From assembly GCF_016056275.1 (NCBI RefSeq), contig NZ_JAECZA010000299.1:1-64000 (forward strand): a stretch of 64,000 bases of DNA. Reading direction: 5' to 3'. This document shows positions 1 through 64,000 of the stretch, piece by piece. The position numbers and the translations under genes are program-made. The notes beneath the pieces were generated by a model. The model did not search any database, had not been told where the DNA came from, and worked only from the letters and a program-made list of their open reading frames with translations. The DNA comes from Dendronalium phyllosphericum CENA369. Lineage in GTDB: Bacteria; Cyanobacteriota; Cyanobacteriia; Cyanobacteriales; Nostocaceae. Within the stretch, counting starts at the first letter, position 1. The number at the start of each line of letters is the position of its first letter.

Positions 1-360
1 ATTGAAGCCATGTTCAAAGATTGTAAAACTGGCGGTTACAATTTGGAAAGTTCTCAAGCTAATCCTGATAGACTTGTACGAATAATATTTTTAATTGCTT
101 TAGCTATGACCAGTGCTTGGTTACATGGACAAAGGACTAAATTTCAAAAACTTGATTCCTATATTTGTCGTAGTCAAGAAAAAAATAGAAATGAGAAACG
201 TCATAGTAATTTCTGGATAGGTTTATATGGTCAAAATTGGATAGTCGCTTGGCATGAGTGTCAAGCATGGGTCGAGGAACTGGTCGGTTTCAGTCGCAAT
301 AAGCAAGCATATTATCAGCGAGGTTTAAGGGCTATGAAGCTTATACAGCAAGCTCTTTAA
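1..360 (+). CDS. IS4-type transposase, C-terminal fragment (cut by window start)
   Basis: The reading frame is open from base 1 and ends at TAA 358-360. The start lies outside the window, so whether the gene is whole is unknown. Residues IEAMFKDCKTGGYNLE match the conserved block around the catalytic glutamate of IS4-type DDE transposases (E-x-x-F-x-D-x-K-S-G-G-Y-x-L-E), here with C-K-T in place of Y-K-S. The remaining ~100 residues are basic with one hydrophobic helix, as in the C-terminal tail of that family. Family assignment rests on this motif only. Confidence 0.75.
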   Translation: MEAMFKDCKTGGYNLESSQANPDRLVRIIFLIALAMTSAWLHGQRTKFQKLDSYICRSQEKNRNEKRHSNFWIGLYGQNWIVAWHECQAWVEELVGFSRNKQAYYQRGLRAMKLIQQAL

Positions 361-795
361 CTCGCTTGTCGCCCCTTGAACTGATTTATTTTAAAAACTA
401 TATTTACTTATAGTTATTCTTTATCGGTGAGATAGTTTTAAGCTAATGCACGTTAAAAAAGCATAACTACTCATGGTGGTCGTTGACTGTCAACAGTCTA
501 ATCGAGCAAAGCAAGGAAAGCTCCGCTTCCGGTCAATGTGCAATTTTTATGTGGAACAGCTTACAAATGATTTGGACTATCTCTAGTAAAGATAAATTAT
601 GGAGCGATAGAGAGGTAATTTTTTAGTAAATTAAATCCATGTTTTATGTTTTTTGTCAAGTTATTCGCTAAAAGGGCTAACACAAATAAAAACAGTTGAC
701 TGTTAATTTTCAGCAACTAACAATTACAATGGGGTATTTTTTTATTTGAAAGTCCCTTACTATTTTTGATTGCAACTCGGTATGGCATCGCGTTA
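361..795. other. Intergenic: presumed IS right flank and glycosyltransferase leader
   Basis: No ORF of note. A 13-bp palindrome (GTTGAC-T-GTCAAC, about 483-495) lies downstream of the transposase, and GTTGACTGTTAA recurs near 694. Either could belong to an IS end, but the left end of the element is outside the window, so the boundary cannot be placed. Confidence 0.4.
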
Positions 796-2538
796 ATGAA
801 AAACCGCTATCACCTACTGCTAATACTGCTATGGTTAGCTATTGGCACTGGTCTACGCTTTGTGCGTCTGGAATCTCTACCACCTTGGACTGATGAGTGT
901 GCAACGATAGTTTTTAGTTTGGGCAATAGTTTTCGCTCAGTACCACTGAATCAACTCATTAGTTCAGATGTGCTGCTACAGCCATTGCAAGCTATCTCCA
1001 CAGTTGGAATTAACGCAGTTATCGAGCATCTGTTAGATGAAAGTACGCATCCTCCAGTTTATTTTGTGCTATCCCATTTCTGGATGAAATTGTTTTCGCC
1101 TCCGGGGGAAGTCACCTCCATCTGGGTGGCGCGATCGCTAAGTGCTTTTTTTGGGGTAGTGTCAATTCCTGCGATGTTTGGCTTCGGCTATTTAACCTTT
1201 CGCTCCAAATTAGTAGGTCAAATGGCAGCAGCAATGATGGCTGTTTCGCCTTTCGCTGTTTTCCTGGCTAGAGAAGCGCGTCATTACACTCTGGTGATTT
1301 TGTTAATAATTGCTTCTCTATGTTGTTTTGTTAAAGCTATTCAGACTATCCATCGTCAGCAATCTCTACCTATCTGGGTGGTATTAGCTTGGGTAACGAT
1401 TAATAGTTTGGGGATAGCAACTCATTATTTTTTCGCCCTGACTTTGTGTGCACAAGGCTTTGTATTACTGTGGCAAATTTGGGTGCAAGCAAACCAAACT
1501 ACATTTGTCTATGTGCGAAATAATTGGTGGCGTATCTGGATAGTTGTCGTGGGTACTTTGATTGGATGTCTCGTTTGGATACCTGTCTTAAAAAGTATTC
1601 CTGGAAATGAACTCACAACTTGGGTTGCAAGTAGCAATCCTCATATTAGATGGTTAGAACCCATAGGGCGACTATTACTTTGGACTATGAGTATGCTGTT
1701 GCTGTTGCCTTCAGCAATTACAAACTTACCTCTAGCCATTGTAATTGTTTCTGGCGTGGTAACTTTGCTATTTCTGCTTTGGAGCCTGCCTCATCTCCTT
1801 TTTGGGCTAAAAATCCAGCAGCAACACCCTGATACTAATTTAGCGATTCAAATTTTCAGTGGGTATCTTGTAGGGGCGATCGCATTATGCCTTGGTTTCA
1901 CCTATGGTCTAAAAATGGATTTAACCTTAGCTGCTCGTTTCCAATTTGTCTGCGTACCGCCAATAATTTTGCTCTTGGGTGCTGCATTAGCAGGTCGTTG
2001 GAATCAAGTAAAAAATTTCAACCAACACAAACAAAAATTCTCGCTATTTGTAAATGGGAAAGTTGCGGTGAGTATCATTTTGTTGATGGCGGTGCTTGGC
2101 GGAGTGACAGTAGTCTGGAATCTGGGCTATCTGCAAAACCAACGCCCCGATCTTCTCGCTTCTCTCATCCAACGAGTTTCTCCACACAAAGTGCTGATTG
2201 CTACTACTCACCTGCACCACGGTCAAACTGGCAGAATGATGGGGTTAGCTTGGGAATTGCAAAATAGACCTGCCCAAGATTTGCAGTTTTTCTTAGCTCG
2301 TCAAGACTCAAAGACCAAAGACTATACCCAAGCCATACAAGTGTTTTCACAGCAACTCACTCAAATACCACGACCTCTAGACCTCTGGTTAGTCGAATTT
2401 CGTACTCAAATTGATTTGCAATCCCAGCAATGTTTTCCTGATACGCAATACGGTAAATCTGCTGGTGAATATAGTTACAAACTGTATCATTGTGCTGCTC
2501 AAAAAAGCGATACATCTCAAAGCAATATTTCAAGTTAA
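796..2538 (+). CDS. Membrane glycosyltransferase, GT39/ArnT-like (GT-C fold)
   Basis: About 580 residues with a dozen hydrophobic segments. The N-terminal PPWTDE motif follows the first membrane helix, as in the first periplasmic loop of GT-C enzymes, where the acidic residues are catalytic. A short soluble part closes the C-terminus. Such enzymes move sugars from polyprenyl-phosphate donors onto lipid or protein acceptors on the outer face of the plasma membrane; donor and acceptor cannot be told here. A TTG at 766 would add 10 residues. ATG 796 is preferred because it directly precedes the first membrane helix, although neither has a good ribosome-binding site. The gene stands alone, 63 bp before pheA. 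Confidence 0.75.
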   Translation: MKNRYHLLLILLWLAIGTGLRFVRLESLPPWTDECATIVFSLGNSFRSVPLNQLISSDVLLQPLQAISTVGINAVIEHLLDESTHPPVYFVLSHFWMKLFSPPGEVTSIWVARSLSAFFGVVSIPAMFGFGYLTFRSKLVGQMAAAMMAVSPFAVFLAREARHYTLVILLIIASLCCFVKAIQTIHRQQSLPIWVVLAWVTINSLGIATHYFFALTLCAQGFVLLWQIWVQANQTTFVYVRNNWWRIWIVVVGTLIGCLVWIPVLKSIPGNELTTWVASSNPHIRWLEPIGRLLLWTMSMLLLLPSAITNLPLAIVIVSGVVTLLFLLWSLPHLLFGLKIQQQHPDTNLAIQIFSGYLVGAIALCLGFTYGLKMDLTLAARFQFVCVPPIILLLGAALAGRWNQVKNFNQHKQKFSLFVNGKVAVSIILLMAVLGGVTVVWNLGYLQNQRPDLLASLIQRVSPHKVLIATTHLHHGQTGRMMGLAWELQNRPAQDLQFFLARQDSKTKDYTQAIQVFSQQLTQIPRPLDLWLVEFRTQIDLQSQQCFPDTQYGKSAGEYSYKLYHCAAQKSDTSQSNISS

Positions 2539-2601
2539 CAAAGGCTAGATTTGCCTAAGATATAGTCTAGAAATCTAATTAGATAACTTAGGGCACACTC
2601 T

Positions 2602-3480
2602 ATGACTATATCCATTGCTCATTTAGGGCCTCCTGGTACTTATACAGAACAAGCAGCTGTTTTTTATGTTAACTGGCTAGCTAAAAATATGGGAATTGAA
2701 GCTATCTTATGCCCATATCCCAGTATTGCCCAGTCACTCCAAGCCGTTGCTGTTGGAGACACTCAGTTGGCCGTTGTGCCTGTAGAAAATTCTCTTGAAG
2801 GTAGTGTCACCATGACAATGGATACCCTGTGGCAGTTGGATGAGTTGCAAATCCAGTTTGCTTTGGTCATGCCTATTGTTCATACATTAATTTCCTGTGC
2901 AACTAGTTTAGATAGCATTAAAACCGTTTATTCGCATCCGCAAGCTCTGGCTCAATGTCAGGGGTGGTTGCAGCAGTTTTTACCAAATGTGCAGGTGATT
3001 CCGAACAATTCTACAACTGAAGCACTACAAAAATTAGAACAAGACTGGACAATCGCTGCGATCGCATCTACTAGAGCAGCCCAACTCTATAACTTACCGA
3101 TATTAGCTAGTGGCATTAACGACTATCCAGAAAACTGTACTCGCTTTTGGGTGGTAAGTCAGCCAAAAACAAAGGCTGTTGAAGATATATCATCAACAGG
3201 CGCTAGCCATACTTCGCTAGCTTTCAGCGTACCTGCCAATGTCCCAGGAGCGCTGCTCAAACCCTTGCAAGTATTTGCTCAATTAGGAATTAATCTTAGC
3301 CGGATCGAATCTCGCCCTACAAAGCGATCGCTTGGAGAATACTTGTTTTTCATAGATGTAGAATCAAACGCGACTTCAGCAGAAATGCTATCTGCTTTAG
3401 CAGATTTAAAAAAGTATATTGAAGTTTTAAAAATCTTTGGCAGCTACAACATTTTGCCAATTACTGCTCTTGAGTTATGA
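2602..3480 (+). CDS. pheA: Prephenate dehydratase
   Basis: Converts prephenate to phenylpyruvate in phenylalanine synthesis (cytosol). The 292-residue protein has the usual mono-functional layout: a periplasmic-binding-like catalytic domain (about 1-185, LGPPGTYTEQAA at 8-19, VPVENSLEGSV at 59-69, catalytic TRF at 180-182) and a C-terminal ACT domain (about 203-285) with the phenylalanine-binding GALLK (216-220) and ESRP (236-239) motifs. Feedback inhibition by phenylalanine is therefore expected. No chorismate mutase domain is fused, unlike the enterobacterial P-protein. Start ATG 2602 gives the exact family N-terminus. Confidence 0.96.
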   Translation: MTISIAHLGPPGTYTEQAAVFYVNWLAKNMGIEAILCPYPSIAQSLQAVAVGDTQLAVVPVENSLEGSVTMTMDTLWQLDELQIQFALVMPIVHTLISCATSLDSIKTVYSHPQALAQCQGWLQQFLPNVQVIPNNSTTEALQKLEQDWTIAAIASTRAAQLYNLPILASGINDYPENCTRFWVVSQPKTKAVEDISSTGASHTSLAFSVPANVPGALLKPLQVFAQLGINLSRIESRPTKRSLGEYLFFIDVESNATSAEMLSALADLKKYIEVLKIFGSYNILPITALEL

Positions 3481-3595
3481 AGCCATAGTTACTAAATATT
3501 AGGACAGTGTTGATTGCTCAAAAGCTTGTAGACGCAAAGCAGATTCTTGCAGGCTAGTAACTAGATTTTTACTCAGCACTTTACCATAAGTCCAA

Positions 3596-3635
3596 AGTCA
3601 ATAGTCCACAATCCAAGATTTTTGGACTATTGACT
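3596..3635. terminator. 13-bp perfect hairpin between convergent pheA and LON-domain gene
   Basis: AGTCAATAGTCCA (3596-3608) pairs exactly with TGGACTATTGACT (3623-3635) across a 14-nt loop. It lies between the two gene ends and could serve both directions. There is no strong T-run, so it may be a repeat or a processing hairpin rather than a true intrinsic terminator. Confidence 0.5.
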
Positions 3636-3641
3636 ATTTAC

Positions 3642-4292
3642 TCATAACTTTTGATTAAAAGTATCTTTAAGAACAGAACGAGCTGCCAAATGATTGCGAG
3701 TAGAAGTCAAAATTTCTGCTTCTCGTTCTAGGCGAGCTACAGTATCTTGCATTTCTAGTAATGACTGCTGCTCTGCGGCTACACCATAAAGGTTGCTTGC
3801 CACCCAATAAGATAGTTCTGTGGGCAGATCGGGCAATTCCTCTGGTAGTTCAATGTTTTGTTCGGTTAACTTAGCAGAGAGGCGCACAACATCTCGTAGC
3901 AATTGTTCTACTTCGGTTGCTAAAGGGCGCAAATCTTTTGTAGGTGGATGATCTTCCAACCATTCCACCAAGCCAACGCGGTAGGGCTTTTCACGAACAT
4001 ACTCTAAAACACGAAACCTCTGCTGTCCCAAAGTCAACATTTTCATGCGGTCATCTGGCAGCCGTTGATGATGAATGATTTCTGCACAACATCCAACGTT
4101 CGCAATTGTACCTTTGACTGGATCGACCATCAACACTCCAAATCGGCGATCGCTTTCCAAAATCGTGTTCATCATGATTCGGTAGCGAAATTCAAAGATG
4201 TGTAGGGGTAATGGTCTGGTGGGGAACAGAACTACTTCAGGTAACGGGAACAGAGGTAGTTCGCGGACTGCAATTTTAGAAGAAAATGTCAT
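3642..4292 (-). CDS. Stand-alone LON substrate-binding (N-terminal) domain protein
   Basis: The 216 residues correspond to the N-terminal domain of Lon protease (ELPLFPLPEVVLFPTRPLPL, then HIFEFRYRIMM), with an acidic and helical second half. There is no AAA+ ATPase and no serine-lysine protease domain, so it cannot degrade protein by itself. Such single-domain proteins are common in cyanobacteria and plastids and are often annotated peptidase S16; role unknown, perhaps substrate binding or adaptor. Its start at 4292 lies about 100 bp past the str-operon terminator, so it probably has its own promoter. Confidence 0.9.
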   Translation of the reverse strand: MTFSSKIAVRELPLFPLPEVVLFPTRPLPLHIFEFRYRIMMNTILESDRRFGVLMVDPVKGTIANVGCCAEIIHHQRLPDDRMKMLTLGQQRFRVLEYVREKPYRVGLVEWLEDHPPTKDLRPLATEVEQLLRDVVRLSAKLTEQNIELPEELPDLPTELSYWVASNLYGVAAEQQSLLEMQDTVARLEREAEILTSTRNHLAARSVLKDTFNQKL

Positions 4293-4385
4293 TGTTACCT
4301 TAGTATAAATTTAATCTTTAAAATTTATTCTTCTCTGCTTTTCCCGTACTTTGTTTACATTCTATCATTTTGTTTCCCAGGCAAT

Positions 4386-4415
4386 AAAAAGCCCTGAAAG
4401 AAATTTATTCAGGGC
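4386..4415 (-). terminator. Intrinsic terminator of the str operon
   Basis: On the minus strand GCCCTGAA pairs with TTCAGGGC (plus 4391-4398 and 4408-4415), followed by TTTTTATTG. It lies about 85 bp after the rpsJ stop codon. The stem is perfect and the U-run immediate. Confidence 0.85.
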
Positions 4416-4440
4416 AAGGTAAATATCTATACTAAAAATG

Positions 4441-4467
4441 CCAGTTGTCAGTTGTCAGTTGTTTTTT
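4441..4467. repeat. Short tandem heptamer repeat (CAGTTGT)3
   Basis: Three successive CAGTTGT-type units followed by a T-run, in the rpsJ 3' region. Similar TCAGTTG/GTCAGTG arrays occur near 9738, 24483-24548 and 61670. These resemble the STRR heptamers of heterocystous cyanobacteria. Confidence 0.6.
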
Positions 4468-4500
4468 GCTATTAGCCACTGACTACTGACTACTAACAAT

Positions 4501-4818
4501 TTAAAGTTTGACTTCAATATCCACACCAGATGGTAGATCCAGTTTCATCAGAGCATCAATAGTTTTAGACGAAGGCTGATAAATGTCAATAATCCGGCGA
4601 TGGGTACGGGTTTCAAAATGTTCTCGTGAATCTTTATCTACGTGAGGCGATCGCAGCACGCAGTAGATTTTACGTTTTGTTGGTAAAGGAATCGGGCCTA
4701 TGGCTGTAGCGTTAGTCCGGTTAGCTGTGTCTACAATCTTCTCGCAAGATGTATCGAGTAGACGACGGTCAAAAGCTTGTAAACGAATTCTAATCTTCTG
4801 CTGCTGTAGAGTTGCCAT
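4501..4818 (-). CDS. rpsJ: 30S ribosomal protein S10
   Basis: A component of the 30S head; in some bacteria it also acts with NusB in antitermination. The 105 residues include the signature GPIPLPTKR and the C-terminal [11 protein letters not shown] typical of cyanobacterial and plastid S10. It is the last gene of rpsL-rpsG-fusA-tuf-rpsJ, the order usual in cyanobacteria, where S10 sits behind tuf rather than leading a separate S10 operon. A terminator-like hairpin lies between tuf and this gene. Confidence 0.97.
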
Positions 4819-4913
4819 CTTTAATTTTCCAGGTTCTGAGTTTTGAAGGGAGTGGGAGTTAGAAGGAATAAAATTGCTCTGCTAGTTCCTACTCACTTGA
4901 ATTTAAGGAAGAG

Positions 4914-4950
4914 AAAAAAGCAGAGAGGCTTTTTACTTTACCATCTCTGC
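4914..4950 (-). terminator. Terminator or attenuator between tuf and rpsJ
   Basis: On the minus strand GCAGAGA and TCTCTGC (plus 4944-4950 and 4920-4926) form a stem, directly followed by TTTTTTCTC (complement of 4914-4919). It lies about 27 bp after the tuf stop codon and before rpsJ, so it may set a lower level for rpsJ than for tuf. Confidence 0.75.
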
Positions 4951-4976
4951 TCCTTTGTGATTAAGGCAAAAAGGTG

Positions 4977-6206
4977 CTATTTGAGGATTTTGGAGACGAC
5001 TCCAGCACCAATGGTGCGACCACCTTCACGAATAGCGAAACGCATTCCTTGCTCAATTGCGATCGGGTTGATCAGTTCTACAGTCATTTTGATGCGATCG
5101 CCTGGCATCACCATTTCTGCTTCGCCACCTTCATCAGTGGTGAAAGCTCTGATTGTACCAGTTACATCAGTTGTTCGCACGTAGAACTGGGGACGGTATC
5201 CAGCAAAAAATGGAGTTTTCCGACCACCTTCTTTTTCTGTGAGAACGTAAACTTCACCTTCAAATTGAGTGTGAGGCTTAATTGAACCTGGTTTAGCTAG
5301 CACCATACCCCGTTCAATATCAGTCTTCTGGATACCCCGAAGTAATACCCCGGCGTTATCCCCAGCCATACCCTCATCAAGACTCTTCTTGAACATCTCG
5401 ATACCAGTAACAGTCGTGCTGCGATTGTCTCTAATACCAACGAGTTCAACGTTATCGCCGACTTTGACTTTACCGCGCTCAATCCGACCGGTGGCAACTG
5501 TACCACGACCTGTGATGGAGAAAACGTCTTCAACAGCCATGAGGAAGGGCTTATCTATATCGCGTTCGGGGTCGGGAATGTAGGAATCCACAGCATCCAT
5601 GAGTGAGTAGATTTTGTCTACCCATGGATTCTCTCCGCGTTGGGTCTTAGGATTCTTGGTCATTGCTTCGAGAGCTTGCAAGCCCGAACCTCTGACGATG
5701 GGAATATCGTCCCCATCAAATTCATATTCAGTTAACAGTTCTCGCAGTTCTAGTTCTACTAGTTCCAGCAGTTCGTCGTCTTCCATCATGTCTTCTTTAT
5801 TTAAGAAGACTACTAGTTTAGGAACGCCCACCTGTTTTGCTAGCAGAATGTGTTCGCGGGTTTGGGGCATAGGACCATCGGTAGCAGCAACTACGAGGAT
5901 AGCTCCATCCATTTGGGCAGCACCGGTGATCATGTTCTTCACATAGTCAGCGTGTCCGGGGCAGTCTACGTGAGCATAGTGCCGATTAGCAGTTTCATAC
6001 TCAACGTGAGCGGTGTTAATGGTAATACCCCGCGCCTTTTCTTCTGGGGCGTTGTCGATTTGATCGTAACCCTTAGCCACAGCTTGACCTAGAGCCGCTA
6101 AGGTCATGGTGATAGCTGCTGTTAAAGTTGTTTTACCGTGGTCAACGTGGCCAATCGTACCAATGTTAACGTGGGGTTTAGTTCTTTCAAACTTTGCGCG
6201 TGCCAT
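4977..6206 (-). CDS. tuf: Translation elongation factor Tu
   Basis: GTPase that brings aminoacyl-tRNA to the ribosome. The 409 residues carry G1 GHVDHGKT (19-26), G3 DCPGHADY, G4 NKED and then domains 2 and 3 at full length. The cyanobacterial/plastid-type insertion in the G domain ([18 protein letters not shown] region) explains the length above the E. coli 394. It is followed by a terminator-like hairpin and preceded by fusA 22 bp upstream. Confidence 0.98.
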
Positions 6207-6228
6207 GAATGCTCGTTTCCTTTTTTAA

Positions 6229-8307
6229 TTAAGCGTTCCCTTTGCTTTTTGCAATGATTGCCTCAGCCACGTTGCGAGGCACTTCTTCGTAGTGGCTAAA
6301 CTCCATTGAGAAGATGCCCCGACCTTGGGTCTTCGACCGGATATCGGTGGCATAGCCAAACATTTCTGCCAGTGGGACTTTAGCTGTCACTTTAGCAATG
6401 CTCTGTTCAGATCCCATACCCTCAATTTGTCCGCGACGGGAATTGAGATCGCCCATAACATCCCCTAGGAAGTTTTCGGGAACCTCAACCTCAACTTTCA
6501 TCATCGGTTCTAAGAGTACGGGCGAGGCTTTCATAACAGCCTCTTTCATCGCCATAGAGCCGGCGATTTTGAAAGCCATTTCCGAAGAGTCTACATCGTG
6601 GTAAGAGCCATCGACCAATGTCGCTTTGACATCAATTAGCGGATATCCGGCTAAAACACCAGATTCGCAGCTTTCTTTCATTCCCTGTTCTGCGGGATTT
6701 ATGTACTCTTTAGGTACAACACCACCAACAATTTTGGAGACGAATTCAAAACCAGTACCAGGTTCTCCTGGTTCCAAATCGATCACAACATGACCGTATT
6801 GGCCTTTACCACCACTTTGGCGGATAAACTTACCTTCAATTCTGGTAACGTGTTTGCGAATCGTTTCGCGGTAAGCTACTTGCGGTGCACCGACATTCGC
6901 TTCTACTTTAAATTCGCGTAACATCCGGTCTACCAGAATTTCTAGATGTAGCTCTCCCATGCCAGCAATGACTGTTTGGTTAGTTTCGGGATCGACGCTA
7001 ACGCGGAAGGTTGGGTCTTCTTCTGAGAGGGATTGCAGAGCTTTGGATAGCTTATCCATGTCGTTCTTGGTTTTGGGTTCAACCGCCACCGAGATTACAG
7101 GCTCAGGGATGAATAGAGACTCCAGAATCACTGGCGAACCTTCATCACAAAGGGTGTCACCTGTTAAGGTGTCTTTTAATCCTAAAGCGGCTCCCAAATC
7201 ACCTGCTCGCAGTTCTTCCACATCGAGGCGTTCGTCTGCTTTTAAAACTACCAAACGGGAAATCCGTTCTTTCTTATTCTTAGTAGCGTTGAGAACGTAG
7301 CTACCTTTTTTCAGAATGCCAGAATAAACGCGAACGAATGTCAAGCGACCGTAGGGATCGGCCATAATTTTGAATGCCAAAGCTGATAGAGGTTCGGTGT
7401 CATCAGCCCGACGCTCAACAGTTTCGCCATTTGGTAGCGCACCTTGAATTGGTGGTACTTCGGTTGGTGCTGGCAGGTAGTCTACAACTGCATCCAGCAT
7501 CAACTGCACGCCTTTGTTTTTGAATGCTGAACCGCAAAGTACTGGCACAATAGTGCCTGCAATAGTGCCTTTACGTAGGGCAGTAACTATTTCATCTTCT
7601 GTAAGTTCTTCGCCCTCGAAGTACTTATTCATTAGATTGTCATCTGTTTCTGCCACAGCTTCTATAAGTTTGCTGCGGTATTCTTCAGCTTGCTCTTGCA
7701 ATTCTGCTGGAATATCTGTTTCTTGAATATCGGTTCCTTGGTCGTTGGCGTATAGGTATGCACGCTTCCGTACTAAGTCAACGATACCTTTGAAGTCATT
7801 TTCACTACCAATTGGCAATTGAATAGCAATGGCGTTGGCACGCAGGCGATCGCGCATTTGCTCGTGAACTCGATAAAAGTTCGCTCCTGTGCGATCCATT
7901 TTGTTGATAAAGGCGATCCGCGGCACTTTGTAGCGGTCTGCTTGCCGCCACACAGTTTCTGACTGCGGTTGCACGCCACCCACAGAACAAAATACTGCGA
8001 TTACACCATCCAACACGCGCATCGAACGTTCGACTTCAATGGTAAAGTCAACGTGACCTGGAGTATCGATAATGTTAATTTGATGATCTTTCCAACTGGT
8101 AGTAATAGCAGCAGCAGTAATGGTAATTCCCCGCTCCCGCTCCTGATCCATCCAGTCTGTTACGGCAGTTCCTTCGTGAACCTCACCAATTTTATGAATT
8201 ATCCCAGAGTAAAATAATATTCTCTCTGTTGTTGTTGTCTTGCCCGCATCTATATGCGCCGCAATACCGATATTGCGTACTTTCTCTAGCGGGATCGTAC
8301 GTGCCAC
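6229..8307 (-). CDS. fusA: Translation elongation factor G
   Basis: Ribosomal translocase GTPase. The 692 residues match the usual length, with G1 AHIDAGKT (17-24), [12 protein letters not shown], and domains II-V ending in the conserved [11 protein letters not shown] and [10 protein letters not shown] stretches. It is placed between rpsG and tuf in the str operon. The 140-bp gap to rpsG carries two copies of a 14-bp repeat. Confidence 0.98.
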
Positions 8308-8405
8308 AATAGCCTCCTATAGTTTTTGCCTCATGATATCTTGTATATTACTCTTTGTTAAGATTCTATACTCTACGGAAAACCGTCTTTAATTTTTGTA
8401 ATTTC

Positions 8406-8441
8406 ACGATATATCGCTTGGAAAGTTACGATATATCGCTT
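8406..8441. repeat. Pair of 14-bp direct repeats containing CGATATATCG palindromes
   Basis: ACGATATATCGCTT occurs at 8406-8419 and again at 8428-8441, just after the rpsG stop codon. Each copy contains the palindrome CGATATATCG, so the two can also pair with each other as a hairpin in the rpsG-fusA transcript. Confidence 0.7.
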
Positions 8442-8447
8442 CTTTAC

Positions 8448-8918
8448 TTAGTAACGATAGTGTGCGAAGGCTTTGTTAGCTTCCGCCATCCGATGTGTTT
8501 CTTCTCGCTTGCGAATTGCGTTCCCGGTTTCGTTGGCTGCATCAAGTAACTCGTTAGCTAATTTGCTTGCCATCGTTCTACCGGGTCTAGACCTGGAAAA
8601 TTGTACCAGCCAACGTAATGCAAGAGTAGTACCCCGTTCCGAACGCACTTCCATCGGTACTTGATAAGTTGCTCCACCAACTCGGCGAGCTTTCACTTCT
8701 ACTAAAGGCGTTGCATTTCGCACTGCTCTTTCAAAAGTTTCTATAGCAGGATTACCTGTGCGTTCTTCAATGCTTTTCAAGGCATCATAGACAATACGTG
8801 CTGACAGGGATTTCTTCCCATGACGCATAATCCGCCTGATGATCATACTCACAAGACGACTGTTATATACTGAGTCAGGCGGGACTGGGCGCCTTTGAAT
8901 AACACCACGACGAGACAT
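8448..8918 (-). CDS. rpsG: 30S ribosomal protein S7
   Basis: Primary assembly protein of the 30S head. The 156 residues include the S7 signature around [20 protein letters not shown] and the [10 protein letters not shown] stretch. It lies between rpsL (357 bp upstream) and fusA (140 bp downstream). S7 is the autoregulator of the str operon in E. coli; nothing in this sequence shows whether that applies here. Confidence 0.98.
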
Positions 8919-9275
8919 ACTTCAACCTTTAATTCGGATTTGGCAACGAAATTATATGCTATCAGACACTGGATTCTAAGCGGCAACAGCCTCCGCTTAG
9001 AGTTAACTTAATTTTTTCTACGGTTGCAGCGAGGCTAACCTACTAACTTGCTGCCCACAATTTAGACATACAAGGCAACAACATTAAAAACCTTAATATC
9101 TGGATTGAAATGCTGCCGTTACTTCTAGGATGCTACTTGAAATTACCTAGACTTGCTCGCCCTCTCAAGGGTGTAGCTTAATTTCTTGAAAAAGCCAGCA
9201 CAGCTTGTTTTTCTGTTCTTCGGCACTTCTGGAGGAGACGGTTAATCGCATCAAACACGATTAATCGCCTCTGCT
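8919..9275 (-). other. Long rpsL-rpsG spacer with hairpin
   Basis: 357 bp with no ORF, long for an operon spacer. On the minus strand a 14-bp imperfect stem (plus 9235-9248 with 9258-9271; one G-U pair, one mismatch, 9-nt loop) lies just past the rpsL stop codon. No T-run follows, so RNA processing or attenuation is more likely than termination. The rest shows nothing. Confidence 0.55.
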
Positions 9276-9662
9276 CTATTTTTTAGCCGCTTCTTTCGGG
9301 CGCTTAGTTCCATATTTGGAACGACCTTGTTTGCGATCTTTAACTCCCGCTGTATCCAAGGTGCCACGGATAATGTGATATCTTACGCCTGGCAAATCCT
9401 TAACCCGACCGCCACGGATCATCACCACAGAATGCTCTTGCAAGTTGTGACCAATTCCTGGGATGTAAGCTGTAACTTCAAATCCAGAAGTAAGTCTTAC
9501 CCTTGCTACTTTGCGGAGAGCTGAGTTAGGCTTTTTAGGTGTAGTTGTGTATACTCTTGTACAAACACCCCGACGTTGTGGGCATTGCTTCAGAGCTGGG
9601 GACTTGGTTTTCTGACGCGCTTTTTCGCGTTCATTACGTATGAGTTGCTGTATTGTTGGCAT
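9276..9662 (-). CDS. rpsL: 30S ribosomal protein S12
   Basis: Decoding-centre protein. The 128 residues contain the S12 core [27 protein letters not shown] and [10 protein letters not shown], and the basic C-terminal tail SKYGTKRPK. The lysines linked to streptomycin sensitivity (KPNS and GRVKDLPG contexts) are wild type. It is the first gene of the str operon; the promoter should lie in 9663-9794. Confidence 0.98.
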
Positions 9663-9794
9663 GAGTCACAGCGCGTGAAGCTGCTTAGAGGTCTAAGTTT
9701 TAACAAATCCTGATTATAGCTTTTTTCATGGTTTTATGTCAATTGTCAGTTGTCAGGAGTTTTTTATCAGTGGTAAAAAACTCCTGACTATTGA

Positions 9795-10112
9795 CTAAAT
9801 AGAGAAGGAATTACCACAACCACAGGTAGCGATCGCCTGGGGGTTATGGAAGCGAAAACCTCCGCCCATCAAATCTTCTGAATAATCTAACGCCAAACCG
9901 TGAATGTGATTTAAGCTTTCGGCATCTACGACTACTTGAATGCCGTTCAACTCAAGCAAGCGATCGCCAACCTCTACCGCTTCATCAAAAGACATATCAT
10001 AAAACCAACCCGAACAACCACCGGGTTTAACTGCTAATCTAAACAAGGCATGTGGCTGCTTTAACTTTAATCGCCCTATTTCAATTGCGGCTGCTGGACT
10101 CAAATGAATCAT
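9795..10112 (-). CDS. IscA/HesB-family Fe-S cluster assembly protein
   Basis: A-type carrier that holds or delivers Fe-S clusters in the cytosol. The 105 residues have the three conserved cysteines: C33 in GGCSGW and C97/C99 in the C-terminal CGCG. The N-terminal MIHLSPAAA start is typical. No suf or nif gene is nearby, so it is not the nif-linked HesB by context; SufA/ErpA-like is the likely subgroup. It reads in the same direction as rpsL from a site 132 bp beyond rpsL, so it is probably a separate unit. Confidence 0.92.
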   Translation of the reverse strand: MIHLSPAAAIEIGRLKLKQPHALFRLAVKPGGCSGWFYDMSFDEAVEVGDRLLELNGIQVVVDAESLNHIHGLALDYSEDLMGGGFRFHNPQAIATCGCGNSFSI

Positions 10113-10482
10113 GGAATTCGTTTTGGCAATAGAAAACCCATCTTAAATATTACAGATAGGTTGGCTACTAAAGTTATACCAAATTTGAGATTTTGATGAG
10201 GGGAATGAGGGGGATGAGGGGGACAAGCAGACGCAAAGACGCAAAGAAAGAAGGTGTGAGGGAGAATAATTACTGATTCCTGACTTCCACTCTTCCACTT
10301 CTGCCTACTGCCTTTTGCCTTCGTTTCCTGCCTTTGTTCATCACACTAAAATATCCCCACCAAAAGTAGGCAGGGATGTTCAGCGCGCAGTTATTACCTT
10401 AAACGGCTTGTACTATAAAATATTTAATTTTTGACTTTCAGCTTCACAGTCTTAATTATTCCAGATTAGTTTTGTTTGAGTG
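10113..10482. other. Intergenic with low-complexity tracts
   Basis: No ORF. It holds purine-rich GGGGATGAGG-type repeats (about 10197-10225) and pyrimidine tracts with CTGCCT-like heptamers (about 10301-10340), the repetitive intergenic style seen again at 46170-46296 and 61700-61980. Confidence 0.6.
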
Positions 10483-10902
10483 TTAATTCGCAGTACGTGC
10501 ATAGTCATCTTGGTAGCGAATAATATCATCTTCTCCTAAGTATTCACCATTTTGCACTTCAATTAATACCAAAGGAATTACACCAGGATTCTCTAAACGA
10601 TGAGATGTACATTGAGGTACATAGGTTGACTGATTATTGCCTAGCAGTACTTCTCGATCGCCGCAAGTTACCCTAGCTGTACCAGAAACGACAATCCAGT
10701 GTTCGCTGCGGTGATGATGCATTTGTAGACTGAGGCGATGTCCGGGCTTAACTTCGATGCGCTTGATTTTGTAGCCGCGTCCTTCTTCTAGAATAGTAAA
10801 AGAACCCCAAGGACGCAGTTCCGTTGCAGCGATCCCTCTAGTAACGATCGCAGCGGAGAGGGGCAAAGTATTAATTGGTGTGGTTTCTTGATATTGAGCC
10901 AT
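10483..10902 (-). CDS. Cupin, mannose-6-phosphate isomerase type II-like
   Basis: The 139 residues form one cupin domain. LRPWGSFTILEEGRGYKIKR and the metal-site motif LQMHHHRSEHWIVVSG match the C-terminal isomerase domain of bifunctional ManC/AlgA proteins, here free-standing. The likely reaction is interconversion of mannose-6-P and fructose-6-P for GDP-mannose or polysaccharide precursors. ATG 10902 is chosen because GAGG lies 6 nt upstream; an upstream ATG at 10923 would add seven residues and overlap that site. It acts in the cytosol and no operon partner is visible. Confidence 0.85.
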   Translation of the reverse strand: MAQYQETTPINTLPLSAAIVTRGIAATELRPWGSFTILEEGRGYKIKRIEVKPGHRLSLQMHHHRSEHWIVVSGTARVTCGDREVLLGNNQSTYVPQCTSHRLENPGVIPLVLIEVQNGEYLGEDDIIRYQDDYARTAN

Positions 10903-11339
10903 AGTTACCTCATTTGGTGACATAACAAACCGTCATTACTCTTAACCATTGATGGAAAAATCTGGCGCAATCTTGCAACCGTGAAAATTAGCAATTCAGT
11001 TCCACCTTGCTAAAGATAGCAAAATCAAACTTTACGGTGTAAACAATTACTACAAAAACTATTGCCTCTACACTAAGTCTTCATCAAGTCGAATGGTAAC
11101 TTGTTCTGAACTTTAAAAAGAAACTGAGGACTGGGGAAGTGAAGGAAATAGCGAAGATGAAGGAGATAATAAAACAAATTTTTTTATTAGCGAACTCCAA
11201 CAAATAAATTATTCAATTTGTGAGTCCAATACTATTAATTCTTCTGTGCCGTTTCCCCAGCTTCAACAGCAATGAGATATTTATTTGCAAGTTCCTTATT
11301 CTTCCTCATCTTTCTTATCCCCGTTGTCTCCCTCATTTA
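10903..11339. other. Intergenic, nothing recognised
   Basis: AT-rich with a purine tract (about 11115-11180) and a pyrimidine tract (about 11285-11335). No ORF, hairpin or promoter that can be supported beyond the leader of the cupin gene. Confidence 0.5.
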
Positions 11340-13322
11340 TTATTTTTGGAGAAAGATTCCAATTCCGTTATGCACGCGGGCAGCAGTACTAGGAGAACGG
11401 TCGAGTAGCTGTCCTCCTAAATAAAGACTAGTTGAGCTACCGCCATCTAAATTTAGAGCATTAACACATCCGAGAAGCTTCATCAACTGGGCGTGTTCTG
11501 CTAAGGTAGGGCCTGGACCGCCAGCCCGATTATGCACGGCAGCAATCATTAGCGTACCTGTTGTAGTTGTGCAAATGCCGCTGCGAATAGCCTTTTCTGC
11601 AATAAAGGCATTACTAAATTTTTCAGCTTTAGCATCAAGGACAACTTGACTATTTTGTACTAATAGCGGCCCGGCTCCCACAATGTGAGGGTAACTGTTA
11701 AAATTAGTAGGATTCGTTGCTGTAGAAATACTTAGTGCTGTACCGATGGGCAACTGCGATGCATTACTAACAGCATTTCCACGTAAAGTTAATAAGTAGC
11801 CATCTTGAGGAATGGGAACGGCAGTTTGATTAGCTTTGCCTCCTAGAAATTGATTGGTTACTTGGTTGTTTTGAATAATCAGGATAACTTCGTTGTCGGT
11901 CAGAGGAGTATAGCTAGTTCCCCAGCTTGGAGTGTAACGTGCAATACCATTCTGCACGTAACCACTGTTCAGAAACATAATTGGCAACCGTAGGTTATTA
12001 GGAGCAATTAAAGTCTCCTCCAAGGTGAGGCGGCCAAAGTAAAATTGTCCAGAATCATTCCAAGCGATCGCTCCTCGGTTGAGAATTGGACTAGACAACC
12101 ACTGACCATCCCGCCGAATTGCTCCCAAGGGTAATCTATTATTGCGGTTAAAATAACCACCATTGATTGCTGCTACAGCTAAGTAACGCTGTGCTGTTTG
12201 AATTATTGGAGCAGTACCTATAAGGGTGTCAGGGTTTGCCCATATAGGTTTCACCTGTAGCCCAACAGTGCGGGGATTAACTTCTACCAAGACTACAGGA
12301 AAACGTTCTGTGCCTAAATTTACATATTGCTGTCGCCAGCGCAATCCCGATGCCCAAGCAATATTCCGCGATACCATTGCATCAGGTCGAATATCAATAA
12401 TTAGACGATTGGGGTTAGCTACGGTGTTTACCTGAGGAGACAGACCAAAGGGAACGCTAAGAGTAACAATCGTTTGGTTATTAACTACTTCGACTTTTTG
12501 AATGAGTTGTTCGGGATCTAGTGTTGATGGTAATTGTTTGAGCGGGTCTGGTGATGATGTTGGTGGCGGTACGACATCTGGTAATGATGTTGGTGGCGGT
12601 GCAGGTGGTAGGGGAGTATAACGCTGAATTAGCTGAGGCTCGGCTATTCCATCCAGAGTAATTGTCCACTCTCTATTTGGTTGTGTAGAGGATTTAGGAA
12701 TTACTGTATCAGGATCAGCGGTAGGAGTTGGAAGTTTTTTAATGGGTAATCCTTGCGTAACTTGCCAAGGAGTCGGACGATCTAAATCAACAACAACGCG
12801 AGCCAACTGTAAAGTTGCAATATTTGCATCGGCAGGTTGCAGATTTTGCACAATATTTGTGATTTGCGCTTTGGGAGTGGCGATGATTAAAGTATTGCCA
12901 TTAACTTGCAACTGCCATCCTGCGGTTCGAGCAAAATTTGTAATATTTAGATAGCGATATCCATTTGATAGCTGAGTGGCTAAAATTACTGGCTTAGTAA
13001 CCAACGAAAACCATGCTATTGGTTGTCTGGCTGGGTTGTTACTGTTTAAGAAATCTACGCCGATTAATTGCCGGAAAGAGCCGTCACTGAGGTAAGTAAT
13101 AACTTGGCCTGCCTTAGTGGGTTTCTGCAACCAAGTTCCTGGTAGGGTGCGACCGTTAAGGGAAATTTGACTACCAGAAGATGATACCGCGATCGCCGGA
13201 GATCCTGGGGATTGTGGAGCCAGCCTTGGAACTGGTTTGGTATTTGTTGGAGACTGTTGAGCAATGGCAGCATAAGTAGCAGACAAGTACAGTAATGTTG
13301 CGATAAATGGCGATACAGTCAT
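11340..13322 (-). CDS. Exported phosphodiester-glycosidase-family protein (NAGPA domain)
   Basis: About 660 residues. The start at ATG 13322 yields a signal peptide (MTVSPFIATLLYLSATYAAIAQQ region) and has AGGTG upstream; ATG 13400 or 13391 would put a cysteine-rich stretch in front of it, which looks non-coding. After a beta-rich region and a proline-rich linker (around PLPPAPPPTSLPDVVPPP) comes the phosphodiester glycosidase domain, with RAGGPGPTLAEHAQLM and NLDGGSSTSLYLGG near the end. Family members remove phosphodiester-linked GlcNAc caps or act in exopolysaccharide metabolism; the substrate here is unknown. Periplasmic or cell-surface location is likely. Confidence 0.82.
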   Translation of the reverse strand: MTVSPFIATLLYLSATYAAIAQQSPTNTKPVPRLAPQSPGSPAIAVSSSGSQISLNGRTLPGTWLQKPTKAGQVITYLSDGSFRQLIGVDFLNSNNPARQPIAWFSLVTKPVILATQLSNGYRYLNITNFARTAGWQLQVNGNTLIIATPKAQITNIVQNLQPADANIATLQLARVVVDLDRPTPWQVTQGLPIKKLPTPTADPDTVIPKSSTQPNREWTITLDGIAEPQLIQRYTPLPPAPPPTSLPDVVPPPTSSPDPLKQLPSTLDPEQLIQKVEVVNNQTIVTLSVPFGLSPQVNTVANPNRLIIDIRPDAMVSRNIAWASGLRWRQQYVNLGTERFPVVLVEVNPRTVGLQVKPIWANPDTLIGTAPIIQTAQRYLAVAAINGGYFNRNNRLPLGAIRRDGQWLSSPILNRGAIAWNDSGQFYFGRLTLEETLIAPNNLRLPIMFLNSGYVQNGIARYTPSWGTSYTPLTDNEVILIIQNNQVTNQFLGGKANQTAVPIPQDGYLLTLRGNAVSNASQLPIGTALSISTATNPTNFNSYPHIVGAGPLLVQNSQVVLDAKAEKFSNAFIAEKAIRSGICTTTTGTLMIAAVHNRAGGPGPTLAEHAQLMKLLGCVNALNLDGGSSTSLYLGGQLLDRSPSTAARVHNGIGIFLQK

Positions 13323-13513
13323 CCGAAAACACCTGTGGTTAGACTGATTAGCAACAGTACTATAGTTTTTTTGGCAGCAACAATTCGTCATTTTTACCAT
13401 AATTTACTAAGTACTTTTGAAAACTATCATCCAACGCACAAATTAACTAATTATTGGGAAATCTTAAAAAATAGTGATTTAACTTTTGAATAAACATGAT
13501 AATCTATATATTG

Positions 13514-13551
13514 GCTTGTTATCTCTTGTAGAATCTAACAAGCAGTTTTTT
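13514..13551 (+). terminator. Terminator-like hairpin without an upstream gene
   Basis: GCTTGTTA (13514-13521) and TAACAAGC (13536-13543) are exact complements, followed by AGTTTTTT. The T-run is on the plus strand, but no plus-strand gene precedes it in the divergent spacer. Confidence 0.55.
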
Positions 13552-13788
13552 CCCAAAGCGCCAAAAATAAGTGTTTTATATAATACTAGCCTCAACTAGA
13601 GGATACATAGTAGTCTTGTTGAGCAAAACTAGATTAAGATATTTATTCCATCCTCACCGATGGTTGCTATTGTTGCTACTTAAGTGAGGTTGAACTGGTA
13701 GTAACACAAGTGGCAACAACTAATTAAGAAAATACAGACGACAACAGGGATATTTAGGAATTGTCAAATGGGTATATATTGTAATACG

Positions 13789-13809
13789 CTGATTTTGTAG
13801 CAAAATCAG
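13789..13809. promoter_or_regulatory. 9-bp inverted repeat, possible operator upstream of glsF
   Basis: CTGATTTTG-TAG-CAAAATCAG is a perfect 9-bp inverted repeat with a 3-bp centre, 350 bp before the glsF start. It could bind a dimeric regulator or fold as a small hairpin; no regulator can be named. Confidence 0.35.
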
Positions 13810-14159
13810 GATGATTTCGGCTCTCAAAACATTAAACTTTCAGTTTGAATTTTTTTGCAGTAAGCAAGAACCTGCTTTAGCTAAGGGTAGCTTTCATCTG
13901 GGAAAAAAGAATTGAAAAAAAACTTACCCCACAGATATAAATACAAAGATTGTTAGAGCAAAAGTAATTTGTCTAACACAGCAGAAATACAGAAATAAAT
14001 AACGCAGTTATTTTAACACGGGCAAACCAAAAAGAAAAACCGAAGTTAAAATTTTTTTCCATAAATTTCGGTCATGTATGTATTTTCTAAAACGTAATTT
14101 AGAAATTTTTCCTCAGAATTAGTGGCAAAATTTGTGACTCAACATTTCAGGAATTGGCT

Positions 14160-17100
14160 ATGAACGATAAAACGATGAATCAATTGCAAACTATGACATT
14201 TTCAGATACATACCAAGGACAAAGGTGGTTAGTAGAGGAAAGAGATGCTTGTGGTGTGGGTTTTATTGCTCATCGTCAGAATCAAGCCAGCCACGAAATA
14301 GTGACAAAAGCTTTAGCTGCTTTGACTTGTTTAGAACACCGGGGTGGTTGTAGTGCAGACCAAGACTCTGGTGATGGTGCAGGCATACTGACAGCTATTC
14401 CTTGGGATTTGTTTCATAAAGACTATTCGCTAGGAAATTTAACAGATTTATCCAGCAGCAATTTAGCTGTAGGAATGATATTTTTGCCACCAGAAAAAGA
14501 AGTAGCTCAAAGAATTAAGCAAACAGTTGAGCAAGTAGCAAAAGAAGAAAAATTGACTGTACTGGGCTGGCGAGTAGTGCCAGTGCAGCCTAACTTGTTA
14601 GGAGTTCAAGCAAGAGAAAATCAACCCCAAATAGAACAAGTTTTTCTAGCAGCCGAGCAAAGTGGCGATGAACTAGAACGGCAATTGTATATTACTCGCC
14701 GCCGCATAGGTCAAGCTGCATTCAATATCTCAGAAGAGTTTTATATTTGCTCCTTGTCAAGCCGGACAATTGTCTATAAAGGTATGGTGCGTTCGGCTGT
14801 TTTAGGAGAATTTTATGAAGATTTAAAAAATCCCGCTTATCAGAGCGCCTTTGCAGTCTATCATCGCCGTTTTAGTACGAACACAATGCCTAAGTGGCCT
14901 CTAGCGCAACCGATGCGGCTTTTAGGTCACAACGGGGAAATAAATACTCTGTTGGGCAACATCAACTGGATGATGGCCAGAGAAGCTAGCCTGAATCATC
15001 CAGTATGGGGCGATCGCATCAACGAACTCAAGCCCATAGTTCACATTGATAACAGCGACTCAGCGACTTTAGACAACGTACTCGAATTACTGGTACGTTC
15101 TGGACGCAGCCCCTTGGAAGCCTTAATGATTATGGTTCCAGAGGCTTATCAAAATCAGCCATCTTTGCGTGACTATCCAGAAATCGTCGATTTTTACGAA
15201 TATTACAGCGGTCTACAAGAAGCCTGGGATGGGCCAGCACTTTTAGTCTTTAGCGATGGCAAAAAAGTTGGCGCAACACTAGACCGCAATGGCTTAAGAC
15301 CAGCTCGCTACGCCATCACCAAAGATGATTACATCGTTGTAGCTTCCGAAGCAGGTGTAGTTGACTTTCCAGAAGCCGACATTGTTGAGAAAGGTAGACT
15401 CGGCCCTGGACAGATGATTGCCGTGGATTTAGTAAACCATGAAGTGCTGAAAAATTGGGAAATTAAGCAGCGCATTGCCAAGCAGCAACCTTATGGAGAA
15501 TGGCTGCAACAGCATCGTCAAGAACTCAAACAAAAGGGTCAGTCGTCCTCTAATGGCAACGGACATAAAGCAACTGATAATGGTCATGCCCAGTTATCAT
15601 CTGTCAATGGCAATGGACATAAGACAACAGACGCAATTAATCGCATCTCTACAACTGACAAAATTGACAGACAAACTTGGTTGCAACATCAACTTGCCTT
15701 TGGTTACACCACAGAAGATGTAGAAATGGTGATTCAACCAATGGCAAGTACAGGTTCTGAGCCGACTTTCTGCATGGGTGATGATATTCCTCTAGCCGTA
15801 CTATCAGAAAAACCCCACTTGCTTTACGACTATTTCAAACAGCGCTTTGCTCAAGTGACGAACCCAGCTATTGACCCCTTACGGGAAAAGCTAGTGATGT
15901 CCTTAAAAGTCGAACTAGGCGAACGAGGGAACTTATTAGAACCAAAAGCAGAATATGCCAAGAGGCTGAAGCTGGAATCGCCTGTATTGACACAGGCCGA
16001 ATTGGAAGCTATTGAGCTTTCAGGATTTGCCACAGTTGAGTTATCAACTCTATTCGCCATTGACAACGGCCCGGAAGGATTGAAAGCAGCCGTGCAATCT
16101 TTACAAGCACAAGCGGCAGAATCAGTGCGCGCAGGTGCGAGGATTCTAATATTGAGCGACAGAGCAGGTGAGGGTATCGGCACTGAATACACTTATATTC
16201 CTCCTTTATTAGCAGTGGGAGCAGTACACCATCACCTGATTCGGGAAGGTTTGCGGATGAAAACCTCCATAGTTGTGAATACCGCTCAATGTTGGAGTAC
16301 CCACCACTTTGCTTGTTTGATTGGTTATGGTGCTGGTGCTATTTGCCCATATATGGCTTTGGACACTGTACGCGATTGGTGGTTCGACACCAAAACCCAG
16401 CAATTTATGGAGCGGGGAAAAATTCCTGCCATATCTTTAGAGCAAGCGATCGCCAACTATCGCAAAGCCATACAATCAGGTTTGCTGAAAATTCTCTCCA
16501 AGATGGGAATTTCCTTACTCTCCAGCTATCAAGCAGCGCAAATCTTTGAAGCTATCGGTATTGGTAGCGATTTATTAGAACTGGGATTTCAGGGTACGAC
16601 TTCCCGTATCGGCGGTTTGAGTGTCAGCGAACTGGCACAAGAGGTGCTTTCTTTCCATAGCAAGGCTTTCCCCGATTTGACAGTCAAGAAGTTAGAAAAC
16701 CTGGGCTTTGTACAGTACTTTCCCAAGGGCGAGTACCATATGAACAATCCCGAACTAGCCAAGGCGCTGCATAAAGCTGTAGATGGCAAGAAATACGACC
16801 ACTACGAAGTTTACAAAAAGCATCTGGAAAATCGACCAGTTACAGCCTTGCGTGACTTGCTAGACTTTGGAAGCGATCGCCAGTCGATTCCTTTAGAAGA
16901 AGTAGAATCGGTGAGTGAGATTGTCAAACGCTTCTGCACGGGTGGTATGTCCTTGGGCGCTTTGTCACGGGAAGCCCACGAAGTTTTAGCGATCGCCATG
17001 AACCGCATTGGTGGTAAATCCAACTCTGGGGAAGGTGGCGAAGATCCAGTACGCTACACAATTTTAAATGATGTTCAAGATGGCTACTCGCTAACTCTGC

Positions 17101-18875
17101 CTCATTTGAAAGGATTGCAAAACGGCGATACTGCTTCTAGTGCGATCAAGCAAGTTGCATCGGGACGCTTTGGTGTCACGCCAGGATATCTTAGCAGCGC
17201 TAGACAAATCGAAATTAAAATAGCCCAAGGTGCAAAACCTGGAGAAGGTGGACAACTACCAGGGCCAAAGGTAAGCCAATACATTGCCATGTTAAGGCGT
17301 TCTAAGCCAGGTGTAACGCTGATTTCACCGCCACCGCACCACGATATTTATTCCATTGAAGACTTAGCACAGCTAATCTTCGACCTGCACCAGATTAACC
17401 CGAAAGCACAGGTATCGGTGAAGCTAGTGGCAGAAGTCGGCATTGGCACTATTGCTGCTGGTGTAGCCAAGGCCAACGCCGATATCATCCAAATTTCTGG
17501 TCACGATGGGGGTACAGGTGCATCGCCACTCAGTTCGATTAAACATGCCGGTTCGCCTTGGGAACTCGGCTTAAGTGAAGTGCATCGCGTTTTGATGCAG
17601 AATAAGTTACGCGATCGCGTGATTTTACGCGTTGATGGCGGACTGAAGAGCGGCTGGGATGTGCTAACAGCTGCCTTGATGGGCGGTGAAGAATTTGGTT
17701 TTGGTTCCATCGCTATGATTGCTGAAGGCTGTATCATGGCAAGAATCTGCCACACAAATAACTGCCCTGTGGGTGTCGCTTCCCAAAAAGAAGAACTCCG
17801 CAAGCGGTTTGCAGGAATGCCGGAACATGTCGTCAATTTCTTCTACTTCATTGCAGAAGAAGTGCGGAGTCTTTTAGCACGACTCGGCTATCGTTCTTTG
17901 TCGGAAATTATTGGACGTGCAGATTTGTTGAAAGTGCGCCCAGAGGTGCAACTGAGCAAAACTCAAGGGTTGAATCTAAATTGCTTGCTTCAGCTACCAG
18001 AAACCAAAGAAAATCGTAGCTGGTTAGTGCATGAAGAAGTTCACAGCAACGGTGCAGTTTTAGACGACCAATTGCTTGCCGATCCCGATATTCAAGCAGC
18101 CATTCGCCACCAGACCACTGTTACTAAGACTTTACCAATAGTCAACACCGACAGAACAGTAGGCGCAAGGTTAGCAGGCGCGATCGCTTCTGAATATGGC
18201 GATAGCGGTTTTGCCGGACAAATTAATCTCAACTTCCAAGGCAGTGTCGGACAAAGCTTTGGCGCTTTTAACCTTCCCGGTATTACACTCACCCTACAAG
18301 GAGAAGCTAACGATTATGTCGGTAAAGGAATGCATGGCGGCGAAATCATCATTAAACCGCCAGCTGATGCTACTTATGACTCTGCACAAAATGTCATAGT
18401 TGGCAATACCTGTCTCTACGGTGCTACTGGTGGCGTATTGTTTGCTAACGGTTTAGCAGGAGAACGCTTCGGAGTGCGAAACTCCAAAGGTGTAGCAGTG
18501 ATTGAAGGTGCTGGGGATCACTGTTGCGAGTACATGACTGGTGGCACAATTGTCGTCCTTGGTAAAGTCGGACGCAACGTAGCTGCGGGAATGACTGGCG
18601 GACTGGCATACTTCTTAGATGAAAGTGACTCTTTCCCGGAGTTGGTTAATCAAGAAATTGTCAAAATCCAGCGCGTAATTACTGAAGCAGGCGAGAATCA
18701 ATTACAAGAATTAATTCAAACTCATTGCGATCGCACAGGTTCGCCGAAAGCGAAGATGATTTTGCAAAACTGGAAAGAATACTTACCTAAGTTTTGGCAA
18801 TTAGTTCCGCCTTCTGAAGCTGATGGCCCGGAAGCTAACCCTCCTTTAACAGACAAACAGCTAAGTCCTGTTTAA
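14160..18875 (+). CDS. glsF: Ferredoxin-dependent glutamate synthase (Fd-GOGAT)
   Basis: Makes two glutamates from glutamine and 2-oxoglutarate using photosynthetic or heterocyst ferredoxin, the second step of ammonium assimilation. The 1571 residues show: a short propeptide ending at the catalytic Cys ([13 protein letters not shown]31 from this ATG), glutamine amidotransferase domain, central domain, FMN-binding synthase domain ([16 protein letters not shown]), 3Fe-4S cysteines ([15 protein letters not shown]) and the C-terminal beta-helix ([20 protein letters not shown]). The C-terminus [16 protein letters not shown] follows the cyanobacterial ferredoxin type, and no gltD small subunit is near, so the NADPH form is unlikely. 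A repetitive Asn-Gly-His insert occupies residues of about 460-500. ATG 14160 has AGGAA upstream; TTG 14154 is an alternative. Confidence 0.95.
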
Positions 18876-18999
18876 TGTAGTGATGGCGGAGAGCTATTGT
18901 ATTACCTTGGCTCTCCCCGTTATCAACCTATGGTGTACACACTAAATCATCCGATCCCCCATTATCCACACCACATACTACCCTGCGAAAGCCGCAGAA

Positions 19000-19037
19000 G
19001 CGTCTACAAGTCGGGCACTGCCCGCCCAACGCAGTGG
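19000..19037. repeat. REP-like palindromic repeat
   Basis: Contains CGGGCACTGCCCG followed by CCCAACGCAGTGGC, a pattern shared (reverse complement or diverged) with 31283-31323 and with 54182-54210 inside cruG. It belongs to the intergenic repeat style of Nostocales genomes. Confidence 0.65.
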
Positions 19038-19102
19038 CTTCCCTTAAAAAGGGGGACTTTAAGAAATTTTCCACCCTTTTCAAGGGGAGCCAGCGCGGTC
19101 TT

Positions 19103-19147
19103 GATGAGTCCACTTGCGGTCTTGGCGTTTTGCGTCGATAGCAAAGT
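19103..19147 (+). repeat. 45-bp interspersed repeat, copy 1
   Basis: By direct alignment it matches the reverse complement of 55988-56032 at 41 of 45 positions (starts GATGAGTCCACTTGC, ends GATAGCAAAGT). The surrounding CCGAAGG-rich sequence is also shared in part. Confidence 0.85.
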
Positions 19148-19329
19148 GGCGCTAGCAAGAGCGTATCCGAAGGATTCACCCGAAGGGGGTCTCCCCAAGT
19201 AGAGCGACTGGCGTGGCTAGTGGGGGGATCGAAACGCTGTTAGGTAACTTTACAATACTTGTGTGTACGCCGTAGCCGTTATCAACGTACTAAGTGTTAA
19301 AACTAAAAATTAGGAATTAGTGTAAATTA

Positions 19330-20238
19330 TTACTTTTTATTTGCAATCAATTTTTGGTCTTTATCTTGTAGCTCTAAAAGTTCTGGGATGGTAACAAAGC
19401 TATAGCCTTGCTTGCGAAAGCTAGCAATAATTTCTGGTAAAGCTTGCACAGTTCTAGAACGATTACCGCCACCATCATGCATCAGCACAATACCACCAGG
19501 TTTTGCCTGTCTGAATACATTATTTATTAACTTGGGCACAGTAGGATGCGAGTAGTCTACCGAGTCCGAAGACCACATGATGAGGGCATACTTATTATTT
19601 CTAGCGTAAGCAGCCACGCCGTTGTGCATGATTCCCCCAGGTGGTCGAAACAAATTAGTTTTAACACCTGTCGTTTGATAAATTAAGTTTGTTGTGTGGT
19701 CAATTTCATAAGCAGCTGCCTGTGGATTCATAAAATGATACCAATGATGCCAAGTATGGTTGCCGATAATATGACCTTCAGCAACTACCCGTTTCAATAA
19801 GTCTGGATAATTTTTGACGTTTTGCCCAATGACAAAAAATGTTGCTTTAATATTATTTTGTTTAAGGATATCTAGGACTTGCAGTGTACTTTCAGGCCAA
19901 GGTCCATCATCAAAAGTCAGAGCAATTACTTTCTCGCCTTGAGAAAGTTTTGCGGCGTTAATTGTTGCTCCTTGGAAGTGCGATGATACAGCGTAGGAAA
20001 GACCCTTGGCTTGTGCCTCCCGTTGCCAAGTTGTGAGCATTGTCGTCTTTAATCCCTCAATCCGCTGTTGAGTTCCTACTTTAGCAGGTACATGATTAGT
20101 ATCTATATTTTGTCTACTCTGGGCCTCAGAAGCATTAGGTTTGATCAACATCATCAAACCAACGCTCAAACTAGCACTTAATAAAAGTAACGCAACTAAT
20201 ATTCCTTGCGGCCAAAGAAATAACTTATTATTTTCCAC
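19330..20238 (-). CDS. Polysaccharide deacetylase (NodB-type), membrane-anchored
   Basis: Removes N-acetyl or O-acetyl groups from polysaccharide or peptidoglycan outside the plasma membrane. The 302 residues comprise a short cytoplasmic start, one membrane anchor (about 12-32), a linker, and a NodB domain with the metal Asp pair LTFDDGPWPE (110-111), GNHTWHH (HxxxH metal site) and FRPPGG. All key motifs are present. The target glycan is unknown. A candidate promoter with a palindromic operator lies about 275 bp upstream (20513-20541). Confidence 0.9.
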   Translation of the reverse strand: MENNKLFLWPQGILVALLLLSASLSVGLMMLIKPNASEAQSRQNIDTNHVPAKVGTQQRIEGLKTTMLTTWQREAQAKGLSYAVSSHFQGATINAAKLSQGEKVIALTFDDGPWPESTLQVLDILKQNNIKATFFVIGQNVKNYPDLLKRVVAEGHIIGNHTWHHWYHFMNPQAAAYEIDHTTNLIYQTTGVKTNLFRPPGGIMHNGVAAYARNNKYALIMWSSDSVDYSHPTVPKLINNVFRQAKPGGIVLMHDGGGNRSRTVQALPEIIASFRKQGYSFVTIPELLELQDKDQKLIANKK

Positions 20239-21231
20239 TTCATAGCTCCTTCAAAGTCAAACCATCCGTCACGGTTTTGACGGAGTATATAGCAAATTTT
20301 TTCTAAAATATTAAATACTCAGTTACTTTTTGATAAATCTAAAATTGTATACACAAATTTACAGAAACTCAAAAAATCTGAGCTATGCTTATAAGATTTC
20401 AATAGCAACCTAAATAATTAGGTTTTGGACGATCGCAGTCTATGTAATATTGGTAATACTCAATATCAACTATTTGATTTGTCAGGATATGGCTTCAATT
20501 TTTCTATCCTTCTGTATAATTGTACTATGTAGTACAATCAAGTTATTGACTGCACATCGAGCGTGTTACTAGTAGTCCTAGATGCTCTCAGTTCATTGCT
20601 ATCTCCTATTTATATTTACTAAGGCTTTTATATTATTTATATTGCTTCAAGAGGTGGGCTAGTGAATTATTTTACTGATAGTTATATTATCTACCCAAAA
20701 TAAATCTCACTAACTATATATTTTATAGGTGATAAGGTATATTCTACTGCCTATAGTCCTGACTTCCTTTTTAAAAAAAAGTTAAGTTTTCGACTTACTA
20801 AATTCCGCTTTTTGTTTTCTTAGAAACAGGTAGACGACAATCAACAGAATATAGTTTCTCATTGCTAAGGAACTTTTAGTAGTTAATCTGTATACTTTTT
20901 ACTCATTGAGTTCAAATAATGTTACCATCACCTGAGTTTAGGTTTGGCTACTGATGCTTTAGCTATGAAGTATTTATAGTTAGTTTAAAATACTATCAGC
21001 TTTTTGCTTGCTAACCTTAGTTGTAAGTAAAAGATAATTCTTACACCATTAATATTAAAATTCAAGATACTTGGTTACAGTATAAACACTGAAATTAACC
21101 GCACCTTTATAAACTAAAGATGTTAAGATGCTCTGCGGAGAATTGATTGACGTATTACAACCAGATAATAAAGTAGTTATTAATACAAAAAATCGCCTAT
21201 CAGTACCAGATTGGGCTAGAGGGTAGGGGAA
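20239..21231. other. 993-bp AT-rich divergent spacer
   Basis: It separates the deacetylase (minus) from a glycosyltransferase (plus). No ORF with coding character. A small inverted repeat CCGTCA/TGACGG (20266-20283) lies just before the deacetylase, and a 20-bp palindrome in a promoter context lies at 20519-20538. Nothing else is recognised. Confidence 0.55.
20513..20541 (-). promoter_or_regulatory. Candidate promoter with palindromic operator for the deacetylase
   Basis: On the minus strand TTGATT (plus 20536-20541) and TATACA (plus 20513-20518) are 17 bp apart. The spacer is largely a perfect palindrome, ATTGTACTA-TG-TAGTACAAT (20519-20538), of TetR-operator style. On the plus strand TATAAT at 20515-20520 overlaps the same palindrome. 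Confidence 0.4.
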
Positions 21232-22782
21232 GTGAATTATTCTATTCAAGCAAAAAAATGCCTATTTGGCCTACTTGTGGCATCTCTAGTTCTGTGGCTG
21301 ATCTTTTTGGGCGACTCTCCCTTACGAGATTGGGATGAAGGTACAGTGGCACAAGTTGCGCGGGAAATTTGGCGTGCCCCAGTCGGTTCAATGCGTTGGC
21401 TTTATCCCACTTTAGGAGGTGAACCGTACTATAACAAACCGCCTTTGATTCACTTGCTTATAGCTTGGACTTATTCCTTAGCAGGGGTAAATGAGTGGAC
21501 AACACGCTTACCTAGTGCAGTTTTAACAGCCTTAGGAGTGCCTTTATTATATTTAGTTGGCTATATGATTTTTAACCAAAGATTGCCAGCTTTGCTTGCG
21601 GCTTTGGTGTTCTTGACAATGTTGCCTGTGGTACGTCACGGGCGACTGGCAATGTTAGATGGTGCAATTATTACTTTTTTTCTTTTATTGTTATTTTTTC
21701 TTCTAAAAGCACGACAAAACCAATTTTATGCCATTGGTGTAGGAATTTGTTTAGGATTAATCGCTCTGACAAAAGGCATGATAGTTATGTTGCTAGGAGG
21801 AATTGCTTGTTTATTTCTTCTAGCAACTAGACAACTAGCTTTGTTAAGAAATCCTTATTTATGGGTAGGAATATTTTTCGGAAATGCTCCAGCGATCGCT
21901 TGGTATGCCGCTCAATGGCAACATTATGGTAGTGGTTTCTTACAAATAAATTTTCAAGCTCAAACCTTTAGCCGCCTCGTACAACCAGTAGAAGGTCATA
22001 GCGGGCCACCCTGGTACTATTTTATTGAGTTACTTAAATATGGTTTTCCCTGGCTGATATTTTTGCCAGGTGGATTTTCTCTAGCTTGGAAAAAGCGTCA
22101 GAATACCTGGGGTTGTCTAGTTCTGATCGGTACAATTGTTTATTTAGTAACTATTTCTTTGATGAGAACTAAACTTCCCTGGTATATCATGCCTGTTTAT
22201 CCTTTTTTAGCTTTAGCAATCGGTGCTAAACTCAGCGAAGTTTGGCAGCATCGTTATTTTAAGGCATGGTGGGCAGTATTATTTGCTGTTATCGCGATCG
22301 CAGGTTTGGCAGGGGGTATTTACTTCGCCATTACCAAGCAAGAAACTATATTAATTGTCATGAGTGTGATTTTGGCAATTAGTATGGGCATCGTCGTATG
22401 GCTAATTCAACAGCACGATCGGCGTTTTATTCCTGTTCTCTTTTCTGGGATGTACTTAGTTTTAGTACTGTTGATGAGTTCGCGATCGTGGATTTGGGAA
22501 TTAAATGAAGCTTTTGCAGTTAAGCCAGTTGCCGCACTAATTCAATCCCATGTTTTACCAGGAACAAAAGTTTATACCTCTTTTCCTTATGGTCGTCCTA
22601 GTTTAGACTTTTACTGCGATTGCAAAGTCATTCCAGCAACCATGCCTGTTTTACAACAAATGTGGAGCGAGCAATATTATCTACTATTAGATAATACCAC
22701 TTTAAAAACAATAAAATTAACTGGTAGTAAAGCTATCGGTAGAACTGAAGGATTTACTTTAATTTCACCACTAACTAATTAA
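21232..22782 (+). CDS. Membrane glycosyltransferase, GT39/ArnT-like
   Basis: 516 residues, polytopic. RDWDEGTVAQVAREIW sits in the first periplasmic loop (catalytic acidic residues of the family) and GGEPYYNKPPLIHLL in the next conserved block, both strong signatures of undecaprenyl-phosphate-sugar dependent transferases such as ArnT. About 11 hydrophobic helices and a C-terminal soluble part follow. GTG 21232 is the start, with GGTAGGGGA a few bases upstream. The acceptor is unknown. It is unrelated in detail to the GT39-like protein at 796-2538 beyond the shared fold. Confidence 0.85.
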   Translation: MNYSIQAKKCLFGLLVASLVLWLIFLGDSPLRDWDEGTVAQVAREIWRAPVGSMRWLYPTLGGEPYYNKPPLIHLLIAWTYSLAGVNEWTTRLPSAVLTALGVPLLYLVGYMIFNQRLPALLAALVFLTMLPVVRHGRLAMLDGAIITFFLLLLFFLLKARQNQFYAIGVGICLGLIALTKGMIVMLLGGIACLFLLATRQLALLRNPYLWVGIFFGNAPAIAWYAAQWQHYGSGFLQINFQAQTFSRLVQPVEGHSGPPWYYFIELLKYGFPWLIFLPGGFSLAWKKRQNTWGCLVLIGTIVYLVTISLMRTKLPWYIMPVYPFLALAIGAKLSEVWQHRYFKAWWAVLFAVIAIAGLAGGIYFAITKQETILIVMSVILAISMGIVVWLIQQHDRRFIPVLFSGMYLVLVLLMSSRSWIWELNEAFAVKPVAALIQSHVLPGTKVYTSFPYGRPSLDFYCDCKVIPATMPVLQQMWSEQYYLLLDNTTLKTIKLTGSKAIGRTEGFTLISPLTN

Positions 22783-22803
22783 TTTGTTCATTTTCCGAGT
22801 CCT

Positions 22804-23232
22804 TTATTTTTGTCCTACTGTTAGTGAATGACGAGATAAGATAGCTTTCATTTTCAAATTAGTAAATTGCACGATCGCTTTTACCAAGTCTTGCTGATCT
22901 GGTTGTAATTTCAGTGTTTCTAGGGCTTGATTTATGTTATTACCAACACGTAAGTTTTGAACGAGTTGTGTACGTTGGGATGAGTTCAATACTGCGGCAA
23001 TTTCTTTATTTCTTCTCTGGCGTACAGCTTGGAGTTGTTGGTGCTGTAAAGGAGTTAATTCAATTTCTGAAAACGAGGTGGAGTACTTAGCAGCATTGGT
23101 AACTTGGGCAAAAATAACATCAGAACTAGCATAGAATTCAACTGGTGTTGCCAAGGCAATTCCCGGCATTAAGATAAGAAAAGCAAGAATATTAGCGAAC
23201 ACAAACATCCGTTTTGTAAGGTGAATTGCCAT
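22804..23232 (-). CDS. Exported Spy/CpxP-like small helical protein
   Basis: 142 residues: signal peptide (hydrophobic 9-28, ending ALATP), then a charged, helix-forming body with ELTPLQHQQLQAVRQRRNKE, the LTxxQ motif of Spy/CpxP periplasmic chaperones, and a second variant LQPDQQ. Function is inferred from the motif only; stress-related periplasmic binding is plausible. It lies downstream of the M48 protease in the same direction with a 267-bp gap, and is convergent with the glycosyltransferase (21 bp between stops). Confidence 0.65.
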   Translation of the reverse strand: MAIHLTKRMFVFANILAFLILMPGIALATPVEFYASSDVIFAQVTNAAKYSTSFSEIELTPLQHQQLQAVRQRRNKEIAAVLNSSQRTQLVQNLRVGNNINQALETLKLQPDQQDLVKAIVQFTNLKMKAILSRHSLTVGQK

Positions 23233-23313
23233 ATTGAGAGCCTACATCAGATTTAATTTTGTCCTATTTCAAGGGGATAGTAGCTTTGATGCTTTCTTTA
23301 CCTGTGGTTCTCT

Positions 23314-23334
23314 ACCTCCTGTCTAACAGGAGGT
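23314..23334. promoter_or_regulatory. Hairpin with SD-like arms in the leader of the Spy-like gene
   Basis: ACCTCCTGT-CTA-ACAGGAGGT forms a 9-bp perfect stem with a 3-nt loop, 82 bp before the 23232 start. Both RNA strands contain an AGGAGGT-like arm paired to its complement; a regulatory role is only a possibility. Confidence 0.4.
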
Positions 23335-23499
23335 AATCCATCTACATCTATTATCTAATCTGAGGGAATCACAAAATTAAATTATGCGTGGGATAAACGT
23401 TATGAGAGCAGTAGAAGAGATAAGGAAAATAGCAACTGATAACTAATTCCTGTACAGACGCGTAGACGCTCGTAAGAGTGGCTACTCAGCACTCAAATC

Positions 23500-24462
23500 T
23501 TATTCAGACCTTTTCATTCTGTTAATTTCTCGTTGTAATTCTTCAACTTGCTGACGTAAATTTTCTGCTTCATTTTCGAGATTTTCTGCTGTAACATTTA
23601 CTGCTCCAGAAGCAGGCGATCGCTGATAATTTCCTCTGCGAATTTGCTGATATTCTTCTGATACTACCCACTCTTGTAAGTAATGCAAGCGTTCCACAGG
23701 AAAAGGATGGGTAAGCATTGCACCTTGAAACCCAGTGTACATCAAGAACTTATACATTTGGTTCAGTCCATCTCGATCGAGTGCCTGATAATTTTCAGAC
23801 TGCTTAATAAATTCTTGTAAACTGCATTCATTGGCATATTTGATACTACCTCCCGTTACTTTCATCATTGAAGAAATTACTGGATTTAAATCATCCATTA
23901 CCAACAAAGCAGCGCGATCGGAGGATAACTCAGCTTTACGTCGCCATTCATAAAAGGCAAGTAACAAACCTTGACTGACGAAATCACCAATGCCAAAGGT
24001 CAATTCACCAACTCTAGAAGCGACACTCCTCGCCCATATCGCCATTTGAATTAAAATAGTATGACCACACTTAATGTGCCCTAATTCATGGGCTAGCACC
24101 GCCCTAATTTCGGCTTCGTTTAGTAAGTCCAATATCCCTGTATTTATGACTATGTAAGGATGCTCTTGTCCAAGTGCATAGCTATTAGCTTGGGCATTTT
24201 GCTCAACAAACAGTGCTGGTTCTGGATAAATGTCCAAATCTCGCACGCATTCTCGAAAAATCTGGTAAATAGTGGAATATTGGCGCGGCCCGACTTGGAT
24301 GGTGTTGCCCATTAAATAAACTAATTGAGGGCGTTCGGCAAAAAATTCCACAAATTTACGGGCGAAAAAATCAAATCCTGGTAAATTGCGTAAAGCTTGC
24401 TCGGCTTGGCTATCCAGTGGATGCCTGAAGGCTTCACTAGAAATTCCTGTATAGGTTGGCAT
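23500..24462 (-). CDS. M48-family zinc metalloprotease
   Basis: 320 residues with the zinc site HELGH at 125-129 (AVLAHELGHIKCGH) and the third-ligand region ELSSDRAAL about 65 residues later. The C-terminus (about 285-320) is a heptad-rich coiled coil rich in Glu, Gln and Arg. There is no strong transmembrane helix, unlike HtpX, so a cytosolic or peripheral protease is likely. Substrate unknown. It begins at ATG 24462, next to TCAGTTG-type repeats. Confidence 0.88.
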   Translation of the reverse strand: MPTYTGISSEAFRHPLDSQAEQALRNLPGFDFFARKFVEFFAERPQLVYLMGNTIQVGPRQYSTIYQIFRECVRDLDIYPEPALFVEQNAQANSYALGQEHPYIVINTGILDLLNEAEIRAVLAHELGHIKCGHTILIQMAIWARSVASRVGELTFGIGDFVSQGLLLAFYEWRRKAELSSDRAALLVMDDLNPVISSMMKVTGGSIKYANECSLQEFIKQSENYQALDRDGLNQMYKFLMYTGFQGAMLTHPFPVERLHYLQEWVVSEEYQQIRRGNYQRSPASGAVNVTAENLENEAENLRQQVEELQREINRMKRSE

Positions 24463-24482
24463 AATTAAATAATTGGTTAATG

Positions 24483-24548
24483 GTCAGTGGTCAGTCGTCA
24501 GTGGTCAGTAGAAAAACAAATAACAACTGACAACTATCAACTGACAAC
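24483..24548. repeat. Short tandem repeats GTCAGTG / CAACTGA
   Basis: GTCAGTGGTCAGTCGTCAGT and, about 30 bp later, CAACTGACAACTATCAACTG. The second is roughly the complement of the first, so a long imperfect hairpin can form in the divergent spacer. Confidence 0.55.
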
Positions 24549-24604
24549 ATAATAGAAATGGGGCTGTTGGAAGTAAAAGTCACTTTTTATGGGATTTAAA
24601 GCGT

Positions 24605-26167
24605 GTGATTGAGGCAGAAGTCCATTTATCACTACATAACTTCCTGCGATCGCAGGCGGGTTTCCCTTCCTGGCCCCATCATTTGACGATGGCAAGGTTG
24701 GTAGCACGCGCCTTGCGCTTAGGACGTAGCGCCTTAATTCAAGTTGGGGCAGTTTCTGGCTATCAAGGGCGCTATCGCACTAGTTTCGTAGCATCAGCTT
24801 TAATGTGGCACGGACCTGTAATTATTGTTGCCCCGGAAGAGGTACAGCAACGGCTGCTGCATGTCGAAATTCCGCGACTACAGCAGTGGCTACAAGCTGA
24901 CAAACCTATCAGAACAGGTGACGCTTGGCCTAGTGCTGAGTTCCAAGGGCTACTCCTTACCTCCCCCGCCGCGTGGTTAAAAGGGCAGTTGGCATCTTCA
25001 GGTCATTTTCCTTTAAATATTCCCACCATTATTGATGGTGTGGACGATCTCGAAGATTGGGTACGTCATCAGGTGACTCAGGATATTCAACCCCACGATT
25101 GGGATGGACTCATGCTAGCTTGTCCCAACCAAGCTGAGGCAATTCGCTCTGCAAGAGTGCAACTCACAAAAGAACTATTCCAACATCCTGCGAATCCTTA
25201 TGAATGCTATTTGATTTCCCAACCAGAAATAGAGATTTTAAACCATCTCTATTCTGTTTTAGAGTCGGTAAAAGGATTGCCAGAACCTTGGCAGCTGTTC
25301 TGGCAGCAATTTCAAAATATTAATGAAAATCTTTCTCCCTCATCCCCCCCGTCTCTGTTCTGGGCGACTATTGCCCGTCGTCAAGGTTTATTTTCTTTGC
25401 ATTATGCCCCGATTGAGTTAGGGAAAATACTTTCCCCCATTTGGCAACGACAACCAGTAGTGTTAATTGGCAGTGCCTTAGAATCTGAAACTGAGGCTCC
25501 TCTATTCCGTCAGCGCTTCGGGTTGGATGATGTAACTTGTTTGAAGTTTTCCTCAGATACCCAAGCGGAAGCAATTCAATTGTATTTACCTCATAAATTG
25601 CCGCTACCTAACACACCAGAATTTCAAGCAGCATTTATTCACAAAGTTCGTACACTACTGTGTCTTAGTGCCACTGCACCAGGATTAACAGTTATTTTGG
25701 TGGGCGATGTACCACTCAAAGCTCAAGTTGGAACAATTCTGGCTTCGGAATTTGGTTCGCGAGTGCAAGTAGAAAAAACTTGTTTGGATGAAAATGGTAT
25801 TTTGGTCAGCGGTTGGGAATTTTGGCGAGAACATCAAAGCGTCTTACCAGCGCCCCATCTACTTGTGATAGCCACTTTGCCTCTACCATCTTTAGAAAAT
25901 CCCCTCGTAGCTGGAAGAGTAGCTCATTACAAGCGATCGCATCAAGATTGGTTTCGTTTATACTTATTGCCAACTGCTTTGAATGAATTGCAGCGGGCGA
26001 TCGCTCCAGTGCGAGGAGAAAACCAAGGTATTATTGCTTTGCTCGATAGTCGTGTAGTAAATCGTAGCTACGGCGCGCAAATTCTTGCTGCTTTAAGTCC
26101 TCTAGCACGTATTAACTATCTCGACCCCAGTCTCTTTTCCAATGCTAATGAGGAAAATTCTGCATAA
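24605..26167 (+). CDS. DinG/XPD-helicase-like protein with degenerate ATPase motifs
   Basis: 520 residues from GTG 24605. The overall order follows DinG/XPD: an N-terminal nucleotide-binding part, a DEAH-like position (IPTIIDGVDDLEDW) and a C-terminal region FRLYLLPTALNELQRAIAPV then ALLDSRVVNRSYGAQIL, which matches the DinG C-terminal helicase block. However the Walker A position reads GAVSGYQGRYRTS without GK-T/S, DEAH is DGVD, and the motif VI Q-x-x-G-R-x-x-R is QRAIAPVR. ATP hydrolysis therefore looks doubtful. No [4Fe-4S] cysteine cluster is evident. It is a conserved cyanobacterial type often annotated helicase; DNA binding or a structural role is possible. Confidence 0.7.
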   Translation: MIEAEVHLSLHNFLRSQAGFPSWPHHLTMARLVARALRLGRSALIQVGAVSGYQGRYRTSFVASALMWHGPVIIVAPEEVQQRLLHVEIPRLQQWLQADKPIRTGDAWPSAEFQGLLLTSPAAWLKGQLASSGHFPLNIPTIIDGVDDLEDWVRHQVTQDIQPHDWDGLMLACPNQAEAIRSARVQLTKELFQHPANPYECYLISQPEIEILNHLYSVLESVKGLPEPWQLFWQQFQNINENLSPSSPPSLFWATIARRQGLFSLHYAPIELGKILSPIWQRQPVVLIGSALESETEAPLFRQRFGLDDVTCLKFSSDTQAEAIQLYLPHKLPLPNTPEFQAAFIHKVRTLLCLSATAPGLTVILVGDVPLKAQVGTILASEFGSRVQVEKTCLDENGILVSGWEFWREHQSVLPAPHLLVIATLPLPSLENPLVAGRVAHYKRSHQDWFRLYLLPTALNELQRAIAPVRGENQGIIALLDSRVVNRSYGAQILAALSPLARINYLDPSLFSNANEENSA

Positions 26168-26397
26168 GTCAGTTGTTGGTTGTTATTTGCCAGCGATCGC
26201 TAACTATTTACGTTTTGTCAACTGAAAGGCGATCGTCTCCTGGCAAGCGCTATCATCAGCTGGTTCGAGCATTCTAAGCTTCTGAAACTGTCATACTTGT
26301 TATTTGCACTAGTGATGCTAGCAATTGCGTCTCTTGCGTAACTAATATGACTGCTAGTATTAACTGCAAAACTAAGTTGAATTTTGAATTGCTGATT

Positions 26398-26613
26398 ATG
26401 GGTGAAGCAAAACGTCGTAAAACCACACTTGGAGAACAATACGGTCAAGATACTCGTATTTTCTCTTGGGTTCCCATCACCAAAACCCAGGCTGAACAGT
26501 TTGTTGCTTGGACTACTCGCGGTGCTTGGATAGGCATTGGCATTATGGTTGTAGCATGGGTGACTATTCGTTTTATCGGCCCAGCTTTCGGTTGGTGGCA
26601 AGTTGTGTCTTAA
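26398..26613 (+). CDS. DUF2839 small membrane protein
   Basis: 71 residues starting MGEAKRRKTTLGEQYGQ, the hallmark of DUF2839, a family of cyanobacteria and plastids. One or two hydrophobic segments in the second half (WIGIGIMVVAWVTIRFIG) suggest a membrane anchor. ATG 26398 is preferred over upstream 26347 because the family begins at MGEAKRR. Function unknown. Confidence 0.88.
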   Translation: MGEAKRRKTTLGEQYGQDTRIFSWVPITKTQAEQFVAWTTRGAWIGIGIMVVAWVTIRFIGPAFGWWQVVS

Positions 26614-27985
26614 ATGTGCCGTGTTTGTAACAATTTTTATCTATTATGTAGACTATTAAGCTAGTAAACTCTAATCTAGGTTCAATCCTGAAGTGGATAT
26701 AAACTTTAAAAAATAAAGTAGGTGTTAATTAGCTAATCTAGTTTTTACTAGGTGAGTAAAATAGTCGCATAATCAAAAATAATTCGGTCTCTCTTCTGAT
26801 AGATGATTTGAGATAGCATACAAACGTAGAAAGCTAGAAATAATCTAATTGAAATTTGGAGCATTTTTCAAAAGTTTATATCTAGCTTTTGACGATTTTA
26901 TGCAACAGATCGGTAACTGTAACTGTCTATAATGATTTTTTAATGGAGAAATAGCCTATTATTAATCATATTGAAATGTTAAATCATAGGTTGTTACTCA
27001 ATTTCAAAAAACGAGCTGGTGTTGGTAAGACTTAGAAATCTCATAGTTTTTCTCAGTTTTCGTATTTTTATCAATTCAAGCTGCTATTTATAACTCTCGC
27101 TAAAGTCACAAACTTTAAGCCTCAATGTTATTGCTTGACAGAATTTGCTAAAAACTAGGCCATCTTAGTTTTTAAAACAATGAAAAACCGAGCATTTGCA
27201 CTTGAATATCTTCAGAGCAAACTTAACTTTTTGTAGTTTAATCAACCGTTATTTTTCATCTTAATAAGATTTTTCGTCTTTTAGGCAAGTTGCCCTGCAT
27301 AATCTCTCAAAGACAGAAAATATTGCCGAAATGGCAACATGCACGTTCTGAGTTTAGTTATTCTCAGTCTTAAGCCTGAAACTATTGGGGTTGTAAATTT
27401 GGCATTATTCTCTAAATACGTACTGTGTATAAAATATTTTAGATTTTTGTCAATAATCCCGTATTTGAAATCTAAAATTTACACAGTCATCTACCAAAAT
27501 CCATAGATTTGGAAAATTAACCTGATATACCTAACATTTGCCAAGAATATAGCTCAATTGGAGAATATACGATCTCACCATCAGACAAAGGATACAAACA
27601 ATATAAATAAGGCTTTACAGCCTTTGTCATTAATAAGTTTTGCTATACAAACTTGAGAACAAATAGATCCGTAGCTTCTCTATGGTTGAATGATGCCAAA
27701 ATTGGGTTACTCTTAAAGCGGATCTCTTCCACTAGGCATCTACTCAGACGGAATAGTATAAAGAAAAGATTAAATTTAGCAATTCTGTCTGATAAATCGA
27801 ATCTGTAAACTGAATAGTTTGATACGGCAAGCTTAACAATTATCCACTACCCTAAGCAAGGTAGTTAATTAACAACTCTCAAGATGTCTGGTAATTGTAA
27901 TGGATAGTTTACAATACCAATGGGTGGGAAAATCTAAAGAAAATATAAAAGAAACTAAAATGACTGTGGTGTCTGGAGGACAAAC
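26614..27985. other. 1.37-kb AT-rich region without a recognisable gene
   Basis: No ORF with coding character on either strand. Visible structure: GGCAA/TTGCC inverted repeats around 27283-27336, and GACAAAGG (27584-27591) pairing with CCTTTGTC (27621-27628) with a nested AAGGCT/AGCCTT hairpin. A long leader or a non-coding RNA for the DUF1815 gene is possible, not shown. Confidence 0.45.
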
Positions 27986-28330
27986 GTGTTTCTAAGACTA
28001 GCGCATCAACATCGGCAATTCGTTCAAGACTTGGTTATGAATCTGCAAGCCTTGGCGATTGTGCTTGAACGGCGTGGGTATCTTGCGTCCTGTTATACTT
28101 GCGGCGACCAAATGAATAGTGCTTCATTTATGGTCAGCTTGGGAGACAACCACCTAATTCGGTTCTTAGTATCGGATTACGGGATTACTTGGACAGAAAT
28201 GCGGGATGACCGCGAATTGATGAAGTTGGAAGGTGCTGAGGCAATTAGTCAGTTACAGGAACTGGCTAATCTGATTAAGCAATCTACACCACCTTGTTCG
28301 AGTGATAAAGCGTTGGTGAAAAAGTGTTAA
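27986..28330 (+). CDS. DUF1815 family protein
   Basis: 114 residues from GTG 27986, which has a strong GGAGGA ribosome-binding site 7 nt upstream. MFLRLAHQHRQFVQDLVMNL and ISQLQELANLIKQ match the cyanobacterium-specific DUF1815 family. Soluble, mixed alpha/beta, no known motif and no known function. The preceding 1.37 kb is non-coding, so a long leader is possible. Confidence 0.85.
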   Translation: MFLRLAHQHRQFVQDLVMNLQALAIVLERRGYLASCYTCGDQMNSASFMVSLGDNHLIRFLVSDYGITWTEMRDDRELMKLEGAEAISQLQELANLIKQSTPPCSSDKALVKKC

Positions 28331-28857
28331 GGATTCCTGTATTTAATGAGGTACTTTCAACAAAGGTTTAGTAATCGATTTCTTATTGGAAATCGCTTGC
28401 TAATAATTGGTAATAGGTAATTGTAGATTAGTCTATAATTCCCCATTACCTATTCACTGTTGCGGTTAGAGCCAATCAACAGTTGAACAATTTTTGGATT
28501 AGGAAAAATATAAAATAGACACAGTCCTTACAAACCATTGCCAATAAAGATGAGGAATGCTTAATTGTAGGAGTGATTGAGGCTAGCGCTGACTGCTGAT
28601 TGTAATTTACATGAATAAGCGACCAAGTAGCGATTTTTCTCAAGTAAATGCGATCGCCATTTCTAAATAAAATAAACGAATCTTCTGGTTGACCTACCAC
28701 AAATACTGTTTAATAACTATTATGTTTATAATTTAGAATGTTCTATATTCTGAATTATTTTCCTATGAAAAATCGATTTTTTAAAAAATTTTACAATGCA
28801 AGTCCTTTTTGTGTTATTCCAAATAGGAACAATTCATAGTTGCCAATAAACTTGAAT
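28331..28857. other. Intergenic, one doubtful ORF
   Basis: It contains a minus-strand ORF at 28476-28700 (GTG start, 74 codons) whose first half looks protein-like, but it has no ribosome-binding site and no recognisable family. Otherwise AT-rich with nothing supported. Confidence 0.4.
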
Positions 28858-29358
28858 ATGTCTGAAGAACAAACAAGCCCGGTACAACTACCACCAACTA
28901 GTGCTATCGACATTCCATCAAATCAGACTTTTGAAGGTTGGTTTGAATATCCTGTGAGAGTCCAACCTCATCATACAGACTATGCAGGTATTGCTTGGCA
29001 TGGTGTTTATCTAGCTTGGATGGAAGAAGCACGTGTAGAATGCTTGCGATCGATAGGTATTGAATTTGCTGATTTAGTAGTGTTAGGTTGCGATCTACCA
29101 GTTGTAGAACTTTCAGTAAGATATCACCGTTCAATTCAGTTAGGTATGCCAGTGGTGGTAAAAACGCGTATGACTGAAGTAACTGGTGTCCGCATTAACT
29201 GGGACTATGCACTCGTGTCGCCAGATGTACAGCAATTATATGCCACAGCCAAGGTGACATTAGTAGCATTAGATCGCGAAAGAGGTAAAATTATGCGTCA
29301 GTTACCTGCAAATGTTAAAGATGCATTAGCAAAAGTTTCCGCATTATATAAAAATTGA
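28858..29358 (+). CDS. Acyl-CoA thioesterase, 4HBT (hot-dog) family
   Basis: 166 residues. After a ~25-residue variable N-terminus, HHTDYAGIAWHGVYLAWMEE (Asp at about 41, His at 48) is the 4-hydroxybenzoyl-CoA thioesterase active-site block with the catalytic Asp. It hydrolyses a CoA thioester in the cytosol. In cyanobacteria related proteins act as DHNA-CoA thioesterase in phylloquinone synthesis, but this one is longer and no men gene is near, so the substrate stays open. ATG 28858 is chosen; TTG 28840 has AGGA 11 nt upstream and would add six residues. Confidence 0.85.
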   Translation: MSEEQTSPVQLPPTSAIDIPSNQTFEGWFEYPVRVQPHHTDYAGIAWHGVYLAWMEEARVECLRSIGIEFADLVVLGCDLPVVELSVRYHRSIQLGMPVVVKTRMTEVTGVRINWDYALVSPDVQQLYATAKVTLVALDRERGKIMRQLPANVKDALAKVSALYKN

Positions 29359-29448
29359 TCGAAAAGGTTGAAGTTTGAATTAACTTGTTAATTGTTGCAT
29401 ACCTATTTTTTTAGGGATGAAACACTAATATTTTCAGACTTCACCTTT

Positions 29449-29646
29449 TTATTTACCAGTGCTTATCTGCGACACAGTTTGAGCAAACTGTATTATCTGA
29501 TGCCAAATATCTTGGGGTGTAATGCCAAAACCAATATTTAATAGAATCAGTATTGCAGCAATAGTCAAGGCATTGCTCACAGTAGTTTTGATTATCTTCC
29601 ACAAAACGACAAATATTATCCAAGCAACAATCAGGGTAGGAATCAT
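29449..29646 (-). CDS. Small hydrophobic membrane protein, unknown
   Basis: 65 residues, about two transmembrane helices (MIPTLIVAWIIFVVLWKI and ALTIAAILILLNIGFGI) with a short polar tail. AAGGAA about 10 nt before ATG 29646 decides the start. No family recognised; similar short proteins occur in filamentous cyanobacteria. It is convergent with the thioesterase. Confidence 0.55.
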   Translation of the reverse strand: MIPTLIVAWIIFVVLWKIIKTTVSNALTIAAILILLNIGFGITPQDIWHQIIQFAQTVSQISTGK

Positions 29647-29965
29647 AAATACCAAATTCCTTTAGAATCGCTCTTGCTAAGAGGAGTTTTATTTAAAAAA
29701 GGATACTTTCATACACTTAACAATTACTATTGCGAAAGCGAGCTTACCCCAGTTATAATAGATGCTATAGTATTGGAAAATATGGTAGGTTATTTTAAGT
29801 AATTGCCGCTTTTCCAATATACCATAAATTGACACAATAGTTTGTGGTTTATAAATCTTTTAAGATATATTACTGAACATACAATAATTATGAGTCTATT
29901 AAGAATAATGAGGATAGTGTAGTATAAATCACCATCCTCACAATTGTTTATTGTTATCTAGCTCC
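29647..29965. other. Intergenic with dxr 3' hairpin
   Basis: AT-rich spacer between dxr and the small membrane gene. Apart from the hairpin at 29910-29939 nothing is recognised. Confidence 0.5.
29910..29939 (-). terminator. Hairpin after dxr
   Basis: GAGGATAGTG and CACCATCCTC (29910-29919, 29930-29939) pair with one mismatch, 26 bp past the dxr stop codon. The following minus-strand sequence is only moderately T-rich. Confidence 0.5.
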
Positions 29966-31162
29966 TTAGCGTACAGAAATAATACGCGAAGAAGTTGCTA
30001 ATTTTTTAGTTGCATTTAAAACTTCTTGTCTAGCCCATCGATCTGCTGCCAAAATGTCATCTAAAGAGGGATTTGTACAGTTATCATTTTGATGGCGATC
30101 GCATACCGATTCGATACATCGGGGAATATCTAAAAATTGAATTTTCTCTTCTAAAAATAACGCCACAGCTTGTTCGTTAGCAGCATTTAACACTGCCGGC
30201 ATAGAACCGCCAGCCTTACCCGCAGCATAAGCCAACTGCATACAAGGATACTTCTGATGATCTGGTTCGCGGAATGTTAAATTTCCAGCTTTCACCAAAT
30301 CAAGTTGTTCCCACTCAGTATAGATGCGGTCAGGCCAAGATAAAGCATACAGTAGTGGTAGGCGCATATCAGGCCAGCCGAGTTGGGCTAAAACAGAAGT
30401 ATCTTGCAGCTCGATGAGTGAGTGAATAATACTTTGAGGATGAATGACAATATCGATATCTTTGTAATCCAAGTCAAATAAAAAGTGAGCTTCAATTACT
30501 TCCAGCCCCTTGTTCATCAAAGTAGCGGAATCAACTGTAATTTTCCGCCCCATTGACCAATTCGGATGCTTGAGGGCATCAGCAACTGTCACTTCTGCTA
30601 ACTTTTCTACATCCCAATCTCGGAAAGCGCCACCAGAAGCAGTGAGTAAAATTCGCCGCAAGCCGCCTTTGGGAACACCTTGGAGACACTGAAATATTGC
30701 TGAATGTTCTGAATCGGCTGGTAGTAGTTTTACACCGTATTTGTTGACTAAGGGTAGAACCACAGGGCCGCCAGCGATTAAGGTTTCTTTATTTGCTAAA
30801 GCAATATCTTTACCAGCTTCAATCGCAGCGATAGTAGGTAATAACCCAGCGCAACCAACGATACCGGTGACAACCGTTTCAGCATCGCCATAACGGGCGA
30901 CTTCTATGACTCCAGCTTCCCCAGCCAGTAAAATCGGTTGAGGATCGAGGTCTTTGACAGCTTCTTGGAGAGCTGGCAATTTCTCTTGGGAGCAAATCGC
31001 TGCTATTTTCGGTCGAAACTGCCGAATCTGGGCTGCCAACATTTTTACATTGTTCCCAGCGGCTAATCCTACAATCCGAAACCGATCTGGGTGATGAGTA
31101 ACGATATCTAAAGTCTGAGTACCAATTGAACCAGTGGAACCAAGAAGATTTATAGCTTTCAC
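29966..31162 (-). CDS. dxr: 1-deoxy-D-xylulose 5-phosphate reductoisomerase
   Basis: Second step of the MEP isoprenoid pathway: DXP plus NADPH to MEP, feeding carotenoids, phytol and quinones. The 398 residues include the NADPH motif [14 protein letters not shown] at the N-terminus, [23 protein letters not shown] (metal/substrate site) and [13 protein letters not shown] 31162 is the start and gives the expected N-terminus. Monocistronic by context. Confidence 0.97.
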
Positions 31163-31611
31163 AATTACTTAAGGATTTACTGATAACTCCCACTATAAAT
31201 TGCTTAGGACTCATTCATCACAGCGATCGCCACATTATGGTAGGTAGGGGGGCAAAGACTCTTGTTCAGACGCGATTAATGAGCCAGTGCGTTGGGGGGG
31301 TTCCCCCCGTTGTAGCGACTGGCGTCACGTCTCTACGACAACTGACTAATGATAAGTATCTATTAGATTTATTTATATAAAAATGTGTATACAGATACTA
31401 TATATATAATTGTGAATGCTGAATACTTTGGCAATAAAAGCTCAATAGTAACTACTAGATAGTGACCTCTAACTGTGTGATAGTTATGGAGATTTTTAGT
31501 TAGTTGCTAATTTTCATATGAAATGGACGTGCGGAATGTTACTCAAAAATGGCAGTGTCGCAACCATAGGTAAAAGGATGCATCAAGGAGCCTGTGTAAA
31601 CGCCTAGACCT
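31163..31611. other. Divergent spacer with a REP-like hairpin
   Basis: It separates dxr (minus) from the first PIG-V-like gene (plus). It holds CAGACGCGATTAAT, also seen in palindromic form at 43494-43513, next to the REP-like hairpin 31283-31323. The remainder is AT-rich and featureless. Confidence 0.55.
31283..31323. repeat. REP-like hairpin repeat
   Basis: GCCAGTGCGTTGGGGGG, a short loop, CCCCCC, then GTTGTAGCGACTGGC. The outer GCCAGT/ACTGGC and inner G6/C6 tracts pair. It is the same style as 19000-19037. Confidence 0.75.
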
Positions 31612-32919
31612 ATGGATAAAGCTTGGATAGTCATCACAAAATTTTTATGGAAAAATGATTTCCTGTTTCCCGCAATAATATGGTGTCTCAGCCGAATATT
31701 AATTTGGACAGCCATGTTAATAATTGCTCCTAACTTGCCGTCACCCTCAACAGGAATTAAACCGCACTTTGGCTGGGAAGTTTTTGACGCATGGGATAGT
31801 ATTCATTATCGCGCGATCGCCACTACTGGTTATGAATTTGTCAATGACGGCAAACAACATAATTTGGCTTTTTTTCCCTTATTCCCTTTAAGCATCTGGG
31901 TTTTGATGAAGCTGGGTTTGACGTTTGAAGTCGCAGGTCTATTAGTAAACAACTTGGCATTTTTAGCGGCACTTTGCTGTTTGTACTTTTGGGTTAAGGA
32001 GCATTGTGGCATCAGAATCGGTCAGTGGGCTACTGCTGTGGTGTCCTTGTATCCAGCGTCCATGTTTACAGGAGTGATTTACACAGAAGGACTGTATTTA
32101 TTTTTGAGTACAGCCGCTTTGCTGGCCTTCGATCGACAGCAATATCGCTGGACTGCTATTTGGGGTGCAATGGCCACAGCAACTCGTCCTACAGGGATGG
32201 CATTGATTGCAGCATTTGCGATCGCATCTTGGAAAGAACGCAGACCGCCCATTGCCTATATTGCAGCCTTTACTAGCGCTACAGGGTTACTTATCTTCAG
32301 TTTGTACTGTGCAATTCGTTTTCACGATCCCTTAGCTTTTATCGCAGCACAACGGGGATGGCGACCATCTCTGGGGTTTGATTGGCAAGGTTGGTTAAAC
32401 ATGTTAATGCAAATTGTAGTTGGGCCAAACAATTGGTTATTTGGTTGGATTCAAGATGCATCTGGCGGGATTAAAGACCCTTGGTATCCGCTGCTGTTTA
32501 CCATGATTGTTACCAGCGGTTATATGTTATGGCGTTTCCGTAAAAATTGGAGTTCTATCAAGGTAATCTATGGCTTTTACGCTGTAGTCGTATTTTTATT
32601 AATACTCGCCAACGAACAGCTGATTAATAACTTACTTAATACATGTATGGTTTTAGGTGGCAGCTACCTTTTATGGTATTCGCGTAAGCAACTAACCCCA
32701 GTGACTACAAGCTATGGCTTTTGCGGTATCGCTTTACTGCTAGCTTCTGGAGGCACGATATCTTTGAGCCGCCTTGCTTACGGTATTGTACCTTTGAGTG
32801 TCGGTATTGGTGTATTATTGTCTCGCCATTCTTGTCAGGGATATTTAAGCTTAGGTTTATTTGTAACTTTACTTACTAAGATAGCTATTGGATTTGCTCA
32901 AGAGCGTTGGGTAGGGTAG
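31612..32919 (+). CDS. PIG-V-like mannosyltransferase family membrane protein (1)
   Basis: 435 residues with about ten hydrophobic helices. FDAWDSIHYRAIATTGYEF followed by NLAFFPLFPLSIWVL matches the WD-x-x-HY ... FFPLFP signature of PIG-V/GT76-like GT-C mannosyltransferases. Bacterial members presumably use a polyprenyl-phosphate sugar on the outer face of the plasma membrane; the acceptor is unknown. A second family member follows 225 bp downstream in the same direction. Confidence 0.75.
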   Translation: MDKAWIVITKFLWKNDFLFPAIIWCLSRILIWTAMLIIAPNLPSPSTGIKPHFGWEVFDAWDSIHYRAIATTGYEFVNDGKQHNLAFFPLFPLSIWVLMKLGLTFEVAGLLVNNLAFLAALCCLYFWVKEHCGIRIGQWATAVVSLYPASMFTGVIYTEGLYLFLSTAALLAFDRQQYRWTAIWGAMATATRPTGMALIAAFAIASWKERRPPIAYIAAFTSATGLLIFSLYCAIRFHDPLAFIAAQRGWRPSLGFDWQGWLNMLMQIVVGPNNWLFGWIQDASGGIKDPWYPLLFTMIVTSGYMLWRFRKNWSSIKVIYGFYAVVVFLLILANEQLINNLLNTCMVLGGSYLLWYSRKQLTPVTTSYGFCGIALLLASGGTISLSRLAYGIVPLSVGIGVLLSRHSCQGYLSLGLFVTLLTKIAIGFAQERWVG

Positions 32920-33144
32920 CAGCCAAGTAGGGACAGTAGCTAATATAGCAAAGTGCTGAGTGCTGAGTAAAAACCCAGTTATTTTAAGGCTTTGAGCAAT
33001 CACAAATGTCCTAAAGGGTGTGGCTACGGCCATATCAGAAATTGCTTGAAATAAAATCGGATTTTACACTCTTCTTCAGGAGAAGCGAAATACTCACCCC
33101 ACAAATTTATTAACTTCTTATACTCAAAAATAATTTCACTTCTA

Positions 33145-34509
33145 ATGAATAAAAGAAGAATTGTTGAGGTAATTTTCTTACCTTTGATTATATGCAGCGC
33201 ATTTATTTTTTGCACTGCAATGGCAATGTTACTATATCCAGAAACTTTTTATAAATTCTTTTCAGCAACACAATTAGTACGCGATATTCCTCCACAGTTA
33301 CCTCATAAAAGTTACTACTGGGATGTAGAACATTACGCTAAATTAGCTTTAAGTCCTAGTTGTAACGCCTTTTACCCTCTCTGGCCTTTTATCATTCGTA
33401 TTGTATTTCATCCTCAAAGTATAGAGCAGGCTGCACACTACTTTTCTGTGGTAGCAACTGCTCTATTTTTTCTTGGCACATTTTTGCTATTTTGGGTTTT
33501 TCAAATAGGTTTACAACGCGTAGATTTAGCTTTTTGGTTAGTTCTTGCTTATTCTGTAAATCCTATGGCTATATTCCGAGTTATAGGTTATACAGAAAGC
33601 TTGTTTGCATTCCTGAGTACTTTATTTATTTGGATTTGCTTACCTAAATTGAAACTCAATGAAAATCTGAAATTATGTTTGATTTTTGTTATTACCTTTT
33701 TAATGGCTTTAACTCGACCAGTGTTAATCCAAATACTATTCTCTGCTATCACAAGCTTAGGGACTATATTTTATTTTCAAAGCTTGCTAAAAGCAAGATT
33801 TACTCATCATAATTTATTAGCCATATTTACTAAATATATATCTGAAATTAAAACTACTATTACTATCTGCGTGTCAGCTTTACTAGGTTACTCGATTTAT
33901 GGCAATTTATGTTTGATAACAAGAGGTGATTTCTTTGCCTCTTTTCACGACCAAAAGTTGTGGGGGAAAAAGTTAGGATTACATTTAGAACTATTGTTGA
34001 CACCAAAATCACCACTATTCGATCTGTTAGGGCTTTACCTGCCTGCGATAATTTTATTTTTGGCTGTTGCTTTAGTTTATTTTAAGTTGATTAGGCATGA
34101 CTTCTACATATTTATGCCTCAATCTCAATTATGGAACTTATTATTAATTTATCCACCTTTATTGATTTTATTGTATATATTCAATTACATAAGATATCAG
34201 AAGCAAGCTAAATTAACTAAACTGGCAATAAATAAATATATTTATACTCTCAGGAAAAACTATATTTTTTGGTTTTGTATCTATTTTAGTTTTATTCATT
34301 CTGTAATTATATTTTTCACCCAAGACCGTCTTTTTAGCTTGGCAAGATTTATATTTGCAGTGCCTTTCTTTTTTATGGCTACTGGTTATTTATATTGCTG
34401 TTTTTCTGGTAAAAAAGCATATACTATTCTATTTTGCTTCATACTAATTTCAGCCATTGCCTTATTTGAACAATGGATTAATTATGGTCAAGACCGATGG
34501 CTGGGTTAA
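33145..34509 (+). CDS. PIG-V-like mannosyltransferase family membrane protein (2)
   Basis: 454 residues, about ten membrane helices. YYWDVEHYAKLALSPSCNAFYPLWPFIIR keeps the WD-x-x-HY and YPLWP blocks of its neighbour at 31612-32919, and both end in an (E/D)RW(V/L)G tail. Overall identity between the two looks low, and this gene is richer in A+T codons. An ancient paralogous pair, or two steps of one glycan pathway, is plausible. Confidence 0.68.
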   Translation: MNKRRIVEVIFLPLIICSAFIFCTAMAMLLYPETFYKFFSATQLVRDIPPQLPHKSYYWDVEHYAKLALSPSCNAFYPLWPFIIRIVFHPQSIEQAAHYFSVVATALFFLGTFLLFWVFQIGLQRVDLAFWLVLAYSVNPMAIFRVIGYTESLFAFLSTLFIWICLPKLKLNENLKLCLIFVITFLMALTRPVLIQILFSAITSLGTIFYFQSLLKARFTHHNLLAIFTKYISEIKTTITICVSALLGYSIYGNLCLITRGDFFASFHDQKLWGKKLGLHLELLLTPKSPLFDLLGLYLPAIILFLAVALVYFKLIRHDFYIFMPQSQLWNLLLIYPPLLILLYIFNYIRYQKQAKLTKLAINKYIYTLRKNYIFWFCIYFSFIHSVIIFFTQDRLFSLARFIFAVPFFFMATGYLYCCFSGKKAYTILFCFILISAIALFEQWINYGQDRWLG

Positions 34510-34744
34510 TCAACAAATGAAACTAACTTTGGCATAGAGAGACACTTTTTGTTTACGATCTATTTATAGTGTGCTATGTGCTACCTCAATCAAAAAAATA
34601 TTTCGGTGCAGGATGGCAGTCGATGTATTTTCGCGCATCAATGCGGATAATAGCAATATCAGGTAGCCCAGAAAGTACCAACATCTCTCACTCTAAACTT
34701 TTGCAGCATTTATAATTATCTTTGCCCCCTGAAAGTTCGTAAAT

Positions 34745-36271
34745 ATGTCTGAAGAAGATATTCGTGCCACGCGGCTGGAGAAAGTAGAACAGCTAAAGCA
34801 GCTAGGAATGAATCCCTACGCCTATCGTTGGGAATCTAGCCATCACGCGGCGCAATTGCAAGCACAATTTGCTGATTTACCCAACGGTGAAGAAGTTGAT
34901 TTAGAAGTAGCGATCGCCGGACGCATCATGTTGCGTCGTTTTATGGGTAAACTAGCCTTCGTCACCTTGCAAGATGAAACAGGCACGATTCAGCTTTACC
35001 TAGAAAAAAAGCGCATTGACGAAAGTATGGCAGATATTGTGGCCAATGCTTTCAAACAACTCGATAAACTCACAGATATTGGCGATATCCTCGGCGTTCA
35101 AGGCACTATCAAACGGACTGAAAAGGGCGAATTATCTATTTACGTCAAACAATACAGTATTCTGACAAAATCTCTGTTGCCCTTACCTGACAAAAGGCAT
35201 GGGTTAACGGATATTGCCAAGCGCTACCGTCAACGCTATGTTGACTTGATTGTTAACCCAGAAGTCCGGCAAACTTTCCGCCGCCGGGCCCAAATTACTG
35301 CCGGGATTCGTCGTTATTTGGAAGAACGGGATTTTCTCGAAATTGAAACGCCAGTTTTGCAAAGTGAAGCAGGCGGTGCTGATGCACGTCCGTTCATCAC
35401 TTACCACAACACCTTAGAAATGGAGTTGTATCTGCGAATTGCTACAGAACTCCATCTCAAGCGGTTGATTGTCGGTGGTTTTGAAAAGGTATTTGAATTG
35501 GGGCGAATTTTCCGCAATGAGGGAATTTCAACTCGTCACAATCCAGAATTTACAACGATTGAAGTTTACCAAGCCTACGCCGACTATAACGATATGATGG
35601 CGCTGACGGAGGGAATAATTACCACCGTCGCCCAAGAGGTACTGGGAACGCTGCAAATTACCTACCAAGAGAAGCCTGTAGATTTAACACCTCCTTGGCG
35701 GCGGGTGACGATGCACGATTTGGTGAAAGAATATACGGGTTTAGATTTCAACTCATTCCAAACTTTAGAAGAAGCAAAAGCAGCAAGTAAAAATGCTGGA
35801 CTGGAAAATATTGAAGATGTGGCATCAATTGGCAAACTTTTGAATGAAGCTTTTGAACAAAAGGTAGAAGAAAATTTAATTCAACCTACCTTTGTAATTG
35901 ACTATCCTGTGGAAATTTCGCCGTTAGCCAAACCTCACCGTTCGCAACCTGGTTTGGTAGAACGATTTGAGTTATTTATAGTAGGGCGAGAGACAGCTAA
36001 CAGCTTCTCAGAACTTACCGATCCCATCGACCAAAGAGAACGTTTAGAAGAACAAGCCGCCCGGAAAGCCGCTGGCGACTTAGAAGCGCAAGGTGTAGAT
36101 GAAGACTTTTTGACAGCTTTGGAATACGGTATGCCGCCTACTGGTGGTTTAGGGATTGGAATCGATCGCCTAGTGATGTTATTAACTGATTGTGCTAGTA
36201 TTCGGGATGCGATCGCTTTCCCCTTACTCAAGCCAGAGAAAGCAGAAGCATTACCAGAATCAGAAACTTAA
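34745..36271 (+). CDS. lysS: Lysyl-tRNA synthetase, class II
   Basis: Charges tRNA-Lys. The 508 residues include an OB-fold anticodon-binding domain ([20 protein letters not shown]), class II motif 2 ([21 protein letters not shown]) and motif 3 ([13 protein letters not shown]). Length and order match bacterial LysS. A terminator 30 bp downstream separates it from the toxin-antitoxin-CHAT operon. Confidence 0.98.
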
Positions 36272-36301
36272 TAAACACTGGCAATTGTATAGAAATAGCA
36301 A

Positions 36302-36335
36302 GGTGTGTTATGGCTTTGCCTAACGCACCATTTTT
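36302..36335 (+). terminator. Intrinsic terminator of lysS
   Basis: GGTGTGTTA (36302-36310) pairs with TAACGCACC (36321-36329) with one G-U pair, followed by ATTTTTAT. Confidence 0.85.
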
Positions 36336-36384
36336 ATAACTCAGACTTTGATTATCTAAGTTGCACTCACGTATTCTATATGAT

Positions 36385-36436
36385 ATTCCTTATAAAGAAT
36401 ACTATGATTGACATTCTTTATAAGGAATACTATATT
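36385..36436 (+). promoter_or_regulatory. Promoter with embedded inverted-repeat operator for the toxin operon
   Basis: -35 TTGACA (36408-36413), 17-bp spacer, -10 TATATT (36431-36436), near consensus. ATTCCTTATAAAGAAT (36385-36400) and ATTCTTTATAAGGAAT (36413-36428) are perfect 16-bp inverted repeats, each itself near-palindromic and each followed by ACTAT. The right arm fills the -35/-10 spacer and the left arm lies just upstream. This is the layout expected for autorepression by the XRE antitoxin encoded downstream. Confidence 0.8.
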
Positions 36437-36448
36437 GTGAGGTAGGAA

Positions 36449-36856
36449 GTGACTTGGACTTGGGAACTTTATCAAGATGTCAATGGGGAAATCCCTAAAG
36501 ATTTACTTGCTTTTTTCGTCAGGATGATTCCTGAAGAGGAACAACCAGAAAATCCACCAAAGCCATTACTGAGTGCTTCCGAAACCAGGCGTTTGCAAGT
36601 TAGTCTTGGCTACCTGTGCAATAAAGGACTCGCATCACTCACCAGTGACATCTTTGAGAAGTTAGAAGATGACCTGTATGAGTTACGTATGACCAAGAGC
36701 GAACATAATCCACGGTTTATTTTAACGGCTGCTACACCTCAACGGTTTGTAGTGTTGCACGCCTTTATGAAAAAATACGACGGCGCGATCAAAGATAGAG
36801 ACAAAGAACCTGCAAGAGTGAGATTGCGTGAATTGCAGCAGAGGGAACAGTCATGA
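36449..36856 (+). CDS. HigB/RelE-family toxin (phage-derived Gp49-like)
   Basis: 135 residues from GTG 36449 (GAGG at 36439-36442; an in-frame TAG at 36443 excludes an earlier start). FEKLEDDLYELRMTKSEHNPRF and RFVVLHAFMKKYDGAIKDRD are the signature of HigB-like RelE toxins: the substrate-contacting arginine strand and the F-x-K-K helix near the C-terminus. Such proteins cleave mRNA, commonly on the ribosome. Its N-terminal ~45 residues are longer than in the shortest members. It overlaps the antitoxin gene by 4 nt (ATGA). Toxin-first order is the HigBA arrangement. Host-specific activity is inference. Confidence 0.88.
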   Translation: MTWTWELYQDVNGEIPKDLLAFFVRMIPEEEQPENPPKPLLSASETRRLQVSLGYLCNKGLASLTSDIFEKLEDDLYELRMTKSEHNPRFILTAATPQRFVVLHAFMKKYDGAIKDRDKEPARVRLRELQQREQS

Positions 36857-37575
36857 AAAAGCCTAATTTTCAAGCTTGGTTGCAGCAAAAGGTAAGCGAC
36901 GACCCAGAGGTGATTTTGGCGGGAAAGTTAGAGTACTTACGCCTATATTTGACCGATGCGATGCGGGAAATACGTAACAAAGCGGGATTGACTCAGGCGC
37001 AGCTAGCGGAAAAACTAGGAGTGCAGCAAGCGGCGGTGTCTAAATTGGAATCGGCGTTAAAGGAACATGAGTTGGAATCAGTGTTGCACTATTTACATGC
37101 CTTGGGTGCAGATTTGCTGGTAGCCGTAAAAAAAGGGGATGAATTATATCAAGCCAGCGATAACGAAGGTGTATTGCTGGTAGATGTACCAAATGTAGTT
37201 TTTCAAAAGGCATTAGCGGCAAACATGAGCGTCCGCGAATATGTTCGTGTAGCTGTTGAGAAGTTTTCCAGCGAGGATGATGGACTGAGAACAGCTTTGG
37301 TAAAACTGCTCGAAAGTGACGATTCAGTAGCAGTGAAAGTAAGAGCGCGTTTAGGTTCAAGGACAATTCAAGAAATTGCTGTAGAGTTGGAAAAATGTCT
37401 GAGTATCTTAGAGGAAGAATATAGAATTTTTGCTGTAAAAAATGTGTTAGTTGGTAATGTGCCAGTTGTAGAAAGTAATCGCGGAGCCAGTAATGAAATT
37501 GATGAAATTGAGTTGTTATATTTAGCTGAAGAATTGTTAGAAAAATTGGCAGATTTATTAGGTAAATACAAATAA
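36853..37575 (+). CDS. HigA-type XRE antitoxin with long C-terminal extension
   Basis: 240 residues. Residues 36-90 are an XRE helix-turn-helix (LTQAQLAEKLGVQQAAVSKLES, then LESVLHYLHALGADLLVAV), as in HigA-type antitoxins of about 100 residues that neutralise HigB and repress the operon. The remaining ~135 residues are extra. Residues 106-138 (GVLLVDVPNVVFQKA...MSVREYVRVAVEKF) have the strand-helix-helix pattern of ribbon-helix-helix DNA-binding proteins, and 170-240 is acidic and helical. The stop codon is 17 nt before the TPR-CHAT gene, so the three genes are probably co-transcribed. The extension could bind DNA or the CHAT protein (inference). Confidence 0.85.
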   Translation: MKKPNFQAWLQQKVSDDPEVILAGKLEYLRLYLTDAMREIRNKAGLTQAQLAEKLGVQQAAVSKLESALKEHELESVLHYLHALGADLLVAVKKGDELYQASDNEGVLLVDVPNVVFQKALAANMSVREYVRVAVEKFSSEDDGLRTALVKLLESDDSVAVKVRARLGSRTIQEIAVELEKCLSILEEEYRIFAVKNVLVGNVPVVESNRGASNEIDEIELLYLAEELLEKLADLLGKYK

Positions 37576-37592
37576 ATATTAGTTAAACTCAG

Positions 37593-40500
37593 ATGAAAAA
37601 AGAATTGGGTAATGTAAACTACAAACTTGACGAACAACAAGATAAAAATTATCTTGAATTTTTAGTTAATTTATTAAATGTATCTCTAAGTAATGATCAA
37701 AAAAATATTGAATTATTATTAGCTGGAAATCTTGATAAACTCAATAATTATTTTGCTCAGTTAGTATCCAAATTAATAACAGATCTCGTATCTAAGGCAG
37801 AGCCAAGTCAAGCTTTGTTAACTCTAGCTTCAGTTCCTATTTTCAGTGAAATTCTTTATGCTTTTGCGAACGGAAGCCTGACGAATAATCAGGATATAGC
37901 TATCAATGCTTGTGAATGTGTGATTAAAATTTTAAAATCTGATTTTTTTTCAACAGAAACTGAGTTTATATTAAAAAACCTAACTGCACCTACTCAAGCT
38001 ATTTTAGCTAATGCTTATCTTGATCGCATTAATGGCGAAAGAGCAGAGAACTTAGAAAAAGTAATTTATTATGCTGAGAATGCTTTAAAAGGTTATAAAT
38101 ATGAGAATGTACCACAAGCATGGGCATCAACCCACTTCACTCTTTCAATTGCTTATGGCCAGCGTATTCATGGTAGTAAATCAGAGAATATTGAGAAATC
38201 TATTATCTCTTCTAAAAATGCTTTGCTGGTTTATAGCTATGAGGTATTTCCTACAGATTGGGCAAAACTGCAAAATAATTTAGCACTTGCTTATTATCAG
38301 CGTATAGAGGGCGATAAAACAGAGAATTTGGAACTAGCAATCAATTATTGTAAGAATGCTTTGCTGGTTCATACCCGCGATAATTATCTACAAGGTTGGG
38401 CAAAAACTACAATAAATATAGCAAATGCTTACCGAGATCGGAAACAAGGCGAGGTAGTAGATAATATTGAACAGGCTATTGCCTACTACCAAGAGGTATT
38501 AGATTATATTAATCCAAAAATTTTTCCAGAAGAGTGGGCTAAAGCTCAAGTTAATTTAGGTACAACTTATCGACAAAAAAATAAACTAAATAAGTCTGAT
38601 GGTGAAGTATTAGAACAAGCTATTGACTATCATATAAAGGCCATTAGATTTTTTAACCCTGAAACTTTTGATGAAATTTTTGAAATACCACAACCTCTAA
38701 TAGAAGCAGTAAGTAATGCTATTTTAACTGATGAAGAATGGGAAACTTGTATTGATGATACTCAAGTCGAAAATCTACTTATAGCCATAAAATGTTATGA
38801 GCAAGCCTTACAAGTTTCTTCACATGAAATATTTCCAGAACAATGGGCAGGAATTTATATAAGTCTTGGCAGAGCCTATAAAGAAAGACAACAAATTTTA
38901 GAAGCAGTAAAGTCCTTCCAGTCTGCATTGGAATTCTACAAACCCATTACCTTTACTCAAGAATCCTTGAAAATAGGGAGGATATTGGGCAATCTAGCTT
39001 TTTGTCATGGACTATGGTTGGAGGCTATTCAAGGTTACACATCTGCTATTAATGCATTAGAACAGCTTCGTATATCGGTAATTTGCGAGTCACATCGCCA
39101 GAAAATTGTAGAAATATTTTTAGGTCTGTACCAAAACATGGTGCAAGCTTGCATCAACGCTGGACAAATAGAAAAAGCCTTTGAATATTCAGAGCGATCG
39201 CGTTCCAAACGCTTGGTAGACTTAATGGCAAGCTACAACCTTTTCCAAGGCGAAGAAATCCATCCAAAAGTTCAAGAATTATTGCAGCAATACGAAGAAC
39301 TGCAACAGCAAATTGATCGAGAACGCCAACGCCATAAATCTGAAAAGAATCGTAGTGAAACACGTGCTGTTTGGGAAGCTTATAATGAAGCGATCGCATC
39401 TTTGGAAGCCCAAAAACAACAAGTTTGGGAAAATCTCAGACGTGAAGATCCGGTATTAGCTGGAGAAATTCAAGTAAATTCCCTCAGCTTGTCAGAAATT
39501 CAAAAACTACTAATCAACCAGCCTAATACAGCTATTCTCAGTTTCTACACTACAAACAGCGACACCCATATTTTTGTCGCGCAGCAAAGCAAAATTACTG
39601 TCCATACCTGCACAGGACAAGGATTAGATACGTTGCAAGGCTGGATTAACCAGAATTGGTTATTGCCTTATATGCAGGATTTCAAAAAATGGGAAACTCA
39701 AATTAACAATATTCTCCGCGAACTAGCTGAACGCCTACAAATACCTGAACTCATATCCCAACATCTTGAAGCAATAGAAGAGTTAATTTTAGTACCTCAC
39801 CTGTTACTGCATCAGATGCCCTTCACTGCTTTGCCTACAGGAGAATATCAAGAATATTTAGGAGATAAATATCTCATTCGTTACACCCCAAGCTGCCAAA
39901 TATTAGAATTTTGTCAACAACGTGATACTGTAGGGACATTTAATGAAGTATCTCTACAATATGGCATTGTGGAAGATGCAGAAGATAACCTTCCCTGCGC
40001 CAGATTTGAAGGCGAAAAACTCGCCCAAATGTACAACATTCCAACAGAAAACAGATTAATCGGCAGCAGTCAAGCTACCTGTAAAAACTATCGACACTTA
40101 GCACAACAAGTTCAAGTACTTCATTCCTCCCACCATGCAGTCTCTCGCCTCGATAATCCTTTAGAATCACAGCTAAAATTAGCTGATGGTAATATCACGT
40201 TGGGGCAATTAATGACACCAAGCTGGCGTTTACCTCAACTTGTAGAAGTGTTTCTCTCTTGCTGCGAAACTAATTTAGGTACTCCTTCGTTAACTGATGA
40301 TATTCTTACCCTTTCCACAGGATTTTTGTGTGCTGGTGCTAGAAGTGTAGTTAGTACTTTGTGGTCAGTTAATGATTTAGCTACAGCATTATTTTCTATT
40401 TTTTACTATCAGGAGCGACAAGAAGGTAAAAACCGTCCTAAAGCATTAAAGCAAGCCCAAATCAAACTACGCGAACTTAGAAAAGAGGAGTTCTTGAGAT

Positions 40501-40730
40501 GCGAGGATATTAAAAAACTATACAATCACGCAAAAACTGAATTTGAAGAAGCCCAGAATAAAAGATCCCAATACGAGCGAGGTTCAGCAGAGCGGTTAAA
40601 ATGGACTCAGAAATACATAAATTACCAGAAGCTTAAAAATCAGATTGAAGTGATAGAAAATTCCAAAAAGCAATTCCCATTTTCACACCCTCGCTATTGG
40701 GCTGCTTTCATTTGCCAAGGTTTACGATGA
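37593..40730 (+). CDS. TPR-CHAT caspase-like protein
   Basis: 1045 residues. An N-terminal helical domain (about 15-110) is followed by tetratricopeptide repeats (about 125-520; recurring W-A/Y-x-x-R-x-x-G/E-N-x-E pattern), a coiled-coil linker rich in Glu, Gln and Arg (about 560-620), and a C-terminal CHAT protease domain (about 720-1045). The catalytic pair is His848 (LHSSHHA; H-x-x-x-H pattern) and Cys891 (LSCCETN), followed by GARSVVSTLWSVND typical of CHAT. CHAT proteases cleave protein partners on activation and TPRs usually sense or bind a partner. It lies 17 nt after the antitoxin gene. No CRISPR locus is near, so it is not a Craspase. Confidence 0.92.
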   Translation: MKKELGNVNYKLDEQQDKNYLEFLVNLLNVSLSNDQKNIELLLAGNLDKLNNYFAQLVSKLITDLVSKAEPSQALLTLASVPIFSEILYAFANGSLTNNQDIAINACECVIKILKSDFFSTETEFILKNLTAPTQAILANAYLDRINGERAENLEKVIYYAENALKGYKYENVPQAWASTHFTLSIAYGQRIHGSKSENIEKSIISSKNALLVYSYEVFPTDWAKLQNNLALAYYQRIEGDKTENLELAINYCKNALLVHTRDNYLQGWAKTTINIANAYRDRKQGEVVDNIEQAIAYYQEVLDYINPKIFPEEWAKAQVNLGTTYRQKNKLNKSDGEVLEQAIDYHIKAIRFFNPETFDEIFEIPQPLIEAVSNAILTDEEWETCIDDTQVENLLIAIKCYEQALQVSSHEIFPEQWAGIYISLGRAYKERQQILEAVKSFQSALEFYKPITFTQESLKIGRILGNLAFCHGLWLEAIQGYTSAINALEQLRISVICESHRQKIVEIFLGLYQNMVQACINAGQIEKAFEYSERSRSKRLVDLMASYNLFQGEEIHPKVQELLQQYEELQQQIDRERQRHKSEKNRSETRAVWEAYNEAIASLEAQKQQVWENLRREDPVLAGEIQVNSLSLSEIQKLLINQPNTAILSFYTTNSDTHIFVAQQSKITVHTCTGQGLDTLQGWINQNWLLPYMQDFKKWETQINNILRELAERLQIPELISQHLEAIEELILVPHLLLHQMPFTALPTGEYQEYLGDKYLIRYTPSCQILEFCQQRDTVGTFNEVSLQYGIVEDAEDNLPCARFEGEKLAQMYNIPTENRLIGSSQATCKNYRHLAQQVQVLHSSHHAVSRLDNPLESQLKLADGNITLGQLMTPSWRLPQLVEVFLSCCETNLGTPSLTDDILTLSTGFLCAGARSVVSTLWSVNDLATALFSIFYYQERQEGKNRPKALKQAQIKLRELRKEEFLRCEDIKKLYNHAKTEFEEAQNKRSQYERGSAERLKWTQKYINYQKLKNQIEVIENSKKQFPFSHPRYWAAFICQGLR

Positions 40731-40885
40731 TGACAATGCTGGTAGTGAGAGTAATTATTCTACTGGCTCATCAACCTGATTTAATTATTGTAGAGAGAAT
40801 ATTTATTTGCTAAAAAATTTGAGTGATACGATGCCTACGGCGGCAAGCTACGCACCACCCAATCTAAAATTAAATCATTAAATAA

Positions 40886-41482
40886 CTAATTCGCTACTTC
40901 GGCTAATTCAATAACGCGCCCTTCATAGTCCTTGACTAGAAAGTTGAGGGGCTTTTGGTTGCGAATCTTGAACTTTAAACCGCGCATTTCTACTCGCATT
41001 AAAATCATATCCAGGCAATCGCGATCGAAACAAACGTGGCGTTGCTGATTTTTGCTGCCCAAACTCGCCCCAGTGATGACGTGTAACTGGGTATTTTTCT
41101 TGATCTGATACCACAGTCCCTCGTTGGCATTGCTCATAGTTTTGCCTGACCAGCTAGGACTTGTGGACATATATAGCGGATCGATCCCGGTTGTGCCCAA
41201 GGTTTGTTCGTAGTTGTAGTAGTAGTGCAACGGCACTTCAGCTGCTGGCAAATCTAGCAGCCCTTCATACAACTGTCGGGCAATATCCAAATCGGACACC
41301 ATCACAGTATGTACTTTTGGGGCACTGGTGAGGAACATCCACATAGCGCCAGCGTATGCCGCCAGCAGCATCACCATAATGCCTTGGGTGGAGAATAAGC
41401 TATCCAAAGGCAGGGAAGGCAAAAAAGAGCCTAAAGTCAACGGAGCGAGCAGAAAAGGCATGACACTAGCTGCTATAACCAT
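40886..41482 (-). CDS. Glyoxalase-like (VOC) domain protein with N-terminal membrane segments
   Basis: 198 residues. Two hydrophobic stretches (about 3-23 and 35-52) precede a single VOC-like module: KVHTVMVSDLDIARQLYEGLLDLP at its start and GRVIELAEVAN at its end, with a central HVCFDRDCLDMILMRV. The domain is of the glyoxalase type, but the metal-ligand set is incomplete at sight, so enzymatic activity is uncertain. ATG 41482 is preferred over TTG 41488. It is divergent from the sigma-like gene. Confidence 0.7.
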   Translation of the reverse strand: MVIAASVMPFLLAPLTLGSFLPSLPLDSLFSTQGIMVMLLAAYAGAMWMFLTSAPKVHTVMVSDLDIARQLYEGLLDLPAAEVPLHYYYNYEQTLGTTGIDPLYMSTSPSWSGKTMSNANEGLWYQIKKNTQLHVITGASLGSKNQQRHVCFDRDCLDMILMRVEMRGLKFKIRNQKPLNFLVKDYEGRVIELAEVAN

Positions 41483-41677
41483 GAACAAATTTAAAGATTG
41501 TATAAGGAACCGCTTTTATTATTGTCGATAAAGACTGAAATTTAAGTCCTTGTTTCTAGTGTATCAATACTAAAGTGTTTGAGTCTTCACAATAAACAGA
41601 CCCATTGTAAAAATATGATGTTGCTGACGACAAAACCCCTATTCCCAATATTATTTTAACTATCAACTGCTAAACCT

Positions 41678-42307
41678 ATGCAAATTCCTCATTTTCACGA
41701 AGCTAACCACCCACTAGTCAAGTCGTTGTTTCATCATAGCGACCAAGAATTGCTAAGTCTGTTTCAGAGTCATCCAGAGGCTGGAAAGTACTTTACAGTG
41801 ATTTTTTGTCGCTACAGCCCCATAGTTTACACCTTGATTCAGCATTCAGCGCGATCGCCCGTACAGGCAGATTATCTGTTTGCCTTGACTTGGCGACATA
41901 TCTATTACGAACTTGGCGGACTCAATTTAACCAATCCTCAACCAGAACAAGAAGCCTTAACTTTGCAAAATTGGCTCATTAACATTACGGCTTTCTGTAT
42001 CAACGAAATTAAGCTACCCCCAACCGAAGCAATTCATTATTCTCTGCAAGCGACTTCACCACCGCTATGGTGCTACGTAGAACAGGCTTTAGACCAATTA
42101 CCACCTATTTTGCGTTTGATGGTCTTAATGGCTCAAACTTTCCACTGGAGCGAAACTCGAATTGCAGCCTATTTGCAAGCCGAAGGAGAAAAGATATCGC
42201 CTCTCGAAGTAGCCAATTTTCTCCAAGAAGGCTATCTTATGCTAGAGGACAAATTACCGCCAGATATCCGCGCTATCTACTTGGGGGAAGATTCGGCTCA
42301 ATCATAG
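41678..42307 (+). CDS. Sigma-70/ECF-like protein, divergent
   Basis: 209 residues. DQELLSLFQSHPEAGKYFTVIFCRYSPIVYTLI resembles region 2.1-2.2 of group 4 sigma factors, and LPPILRLMVLMAQTFHWSETRIAAYLQ resembles the LP-x-x-x-R-x-V/L-x-L start of region 4, including a helix-turn-helix. Conserved region 2.3-2.4 residues are weak, so promoter recognition is uncertain. Its relatives are cyanobacterial proteins annotated as sigma-70-like. No anti-sigma gene is adjacent. Confidence 0.6.
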   Translation: MQIPHFHEANHPLVKSLFHHSDQELLSLFQSHPEAGKYFTVIFCRYSPIVYTLIQHSARSPVQADYLFALTWRHIYYELGGLNLTNPQPEQEALTLQNWLINITAFCINEIKLPPTEAIHYSLQATSPPLWCYVEQALDQLPPILRLMVLMAQTFHWSETRIAAYLQAEGEKISPLEVANFLQEGYLMLEDKLPPDIRAIYLGEDSAQS

Positions 42308-42404
42308 TTTAAGTATTAACGCGTATGCTGATGGTATTTGTGCTAAAAAATAAAACTTTTACTTTAATCTTATACTGAAACCCGAAATTTCACGGGTAAG
42401 TTTT

Positions 42405-43493
42405 ATGAAACAACAGCATTTATTCCCAGGGCATACTATTTTGAACTTAGCTCCAAGGTTCAGCAGAGCTAACAAATTCAAGTTTTTTAGTTTTTACTTT
42501 TTAGTTTTTACTTTTTTGCTAAGTCCTGTAACAGCAAGTGCTGTGGATATTACTCAACAACTCCATCGTCCTTTAAGTGATTCGAGTTGGCAACAATCTA
42601 GAGATGAGGCAGATAGTTTAGTGCGTATTGGCGAACAACAAAACGCCTCTGGGTATTTTGAAAAAACAATAGAATCTTGCTTGCAGGCACTAGATATTTA
42701 TCACTCGATTGGTGATATTAAGGCACAAGGTCTAACTTATGATTTATTAGCAAAAGCTTATATCCAATTAGGTCGTTTCAAAGAAGGAGAAGATGCATTA
42801 CGCCGACGATTAGCGATCGCTCGCGATACCAAAGACTTTCAAGCACAGATTTTTGCGCTCAATAATATTGCTAGTTTATTACTCCAAGCCGGAGAAACCG
42901 CCGCTGCTGGCAAAACAGTTCAAGAAGGACTGGCAATTGCTCAAAACATCCAAAGTACTGAAGGTGAAGGATTATCTTTGAGTAATTTGGGATTGGTGAC
43001 AGCTAGGCTAGGAGATTATAACAAAGCAATTAAACTCTATGAAACTGCTTTGACTTTCCGCCGTCAAACTGGCGATACTATCGGCGAGGCAAATACTCTT
43101 AATAATTTGGGTGATGCTTATCTAGCAGCCGGAAATTATCAAGATACCATTGGCTCTTATGGGGCAGCAATGCGGATTGCGAAAACAACTCGCGATCGCT
43201 CCAACCAACTACGAGCAATTGATGGTCTAGTAACGGCTCACAGTGCCGTAGGACGCTACGAACGGGCATTTGATTTATTATCGCAGCGCTTAACATTGGC
43301 TAACGAATTACAAAATCTGCGAGAAGAATTGAACTCTTTTGAATCCTATGCAAAGTTATACGAGCAGTTAGGTAATTACCCAACTGCCCGTAATTTTTAT
43401 GAAAGAGCAATTACAGTGGCACGAACCCTGGAAGATAACAAACAGGAAGTGCGATTAATTGATAGATTGACTCAAATGCTGAAACGGAAATAG
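42405..43493 (+). CDS. Exported TPR-repeat protein
   Basis: 362 residues. A basic start and a hydrophobic segment (FFSFYFLVFTFLLSPVTASA, about 27-46) form a signal peptide or anchor. From about 60 on, seven or so TPR units follow (for example ALNNIASLLLQAGETAAAGK, SLSNLGLVTARLGDYNKAIK, TLNNLGDAYLAAGNYQDTI). It is a protein-interaction scaffold, probably periplasmic. Partner unknown. A 20-bp perfect palindrome follows the stop codon immediately. Confidence 0.82.
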   Translation: MKQQHLFPGHTILNLAPRFSRANKFKFFSFYFLVFTFLLSPVTASAVDITQQLHRPLSDSSWQQSRDEADSLVRIGEQQNASGYFEKTIESCLQALDIYHSIGDIKAQGLTYDLLAKAYIQLGRFKEGEDALRRRLAIARDTKDFQAQIFALNNIASLLLQAGETAAAGKTVQEGLAIAQNIQSTEGEGLSLSNLGLVTARLGDYNKAIKLYETALTFRRQTGDTIGEANTLNNLGDAYLAAGNYQDTIGSYGAAMRIAKTTRDRSNQLRAIDGLVTAHSAVGRYERAFDLLSQRLTLANELQNLREELNSFESYAKLYEQLGNYPTARNFYERAITVARTLEDNKQEVRLIDRLTQMLKRK

Positions 43494-43513
43494 AGACGCG
43501 ATTAATCGCGTCT
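43494..43513. terminator. 20-bp perfect palindrome after the TPR gene
   Basis: AGACGCGATTAATCGCGTCT directly follows the stop codon at 43491-43493. It can form a 10-bp stem (tight loop) or an intermolecular site. GACGCGATTAAT also occurs at 31270, so it is a repeated element used as a gene end. Confidence 0.6.
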
Positions 43514-43568
43514 GTACAAGAGTTAGGATTTGGAATTTTATTTTTAACTCCTAACTCTTACCTACTTT

Positions 43569-44207
43569 TTAATTCAAAAATACTGAACCGTTTGGATCGA
43601 CTCTTAATGCACTTCTATCTGCATTTACATTTGTAGCTTCCTTAAATGTTACTTCCAAAACACCTGGTTCCGAAGAGGGTTGTGGCGTTACTAAAAGTAG
43701 TCCTTTGTCGTCACGTTGGAATGTTACTGTTACTGGTGCTTTTAAACCTTGTAGTGTCACATTTGATTTACCTTGCAGCGATCGCGATCCAGTATCGCCA
43801 ATTACTTGGTAAGTTATATTTGCCGCAGTGTTATTTACTAACCTGATATTAACTTTGCCATTAGTTAGGGCGATCGTAGCATTGGGAGTTTGGTGCGGTG
43901 ATAATAAAGCTGGTTGATTCGGTTCAGTTGGAGAAACTGACGGTGTAACAGGAGTGACTGGTTTAGAAGTTGGGTTCAGTGCTCGCTGTTGTTGGGTAAA
44001 AGAATTAGAGGGACATCCTTGAGGGACTATATTTCTGCTGTTGAAAGGCTCTTCGTAATAAATACTAGGGCAAGGGTTAGCTTTAGGAGAAATAGTTTCC
44101 TGTGCTACTACTGCTCTAGGGATAACAGGCAAACTTATGAGTAACCCGCCACAAACTACACCAAATAGGTTAGTGTACTTGCTAAGTTTTTGAAAATCTA
44201 CGTTCAT
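43569..44207 (-). CDS. Exported protein of unknown function
   Basis: 212 residues. A signal peptide (hydrophobic 13-30, ending AVVAQE), a Cys-containing segment (NPCPSIYYEEPFNSRNIVPQGCPS), a Pro/Thr/Ser-rich linker (about 75-108) and a beta-rich C-terminal domain (about 110-212; NGKVNIRLVNNTAANITYQVIG then VTVTFQRDDKGLLLV). No family is recognised. Periplasmic or surface location is inferred. It is convergent with the TPR gene. Confidence 0.65.
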   Translation of the reverse strand: MNVDFQKLSKYTNLFGVVCGGLLISLPVIPRAVVAQETISPKANPCPSIYYEEPFNSRNIVPQGCPSNSFTQQQRALNPTSKPVTPVTPSVSPTEPNQPALLSPHQTPNATIALTNGKVNIRLVNNTAANITYQVIGDTGSRSLQGKSNVTLQGLKAPVTVTFQRDDKGLLLVTPQPSSEPGVLEVTFKEATNVNADRSALRVDPNGSVFLN

Positions 44208-44734
44208 ATATCAACTCCTAAAAAAATATCAAAGGTTTATTTGAGTTTTTTTAAATTAATTTCTTTCAATTCCCATATTTAGCAGATTGAATTAAATATA
44301 AAAGCAACTCTATAAATAATTATTTTGATTGCTAGTAATATTTTATCAATCTGTGATGGAGCCTTTTCAGTTTAACAATATCAGTTTGATATTTTATCTA
44401 ACTTCAGATATAAAATAAGAAAGGAGTTTTTTGAATTTAAGTTGAAGATTCAATTATATAAATTTCATAAATTAATAATGTTATCTAAAATTGTAGATTA
44501 TTAATTTTCCTGTCAACCTTGGCAAACTCTATTAGGCAACCAGCTAGCAATTACTTGAATTTCGTTATGATAATAATTTATTATTAACAGAAAATATAGC
44601 TTAAACAGCTTCTTTGGAGTTATATTGTGCTTTTATTTGTTACTTGAAATACAAAACAATGCTTACAAATATTAAGTTTAAAGCTCAAGTTATGATTATT
44701 CATCTATCACAAGAAGCAAATTTTGGGTATTTAA
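44208..44734. other. AT-rich intergenic region
   Basis: No ORF, repeat or regulatory site that can be supported. Confidence 0.5.
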
Positions 44735-46150
44735 TTAAGACTCAAGATTTATTGGTAAAGTGACAATAAAAGTAGTTCCTTCGCCCACAGTACTTTCAAC
44801 TTGAATCTGACCTTCGTGATGTTCGACAATAGCTTGAGCGATCGCTAGTCCTAATCCCGAACCTGTGGTACTTTCTGTAGCCGCGTTTTCAGGCGTGTGG
44901 GTACGTGCGGGATCTACCCGATAAAAGCGGTCAAATAATCGCGGTAGTGCCTCTGTAGGAATACCAATCCCGGTATCACTGACTTTGATTTGCAACTGAG
45001 GAGTACTGTAACGAATTCTAGAGACACGATTGCTTGCTTCTAAACGCAGCAATTCCACATTGACTCGTCCACCTGTTGGAGTGTATTGCAAAGCGTTGCT
45101 AATCAAATTTGTAAATAACCGCACTAATTGATCCCATTTGCCGACAAGCGCGAACCAATTTTCTAGTAATTCCGGGCTAGTTTCTGAGGCGGGAGGATCG
45201 ACCAACTCTAGAGTTAGAGTAATGCCTTTTTCTGTAGCTAATAATTGTTGTTCTTCAACCACTTCTATCAGCAAGGCATCCAGAGGACAAGGTGAAAAGA
45301 TATCTTTGCTACTACCACTGTCTTGCCTTGCCAGAAAAAGTAAATCATTAACTAACTTACCCAAACGCTGTGTTAATCGTTCCACCACCTTTAACTGTTG
45401 GCGATAGTTTGAAGAATTGGTGGCTTCTACCTCTCTCCACTCCAAATCAGCAAGGGCAACTTGGACATTAGTTTGAATCAAAGTAATGGGACTTCTGAGT
45501 TCGTGCGAAGCATCAGCCGTAAATTGTTTGAGACGTTGGTAAGATTCGCCCACAGGTTCCATCGCTTTACCTGAGAGAAACCAACCACTTGCAGCCACAG
45601 AAAGCACCATGAAGAAAATACCTAGTGCTAAATCAACCATGAATTGGCGACTAGGTTTAGTAACTTCAAACCAAGGATGACTGACACGCAAATATCCTAA
45701 TACTTGCCGCCCCATTTCTACCCGTTGTGTGATTTGTCGCAATAATAGCCCTGAGTCTCCCCAAGTTCCATTCTCTCCTTTAACAACGCGCACAGTTTCA
45801 CCAGTGCGGTTGGCATGAATGGGAATATTTAGGGGTTCGGAAATAGTTGACCAGAGTAATTCACCAGTTGAGTTAAACCATTCTAAATCTATGTGGTCAT
45901 CTTCTACAGTTTCAGCATTATTGCGAAAACTCGCTTCTACATTAATGCGGAATTGATCTACGTCGCTGTTAACTGTTTCAATTACAAGCGATCGCTCTAC
46001 TATTTCCACCACATGATTGAGGGTATCGTCAATCCGCTCGACTAATGTACTGCGGACATATAAATAAACTCCACTGGCGAATAGCAGTAACAACACAGCG
46101 GTGATAGCGGTGTACCAAAGAGCAAGACGGCGACGAGTAGCTTGAAACAT
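44735..46150 (-). CDS. Two-component sensor histidine kinase (orphan)
   Basis: 471 residues. Transmembrane helix 1 (about 12-32), an extracytoplasmic sensor (33-170), helix 2 (about 172-195, VDLALGIFFMVLSVAASGWF), H-box FTADASHELRSPITLIQTN, N-box NLISNALQYTPTGG, G1 DTGIGIPTEALPRLFDRFYR and G2 GSGLGLAIAQAIVEHHEGQI. Phosphotransfer residues are intact. No response regulator lies next to it; the neighbours are mnmA and an exported protein. The layout resembles cyanobacterial RppB-type sensors, but the signal is unknown. Confidence 0.93.
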   Translation of the reverse strand: MFQATRRRLALWYTAITAVLLLLFASGVYLYVRSTLVERIDDTLNHVVEIVERSLVIETVNSDVDQFRINVEASFRNNAETVEDDHIDLEWFNSTGELLWSTISEPLNIPIHANRTGETVRVVKGENGTWGDSGLLLRQITQRVEMGRQVLGYLRVSHPWFEVTKPSRQFMVDLALGIFFMVLSVAASGWFLSGKAMEPVGESYQRLKQFTADASHELRSPITLIQTNVQVALADLEWREVEATNSSNYRQQLKVVERLTQRLGKLVNDLLFLARQDSGSSKDIFSPCPLDALLIEVVEEQQLLATEKGITLTLELVDPPASETSPELLENWFALVGKWDQLVRLFTNLISNALQYTPTGGRVNVELLRLEASNRVSRIRYSTPQLQIKVSDTGIGIPTEALPRLFDRFYRVDPARTHTPENAATESTTGSGLGLAIAQAIVEHHEGQIQVESTVGEGTTFIVTLPINLES

Positions 46151-46169
46151 ACTTTATTAATAAAGGCAG

Positions 46170-46296
46170 AGAAACAAGAGAGCAGGGGGATGAGGGAGAT
46201 GAGGAAGATGAGGAGGATGAGGAAGAAATAATAATTACTTCTGCCTCCTGCCTCCTGCCTCCTGCCTCCTGCCTTCTGCCTTCTGCCTTCTGCCTT
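46170..46296. repeat. Purine-rich repeats and eight CTGCCT(C/T) heptamers
   Basis: 46241-46296 is eight head-to-tail heptamers (four CTGCCTC then four CTGCCTT), a classic STRR array, ending 3 bp before the mnmA stop codon. 46190-46226 is a GATGAGGAA/G tandem tract. Both lie in the mnmA-kinase spacer. Confidence 0.9.
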
Positions 46297-46298
46297 TT

Positions 46299-47354
46299 TT
46301 AACTAAACTGTTCAATAATTCCGCCACCCAAAACTTTATCGCCGTCATACCACACCGCAGCTTGTCCGGGGGTGATGCTGAACTGGGATTCATCAAATAC
46401 CAGGCGGACGCGGGAGTTTTCTAAGGGAATCACCGTAGCTGGTGTAGGAGTGGAACGATAGCGAATTTGCACTTCGGTATGAATTGGGGTTGATGGTTCG
46501 GCGATGGAAACCCAGTTAACTCGATTTACCATACATTCCGGCGCTCGTGCTTTGGTGCGATCGCCTACTATTACCTTATTATTCACTGCATCTAATTCAA
46601 TTACATACAGCGGTTCCGGTGCAGCAACACCCAAACCTTTACGCTGCCCAATAGTGTAGTGATGAACGCCATCATGCTGTCCTAAAACTTTGCCTGTAGT
46701 ATCCACAATATCGCCTTTTTTAGGGGCGAGATACTTATCGAGAAATGCCCGCATGGAACCGTTACTTTCTACCAAGCACAAATCCTGACTTTCTGGCTTG
46801 TCGGCAGTTTTCAGTCCGTAGTCAGCAGCGATGCGGCGCGTATCGGCTTTTTGCAGTTCGCCTAAAGGAAACACGGAGGCTGCAAGTAATTCCTGAGACA
46901 AGTCATAGAGAAAGTATGATTGGTCTTTGTTGCGGTCAACTGCCCTTAATAATTGATAGCGTCCTGTAGCTTCGTCATAGCGAATTTGGGCATAATGACC
47001 TGTAGCGATGCGATCGCATCCTAACTGTTCGCGGGCATACTGCACCATTGGGCCAAACTTCACGGTTTTATTGCACTGGGAGCAAGGTAAAGGCGTAATT
47101 CCAGCGCTGTAACCAGCCACCAGATAATCGACAATATTTGTCTGAAAGACATCTCGAATATCCACAACCTGATGAGGAATGCCCAGTTGTTCGCAGATAT
47201 AAGCCGCGTCGATCATTCCCTCAGAGCAACATTGCCCTTTGCCTTTCATTAGCCAAAGAGTCAAACCAATCACTTCATAGCCCTGATTGTGCAGGATAGC
47301 AGCGGCGGTAGAACTGTCAACGCCACCAGAAAGACCAACTACGACTTTTTTCAT
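46299..47354 (-). CDS. mnmA: tRNA-specific 2-thiouridylase
   Basis: Adds sulphur to U34 of tRNA Lys, Glu and Gln. The 351 residues carry the PP-loop [10 protein letters not shown] near the N-terminus, the nucleophile Cys in [11 protein letters not shown], the second catalytic Cys in [19 protein letters not shown] and the C-terminal beta-barrel. Length fits the family. A heptamer STRR begins 3 bp after its stop codon. Confidence 0.97.
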
Positions 47355-47730
47355 ATCTCTAAATCTTGCTAGGCTAGTATCCTTTTTAGAATTAAAAATT
47401 CAAAATTCAAAAATCTTTTGTAGCGATGACGCTGTACTTTGTATGCAAGTAGGGCTTTTCATCCAAGCTCTACACAGGAGCTTCGTAACTGTCCAATTCT
47501 AGCATATATCTCTTCAAAGCCTTGGTAGAGAGGCACTTCAGTTTGTAGGCTACTCACTCAGATATTGCCGCAAACTCAATCAGCTATGCCATTGCTAACA
47601 GCTACTGAATTTTTTTCAGATGTATTCATTGCAACCTGGGCATACTAATTCTAAGCTGACACTATATAGTTGCTACAAAAGTGCGTTCGTTAGTTCCTGA
47701 AAGAAATTCTCTACAAATCTTGTTACCACT
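47355..47730. other. Divergent spacer mnmA / SPOR gene
   Basis: No ORF; short AATTCAAA direct repeats near mnmA. No promoter that can be singled out. Confidence 0.5.
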
Positions 47731-48567
47731 ATGTGCAGTCAAATATCAGGTGAATTTATCACATTTCGGATGATTTTTTTGTTGTTAGGAGGTTGGTTGA
47801 CGCTGACTTCCTATGTGAATCCCGTACAAGCCCAAATCAACACAAATCAAGTTTTGCTTGCTCAACAGACAGTAATTGACACTTTACCACCACCGCCAGA
47901 AATTTCACCGGTTCCCTTTGGTCAGTCGCCATTACCCCAGGTACAACCAGGTCAGTACGGGCAATATCAACCCACTCAATCAGTGGAATTTAATCGGCCT
48001 CAGCCGAACTATCAGCCCACTCAATCAGTGGAATTTAATCAATATAGCCAGAACTTTCAACGCTACTTAGTGTACGTTGATAATTATAATTACCAGACGC
48101 TGCAACAAGTGCGTCAGATTGAACCTGGAGCTTATATTCGTCAGTACCAAGGGCGTTCTATTATTCAGTCAGGAGTCTTTAGTAGACTATCTAACGCCCA
48201 AGAGCGAGTCAGACAACTTGAGTCCTACCGAATTTATGGCGCACAAATTGTCGGCTTCGCAGACGGACGAGAAGTTCCTGCTTCTTATTCTTCTTCTCCT
48301 ACTTATACGGGCGATCGCAACGTAAATGTTTCTAGGGGAGATTCTAGATACTATGTCGCTATTCCCGCTAAATCACAAGACTTACCCTCAATTGCTGAAA
48401 GAATTAGACAAAATACAGGGCTAGCTGGCTTTATATTTCAAAGACAATCGCCGCGAGGGCCACATGTAGCAGTAGGGCCTTTTGCTCGGCGCACAGAAGC
48501 CGAAGAATGGAATAACCGCCTGCAAAATTTGGGATTTGGCGATGCGAGAGTTTACTACGGAAGGTAA
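47731..48567 (+). CDS. Exported SPOR-domain protein with internal repeats
   Basis: 278 residues. A signal peptide (hydrophobic about 14-34, ending VQAQ; internal Met at 14 is an alternative start), a Pro/Gln-rich linker with two copies of YQPTQSVEFN encoded by a 45-nt tandem duplication (47965-48040), then two SPOR-like modules (RYLVYVDNYNYQTLQQVRQI and RYYVAIPAKSQDLPSIAERI, ending GPFARRTEAEEWNNRLQNLG). SPOR domains bind denuded septal peptidoglycan, so a division-site or cell-wall role is plausible. Confidence 0.75.
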   Translation: MCSQISGEFITFRMIFLLLGGWLTLTSYVNPVQAQINTNQVLLAQQTVIDTLPPPPEISPVPFGQSPLPQVQPGQYGQYQPTQSVEFNRPQPNYQPTQSVEFNQYSQNFQRYLVYVDNYNYQTLQQVRQIEPGAYIRQYQGRSIIQSGVFSRLSNAQERVRQLESYRIYGAQIVGFADGREVPASYSSSPTYTGDRNVNVSRGDSRYYVAIPAKSQDLPSIAERIRQNTGLAGFIFQRQSPRGPHVAVGPFARRTEAEEWNNRLQNLGFGDARVYYGR

Positions 48568-48666
48568 ATAAGTGCTGAGTTTGGAGTTAAAAGTTAAGAG
48601 TGAGGAGTTGTGAGTGAGAAATTCATAACTCCTAATTCATAACTCCCAACTTACGATTCAAAACTG

Positions 48667-50295
48667 ATGCAGAATAGGCAAGAACAAATTTCCCAAGTCG
48701 TAGTTACCTCTGAGCAAATGCGGGATATTGAAGAGCGGATCTTTGCAGCGGGAATGCCTGTAGCGGCTTTAATGGAAAAGGTAGCAGGACTCATTGCTCA
48801 TCGAATTCACGAGATATACCCCAACTTTGGACAAAAGCAAGAAAAAGATGCCGGGAAAGAATTGTTCGCATCTTGGCGTGTATCTCCAATAACTACCCGT
48901 GTCGGAATTCTTGTCGGGCCTGGTCATAATGGGGGTGATGCTTTGGTGGTAGCCCGTGAATTATACTTTCGCGGGTATGAGGTTTGGATTTATTGTGCTT
49001 TTTCTAAGTTGAAGGAATTAACTGCACAACACTTACAATATGCCCAGAGTTTGGGAATTCCATGTTATCAGGAGATATCGCAACTACAAGATTGTGATTT
49101 TTTGATTGATGGGTTGTTTGGATTTGGCTTGGAAAGAATGCTCACCGATTTCATTGCAGCTGCAATCGATCGCTTAAATGAATGGAATAAGCCAATTATT
49201 AGTATCGATTTGCCTTCGGGTTTGCACACCGATACTGGTGAGGTATTGGGAACTGCCATTCGTGCTACTCACACTTTTTGCCTGGGTTTATGGAAGTCGG
49301 GTTTGCTGCAAGACCAAGCTTTAGAGTATGTCGGCAAAGCTGAGTTAATCGATTTTGATATTCCTTTGGCTGATGTGCAAGCTGTTGTGGGGGATACATC
49401 CAAAATCAAACGCATTACGCCAGCAACGGTACTTTCCACTTTACCGCTACCTCGTCCACAAGTTACCCACAAGTATAAGGAAGGTCATTTACTAATGATT
49501 TGCGGTTCGCGCCGCTATGCTGGTGGGGCAATTTTAACAGCTTTGGGAGCGCGGGCAAGTGGTGTAGGAATGCTTTCAATTGCAGTTCCAGAATCTTTGA
49601 AACCCATTTTGGTGTCGCATTTGCCAGAAGCGTTAATAGTAGGTTGTCCAGAAACCCAAACTGGAGCGATCGCTCAGTTACAATTACCAGAAAAAACTGA
49701 TTTAAGTTCTTTTCATGCGATCGCCTGTGGCCCTGGTCTCACAAAAGATGCTACGGCCATTGTGCAAGAAGTTATAGCCAGCGATCGCCCTTTAATTCTC
49801 GATGCGGATGCTTTAAATATCCTGGCGCAGATGGGAACCATTGCCACATTACAAAAGCGGCAAGCAACAACGGTACTCACACCTCATACTGGTGAATTTC
49901 AGCGGTTATTTCCCGATATGCCCGATCCCAAGCACGACAGGGTGCTAGCTGTTAGGGAAGCTGCGGCGCAAACTAGGGCTGTAGTTTTATTGAAAGGGGC
50001 GAGGACGGCGATCGCTAGTCCCCAAGGTTTAGTTTGGATTAATCCCGAAAGTACCCCAGCTTTAGCGCGTGGCGGTAGTGGTGATGTGTTGACAGGGCTA
50101 CTTGGTGGATTGCTAGCACAAGCAGCAACTAAACAAATTGCTGTAGAAGATATTGTGGCAACTGCGGCGTGGTGGCATTCGCAAGCGGGTATTTTAGCAG
50201 CTCAAGAACGCACTGAGTTAGGTGTAGATGCGTTTACATTAACACAGTATTTAATGAAAGTTCTCAGTAAGCCAAAAGTTAAAAGTCTACTTTAG
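48667..50295 (+). CDS. nnr: Bifunctional NAD(P)H-hydrate epimerase / ADP-dependent dehydratase
   Basis: Repairs hydrated NADH and NADPH. The 542 residues have the YjeF N-terminal epimerase domain (about 10-235; GPGHNGGDALVVARELYFRG) and the C-terminal ribokinase-like dehydratase (about 265-535; GSRRYAGGAILTALGARASG, LTPHTGEFQRLFP, GGSGDVLTGLLGGLLAQ with the catalytic Asp). All key glycine motifs are present. An extra stretch in the N-domain (NFGQKQEKDAGKELFASW) slightly lengthens it. It precedes rplU by 174 bp. Confidence 0.95.
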   Translation: MQNRQEQISQVVVTSEQMRDIEERIFAAGMPVAALMEKVAGLIAHRIHEIYPNFGQKQEKDAGKELFASWRVSPITTRVGILVGPGHNGGDALVVARELYFRGYEVWIYCAFSKLKELTAQHLQYAQSLGIPCYQEISQLQDCDFLIDGLFGFGLERMLTDFIAAAIDRLNEWNKPIISIDLPSGLHTDTGEVLGTAIRATHTFCLGLWKSGLLQDQALEYVGKAELIDFDIPLADVQAVVGDTSKIKRITPATVLSTLPLPRPQVTHKYKEGHLLMICGSRRYAGGAILTALGARASGVGMLSIAVPESLKPILVSHLPEALIVGCPETQTGAIAQLQLPEKTDLSSFHAIACGPGLTKDATAIVQEVIASDRPLILDADALNILAQMGTIATLQKRQATTVLTPHTGEFQRLFPDMPDPKHDRVLAVREAAAQTRAVVLLKGARTAIASPQGLVWINPESTPALARGGSGDVLTGLLGGLLAQAATKQIAVEDIVATAAWWHSQAGILAAQERTELGVDAFTLTQYLMKVLSKPKVKSLL

Positions 50296-50468
50296 TTGAC
50301 TTACCACTAGTTAATCAAATATGATCTTAGATTGTCTGTCTAATTCCTGCTCGGATCGGGTAGATATATCACAAAAGCTAGCCACAGCGAATTATCAAAA
50401 CCAGATAAGTAGCGTCTCTACAAGAGATCGAAGCTAGCTACCTGTACGGCAACTTCAAGGACAATTCC

Positions 50469-50867
50469 ATGACTTACGCAATTATTGAAACTGGCGGCAA
50501 ACAACTGCGAGTTGAGCCGGGACGCTTTTATGACATCGAACTGCTTCCAGTTGAAGCAGACGAAAAAGTTACAATAGAATCTGTATTACTAGTTCAGCAC
50601 GACGGTGAAGTTACCATTGGACAGCCGCTAGTAGCAGGGGCGACAGTAGAAGGTACGGTGCTGCGAAATCTGAGAGGTCGCAAAGTCCTGGTCTACAAAA
50701 TGAAGCCGAAAAAGAAAACCCGCAAAAAGCGGGGGCATCGCCAGGAAATTACTCGATTGATGATTAATTCCATCACCCTCAACGGTACGGTACTGGTTGC
50801 TCAAGAAGCTGCAACTGCTGAAACTCCGGTTGCCGAGGATTCTCCTGCGGAAGCAACTGCTGAATAA
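50469..50867 (+). CDS. rplU: 50S ribosomal protein L21
   Basis: 132 residues; [18 protein letters not shown] at the N-terminus and [16 protein letters not shown] are diagnostic, with an acidic Ala/Glu-rich tail (about 115-132) typical of cyanobacterial L21. It forms an operon with rpmA 33 bp downstream, the universal pairing. The leader 50296-50468 may carry regulatory structure, but none can be asserted. Confidence 0.98.
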
Positions 50868-50899
50868 TAGAGAAGAAAAAACAGACACAAGAGGAAATT

Positions 50900-51181
50900 A
50901 TGGCTCATAAGAAAGGAACAGGCAGTACGCGCAACGGTCGCGATTCTAATGCCCAACGTCTAGGTGTCAAGCGCTATGGTGGTCAAGTTGTACGTGCGGG
51001 AAACATCCTCGTGCGTCAGCGTGGTACTAAATTTCATCCTGGCAACAACGTTGGTATCGGCAGTGACGACACTTTGTTTGCTTTAATCGACGGGATAGTG
51101 ACTTTTGAAAGAAAGGGCAGAACCCGCAAAAAAATTAGCGTTTATGCCCCTGCTGCCGCAGTTGAGGCAACAGCTAGTTAA
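50900..51181 (+). CDS. rpmA: 50S ribosomal protein L27
   Basis: 93 residues starting [20 protein letters not shown], with the N-terminal tail reaching the peptidyl-transferase centre and no cleavable Firmicute-type extension. GAGG lies 8 nt upstream of ATG 50900. Second gene of the rplU-rpmA operon. Confidence 0.98.
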
Positions 51182-51188
51182 AGTGATT

Positions 51189-51271
51189 GGGTGGTAATGC
51201 CCACCCATAAAACTTAAAAATGATTGCAAAAGACGTGGAGAGAATTGGCCATCAATTCCCCGCGTCCTTTT
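51189..51271. terminator. Two hairpins ending the rplU-rpmA operon
   Basis: GGGTGG/CCACCC (51189-51194, 51201-51206), then a longer imperfect stem GACGTGG...CCGCGTC (about 51232-51266) followed by CTTTTAG. The second is the likely terminator, usable by rpmA and perhaps by the convergent gene. Confidence 0.65.
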
Positions 51272-51278
51272 AGTGGTG

Positions 51279-51758
51279 TTAAGTATCTACAAAGACATGT
51301 AAAGATATGTAATGTAAAAAAACTTGGTGCATAGCTGCACCACAGGCTATACCTATCAAAGAAATAGCAAAAGTAATCCAAAAAGCTTGCCATTCTGTGA
51401 AACCAGATACCTGAAAGTCAATTCTCGCTAATATAGCCGCAGAAACGATCAGCAAGCAATCAAGAAATAGCTGGAACCAAGCAAGCATTGCAAAAAATAA
51501 GAATGCACCTAAAACGGCAACAGCAAAAGTTCTGGTATTTGAGCGAAATAAAATATTAGAATATTTTGTCACCGATGACAAAGGAGAGGTAAAGCTTCCT
51601 ACCACAAATAAAACAATAGGAACAAATATCAACCATACAAACCCAGGTACTCGTGATTCAGCTAATACCCAACCTAAAGCGCTATAGCTAAGTATCACTA
51701 GCACTAAGGATATCCAGGGAAGTTTTTTTACAATTGACATGACGCTCGGTGTTGCCAT
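51279..51758 (-). CDS. Hypothetical membrane protein
   Basis: 159 residues with four or five hydrophobic helices (WISLVLVILSYSALGWVLA, VWLIFVPIVLFVVGSF, FAVAVLGAFLFFAMLAWFQL, FWITFAISLIGIACGAAMHQ). No family motif is recognised. It is convergent with rpmA. Conserved cyanobacterial membrane protein is the best that can be said. Confidence 0.65.
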   Translation of the reverse strand: MATPSVMSIVKKLPWISLVLVILSYSALGWVLAESRVPGFVWLIFVPIVLFVVGSFTSPLSSVTKYSNILFRSNTRTFAVAVLGAFLFFAMLAWFQLFLDCLLIVSAAILARIDFQVSGFTEWQAFWITFAISLIGIACGAAMHQVFLHYISLHVFVDT

Positions 51759-52138
51759 TAGCGGTTTAATCTATTGCTTAACAAGATTTAGTGCCACTAA
51801 AAGCCTTGTTTAATTTAAAAGGTTGCTCAAATTATGGCTGTTGTCTGCTCTGGGCTATATCTTCATATAGTGGGAGCCTTTCAACCCTGAGTGCAAGCGC
51901 CTCGTCTAACTAGAAGCAAGCCGAATCTAGATAGATAAATTTTGACTGCGATCGCTTAGACTATATGTCTATCATCCTATTTCTTCTAGATTCCAGCAAT
52001 AGGCTGTTATGCTCTTGCAAGAAAACTCAACTACTTGGTAAAGAATTACTGCACAAATTTAGTTAAATATTTTCGTAAACATTTGTAAACTATTAGCAGC
52101 CGAGTAGCAATGTGTCACATCTTGTTAAGGAATTCTCT
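51759..52138. other. Divergent spacer before cruF
   Basis: No ORF or repeat recognised; AT-rich, likely holding the cruF promoter. Confidence 0.5.
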
Positions 52139-53047
52139 ATGAGACAACTGGTTATCGCTGAACGTATATGCCTCATTGGTCATATTGTGTCAATGGTGTT
52201 TGGGTTGGTAGGGATACTACTAGTTGTACCTAACGCCGAAGTAATTTTCCACTTATCCGAAATTGGACAGACTGCCATGCAGTGGAGTATGGCTGGTGGT
52301 GGTGTAGTATATATGATTTTGGGTACAGCAGCTGTATTTTTATATGGCTTGCGGATTTTGGGTTTGAGCCGGACTTTAGGATTTATGCTGCCCGCAGTGC
52401 TAATTTCCTTAACCAGCGAACTTCTAGGAACTAGCACAGGCTTTCCTTTTGGTCACTACAGCTATCTAAGCGGTTTGGGCTATAAAATTGCTGGTTTAGT
52501 GCCATTTACAATCCCTTTGTCGTGGTTTTATGTCGGATGTGTTTCGTACCTATTGGCGCGGGCTGGTTTAGAAGTAGACAAAAAACCTAGCTTGTGGCGA
52601 CATATAGGTGCAATTGGGTTGGGTGCTTTGATGCTTACCTCCTGGGATTTTGTCCTCGATCCTGCTATGAGCCAAACTGCTTTGCCCTTCTGGTATTGGC
52701 AACAACCAGGTGCTTTTTTTGGAATGCCCTATCAAAACTTTGCTGGCTGGTTGGGTACTGGCTCAGTATTTATGGCTGTGGCAGCATTATTGTGGAAAAA
52801 CAACCCAATTAATTTAGAGCGATCGCAGCTCAATGTACCCTTGGTAGTTTACATCAGCAACTTTGGCTTTGCTACAGTTATGAGCTTGTCGGCTGGGTTC
52901 TCTATTCCTGTGTTACTCGGCTTGTTGCTAGGTGTAGCCCCGGCTGTAGTATTTTGGTTGAAAGCTTCAGCAGCACCTACCCAAGTTACTGTTGAACCAG
53001 CAGCTCAAGAAGTCTCAGTAGCCAGCGTCAAAGTCGCCTTGAAATGA
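52139..53047 (+). CDS. cruF: Carotenoid 1',2'-hydratase CruF (gamma-carotene to plectaniaxanthin-type)
   Basis: 302 residues, seven or eight membrane helices. TSELLGTSTGFPFGHYSY is the signature of the CruF family, which hydrates the psi end of monocyclic carotenoids during myxol (myxoxanthophyll) synthesis. ATG 52139 is chosen with AAGGAA 6 nt upstream; an upstream GTG at 52112 would add nine residues. The next gene, 131 bp downstream, is the matching glycosyltransferase CruG, the same pairing as in other cyanobacteria. It acts in the membrane. Confidence 0.88.
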   Translation: MRQLVIAERICLIGHIVSMVFGLVGILLVVPNAEVIFHLSEIGQTAMQWSMAGGGVVYMILGTAAVFLYGLRILGLSRTLGFMLPAVLISLTSELLGTSTGFPFGHYSYLSGLGYKIAGLVPFTIPLSWFYVGCVSYLLARAGLEVDKKPSLWRHIGAIGLGALMLTSWDFVLDPAMSQTALPFWYWQQPGAFFGMPYQNFAGWLGTGSVFMAVAALLWKNNPINLERSQLNVPLVVYISNFGFATVMSLSAGFSIPVLLGLLLGVAPAVVFWLKASAAPTQVTVEPAAQEVSVASVKVALK

Positions 53048-53178
53048 AGAAGATTGGGGATTGGGGATTAGGTATTGGGTATTAGGAATTAGACATGAGT
53101 CTAGAGTTACTACTTTTGTCCTCTTGTCCTCTTTGTCCCCCAGTCTCCAGTCCCGATCAATTGCAAAGTATTATCAAC

Positions 53179-54423
53179 ATGGACAATGTTTTGACAGTAG
53201 AAAGTGCCATATCGCTTCTATTGTTACTTATTCAGCTACCGGCAACAGCGATTCTGCTCTCACGTCTAGTCAAGGGACCGACACGTCATCCACCCATTCA
53301 ACCTCAACAGCCAACGCTAGAAATTTTGGGTAGTGTCAGTGTTGTAGTACCCACGCTGAATGAAGCTCTTCGCATTAGTCCTTTGTTAGCTGGTTTGAGC
53401 CAACAAAGCTATGAAGTTCGGGAAATTATTGTCGTAGATAGTAAGTCTAAAGATGGCACGCCCGACTTGGTAAAAGCCTCACAACAACAAGATCCCCGCT
53501 TTCACCTAATGAACGACGATCCCCTACCTTCTGGCTGGGTAGGTCGTCCTTGGGCGTTACATAGCGGCTTTTTGCAAAGCTCAGAAGCAAGTCAATGGTT
53601 TTTAGGGATGGATGCTGATACCCAACCGCATCCAGGGCTAGTTGCTGGTTTGGTGAAAACTGCCGAAATGCAAGGGTATGACTTGGTTTCCCTGTCACCC
53701 CAGTTCATTCTCAAATATCCAGGAGAATGCTGGCTACAACCGGCATTGTTGATGACTCTGCTTTATCGATTTGACCCTGCTGGGATCGAAGCAGAGCAGC
53801 CAGAAAGGGTGATGGCAAATGGACAATGTTTTTTATGCCGTCGCTCTGTTTTAACGGCTGTGGGTGGTTACACCAGTGCCAAGAGTTCTTTTTGCGATGA
53901 TGTGACTTTGGCGCGGTATATTGCCGCTCAGGGGTTTAAAGTAGGCTTTTTAGATGGTGCGAAAGTGCTGAAAGTACGGATGTATGAAGGGGCTATAGAA
54001 ACCTGGAAAGAATGGGGACGCAGTCTCGACCTTAAAGATGCATCTCCACCTGCTCAAATTTGGGGAGATTTATGGTTACTCTCAGCCGTTCAAGGTTTAC
54101 CTTTGCCAATTCTACTCATTTATTTATCTGTTTTTCCCCTACTTTCCCCACCTCTTTTGCTCCACGCCACTTACTTTATGCCGGGAAACCCGTCCACCGC
54201 AGTGGCTCCCCTGCTCTTATCATTAGGACTGAATGTATTTCTATTGTTAATTCGCTTTGCAATGCTACTAGCGATCGCACCTTCATACGATCGCCAAAGC
54301 GCTAAGGGTGGCTGGTTATTTTGGCTTTCGCCTTTGGCCGATCCCATAGCAGTGCTACGAATTTTTTTATCTGCATTCAACACTCCCCGCGAATGGCGGG
54401 GACGCAAGTACAGTGCGAGTTAA
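53179..54423 (+). CDS. cruG: Carotenoid 2'-O-glycosyltransferase CruG (GT2)
   Basis: 414 residues. One N-terminal helix, then a GT-A domain with SVVVPTLNEALRISPLLAGL, WFLGMDADTQPHPGLV (the D-x-D metal site) and DLKDASPPAQIWGDLWLLS, then two or three C-terminal helices. It glycosylates myxol at the 2' hydroxyl; its position after cruF supports this over the related HpnB-type hopanoid transferase. ATG 53179 is preferred, because 53095 would encode a low-complexity CTCTTGTCCTC tract common in intergenic DNA here. Residues 335-344 (PGNPSTAVAP) come from a REP-like repeat. Confidence 0.83.
   Translation: MDNVLTVESAISLLLLLIQLPATAILLSRLVKGPTRHPPIQPQQPTLEILGSVSVVVPTLNEALRISPLLAGLSQQSYEVREIIVVDSKSKDGTPDLVKASQQQDPRFHLMNDDPLPSGWVGRPWALHSGFLQSSEASQWFLGMDADTQPHPGLVAGLVKTAEMQGYDLVSLSPQFILKYPGECWLQPALLMTLLYRFDPAGIEAEQPERVMANGQCFLCRRSVLTAVGGYTSAKSSFCDDVTLARYIAAQGFKVGFLDGAKVLKVRMYEGAIETWKEWGRSLDLKDASPPAQIWGDLWLLSAVQGLPLPILLIYLSVFPLLSPPLLLHATYFMPGNPSTAVAPLLLSLGLNVFLLLIRFAMLLAIAPSYDRQSAKGGWLFWLSPLADPIAVLRIFLSAFNTPREWRGRKYSAS
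54182..54210. repeat. REP-like repeat inside cruG
   Basis: CGGGAAACCCGTCCACCGCAGTGGCTCCC-type sequence matches the intergenic repeat at 19011-19042 in order and in the core CGCAGTGGCT. It lies in frame between two hydrophobic helices of CruG. Confidence 0.6.
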
Positions 54424-54444
54424 GAGTTTTTAATTTTTAATTCT

Positions 54445-55356
54445 TCACTCCTCACTCTCCTCTTTTACTCGATCGCCTCGTTCTAGTTCCCAGAGAATTT
54501 GATTACCTTCGCGTCGTACCCTTGACACAATCCAGTTTCGCCAGCGCCACTCATCCCCTCGACTGGTGACGGCGCTAGCGTGGACATCCATCAAGTCTGC
54601 TAGCTCGGAACTAGTAATTAAGTAGCCTTGTTCGGCAATTTCGTCAGCTATACGCAGAGTTTCAACTAAATTACGAAGTTGCTCTACCCTGTTTTCAGCC
54701 AGCTTTTCTTCAGTTGCGGCCGCAACGTGTGCGGTAGGTTGTTCCATAGACGTTATTTTTAATGTAGGAGTACTGACTTCTTGTTTCCTTTTGTTAATTA
54801 TTGTAGAGTTTGTTTCACAATCAGATACTTTTACTACATTTATTTCACTTGTAGATAGTAAAGTTTTGTTAACGTTTGTGAGAGACAACTGTTGTAAAGA
54901 TGGGATTTTACCGCTTGCAAAGGTGCGAGCGATCGCATCACAACGTTCGTTACCTATGTTACCAGAATGCCCGCGGACGTGTTGCCAATTAACTTGGCGG
55001 GTATTAAGTTCATCTAAAATTTCCAAAAGGTCTTGATTTTGCACGGGATTACCGTCTGCTTTTTTCCAACCTTTTCTTTTCCAACCTTTTACCCATTTAG
55101 TGACGCAATTAATTAAGTATTCGCTATCGGTATGCAGGGTAATGGATTCAGTTTGTCCCGATGCATGGAGGAATTTTAGGGCTGCGATCGCAGCTTGCAT
55201 TTCCATTTTATTATTGGTTGTACGGGCGGCTGCATCGCCCATTTCATGAATTGAGCCGTCGTTGAAGTAGACAACAACACCCCAACCGCCAGGGCCGGGG
55301 TTGCCAGTGCAAGCACCATCGGTGTATATGCTTTGGATTGTAGGTTGGGTAGACAT
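54445..55356 (-). CDS. rnhA: Ribonuclease HI with C-terminal winged-helix-like extension
   Basis: 303 residues. Residues 1-~155 are a complete RNase HI: YTDGACTGNPGPGGWG (first Asp), NNKMEMQAAI (Glu), LHTDSEYLI (Asp), GHSGNIGNERCDAIA (His and last Asp). It removes RNA from RNA-DNA hybrids. A variable linker (~160-210) follows, then a helical domain (AENRVEQLRNLVETLRIADE) and a compact module YLITSSELADLMDV...WRWRNWIVSRVRREGNQILW that looks like a winged helix. ATG 55356 gives MSTQPTIQSIYTDG; an earlier start at 55389 would add 11 residues. It is convergent with cruG (21 bp). Confidence 0.93.
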   Translation of the reverse strand: MSTQPTIQSIYTDGACTGNPGPGGWGVVVYFNDGSIHEMGDAAARTTNNKMEMQAAIAALKFLHASGQTESITLHTDSEYLINCVTKWVKGWKRKGWKKADGNPVQNQDLLEILDELNTRQVNWQHVRGHSGNIGNERCDAIARTFASGKIPSLQQLSLTNVNKTLLSTSEINVVKVSDCETNSTIINKRKQEVSTPTLKITSMEQPTAHVAAATEEKLAENRVEQLRNLVETLRIADEIAEQGYLITSSELADLMDVHASAVTSRGDEWRWRNWIVSRVRREGNQILWELERGDRVKEESEE

Positions 55357-55500
55357 GATTATAAGTATCGAACCGCAAAGAAAGCCCAAGAAGTAATGAG
55401 CGGCGAATTTTGGTAAATAATATCCAGGCTATTATACTGGGAAGCCTTCCAAAAATAATGCTCCAATCGAAGGCTGTGGTCAGGAAAAATTCTGTATTGT

Positions 55501-55691
55501 TACCCCTCTTCTGTCACTCTCCGTGAGGGCGATTGCTAGAAGTCTCACGAGGCAATCAATACAACCTATACTATTAGAAAAAAATTGCTCTTGAATTTGT
55601 TATTAGAAAATAATCGCGCGATCGCTTGCTGTACAAAAGCTCTAGAATTCAGAAATGGCAAATGTTTTCGGAGACTGACAGAAGAGGGGTA
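55501..55691. mobile_element. 191-bp MITE-like element
   Basis: The ends are 23-bp inverted repeats: TACCCCTCTTCTGTCACTCTCCG (split here as TACCCCTCTTCTG + TCACTCTCCG) at 55501-55523 and its complement at 55669-55691, with one mismatch. If TA is the target duplication (Tc1/IS630 style), the element proper is 55503-55689. There is no transposase inside; the 145-bp core is AT-rich. Confidence 0.6.
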
Positions 55692-55987
55692 TTTGGTAGA
55701 AATAAAGCAACCAAAAATGAAGATATAATTTTGCTGGTTGCTAATTTAATACCTACGCTATTAATGAAGTTTTTTAGAATGCGATCGCTTTTGGTCTAGT
55801 ACATATTAATTTTGCTTTCAATAGTACTAATCCAATTTTTTAACAATATTAAGATTTACGGAATAATATCATGTCCGGTAAATCACTTACAATTAAAAAT
55901 TCTCCCTTGTCCCCCGAAGTTGCGTCTCCCCATCTCCCTTCGGGTTCGGCAGTTCGCAACCGACGGGAACCGCCCTTCGGGTTCGCT

Positions 55988-56032
55988 ACTTTGCCATCGA
56001 CGCAAAGCGCCAAGACGGCAAGTGGACTCACC
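55988..56032 (-). repeat. 45-bp interspersed repeat, copy 2
   Basis: Reverse complement of 19103-19147 with four mismatches. It is flanked by two CCCTTCGGGTTCG motifs (about 55936 and 55973). Confidence 0.85.
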
Positions 56033-56098
56033 AGGACTGCGACTGCCTCACCGCGTCACTCTTATCGTAACTATTTAGGTGGATATGATATAACTCTC

Positions 56099-56569
56099 TC
56101 AAACCTCGTACATCTTTTTATGCCTGGCTAAAAGCTGAAGATATTTTTCATTTGTCTTTGCTTGTATCCATTTAGCTTTAAATATTGCTGCTGACTCCGC
56201 TTTAACTGGGTCTACTTCATAAGGTAAAATCTCTTTTTGAGAATTTGATGCTTGTGAGTTTTGTTTATATTTCCTGCCGCTTTTGTGATTAGCATAACGA
56301 CGGGAGCGAGTATAGCCCATTTGAATAAATTTCCGCGCCATATCCGCCCCGACAAAATCATCTTGCTCTAAATAATCAAGAAATATTTGGTAGATTTTTT
56401 CACTAGATTCTCTAGCAATCTCAGGGGTTTTAAATCGCCAATAAGGAAGAATTTCCGATTTGTACGGTTCTACCAAAAGCACCCCTTGCTCGCCCTTACC
56501 AACGCGATACAGTTCGGGATGTTGGCGAAAATCGATATTTTTAAAGTCTAAAGAGTAATCAAAAGCCAT
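56099..56569 (-). CDS. DUF4385 family protein
   Basis: 156 residues. FDYSLDFKNIDFRQHPELYR, GEQGVLLVEPYKSEILPYWR and FVGADMARKFIQMGYTRSRR are the conserved blocks of DUF4385, with a basic stretch after RRYANHKSGRKY. Soluble, function unknown; the family is found in many bacteria. ATG 56569 is a clean start. It is divergent from the VOC gene (76 bp). Confidence 0.88.
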   Translation of the reverse strand: MAFDYSLDFKNIDFRQHPELYRVGKGEQGVLLVEPYKSEILPYWRFKTPEIARESSEKIYQIFLDYLEQDDFVGADMARKFIQMGYTRSRRYANHKSGRKYKQNSQASNSQKEILPYEVDPVKAESAAIFKAKWIQAKTNEKYLQLLARHKKMYEV

Positions 56570-56645
56570 GCTAAGTTTTTACTATAAATAATAGACTTGA
56601 GAAAAAAACTTAGCTTCTATCTCAATAGGGAAATCTTGTTTTAAT

Positions 56646-57107
56646 ATGCTATCTAGCTCTCAATCTGTAAATTGTATTCTTGTGCCAGGCGATTTGCGTA
56701 AAGTGCATCATATAGCTCTCAATGTTAAAGATATGCAAGCTTCTCGGCACTTTTACGGCAATATCCTGGGTTTGCACGAACTCACTGGCGATGAAGTACC
56801 TGCAACCCTGGTAGAACTTGTTGCAACTGGCAAAGTAGCCAACTTTATTACCCCCGATGGTACAATTTTGGATTTATTTGGAACCCCAGATTTAACACCA
56901 CCCGATCCAGATCCGGAACGAAATTTTACTAGAGCATACCATCTTGCCTTTGATATAGATCCGTTGTCATTCGATCGCGCAGTAGCAGTAATCAGAGAAA
57001 ATCAAATAGCGATCGCTTATGGCCCGGTCACTCGTCCTACTGGTAGAGGTGTATATTTTTACGATCCTGATGGCTTTATGGTTGAAATTCGTTGCGATCC
57101 TATGTAG
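56646..57107 (+). CDS. VOC/glyoxalase family protein
   Basis: 153 residues forming one VOC domain of two beta-alpha-beta-beta-beta modules: VHHIALNVKDMQASRHFYGN (first His ligand), YHLAFDIDPLSFDRAV (second His) and YFYDPDGFMVEIRCDP (Glu ligand). The metal-binding set is present, so it may be an isomerase, dioxygenase or detoxifying enzyme; the substrate cannot be inferred. Confidence 0.88.
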   Translation: MLSSSQSVNCILVPGDLRKVHHIALNVKDMQASRHFYGNILGLHELTGDEVPATLVELVATGKVANFITPDGTILDLFGTPDLTPPDPDPERNFTRAYHLAFDIDPLSFDRAVAVIRENQIAIAYGPVTRPTGRGVYFYDPDGFMVEIRCDPM

Positions 57108-57192
57108 AAAAGGCAAGAAAATTTATGCAGATATCTCAGGTAATCGAAGCTAAAATTACTAAACTGTCAATTCAATAAAACCTCTATATTTG

Positions 57193-57218
57193 CATTCCCA
57201 GGTTCTAGCCTGGGAATG
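57193..57218. terminator. Hairpin between convergent VOC gene and asnS
   Basis: CATTCCCAGG-TTCTAG-CCTGGGAATG has a perfect 10-bp stem. It lacks a proper T-run on either side, so it may be a repeat acting as a bidirectional 3' end. Confidence 0.55.
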
Positions 57219-57239
57219 AAAAATTTCATTAGATTCAGA

Positions 57240-58631
57240 CTAAAACTCGGCATTTTCTGGTGTACGTGGAAAGGGAATTACGTCACGGATATTTCCCATC
57301 CCAGTCATAAATTGCACGAGTCTTTCAAAACCCAATCCAAAGCCTGCGTGAGGTACAGTACCATAACGGCGCAAATCTAAATACCACCATAAATCTTCTG
57401 GCTTCATTCCTTGCGCTATTATCCGACGTTCTAGAACTTCTAAGCGTTCTTCTCTTTGAGAACCACCAATAATTTCACCAATTTTGGGTGCAAGAATATC
57501 CATTGCCCGGACGGTTTTTTCATCTTCACTCAACCGCATATAAAAGGCTTTGATTTGCGCTGGATAATCTGTGACAATTACTGGCTTTTTAAACAGTTGT
57601 TCTGCAAGATAGCGTTCGTGTTCTGATTGTAAATCTAAACCCCAACTGACAGGATATTCAAACTTCACATCAGCTTTTTCTAAAAGTTTAATGGCATCTG
57701 TATAAGTTAAACGTTCAAATTCATTGTTAATGATATTGTCAGCTGTTGCTAATACGGTATTATCAATACGCTGATTGAAAAATTCCATATCTTCTGGGCA
57801 AGTTTCCAAAACATATTTAAATATATGTTTGAGAAATGCCTCAGCTAAATCCATATCGCCTTCTAAGTCACAAAAAGCCATTTCTGGCTCAACCATCCAA
57901 AACTCTGCCAAGTGGCGCGAAGTGTTAGAGTTTTCGGCACGGAAGGTAGGGCCAAAGGTGTAGACGTTAGAAAACGCCATAGCCATAACTTCCGCTTCCA
58001 ATTGACCGCTAACTGTTAGATAAGTAGGCTTACCAAAGAAGTCTTGCGTGTAATCTATTGCTTGAGTTTCTGTACGGGGAATCTTTTTGAGATCCAAACT
58101 AGTAACGCTAAATAATTCACCCGCACCTTCGCAATCATTGGCTGTAATGATAGGTGTGTGTACCCATAAAAAGCCTCTTTCTTGAAAGAATTGGTGAATA
58201 GCTGTAGAACAAGCATTTCTAACGCGGAAAACTGCACCAAAGGAATTAGTACGCGATCGCAGATGTCCAATGGTTCGCAGAAACTCAAAGGAATGGCGTT
58301 TCTTTTGCAGGGGATATGTATCGGGATCGGCTTCTCCGTATATTTTCACCGCTTCCGCTTTTAACTCGATGCGCTGTCCTTTACCAACAGATGCTACTAG
58401 CACCCCTGTCACCTCGACTGCTACACCTGTATTCAGTTTTTTCAAAATAGTTTCATAATCTGGCAAATCTTGATTAATTACGACTTGCAGATTAGCTAGT
58501 GATGAGCCGTCATTAACTTCAATAAAAGCAAATCCTTTTGACTCGCGTTTCGTCCGCACCCAGCCTTGAATAAGGAGAGACTCATCGGGTTGACCACTTC
58601 GCAATATTTCTGCAATCCGTCGATTTACCAT
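57240..58631 (-). CDS. asnS: Asparaginyl-tRNA synthetase
   Basis: 463 residues: OB-fold anticodon domain ([20 protein letters not shown]), class II motif 2 ([20 protein letters not shown]) and motif 3 ([20 protein letters not shown]). The MVEPE and TSRHLAEF blocks separate AsnRS from AspRS. It is preceded by a coiled-coil protein gene whose stop codon is 3 bp upstream, so the two are co-transcribed. Confidence 0.97.
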
Positions 58632-58634
58632 AAT

Positions 58635-59000
58635 TTACCCAGCACAGGACTTTAATATCCAGCCTATAATAACGCCCATTCCGCCAAAGCGGACGACTTG
58701 CCAGAAAGGTTTCTTAATACTCGTCCAAGAAAATAACTGGCTTTCTAAGTTTATTTCTAACACTTCTAAGCGCTGTTGAATTTGCCGCAATTGGGCTTTA
58801 ATTTCTGGTGTCTGATGTTTATTTTGTTGCAATTCGCGGCGGCCTTGTTGCCATTCTGCCTTTTGTTGGCGATCGCTTTGTATTTGAGTGTAGCGTTCTT
58901 TTAAGGATAGGAGCGATCGCTCCACTTCCTCTAGTTCTTTTTCAAATGGTTCCTGATTTTCCTCTGGAGATGCTCCCGAAGATTGTTTTGGCGGCTTCAT
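58635..59000 (-). CDS. Coiled-coil protein with C-terminal membrane anchor
   Basis: 121 residues. A polar N-terminus, a long Glu/Gln/Arg-rich coiled coil (about 18-90), then a hydrophobic C-terminal helix (VVRFGGMGVIIGWIL) as tail anchor. No family recognised. It lies 3 bp upstream of asnS on the same strand, a close coupling that probably reflects shared transcription rather than function. Confidence 0.7.
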   Translation of the reverse strand: MKPPKQSSGASPEENQEPFEKELEEVERSLLSLKERYTQIQSDRQQKAEWQQGRRELQQNKHQTPEIKAQLRQIQQRLEVLEINLESQLFSWTSIKKPFWQVVRFGGMGVIIGWILKSCAG

Positions 59001-59045
59001 TTACAAGTAGTACAGTAGAGGTAAATGCAATTGTGCCAATAGTTT

Positions 59046-59327
59046 ATGTCTCAATTTACCCAGCTGCCTAAATCCAGTCAACTGAATGAATTTACTACTT
59101 TGGAACTAGCTCAAGCTCTGATGGAAAGGCTGAGTATTTCCCCTAACGATTGGCATCGCCTCAAGTCTAACCGCAATTCTCGCGCTAGCGAACAAATAGC
59201 CGCCGCTCTTGTCTATCTCCTCAACAATCAACCCCAAGAAGCCCTTGCTAGATTAGAACAAGCAAGTGGATGGTTAGATAGGTCTATTTCCGCACCTCCC
59301 TGTCCTAGTCATGGCGAGAAGAGATGA
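59046..59327 (+). CDS. Small helical protein, unknown
   Basis: 93 residues, predicted all-helical (FTTLELAQALMERLSISPND, ASEQIAAALVYLLNNQPQEA, LARLEQASGWLDRSI). Its last codons run into a GC-rich repeat (59323-59424), so the C-terminal tail may be repeat-derived. It is divergent from the coiled-coil gene with 45 bp between. Conserved cyanobacterial hypothetical. Confidence 0.65.
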   Translation: MSQFTQLPKSSQLNEFTTLELAQALMERLSISPNDWHRLKSNRNSRASEQIAAALVYLLNNQPQEALARLEQASGWLDRSISAPPCPSHGEKR

Positions 59328-59424
59328 GGAGACGCGGGGACACGGTGACGCGGTGACGCGGGGAATAGAAATGAAAAACTCTCCGCGTCTCCCTGTCTCT
59401 CCCTCTCCGCGTCTTCTTCTCATC
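59323..59424. repeat. GC-rich imperfect inverted repeat (GACGCGG type)
   Basis: The left half GATGAGGAGACGCGGGGACA... (59333 on) and the right half ...CTCCGCGTCTTCTTCTCATC are imperfect complements built of GACGCGG/CCGCGTC units. It fills the space between two convergent genes and overlaps both ends. Confidence 0.75.
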
Positions 59425-59872
59425 GTCGCAGAGATAAGCGGGGACGAGTTTCCATTTGTTTACAAAGCCTGAGTTCTGTGCCTTTGCGATTCCACTCTAC
59501 CTGGTCGAAAATTTGGTGGAGAAGACATAGACCGCGACCGCTTTCTGCTTCATCAGCTGGTAGATAGTCTGTTGGCTCATCATCCTCGCTAGCCGATGAG
59601 GGAGTAAAGCCTTGACCTTGGTCTGATATGATCCACCAATATTGATTATCTATAAGGGAAAAACGAACTACAACTGTTTTACTAGGATCGAGGTTATTAC
59701 CGTGTTTGGCTGCATTTACTAAGGCTTCTTGAAGTCCTAGGCGCAGCTCTGCTTGCAACTTTGCTGGGATTTCCGCCAGCAGTAAATCTAAAATAGGACA
59801 AAGATAGAGAGTTGAGGCGAAACTAATTGTGCCCCAATAACGTCCAACCGGACGGAGGGAAATGGTAATCAC
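59420..59872 (-). CDS. RsbW-like anti-sigma/serine kinase (HATPase)
   Basis: 150 residues with the GHKL ATPase motifs of RsbW-type switch kinases: N-box LGLQEALVNAAKHGN, G1 ISDQGQGFTPSS, G2 ESGRGLCLLHQIFD. Such proteins bind a sigma factor or phosphorylate an anti-sigma antagonist. No partner gene (STAS or sigma) is adjacent. It starts at GTG 59872 with a weak ribosome-binding site. Confidence 0.85.
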   Translation of the reverse strand: MITISLRPVGRYWGTISFASTLYLCPILDLLLAEIPAKLQAELRLGLQEALVNAAKHGNNLDPSKTVVVRFSLIDNQYWWIISDQGQGFTPSSASEDDEPTDYLPADEAESGRGLCLLHQIFDQVEWNRKGTELRLCKQMETRPRLSLRR

Positions 59873-60273
59873 AAGAGAAACCCCGTAGCTTTCAGTTAGC
59901 TAGACATCAGTTTGCTTTTACAGGCACCCTGATAAAATTTGAGGTGGTCATGCTGCCTTCAAACTTGCGTCTTTAATACTAAAATTTTGAAAATGCTATG
60001 GAGCATGGACTCTATTCATGACTTTAGATTGCTGATAGATAAAACGGCTGTGGGAAATCTGCTAGCGCAGTTAGCAACGTAAAAGATGCTGGAGATGCAA
60101 AAGAGTATTGGATGCTCTTGGTGTTGCCGATTCGCACTTTAGACAAGTCTAATTCACGTTTTTTAGAGCTGATGCAACTTTAGTTTTTTTAACAAAATCA
60201 TTTCTATTTCTAGGTTAATTCGATTTTAGCATTTTTATGATGCACTCGACTACAAATTTGAAATTTGAGTTTT
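59873..60273. other. Intergenic, nothing recognised
   Basis: 401 bp without an ORF, repeat or hairpin that can be supported. Confidence 0.5.
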
Positions 60274-61665
60274 TTAGAAAAACTCAGAACCCTTGCTTAA
60301 ATGTGATAACACAAGAAACGCGGCTGCTTCTACATGAGATGTTTGAGGGAAAAAATCAGCAGGTTGTACTCTTGTGAGAGTGTACAGCCCATCTTGGCAT
60401 AGCAGTTTCAAGTCACGAGCAAGAGTAGCTACTTTACAGCTGACGTAAACGATGCGCGGAGGTTTCGATTTCATTAAAGATTCGATCACAGTGCGATCGC
60501 ATCCTTTACGCGGCGGATCTAGTAAGACCACATTTGGTATTATGCCCATCTGCGGTAACAATTTCTCTACTGCTCCAACTTGAAATGTTACATTTTTAAT
60601 CTCATTGCATTGGGCATTCAAAATGGCCTGCTGTACGGCTTCTGGTTGTAATTCTAATCCTGTGGCTTGACGTACTTGTTTAGCTAAAGGCAACGTTAAA
60701 GTTCCAATACCACAATATGCATCAATTAAAACTTCATGCCCTTGAAAATTTAGTTCTGATTGAATGACTTGTAATAGTAATTCGGCTGTTTCTGTATAAA
60801 CTTGGAAAAATGTATCGGGGCGGACTTGAAATTCTAATCCAGCAAATTTTTCTCGCAAATAAGCAACTCCAGCAATGCAACGGGTTTGGGTTCCAAATAT
60901 AGTATTGGTGCGATCGCTATTACGATTCAAGGACACGCCTACCAACTGGGGATAGCGCTGTAACCATTCCTGCGCTTGCTTTTCAATTCCTGGTAAATTC
61001 CAGTCCTTGACAACCAAAGTCAACAATATCTCGCCAGTGCGCCGTCCAATACGTAAACTCAGATGGCGGACTTGTCCTTGGTGACGCTGTTCGTCGTAAA
61101 TTTTCCAACCTTGCTTTTGGATATCTTGCTTAACTTCAGCAAGTAGAGGATTTAATCTTGGATCTTGGACTGGGCATTGATTCAGGTTAACTAATTGATG
61201 GCTACCTTTTTGGTAGTAACCAGCTTGTACCTGACCTGTGGCGGAAATGCCCAGAGGGTAGGTGGCTTTATTGCGATAGCCCAAAGATGAGTCAGCACTC
61301 AGCACTGGATCTACTGGTGGTGCGCTGAAATTGCCAATTCGTTGCAAAGCTTGGATAACTTGATTTTGTTTAGCTTTTAGTTGATATTCATAATTAATAT
61401 GTTGCCACTGGCAACCACCACACTTATCAGCCACGATGCAATTAGGTCGAATCCGGTGAGGAGATGCTTGCAATAGCTGCTTAAGTTGGCCGTGAGCATA
61501 TTTGGGTTTGACATGTACTAAACGAACTATAACGCGATCGTCTGGGACAGTATCTGGGACAAATACCACGCGTTCGTCAAAACGTCCTACCCCATCGCCA
61601 GTATCGCTCAAATCCGCGATCGTCACTTCAAGTAATTCACCCTGTTGCCAAGCTGTTTTAGTCAT
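60274..61665 (-). CDS. rlmD: 23S rRNA (uracil-5)-methyltransferase RlmD/RumA type
   Basis: Methylates a 23S rRNA uridine with S-adenosylmethionine. The 463 residues include a TRAM domain (about 5-65), the [4Fe-4S] cysteines C76, C82, C85 and C164 (CIVADKCGGCQWQH, NQCPVQ), the SAM site YCGIGTLTLPL and the nucleophile in PPRIVYVSCKVATLARDL. LDPPRKGCD is intact. In bacteria with one such enzyme it may modify U747 and/or U1939. Start ATG 61665 adjoins TCAGTTG repeats. Confidence 0.92.
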   Translation of the reverse strand: MTKTAWQQGELLEVTIADLSDTGDGVGRFDERVVFVPDTVPDDRVIVRLVHVKPKYAHGQLKQLLQASPHRIRPNCIVADKCGGCQWQHINYEYQLKAKQNQVIQALQRIGNFSAPPVDPVLSADSSLGYRNKATYPLGISATGQVQAGYYQKGSHQLVNLNQCPVQDPRLNPLLAEVKQDIQKQGWKIYDEQRHQGQVRHLSLRIGRRTGEILLTLVVKDWNLPGIEKQAQEWLQRYPQLVGVSLNRNSDRTNTIFGTQTRCIAGVAYLREKFAGLEFQVRPDTFFQVYTETAELLLQVIQSELNFQGHEVLIDAYCGIGTLTLPLAKQVRQATGLELQPEAVQQAILNAQCNEIKNVTFQVGAVEKLLPQMGIIPNVVLLDPPRKGCDRTVIESLMKSKPPRIVYVSCKVATLARDLKLLCQDGLYTLTRVQPADFFPQTSHVEAAAFLVLSHLSKGSEFF

Positions 61666-62043
61666 TGGTCAGTTGTCAGTTGTCAATAGTTAAAGTTTTA
61701 TCTCCTCTGCTCCCCCTACTCCCCCAGGGCTGTTTCATTCCCTAAAAGACCTTTATTTACAAGCGTATCAGCTAAAAAAATCAGGTCGTTGAATAATCTA
61801 ATTGGGTCGAAAACCAAGCGATCGCACTTAAATTTAGTGGTTAAAGCAGTAATTTTGCAATTACCAACTACCTCAAATTTTTGGCTGATACTCTTGACAA
61901 AATCGTTATCTGAACGAATGAAACAGCCCTGCCTACTCCCCCCACTCCCTCATCTCCCCCACTCTCTTGTCCCCTGCCCTCTTCACTTGTGTACCTCAGA
62001 CTCGTTAAACTAGCAAATAATATTTCTTGTGATTGCAATAATC
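61666..62043. other. Intergenic with inserted element
   Basis: TCAGTTG heptamers (61670-61688), pyrimidine-rich CTCCCC tracts on both sides, and the 207-bp inverted-repeat element 61725-61931 inserted in the middle of the tract. Confidence 0.7.
61725..61931. mobile_element. 207-bp MITE with 16-bp perfect terminal inverted repeats
   Basis: CAGGGCTGTTTCATTC (61725-61740) and GAATGAAACAGCCCTG (61916-61931) are exact complements. CCTACTCCCC directly flanks both ends (61715-61724 and 61932-61941), fitting a 10-bp target duplication. It has no full transposase; on the minus strand an open frame of about 50 codons runs in from the right terminal repeat. It is a non-autonomous or internally deleted insertion sequence of a family making long duplications. 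Confidence 0.78.
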
Positions 62044-62529
62044 ATGACTGTAATTAGCCAAGTTATTCTCAAAGCCGATGATGAATTGCGCTACCCCAGT
62101 AGTGGCGAACTCAACAATATCAAGAATTTTTTGCGAACCGGCGAACAACGCACGCGAATTGCTGCTACTTTAGCTGAAAACGAAAAGAAGATTGTTCAAC
62201 AAGCAACTAAACAGCTATGGCAGAAGCGTCCTGACTTTATCGCTCCTGGTGGCAATGCCTATGGAGAACGTCAGCGTTCTCTATGTGTTCGGGACTTTGG
62301 CTGGTACTTACGCCTAATTACCTACGGTGTACTTGCTGGCGATAAAGAGCCAATTGAAAAAATTGGTTTAATTGGTGTACGGGAAATGTACAATTCTTTG
62401 GGCGTTCCTGTACCTGGAATGGTAGAAGCCATTAGTTCTCTGAAAAAAGCCTCCCTTGACTTACTAAGTGCAGAAGATGCCTTAGAAGCAGCACCTTACT
62501 TTGATTACATCATTCAAGCGATGTCTTAA
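62044..62529 (+). CDS. apcD: Allophycocyanin B alpha subunit (terminal emitter)
   Basis: 161 residues of the phycobilisome core; it carries a phycocyanobilin on Cys81 ([14 protein letters not shown]) and passes excitation to photosystem I and [24 protein letters not shown] and [12 protein letters not shown] match ApcD rather than ApcA, whose sequences differ in the 60-110 region. ATG 62044 gives MTVISQVI, the family start. Monocistronic, as apcD normally is. Confidence 0.93.
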
Positions 62530-62756
62530 TGCCAAGTGTGTACTGATTCTAGGGGTCTGTTTCCACTCCCATAGAGTGAGTGCAAAATATTAGCACTCAA
62601 TATCCATAAGATTTCTATTTTGATCTTAACTTCCCCACATTTGGTAGTGGCTCTGGCTAATCTGTCAAGTTACTAACCAAATAGTGGGGATATTTTATGC
62701 AATAGTCTAGATTTAGTGGCTATGAAGTAAAGCACAACTGAGCGCTAACCAATTAC

Positions 62757-62791
62757 AAAAAGCCGACAGTCCTTTAGGAAAGGCTGTCGGC
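62757..62791 (-). terminator. Leftward terminator hairpin with no assigned gene
   Basis: GCCGACAG (62762-62769) and CTGTCGGC (62784-62791) pair exactly, with CCTTT/AAAGG extending the stem. On the minus strand it is followed by TTTTTG. The plus strand has no T-run, so it fits a leftward transcript, or a weak bidirectional end for apcD. Confidence 0.65.
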
Positions 62792-62889
62792 AATTAGTGT
62801 GTTCCCTATTAATGACTCGGCTAGAGTTCAGTTAGGTATAATTATGGCAACAAGCCAATTGAAAAGAGACGATCTTAATCATTGACCTA

Positions 62890-62905
62890 TGTGATTTTCA
62901 TCACT
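62890..62905. promoter_or_regulatory. CRP-type binding site
   Basis: TGTGA-TTTTCA-TCACT, one base from the TGTGA-N6-TCACA consensus of cAMP receptor proteins. Its target is unclear: apcD ends 360 bp left, purL starts 570 bp right. Confidence 0.4.
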
Positions 62906-63068
62906 TGTTTGTTAACAATAAGCTGCATTTGCTTAAGTGATTTATTCTTCTAAAAATAAACATGCATAATTATTCAATTTTAAATGTATTTACCAATACA
63001 AATGAGTCTTTTAACTCAAATATAAAATTCTGAAACGATCAGGTTATTTGAATCATCTTGATAATTTT

Positions 63069-63407
63069 ATGGCTTTATTTGACGAATTGCGATCGCTCTT
63101 TTGAAATAAATTCATTAGCTCTAAAGTAGAGCGATCGGCAAAACTGCTCTGTAACGCTTTACACAAAACGAATATCATCAACTTGAAGATCGCATTCAGC
63201 AAATTAAAAAGATAATGGCAGACAAGAGTATCAATCTAACCATTGACGATCTAGATGGTTTGCGGGCTTACTTAAGTTCTGAGCAAAAATGGGAAGAGAG
63301 ATATCGCCGCCTTGCAGATTCTTTAATCTATCTCTAACTTCCTAGTTCAAACTCTCCCCGAAGAACAGATTGAAAGATTTGGTGGTACTTCTGATGTTAA
63401 TTTCTAG
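63069..63407 (+). pseudogene. Decayed small gene, frame broken
   Basis: Protein-like stretches in different frames follow each other: MALFDELRSLF (63069-63104, then TGA), an open frame from 63155 to TAA 63335-63337 that includes ATG 63215 and reads KKIMADKSINLTIDDLDGLR then YRRLADSLIYL, and then NFLVQTLPEEQIERFGGTSD (63336-63407). Amphipathic, charged composition across all three suggests one ancestral gene with at least two disruptions. A 40-residue product from ATG 63215 cannot be excluded. Family unknown. Confidence 0.45.
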
Positions 63408-63471
63408 AACTACACCTACAGAGCAAGTAAATCGATAGAATAATCCTCTGTCCCCTTGGTGCATTACTTCC

Positions 63472-64000
63472 ATGACCGCCACCTCAAGAGATCCTTTTTC
63501 CCCTCAAGAAATTGCTAGCGAAGGTATCAAGCCAGAAGAATACACAGAAATTGTTCGACGCTTAGGCCGTCATCCCAATAAAGCTGAACTGGGAATGTTT
63601 GGGGTGATGTGGTCAGAGCATTGCTGTTACAAAAATTCACGACCTTTACTCAAACAATTTCCCACTACTGGGTCGCGCATCCTTGTAGGGCCTGGTGAAA
63701 ATGCGGGAGTCGTAGACTTAGGCGATGGACTGCAACTGGCGTTTAAAATTGAGTCCCATAACCATCCTTCAGCTGTCGAACCCTTTCAAGGAGCCGCCAC
63801 TGGAGTCGGAGGCATTCTCAGAGATATTTTTACAATGGGTGCGCGTCCCATCGCTCTATTAAACTCGTTGCGTTTTGGTTCCTTAGAAGATGCCAGAATC
63901 CAACGCCTGTTTAGCGGTGTGGTAGCTGGTATCAGTCACTACGGTAATTGTGTTGGTGTGCCCACAGTTGGCGGCGAAGTTTACTTTGACTATGCTTACT
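63472..64000 (+). CDS. purL: Phosphoribosylformylglycinamidine synthase II, 5' part (cut by window end)
   Basis: 176 codons from ATG 63472, still open at base 64000. Fourth step of purine synthesis (FGAR to FGAM, ATP and glutamine). [19 protein letters not shown] (catalytic His region), [12 protein letters not shown] and [20 protein letters not shown] (ATP/metal site) identify small-type PurL that works with PurQ and PurS. The start, [14 protein letters not shown], matches cyanobacterial PurL. Confidence 0.96.

Follow-up and report, generated by a model that had tools for sequence, protein, structure and literature searches.

A portable helical tail on a HigA-like antitoxin and its association with one clade of cyanobacterial TPR-CHAT proteins

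How the toxins of type II toxin–antitoxin pairs are freed is disputed; the usual explanation is a general protease such as Lon. For sigma factors, protease-gated release is already known. In Craspase, Csx29 cuts Csx30, an inhibitor of a sigma factor, in its C-terminal domain, at a small flexible loop; cutting depends on the size of the loop and not on single residues, and an N-terminal domain is dispensable (PMC10028731, in the accessible part of its text). In the type III CRISPR Lon-SAVED system CalpL/CalpT/CalpS, a protease cuts an anti-sigma factor, which is thought to free the sigma factor (PMC11417357, accessible part). Neighbourhoods that combine an ECF sigma factor, a DUF1822 protein and an EACC2-caspase have also been described, with TRADD-N proteins in related loci (PMC8195603, accessible part).

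Here we describe a HigBA locus followed by a TPR-CHAT gene. It lies in the window, that is the whole stretch of 64,000 nucleotides that was analysed, on contig C236 of the 8.38 Mb genome of Dendronalium phyllosphericum CENA369. Among the papers listed from the open-licence literature, judged by their titles and the starts of their abstracts, we recognised no description of a CHAT-linked antitoxin.

The locus and the two units of the antitoxin extension

Toxin, antitoxin and TPR-CHAT protein are encoded by three consecutive co-directional genes. The first specifies a HigB/Gp49-like toxin of 135 aa (36449-36856, plus strand; PF05973, E=4.6e-9). A likely operator is predicted ahead of it, a 23-nt inverted repeat (36378-36435, arms 36378-36400 and 36413-36435) that ends 13 nt before the toxin start and whose arms are each near-palindromic by themselves (ATTCCTTATAAGGAAT type). 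At 29 of the 38 loci examined, the top-scoring inverted repeat ahead of the toxin gene outscored each of 30 single-base shuffles of that stretch, and these repeats were mostly of the same sequence type as the window's.

The toxin stop and the antitoxin start overlap by 4 bases. The antitoxin is a HigA-like protein of 240 aa (36853-37575, plus strand) with an HTH (HTH_3/HTH_37) at residues 29-92 (36937-37128, plus strand; PF01381, E=2.2e-9; PF13744, E=2.8e-7), so that a Gp49/RelE-like toxin gene precedes an HTH antitoxin, as in HigBA pairs. The TPR-CHAT protein of 1045 aa (37593-40730, plus strand; PF12770, E=2.1e-39; TPR_12, E=2.6e-7) starts 17 nt past the antitoxin stop, and its CHAT protease domain occupies residues 708-1043 (39714-40721, plus strand), with H848 and C891.

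An earlier note, made from the window's letters alone, had described a HigA-type antitoxin with a long C-terminal extension (37162-37575, residues 104-240), and this description stands. When the whole 240-aa protein was compared with Pfam, the HTH was the sole family over cut-offs, with its best stretches within residues 29-92. A few sub-cut-off matches touched the extension (e.g., TFX_C, E=0.026, and FeoB_Cyto, E=0.15), and residues 100-240 searched alone matched nothing in Pfam, even with the threshold relaxed to E<=10. The homology of the extension is nonetheless far beyond chance: it was matched over its full length in two other genomes (E=1.6e-56 and E=9.7e-39). The extension is real, with one correction: it divides near residue 150 into two units, as is seen from proteins of other kinds that contain only residues 145-239. 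As these residues are found by themselves elsewhere, we also rejected the idea that the tail is a portion of the HTH or RHH (ribbon-helix-helix) part.

An AlphaFold2 model of residues 98-240 (45 rows, mean pLDDT 80) predicts that the extension is folded except for one loop, and not disordered. The first unit is modelled with strands at 100-104 and 107-111 and helices at 114-122 and 127-154, which agrees with the strand and two helices that the note had read at residues 106-138 and adds one more strand. The tail is modelled with helices at 158-167, 172-183, 188-200 and 218-237; pLDDT was below 50 at 203-209 and 211-213. Residues 170-240 had been called acidic and helical, and they do hold 15 D/E vs 8 K/R besides the modelled helices. 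In a full-length model the RHH-like part was less certain (pLDDT 48-77 by blocks).

All 50 matches listed in a fold search with the full model were to the HTH part or to whole repressors, and residues 98-240 gave nothing under E=0.14 in Foldseek. The best VIA-align match, to part of the yeast mitochondrial RNA polymerase, had Z 6.5, in a score range that the tool calls common. No death-domain protein was among the fold matches listed; the tail may still have a death-domain fold.

The first unit (residues 100-143; 37150-37281, plus strand) has, in the model, the RHH topology of a beta-hairpin and two helices, and it is present in all 45 tailed HigA genes. Its kinship with RHH proteins is weak. 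Against 14 RHH_1 proteins, hhalign gave a probability of 13.8 (control 1.1). VIA-align returned one structural match, PDB 3ft7 (Z 3.8, rmsd 1.9, 37 residues), which we take to be an RHH protein. In Pfam, one of 11 members matched a NikA-like family at E=0.016, and RHH_1 was listed for none. The aspartate D111, invariant in 11 of 11 aligned rows, presumably sits where Arc has a DNA-contacting arginine. Of the note's RHH proposal, the modelled topology fits and the similarity is slight, and its suggestion of a double DNA-binding antitoxin is unsupported.

The second unit, hereafter the tail, is a separate helical domain at residues ~152-237, for which we built a profile of 86 positions. The profile matches the window's antitoxin at residues 152-235 (37306-37557, plus strand; E=1.9e-33), a segment modelled as four helices. 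No Pfam or NCBIfam model exceeded its cut-off over the tail, and among PDB sequences compared with the profile nothing was convincing (best E=0.0026, 'Syn-F4-Link', 23 positions).

Distribution of the tail and its link to one CHAT clade

When 291 genomes of the order were searched with residues 100-240, 70 of them had matches; many of the matches cover residues 145-239 only and lie in proteins of other kinds. The single 86-position profile gathers these tails. In the phylum the tail occurs in 49 of 386 genomes, all within the window's own family or order. Weak matches to frames of 747 and 1208 aa (L109, L073) were dropped, since they are absent from the profile's match list. No over-cut-off Pfam model fell in the tail of the tailed proteins scanned, except for a long DUF1822 match that brackets it.

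These sequences indicate that the tail is portable, being found on HigA and on unrelated regulators. One carrier (L061) is a DUF1822 protein (PF08852, E=1.7e-31, residues 12-170) with the tail at 168-257; DUF1822-tail operons include a gene for 215-240 aa that is sigma-like by eye and has only weak HTH matches in Pfam. In a long DUF1822 protein (L069) PF08852 extends over residues 13-450 and brackets the tail at 166-259; therefore, the tail may be an insert or partly covered by the model. A third carrier joins an HTH, a TRADD-N domain (PF20694, 1.4e-16) and the tail in one protein (L066, 6999-7949), and its gene sits directly 5′ of one for a 1481-aa TPR-CHAT protein.

The tail additionally forms the C-terminal half of a 196-aa protein adjoining a 127-aa one, and of ~155-aa proteins adjoining an unnamed 231-aa protein (copies at L226 8843-9538, L199 6571-7266 and L046 6536-7231). 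The 231-aa protein had no over-cut-off match in Pfam or NCBIfam when the L046 copy was compared, and PADLOC and PHROGs listed nothing for the L226 copy; it is a candidate effector, perhaps a nuclease, judging by eye only. Its tailed partner matched Csm2 in PADLOC (E=0.017) and two PHROGs families (best E=0.0036) outside the tail. The second tail gene of the window's genome (L071 7426-7899, contig C306; 157 aa) has a neighbour that encodes 234 aa and is related to the 231-aa protein, and no CHAT of the tail-linked kind was found in its 15-kb locus.

Three loci (L199, L226, L230) have two cassettes, HigBA-tail and 231-aa/tail, ahead of one common TPR-CHAT gene. In another, a single open frame (L244 8001-9125) fuses HigA, the RHH-like part, the tail and TPR repeats; a 937-aa TPR-CHAT follows it. 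Unnamed extra genes, of a 249-aa family and a 184-199-aa family, separate tailed HigA from TPR-CHAT at L041 3287-4036, L042 4257-5006, L036 6732-7286 and L043 6218-6817.

A toxin frame, whole or broken, lies upstream of all 45 non-redundant tailed HigA genes. The tailed antitoxin can be open though the toxin gene is split into two frames (L199 8133-8506, L243 7597-8014, L220 7598-8004). Of the 44 tailed HigA genes that could be tested, 42 are followed within 4 kb by a TPR-CHAT gene, or a recognisable remnant of one, in the same orientation. None of the untailed HTH relatives (34 of 44 were testable) is followed by one, including the six among them that stand beside a related toxin. For both these and the loop counts below, 11 loci repeating already included contigs were removed. 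The 42 linked loci are not independent, because many Nostoc loci are orthologous, and owing to this shared descent the Fisher p values are too small.

The two exceptions (L220, L242) keep a tailed HigA without a scored CHAT; in L242 the toxin frame is open. By eye, and unscored, a short frame in L242 resembles the start of a TPR-CHAT. One of the six untailed relatives beside a toxin (L045) belongs to the same HigBA subfamily; it has the HTH and the RHH-like part, no tail and an open toxin frame, and no CHAT was found in its 15-kb locus.

When tail genes of all types were counted across the order, 36 of 94 had a co-directional CHAT gene starting within 2.5 kb downstream and 58 had none. The 36 comprise 11 of 12 HigA genes, 15 of 18 other genes for 205-300 aa, the only one for 300-400 aa (1/1), none of the 10 for at least 400 aa (five of which have a CHAT at another place in their locus) and, among genes for less than 205 aa, 9 of 53. 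Anywhere in the examined stretch, 49 of the 94 tail genes lacked a CHAT of the tail-linked kind, 42 of the 53 smallest among them. These size classes make the link strong for HigA and short DUF1822 proteins and weak for small tailed proteins. The note had asked whether the extension occurs only beside TPR-CHAT genes: this nearly holds for HigA, but the tail also stands on other proteins, many of them with no close CHAT. Its proposal of a docking or protease-target region for the CHAT neighbour is well supported at the level of sequence by the 42 of 44 against 0 of 34, and so is the tail-CHAT link as such.

In a tree of CHAT domains, 57 tail-linked CHATs formed one clade (SH-aLRT 99), apart from L208 and 20 other CHATs of the window's genome. 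They belong to five cassette types, mixed inside the clade, and one unclassified case; in two of them (L099, L100) the tail gene is ~4 kb away. The tree was made by a quick method, and branches between CHATs outside the clade are long. It was built from 104 CHAT matches minus 36 that cover 75% or less of the model; the second entries of L146 and L147, two CHATs of the window's genome that had been mislabelled HigA in one copy, are not counted, and L148, L034, L233, L246, L247, L248, L253 and L200 were left out as copies or split genes. The window's genome has 38 CHAT-domain matches, and 20 of the 37 others entered the tree; of its 21 CHATs there, only the window's copy falls in the tail-linked clade. 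With a general CHAT profile, 4 of 92 loci had a CHAT of another kind only; other CHAT kinds near tails could be missed, because the queries derived from this clade.

Conversely, among the 36 CHATs most like the window's (~373 bits or more), 28 had a tail gene nearby on the same strand by the coordinates of 47 tail places, and one more (L328) was found by profile. Of the remaining seven, five have the end of a contig close by upstream, and two (G167, G127) have a different upstream gene and no tail gene. Below these 36 the link weakens, to 8 of the next 37 by coordinates plus L339 and L341 by profile.

All 57 tail-linked CHATs have His and Cys at the H848 and C891 columns, where the alignment with Csx29 also places one of its His and one of its Cys, as expected from sequence for a CHAT domain with catalytic His and Cys. 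The protein falls outside the Csx29 family of NCBIfam (NF041237, 71.3 bits vs a cut-off of 300). No tail match lay on the CHAT-bearing frames examined, which argues against a homotypic effector-associated domain (EAD). A homotypic adaptor between the tail and the CHAT N-terminus was likewise rejected, as the tail showed no similarity to the first 150 aa of tail-linked CHATs (hhalign probability 0.1).

A candidate cleavage loop and the readings of the tail

The loop between the last two tail helices, NVPVVESNRGASNEIDEIE (residues 202-220; 37456-37512, plus strand), includes R210 (codon 37480-37482, plus strand), which is invariant in 12 of 12. Low model confidence in this stretch presumably reflects flexibility. 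We compared loops in 136 testable tails, 94 of them near a CHAT (same strand, within 3 kb) and 42 not near. All 94 tails near a CHAT had loops of 15 residues or more, vs 21 of the 42 others, and the loop held an arginine in 92 of 94 vs 24 of 42; the CHAT-linked tails without the arginine are L339 and L341. Nineteen of the 42 tails not near a CHAT nevertheless have a long loop with an arginine. The correlation is confounded by descent, because most short-loop tails look like one subfamily, and it is no more than suggestive of a cleavage loop. The Csx30 precedent does not demand a conserved arginine, because Csx30 is cut without any single essential residue.

From the tail homology, the one-clade CHAT linkage, the loop with its arginine and the conserved His and Cys we infer binding, cutting, a cut site, a trigger and toxin release. 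In the reading that we somewhat favour, the TPR-CHAT protein docks on the tail and cuts the loop, the antitoxin is lost and HigB is freed. The HTH part of HigA would bind DNA, the N-terminal part would hold the toxin, as other HigA proteins do, and the RHH-like part would probably aid dimerisation or toxin holding. The tail would be a protease handle whose helices are bound by TPR-CHAT. The TPR part would sense a trigger and thereby activate the CHAT domain, and the flexible loop that joins the last two tail helices would be cut, most likely close to R210. The cut antitoxin would be lost and HigB would be free. The cassettes that share one CHAT, the fusion of HigA, tail and TPR repeats in L244, and L045 with neither tail nor CHAT are in favour of this reading. 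As the same handle stands on several regulators, one protease clade could trigger different outputs.

Tails without a CHAT count against this reading, and so does the lack of co-variation among tails that share one. Concerted change of such tails seemed to be present over the 17 pairs taken together (p=0.0016), but it was rejected because it vanishes within the 14 Nostocaceae pairs, whose tails resemble each other no more than those of shuffled pairs do (p=0.49).

If the tail were only a docking module, the protease would act on other proteins, and the toxin would be freed by binding or by general proteases. We consider this rather unlikely. It would accommodate the tails that exist without a nearby CHAT, and both the linkage and the one-clade result indicate a partnership, not a cut. 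However, a flexible loop that contains a conserved arginine and is never shorter than 15 aa in the 94 tails near a CHAT looks substrate-like and resembles the loop of Csx30.

The direction of control could also be reversed, with the tail holding TPR-CHAT off, HigBA making the locus addictive and the loss of HigA unleashing the protease. In HigA loci the tailed protein is indeed encoded ahead of the CHAT gene, and the tail is common to several cassette types with different partners. This arrangement seems improbable to us, as it leaves the loop with its arginine unexplained, and in L199 the toxin is broken while the tailed HigA and the TPR-CHAT are open, so addiction is unnecessary there.

That the extension is a second DNA-binding and oligomerisation region (RHH plus helices), with the CHAT as a passenger, would suit the RHH-like topology, the weak RHH match and the palindromic operator-like repeat upstream, but we find it very hard to reconcile with the CHAT linkage (42/44 vs 0/34), with the acidic D111 in the RHH strand and with the tails that, unaccompanied by an HTH or RHH-like part, belong to DUF1822 proteins and others encoded next to CHATs of this clade.

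Extended to all carriers, the protease-handle reading would make the tail the basis of a protease-triggered cyanobacterial platform, in which a single clade of TPR-CHAT proteins has a portable substrate domain carried by HigA, DUF1822 proteins, the partner of the 231-aa protein and the TRADD-N regulator. We advance this only tentatively, as a possibility not far from even. If it is true, the same caspase-like signal frees a toxin or switches transcription, in a CRISPR-free counterpart of Craspase.

Comparison with known systems

If cleavage of the tail is true, a dedicated caspase-like protease and a matching antitoxin domain make up a directly testable toxin switch. Among the many TPR-CHAT proteins of cyanobacteria, one branch would gain a set of predicted substrates, and the logic of Craspase would extend beyond CRISPR.

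The locus resembles type II HigBA systems (Gp49/HTH_37) in that the toxin comes first and the HTH antitoxin second, the genes overlap and an operator-like inverted repeat is present; it differs in the antitoxin of 240 aa with two extra units and in the protease gene that follows. The neighbourhoods in the accessible part of PMC8195603 likewise bring together a sigma factor gene, a DUF1822 protein and a caspase-like protein, whereas the shared tail and HigBA are not described in that part. CalpL, too, is a protease that cuts the inhibitor of a regulator, an anti-sigma factor; it is, however, a Lon protease activated by cA4, and its system, in the accessible text, has no toxin–antitoxin pair (PMC11417357).

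Craspase (Csx29/Csx30/CASP-sigma) differs in several respects. The effector here is the HigB toxin, with a cleavage that we infer; the frames read around the HigBA-CHAT locus included none that we recognised as a CRISPR gene, and the tail has no sequence link to a solved structure among the PDB sequences searched by profile. The likeness lies in the TPR-CHAT protease with conserved His and Cys, in a sigma-like gene in one cassette type of the tail family, and in Csx30 itself, an effector inhibitor that, in the accessible part of PMC10028731, carries a small flexible loop in its C-terminal domain.
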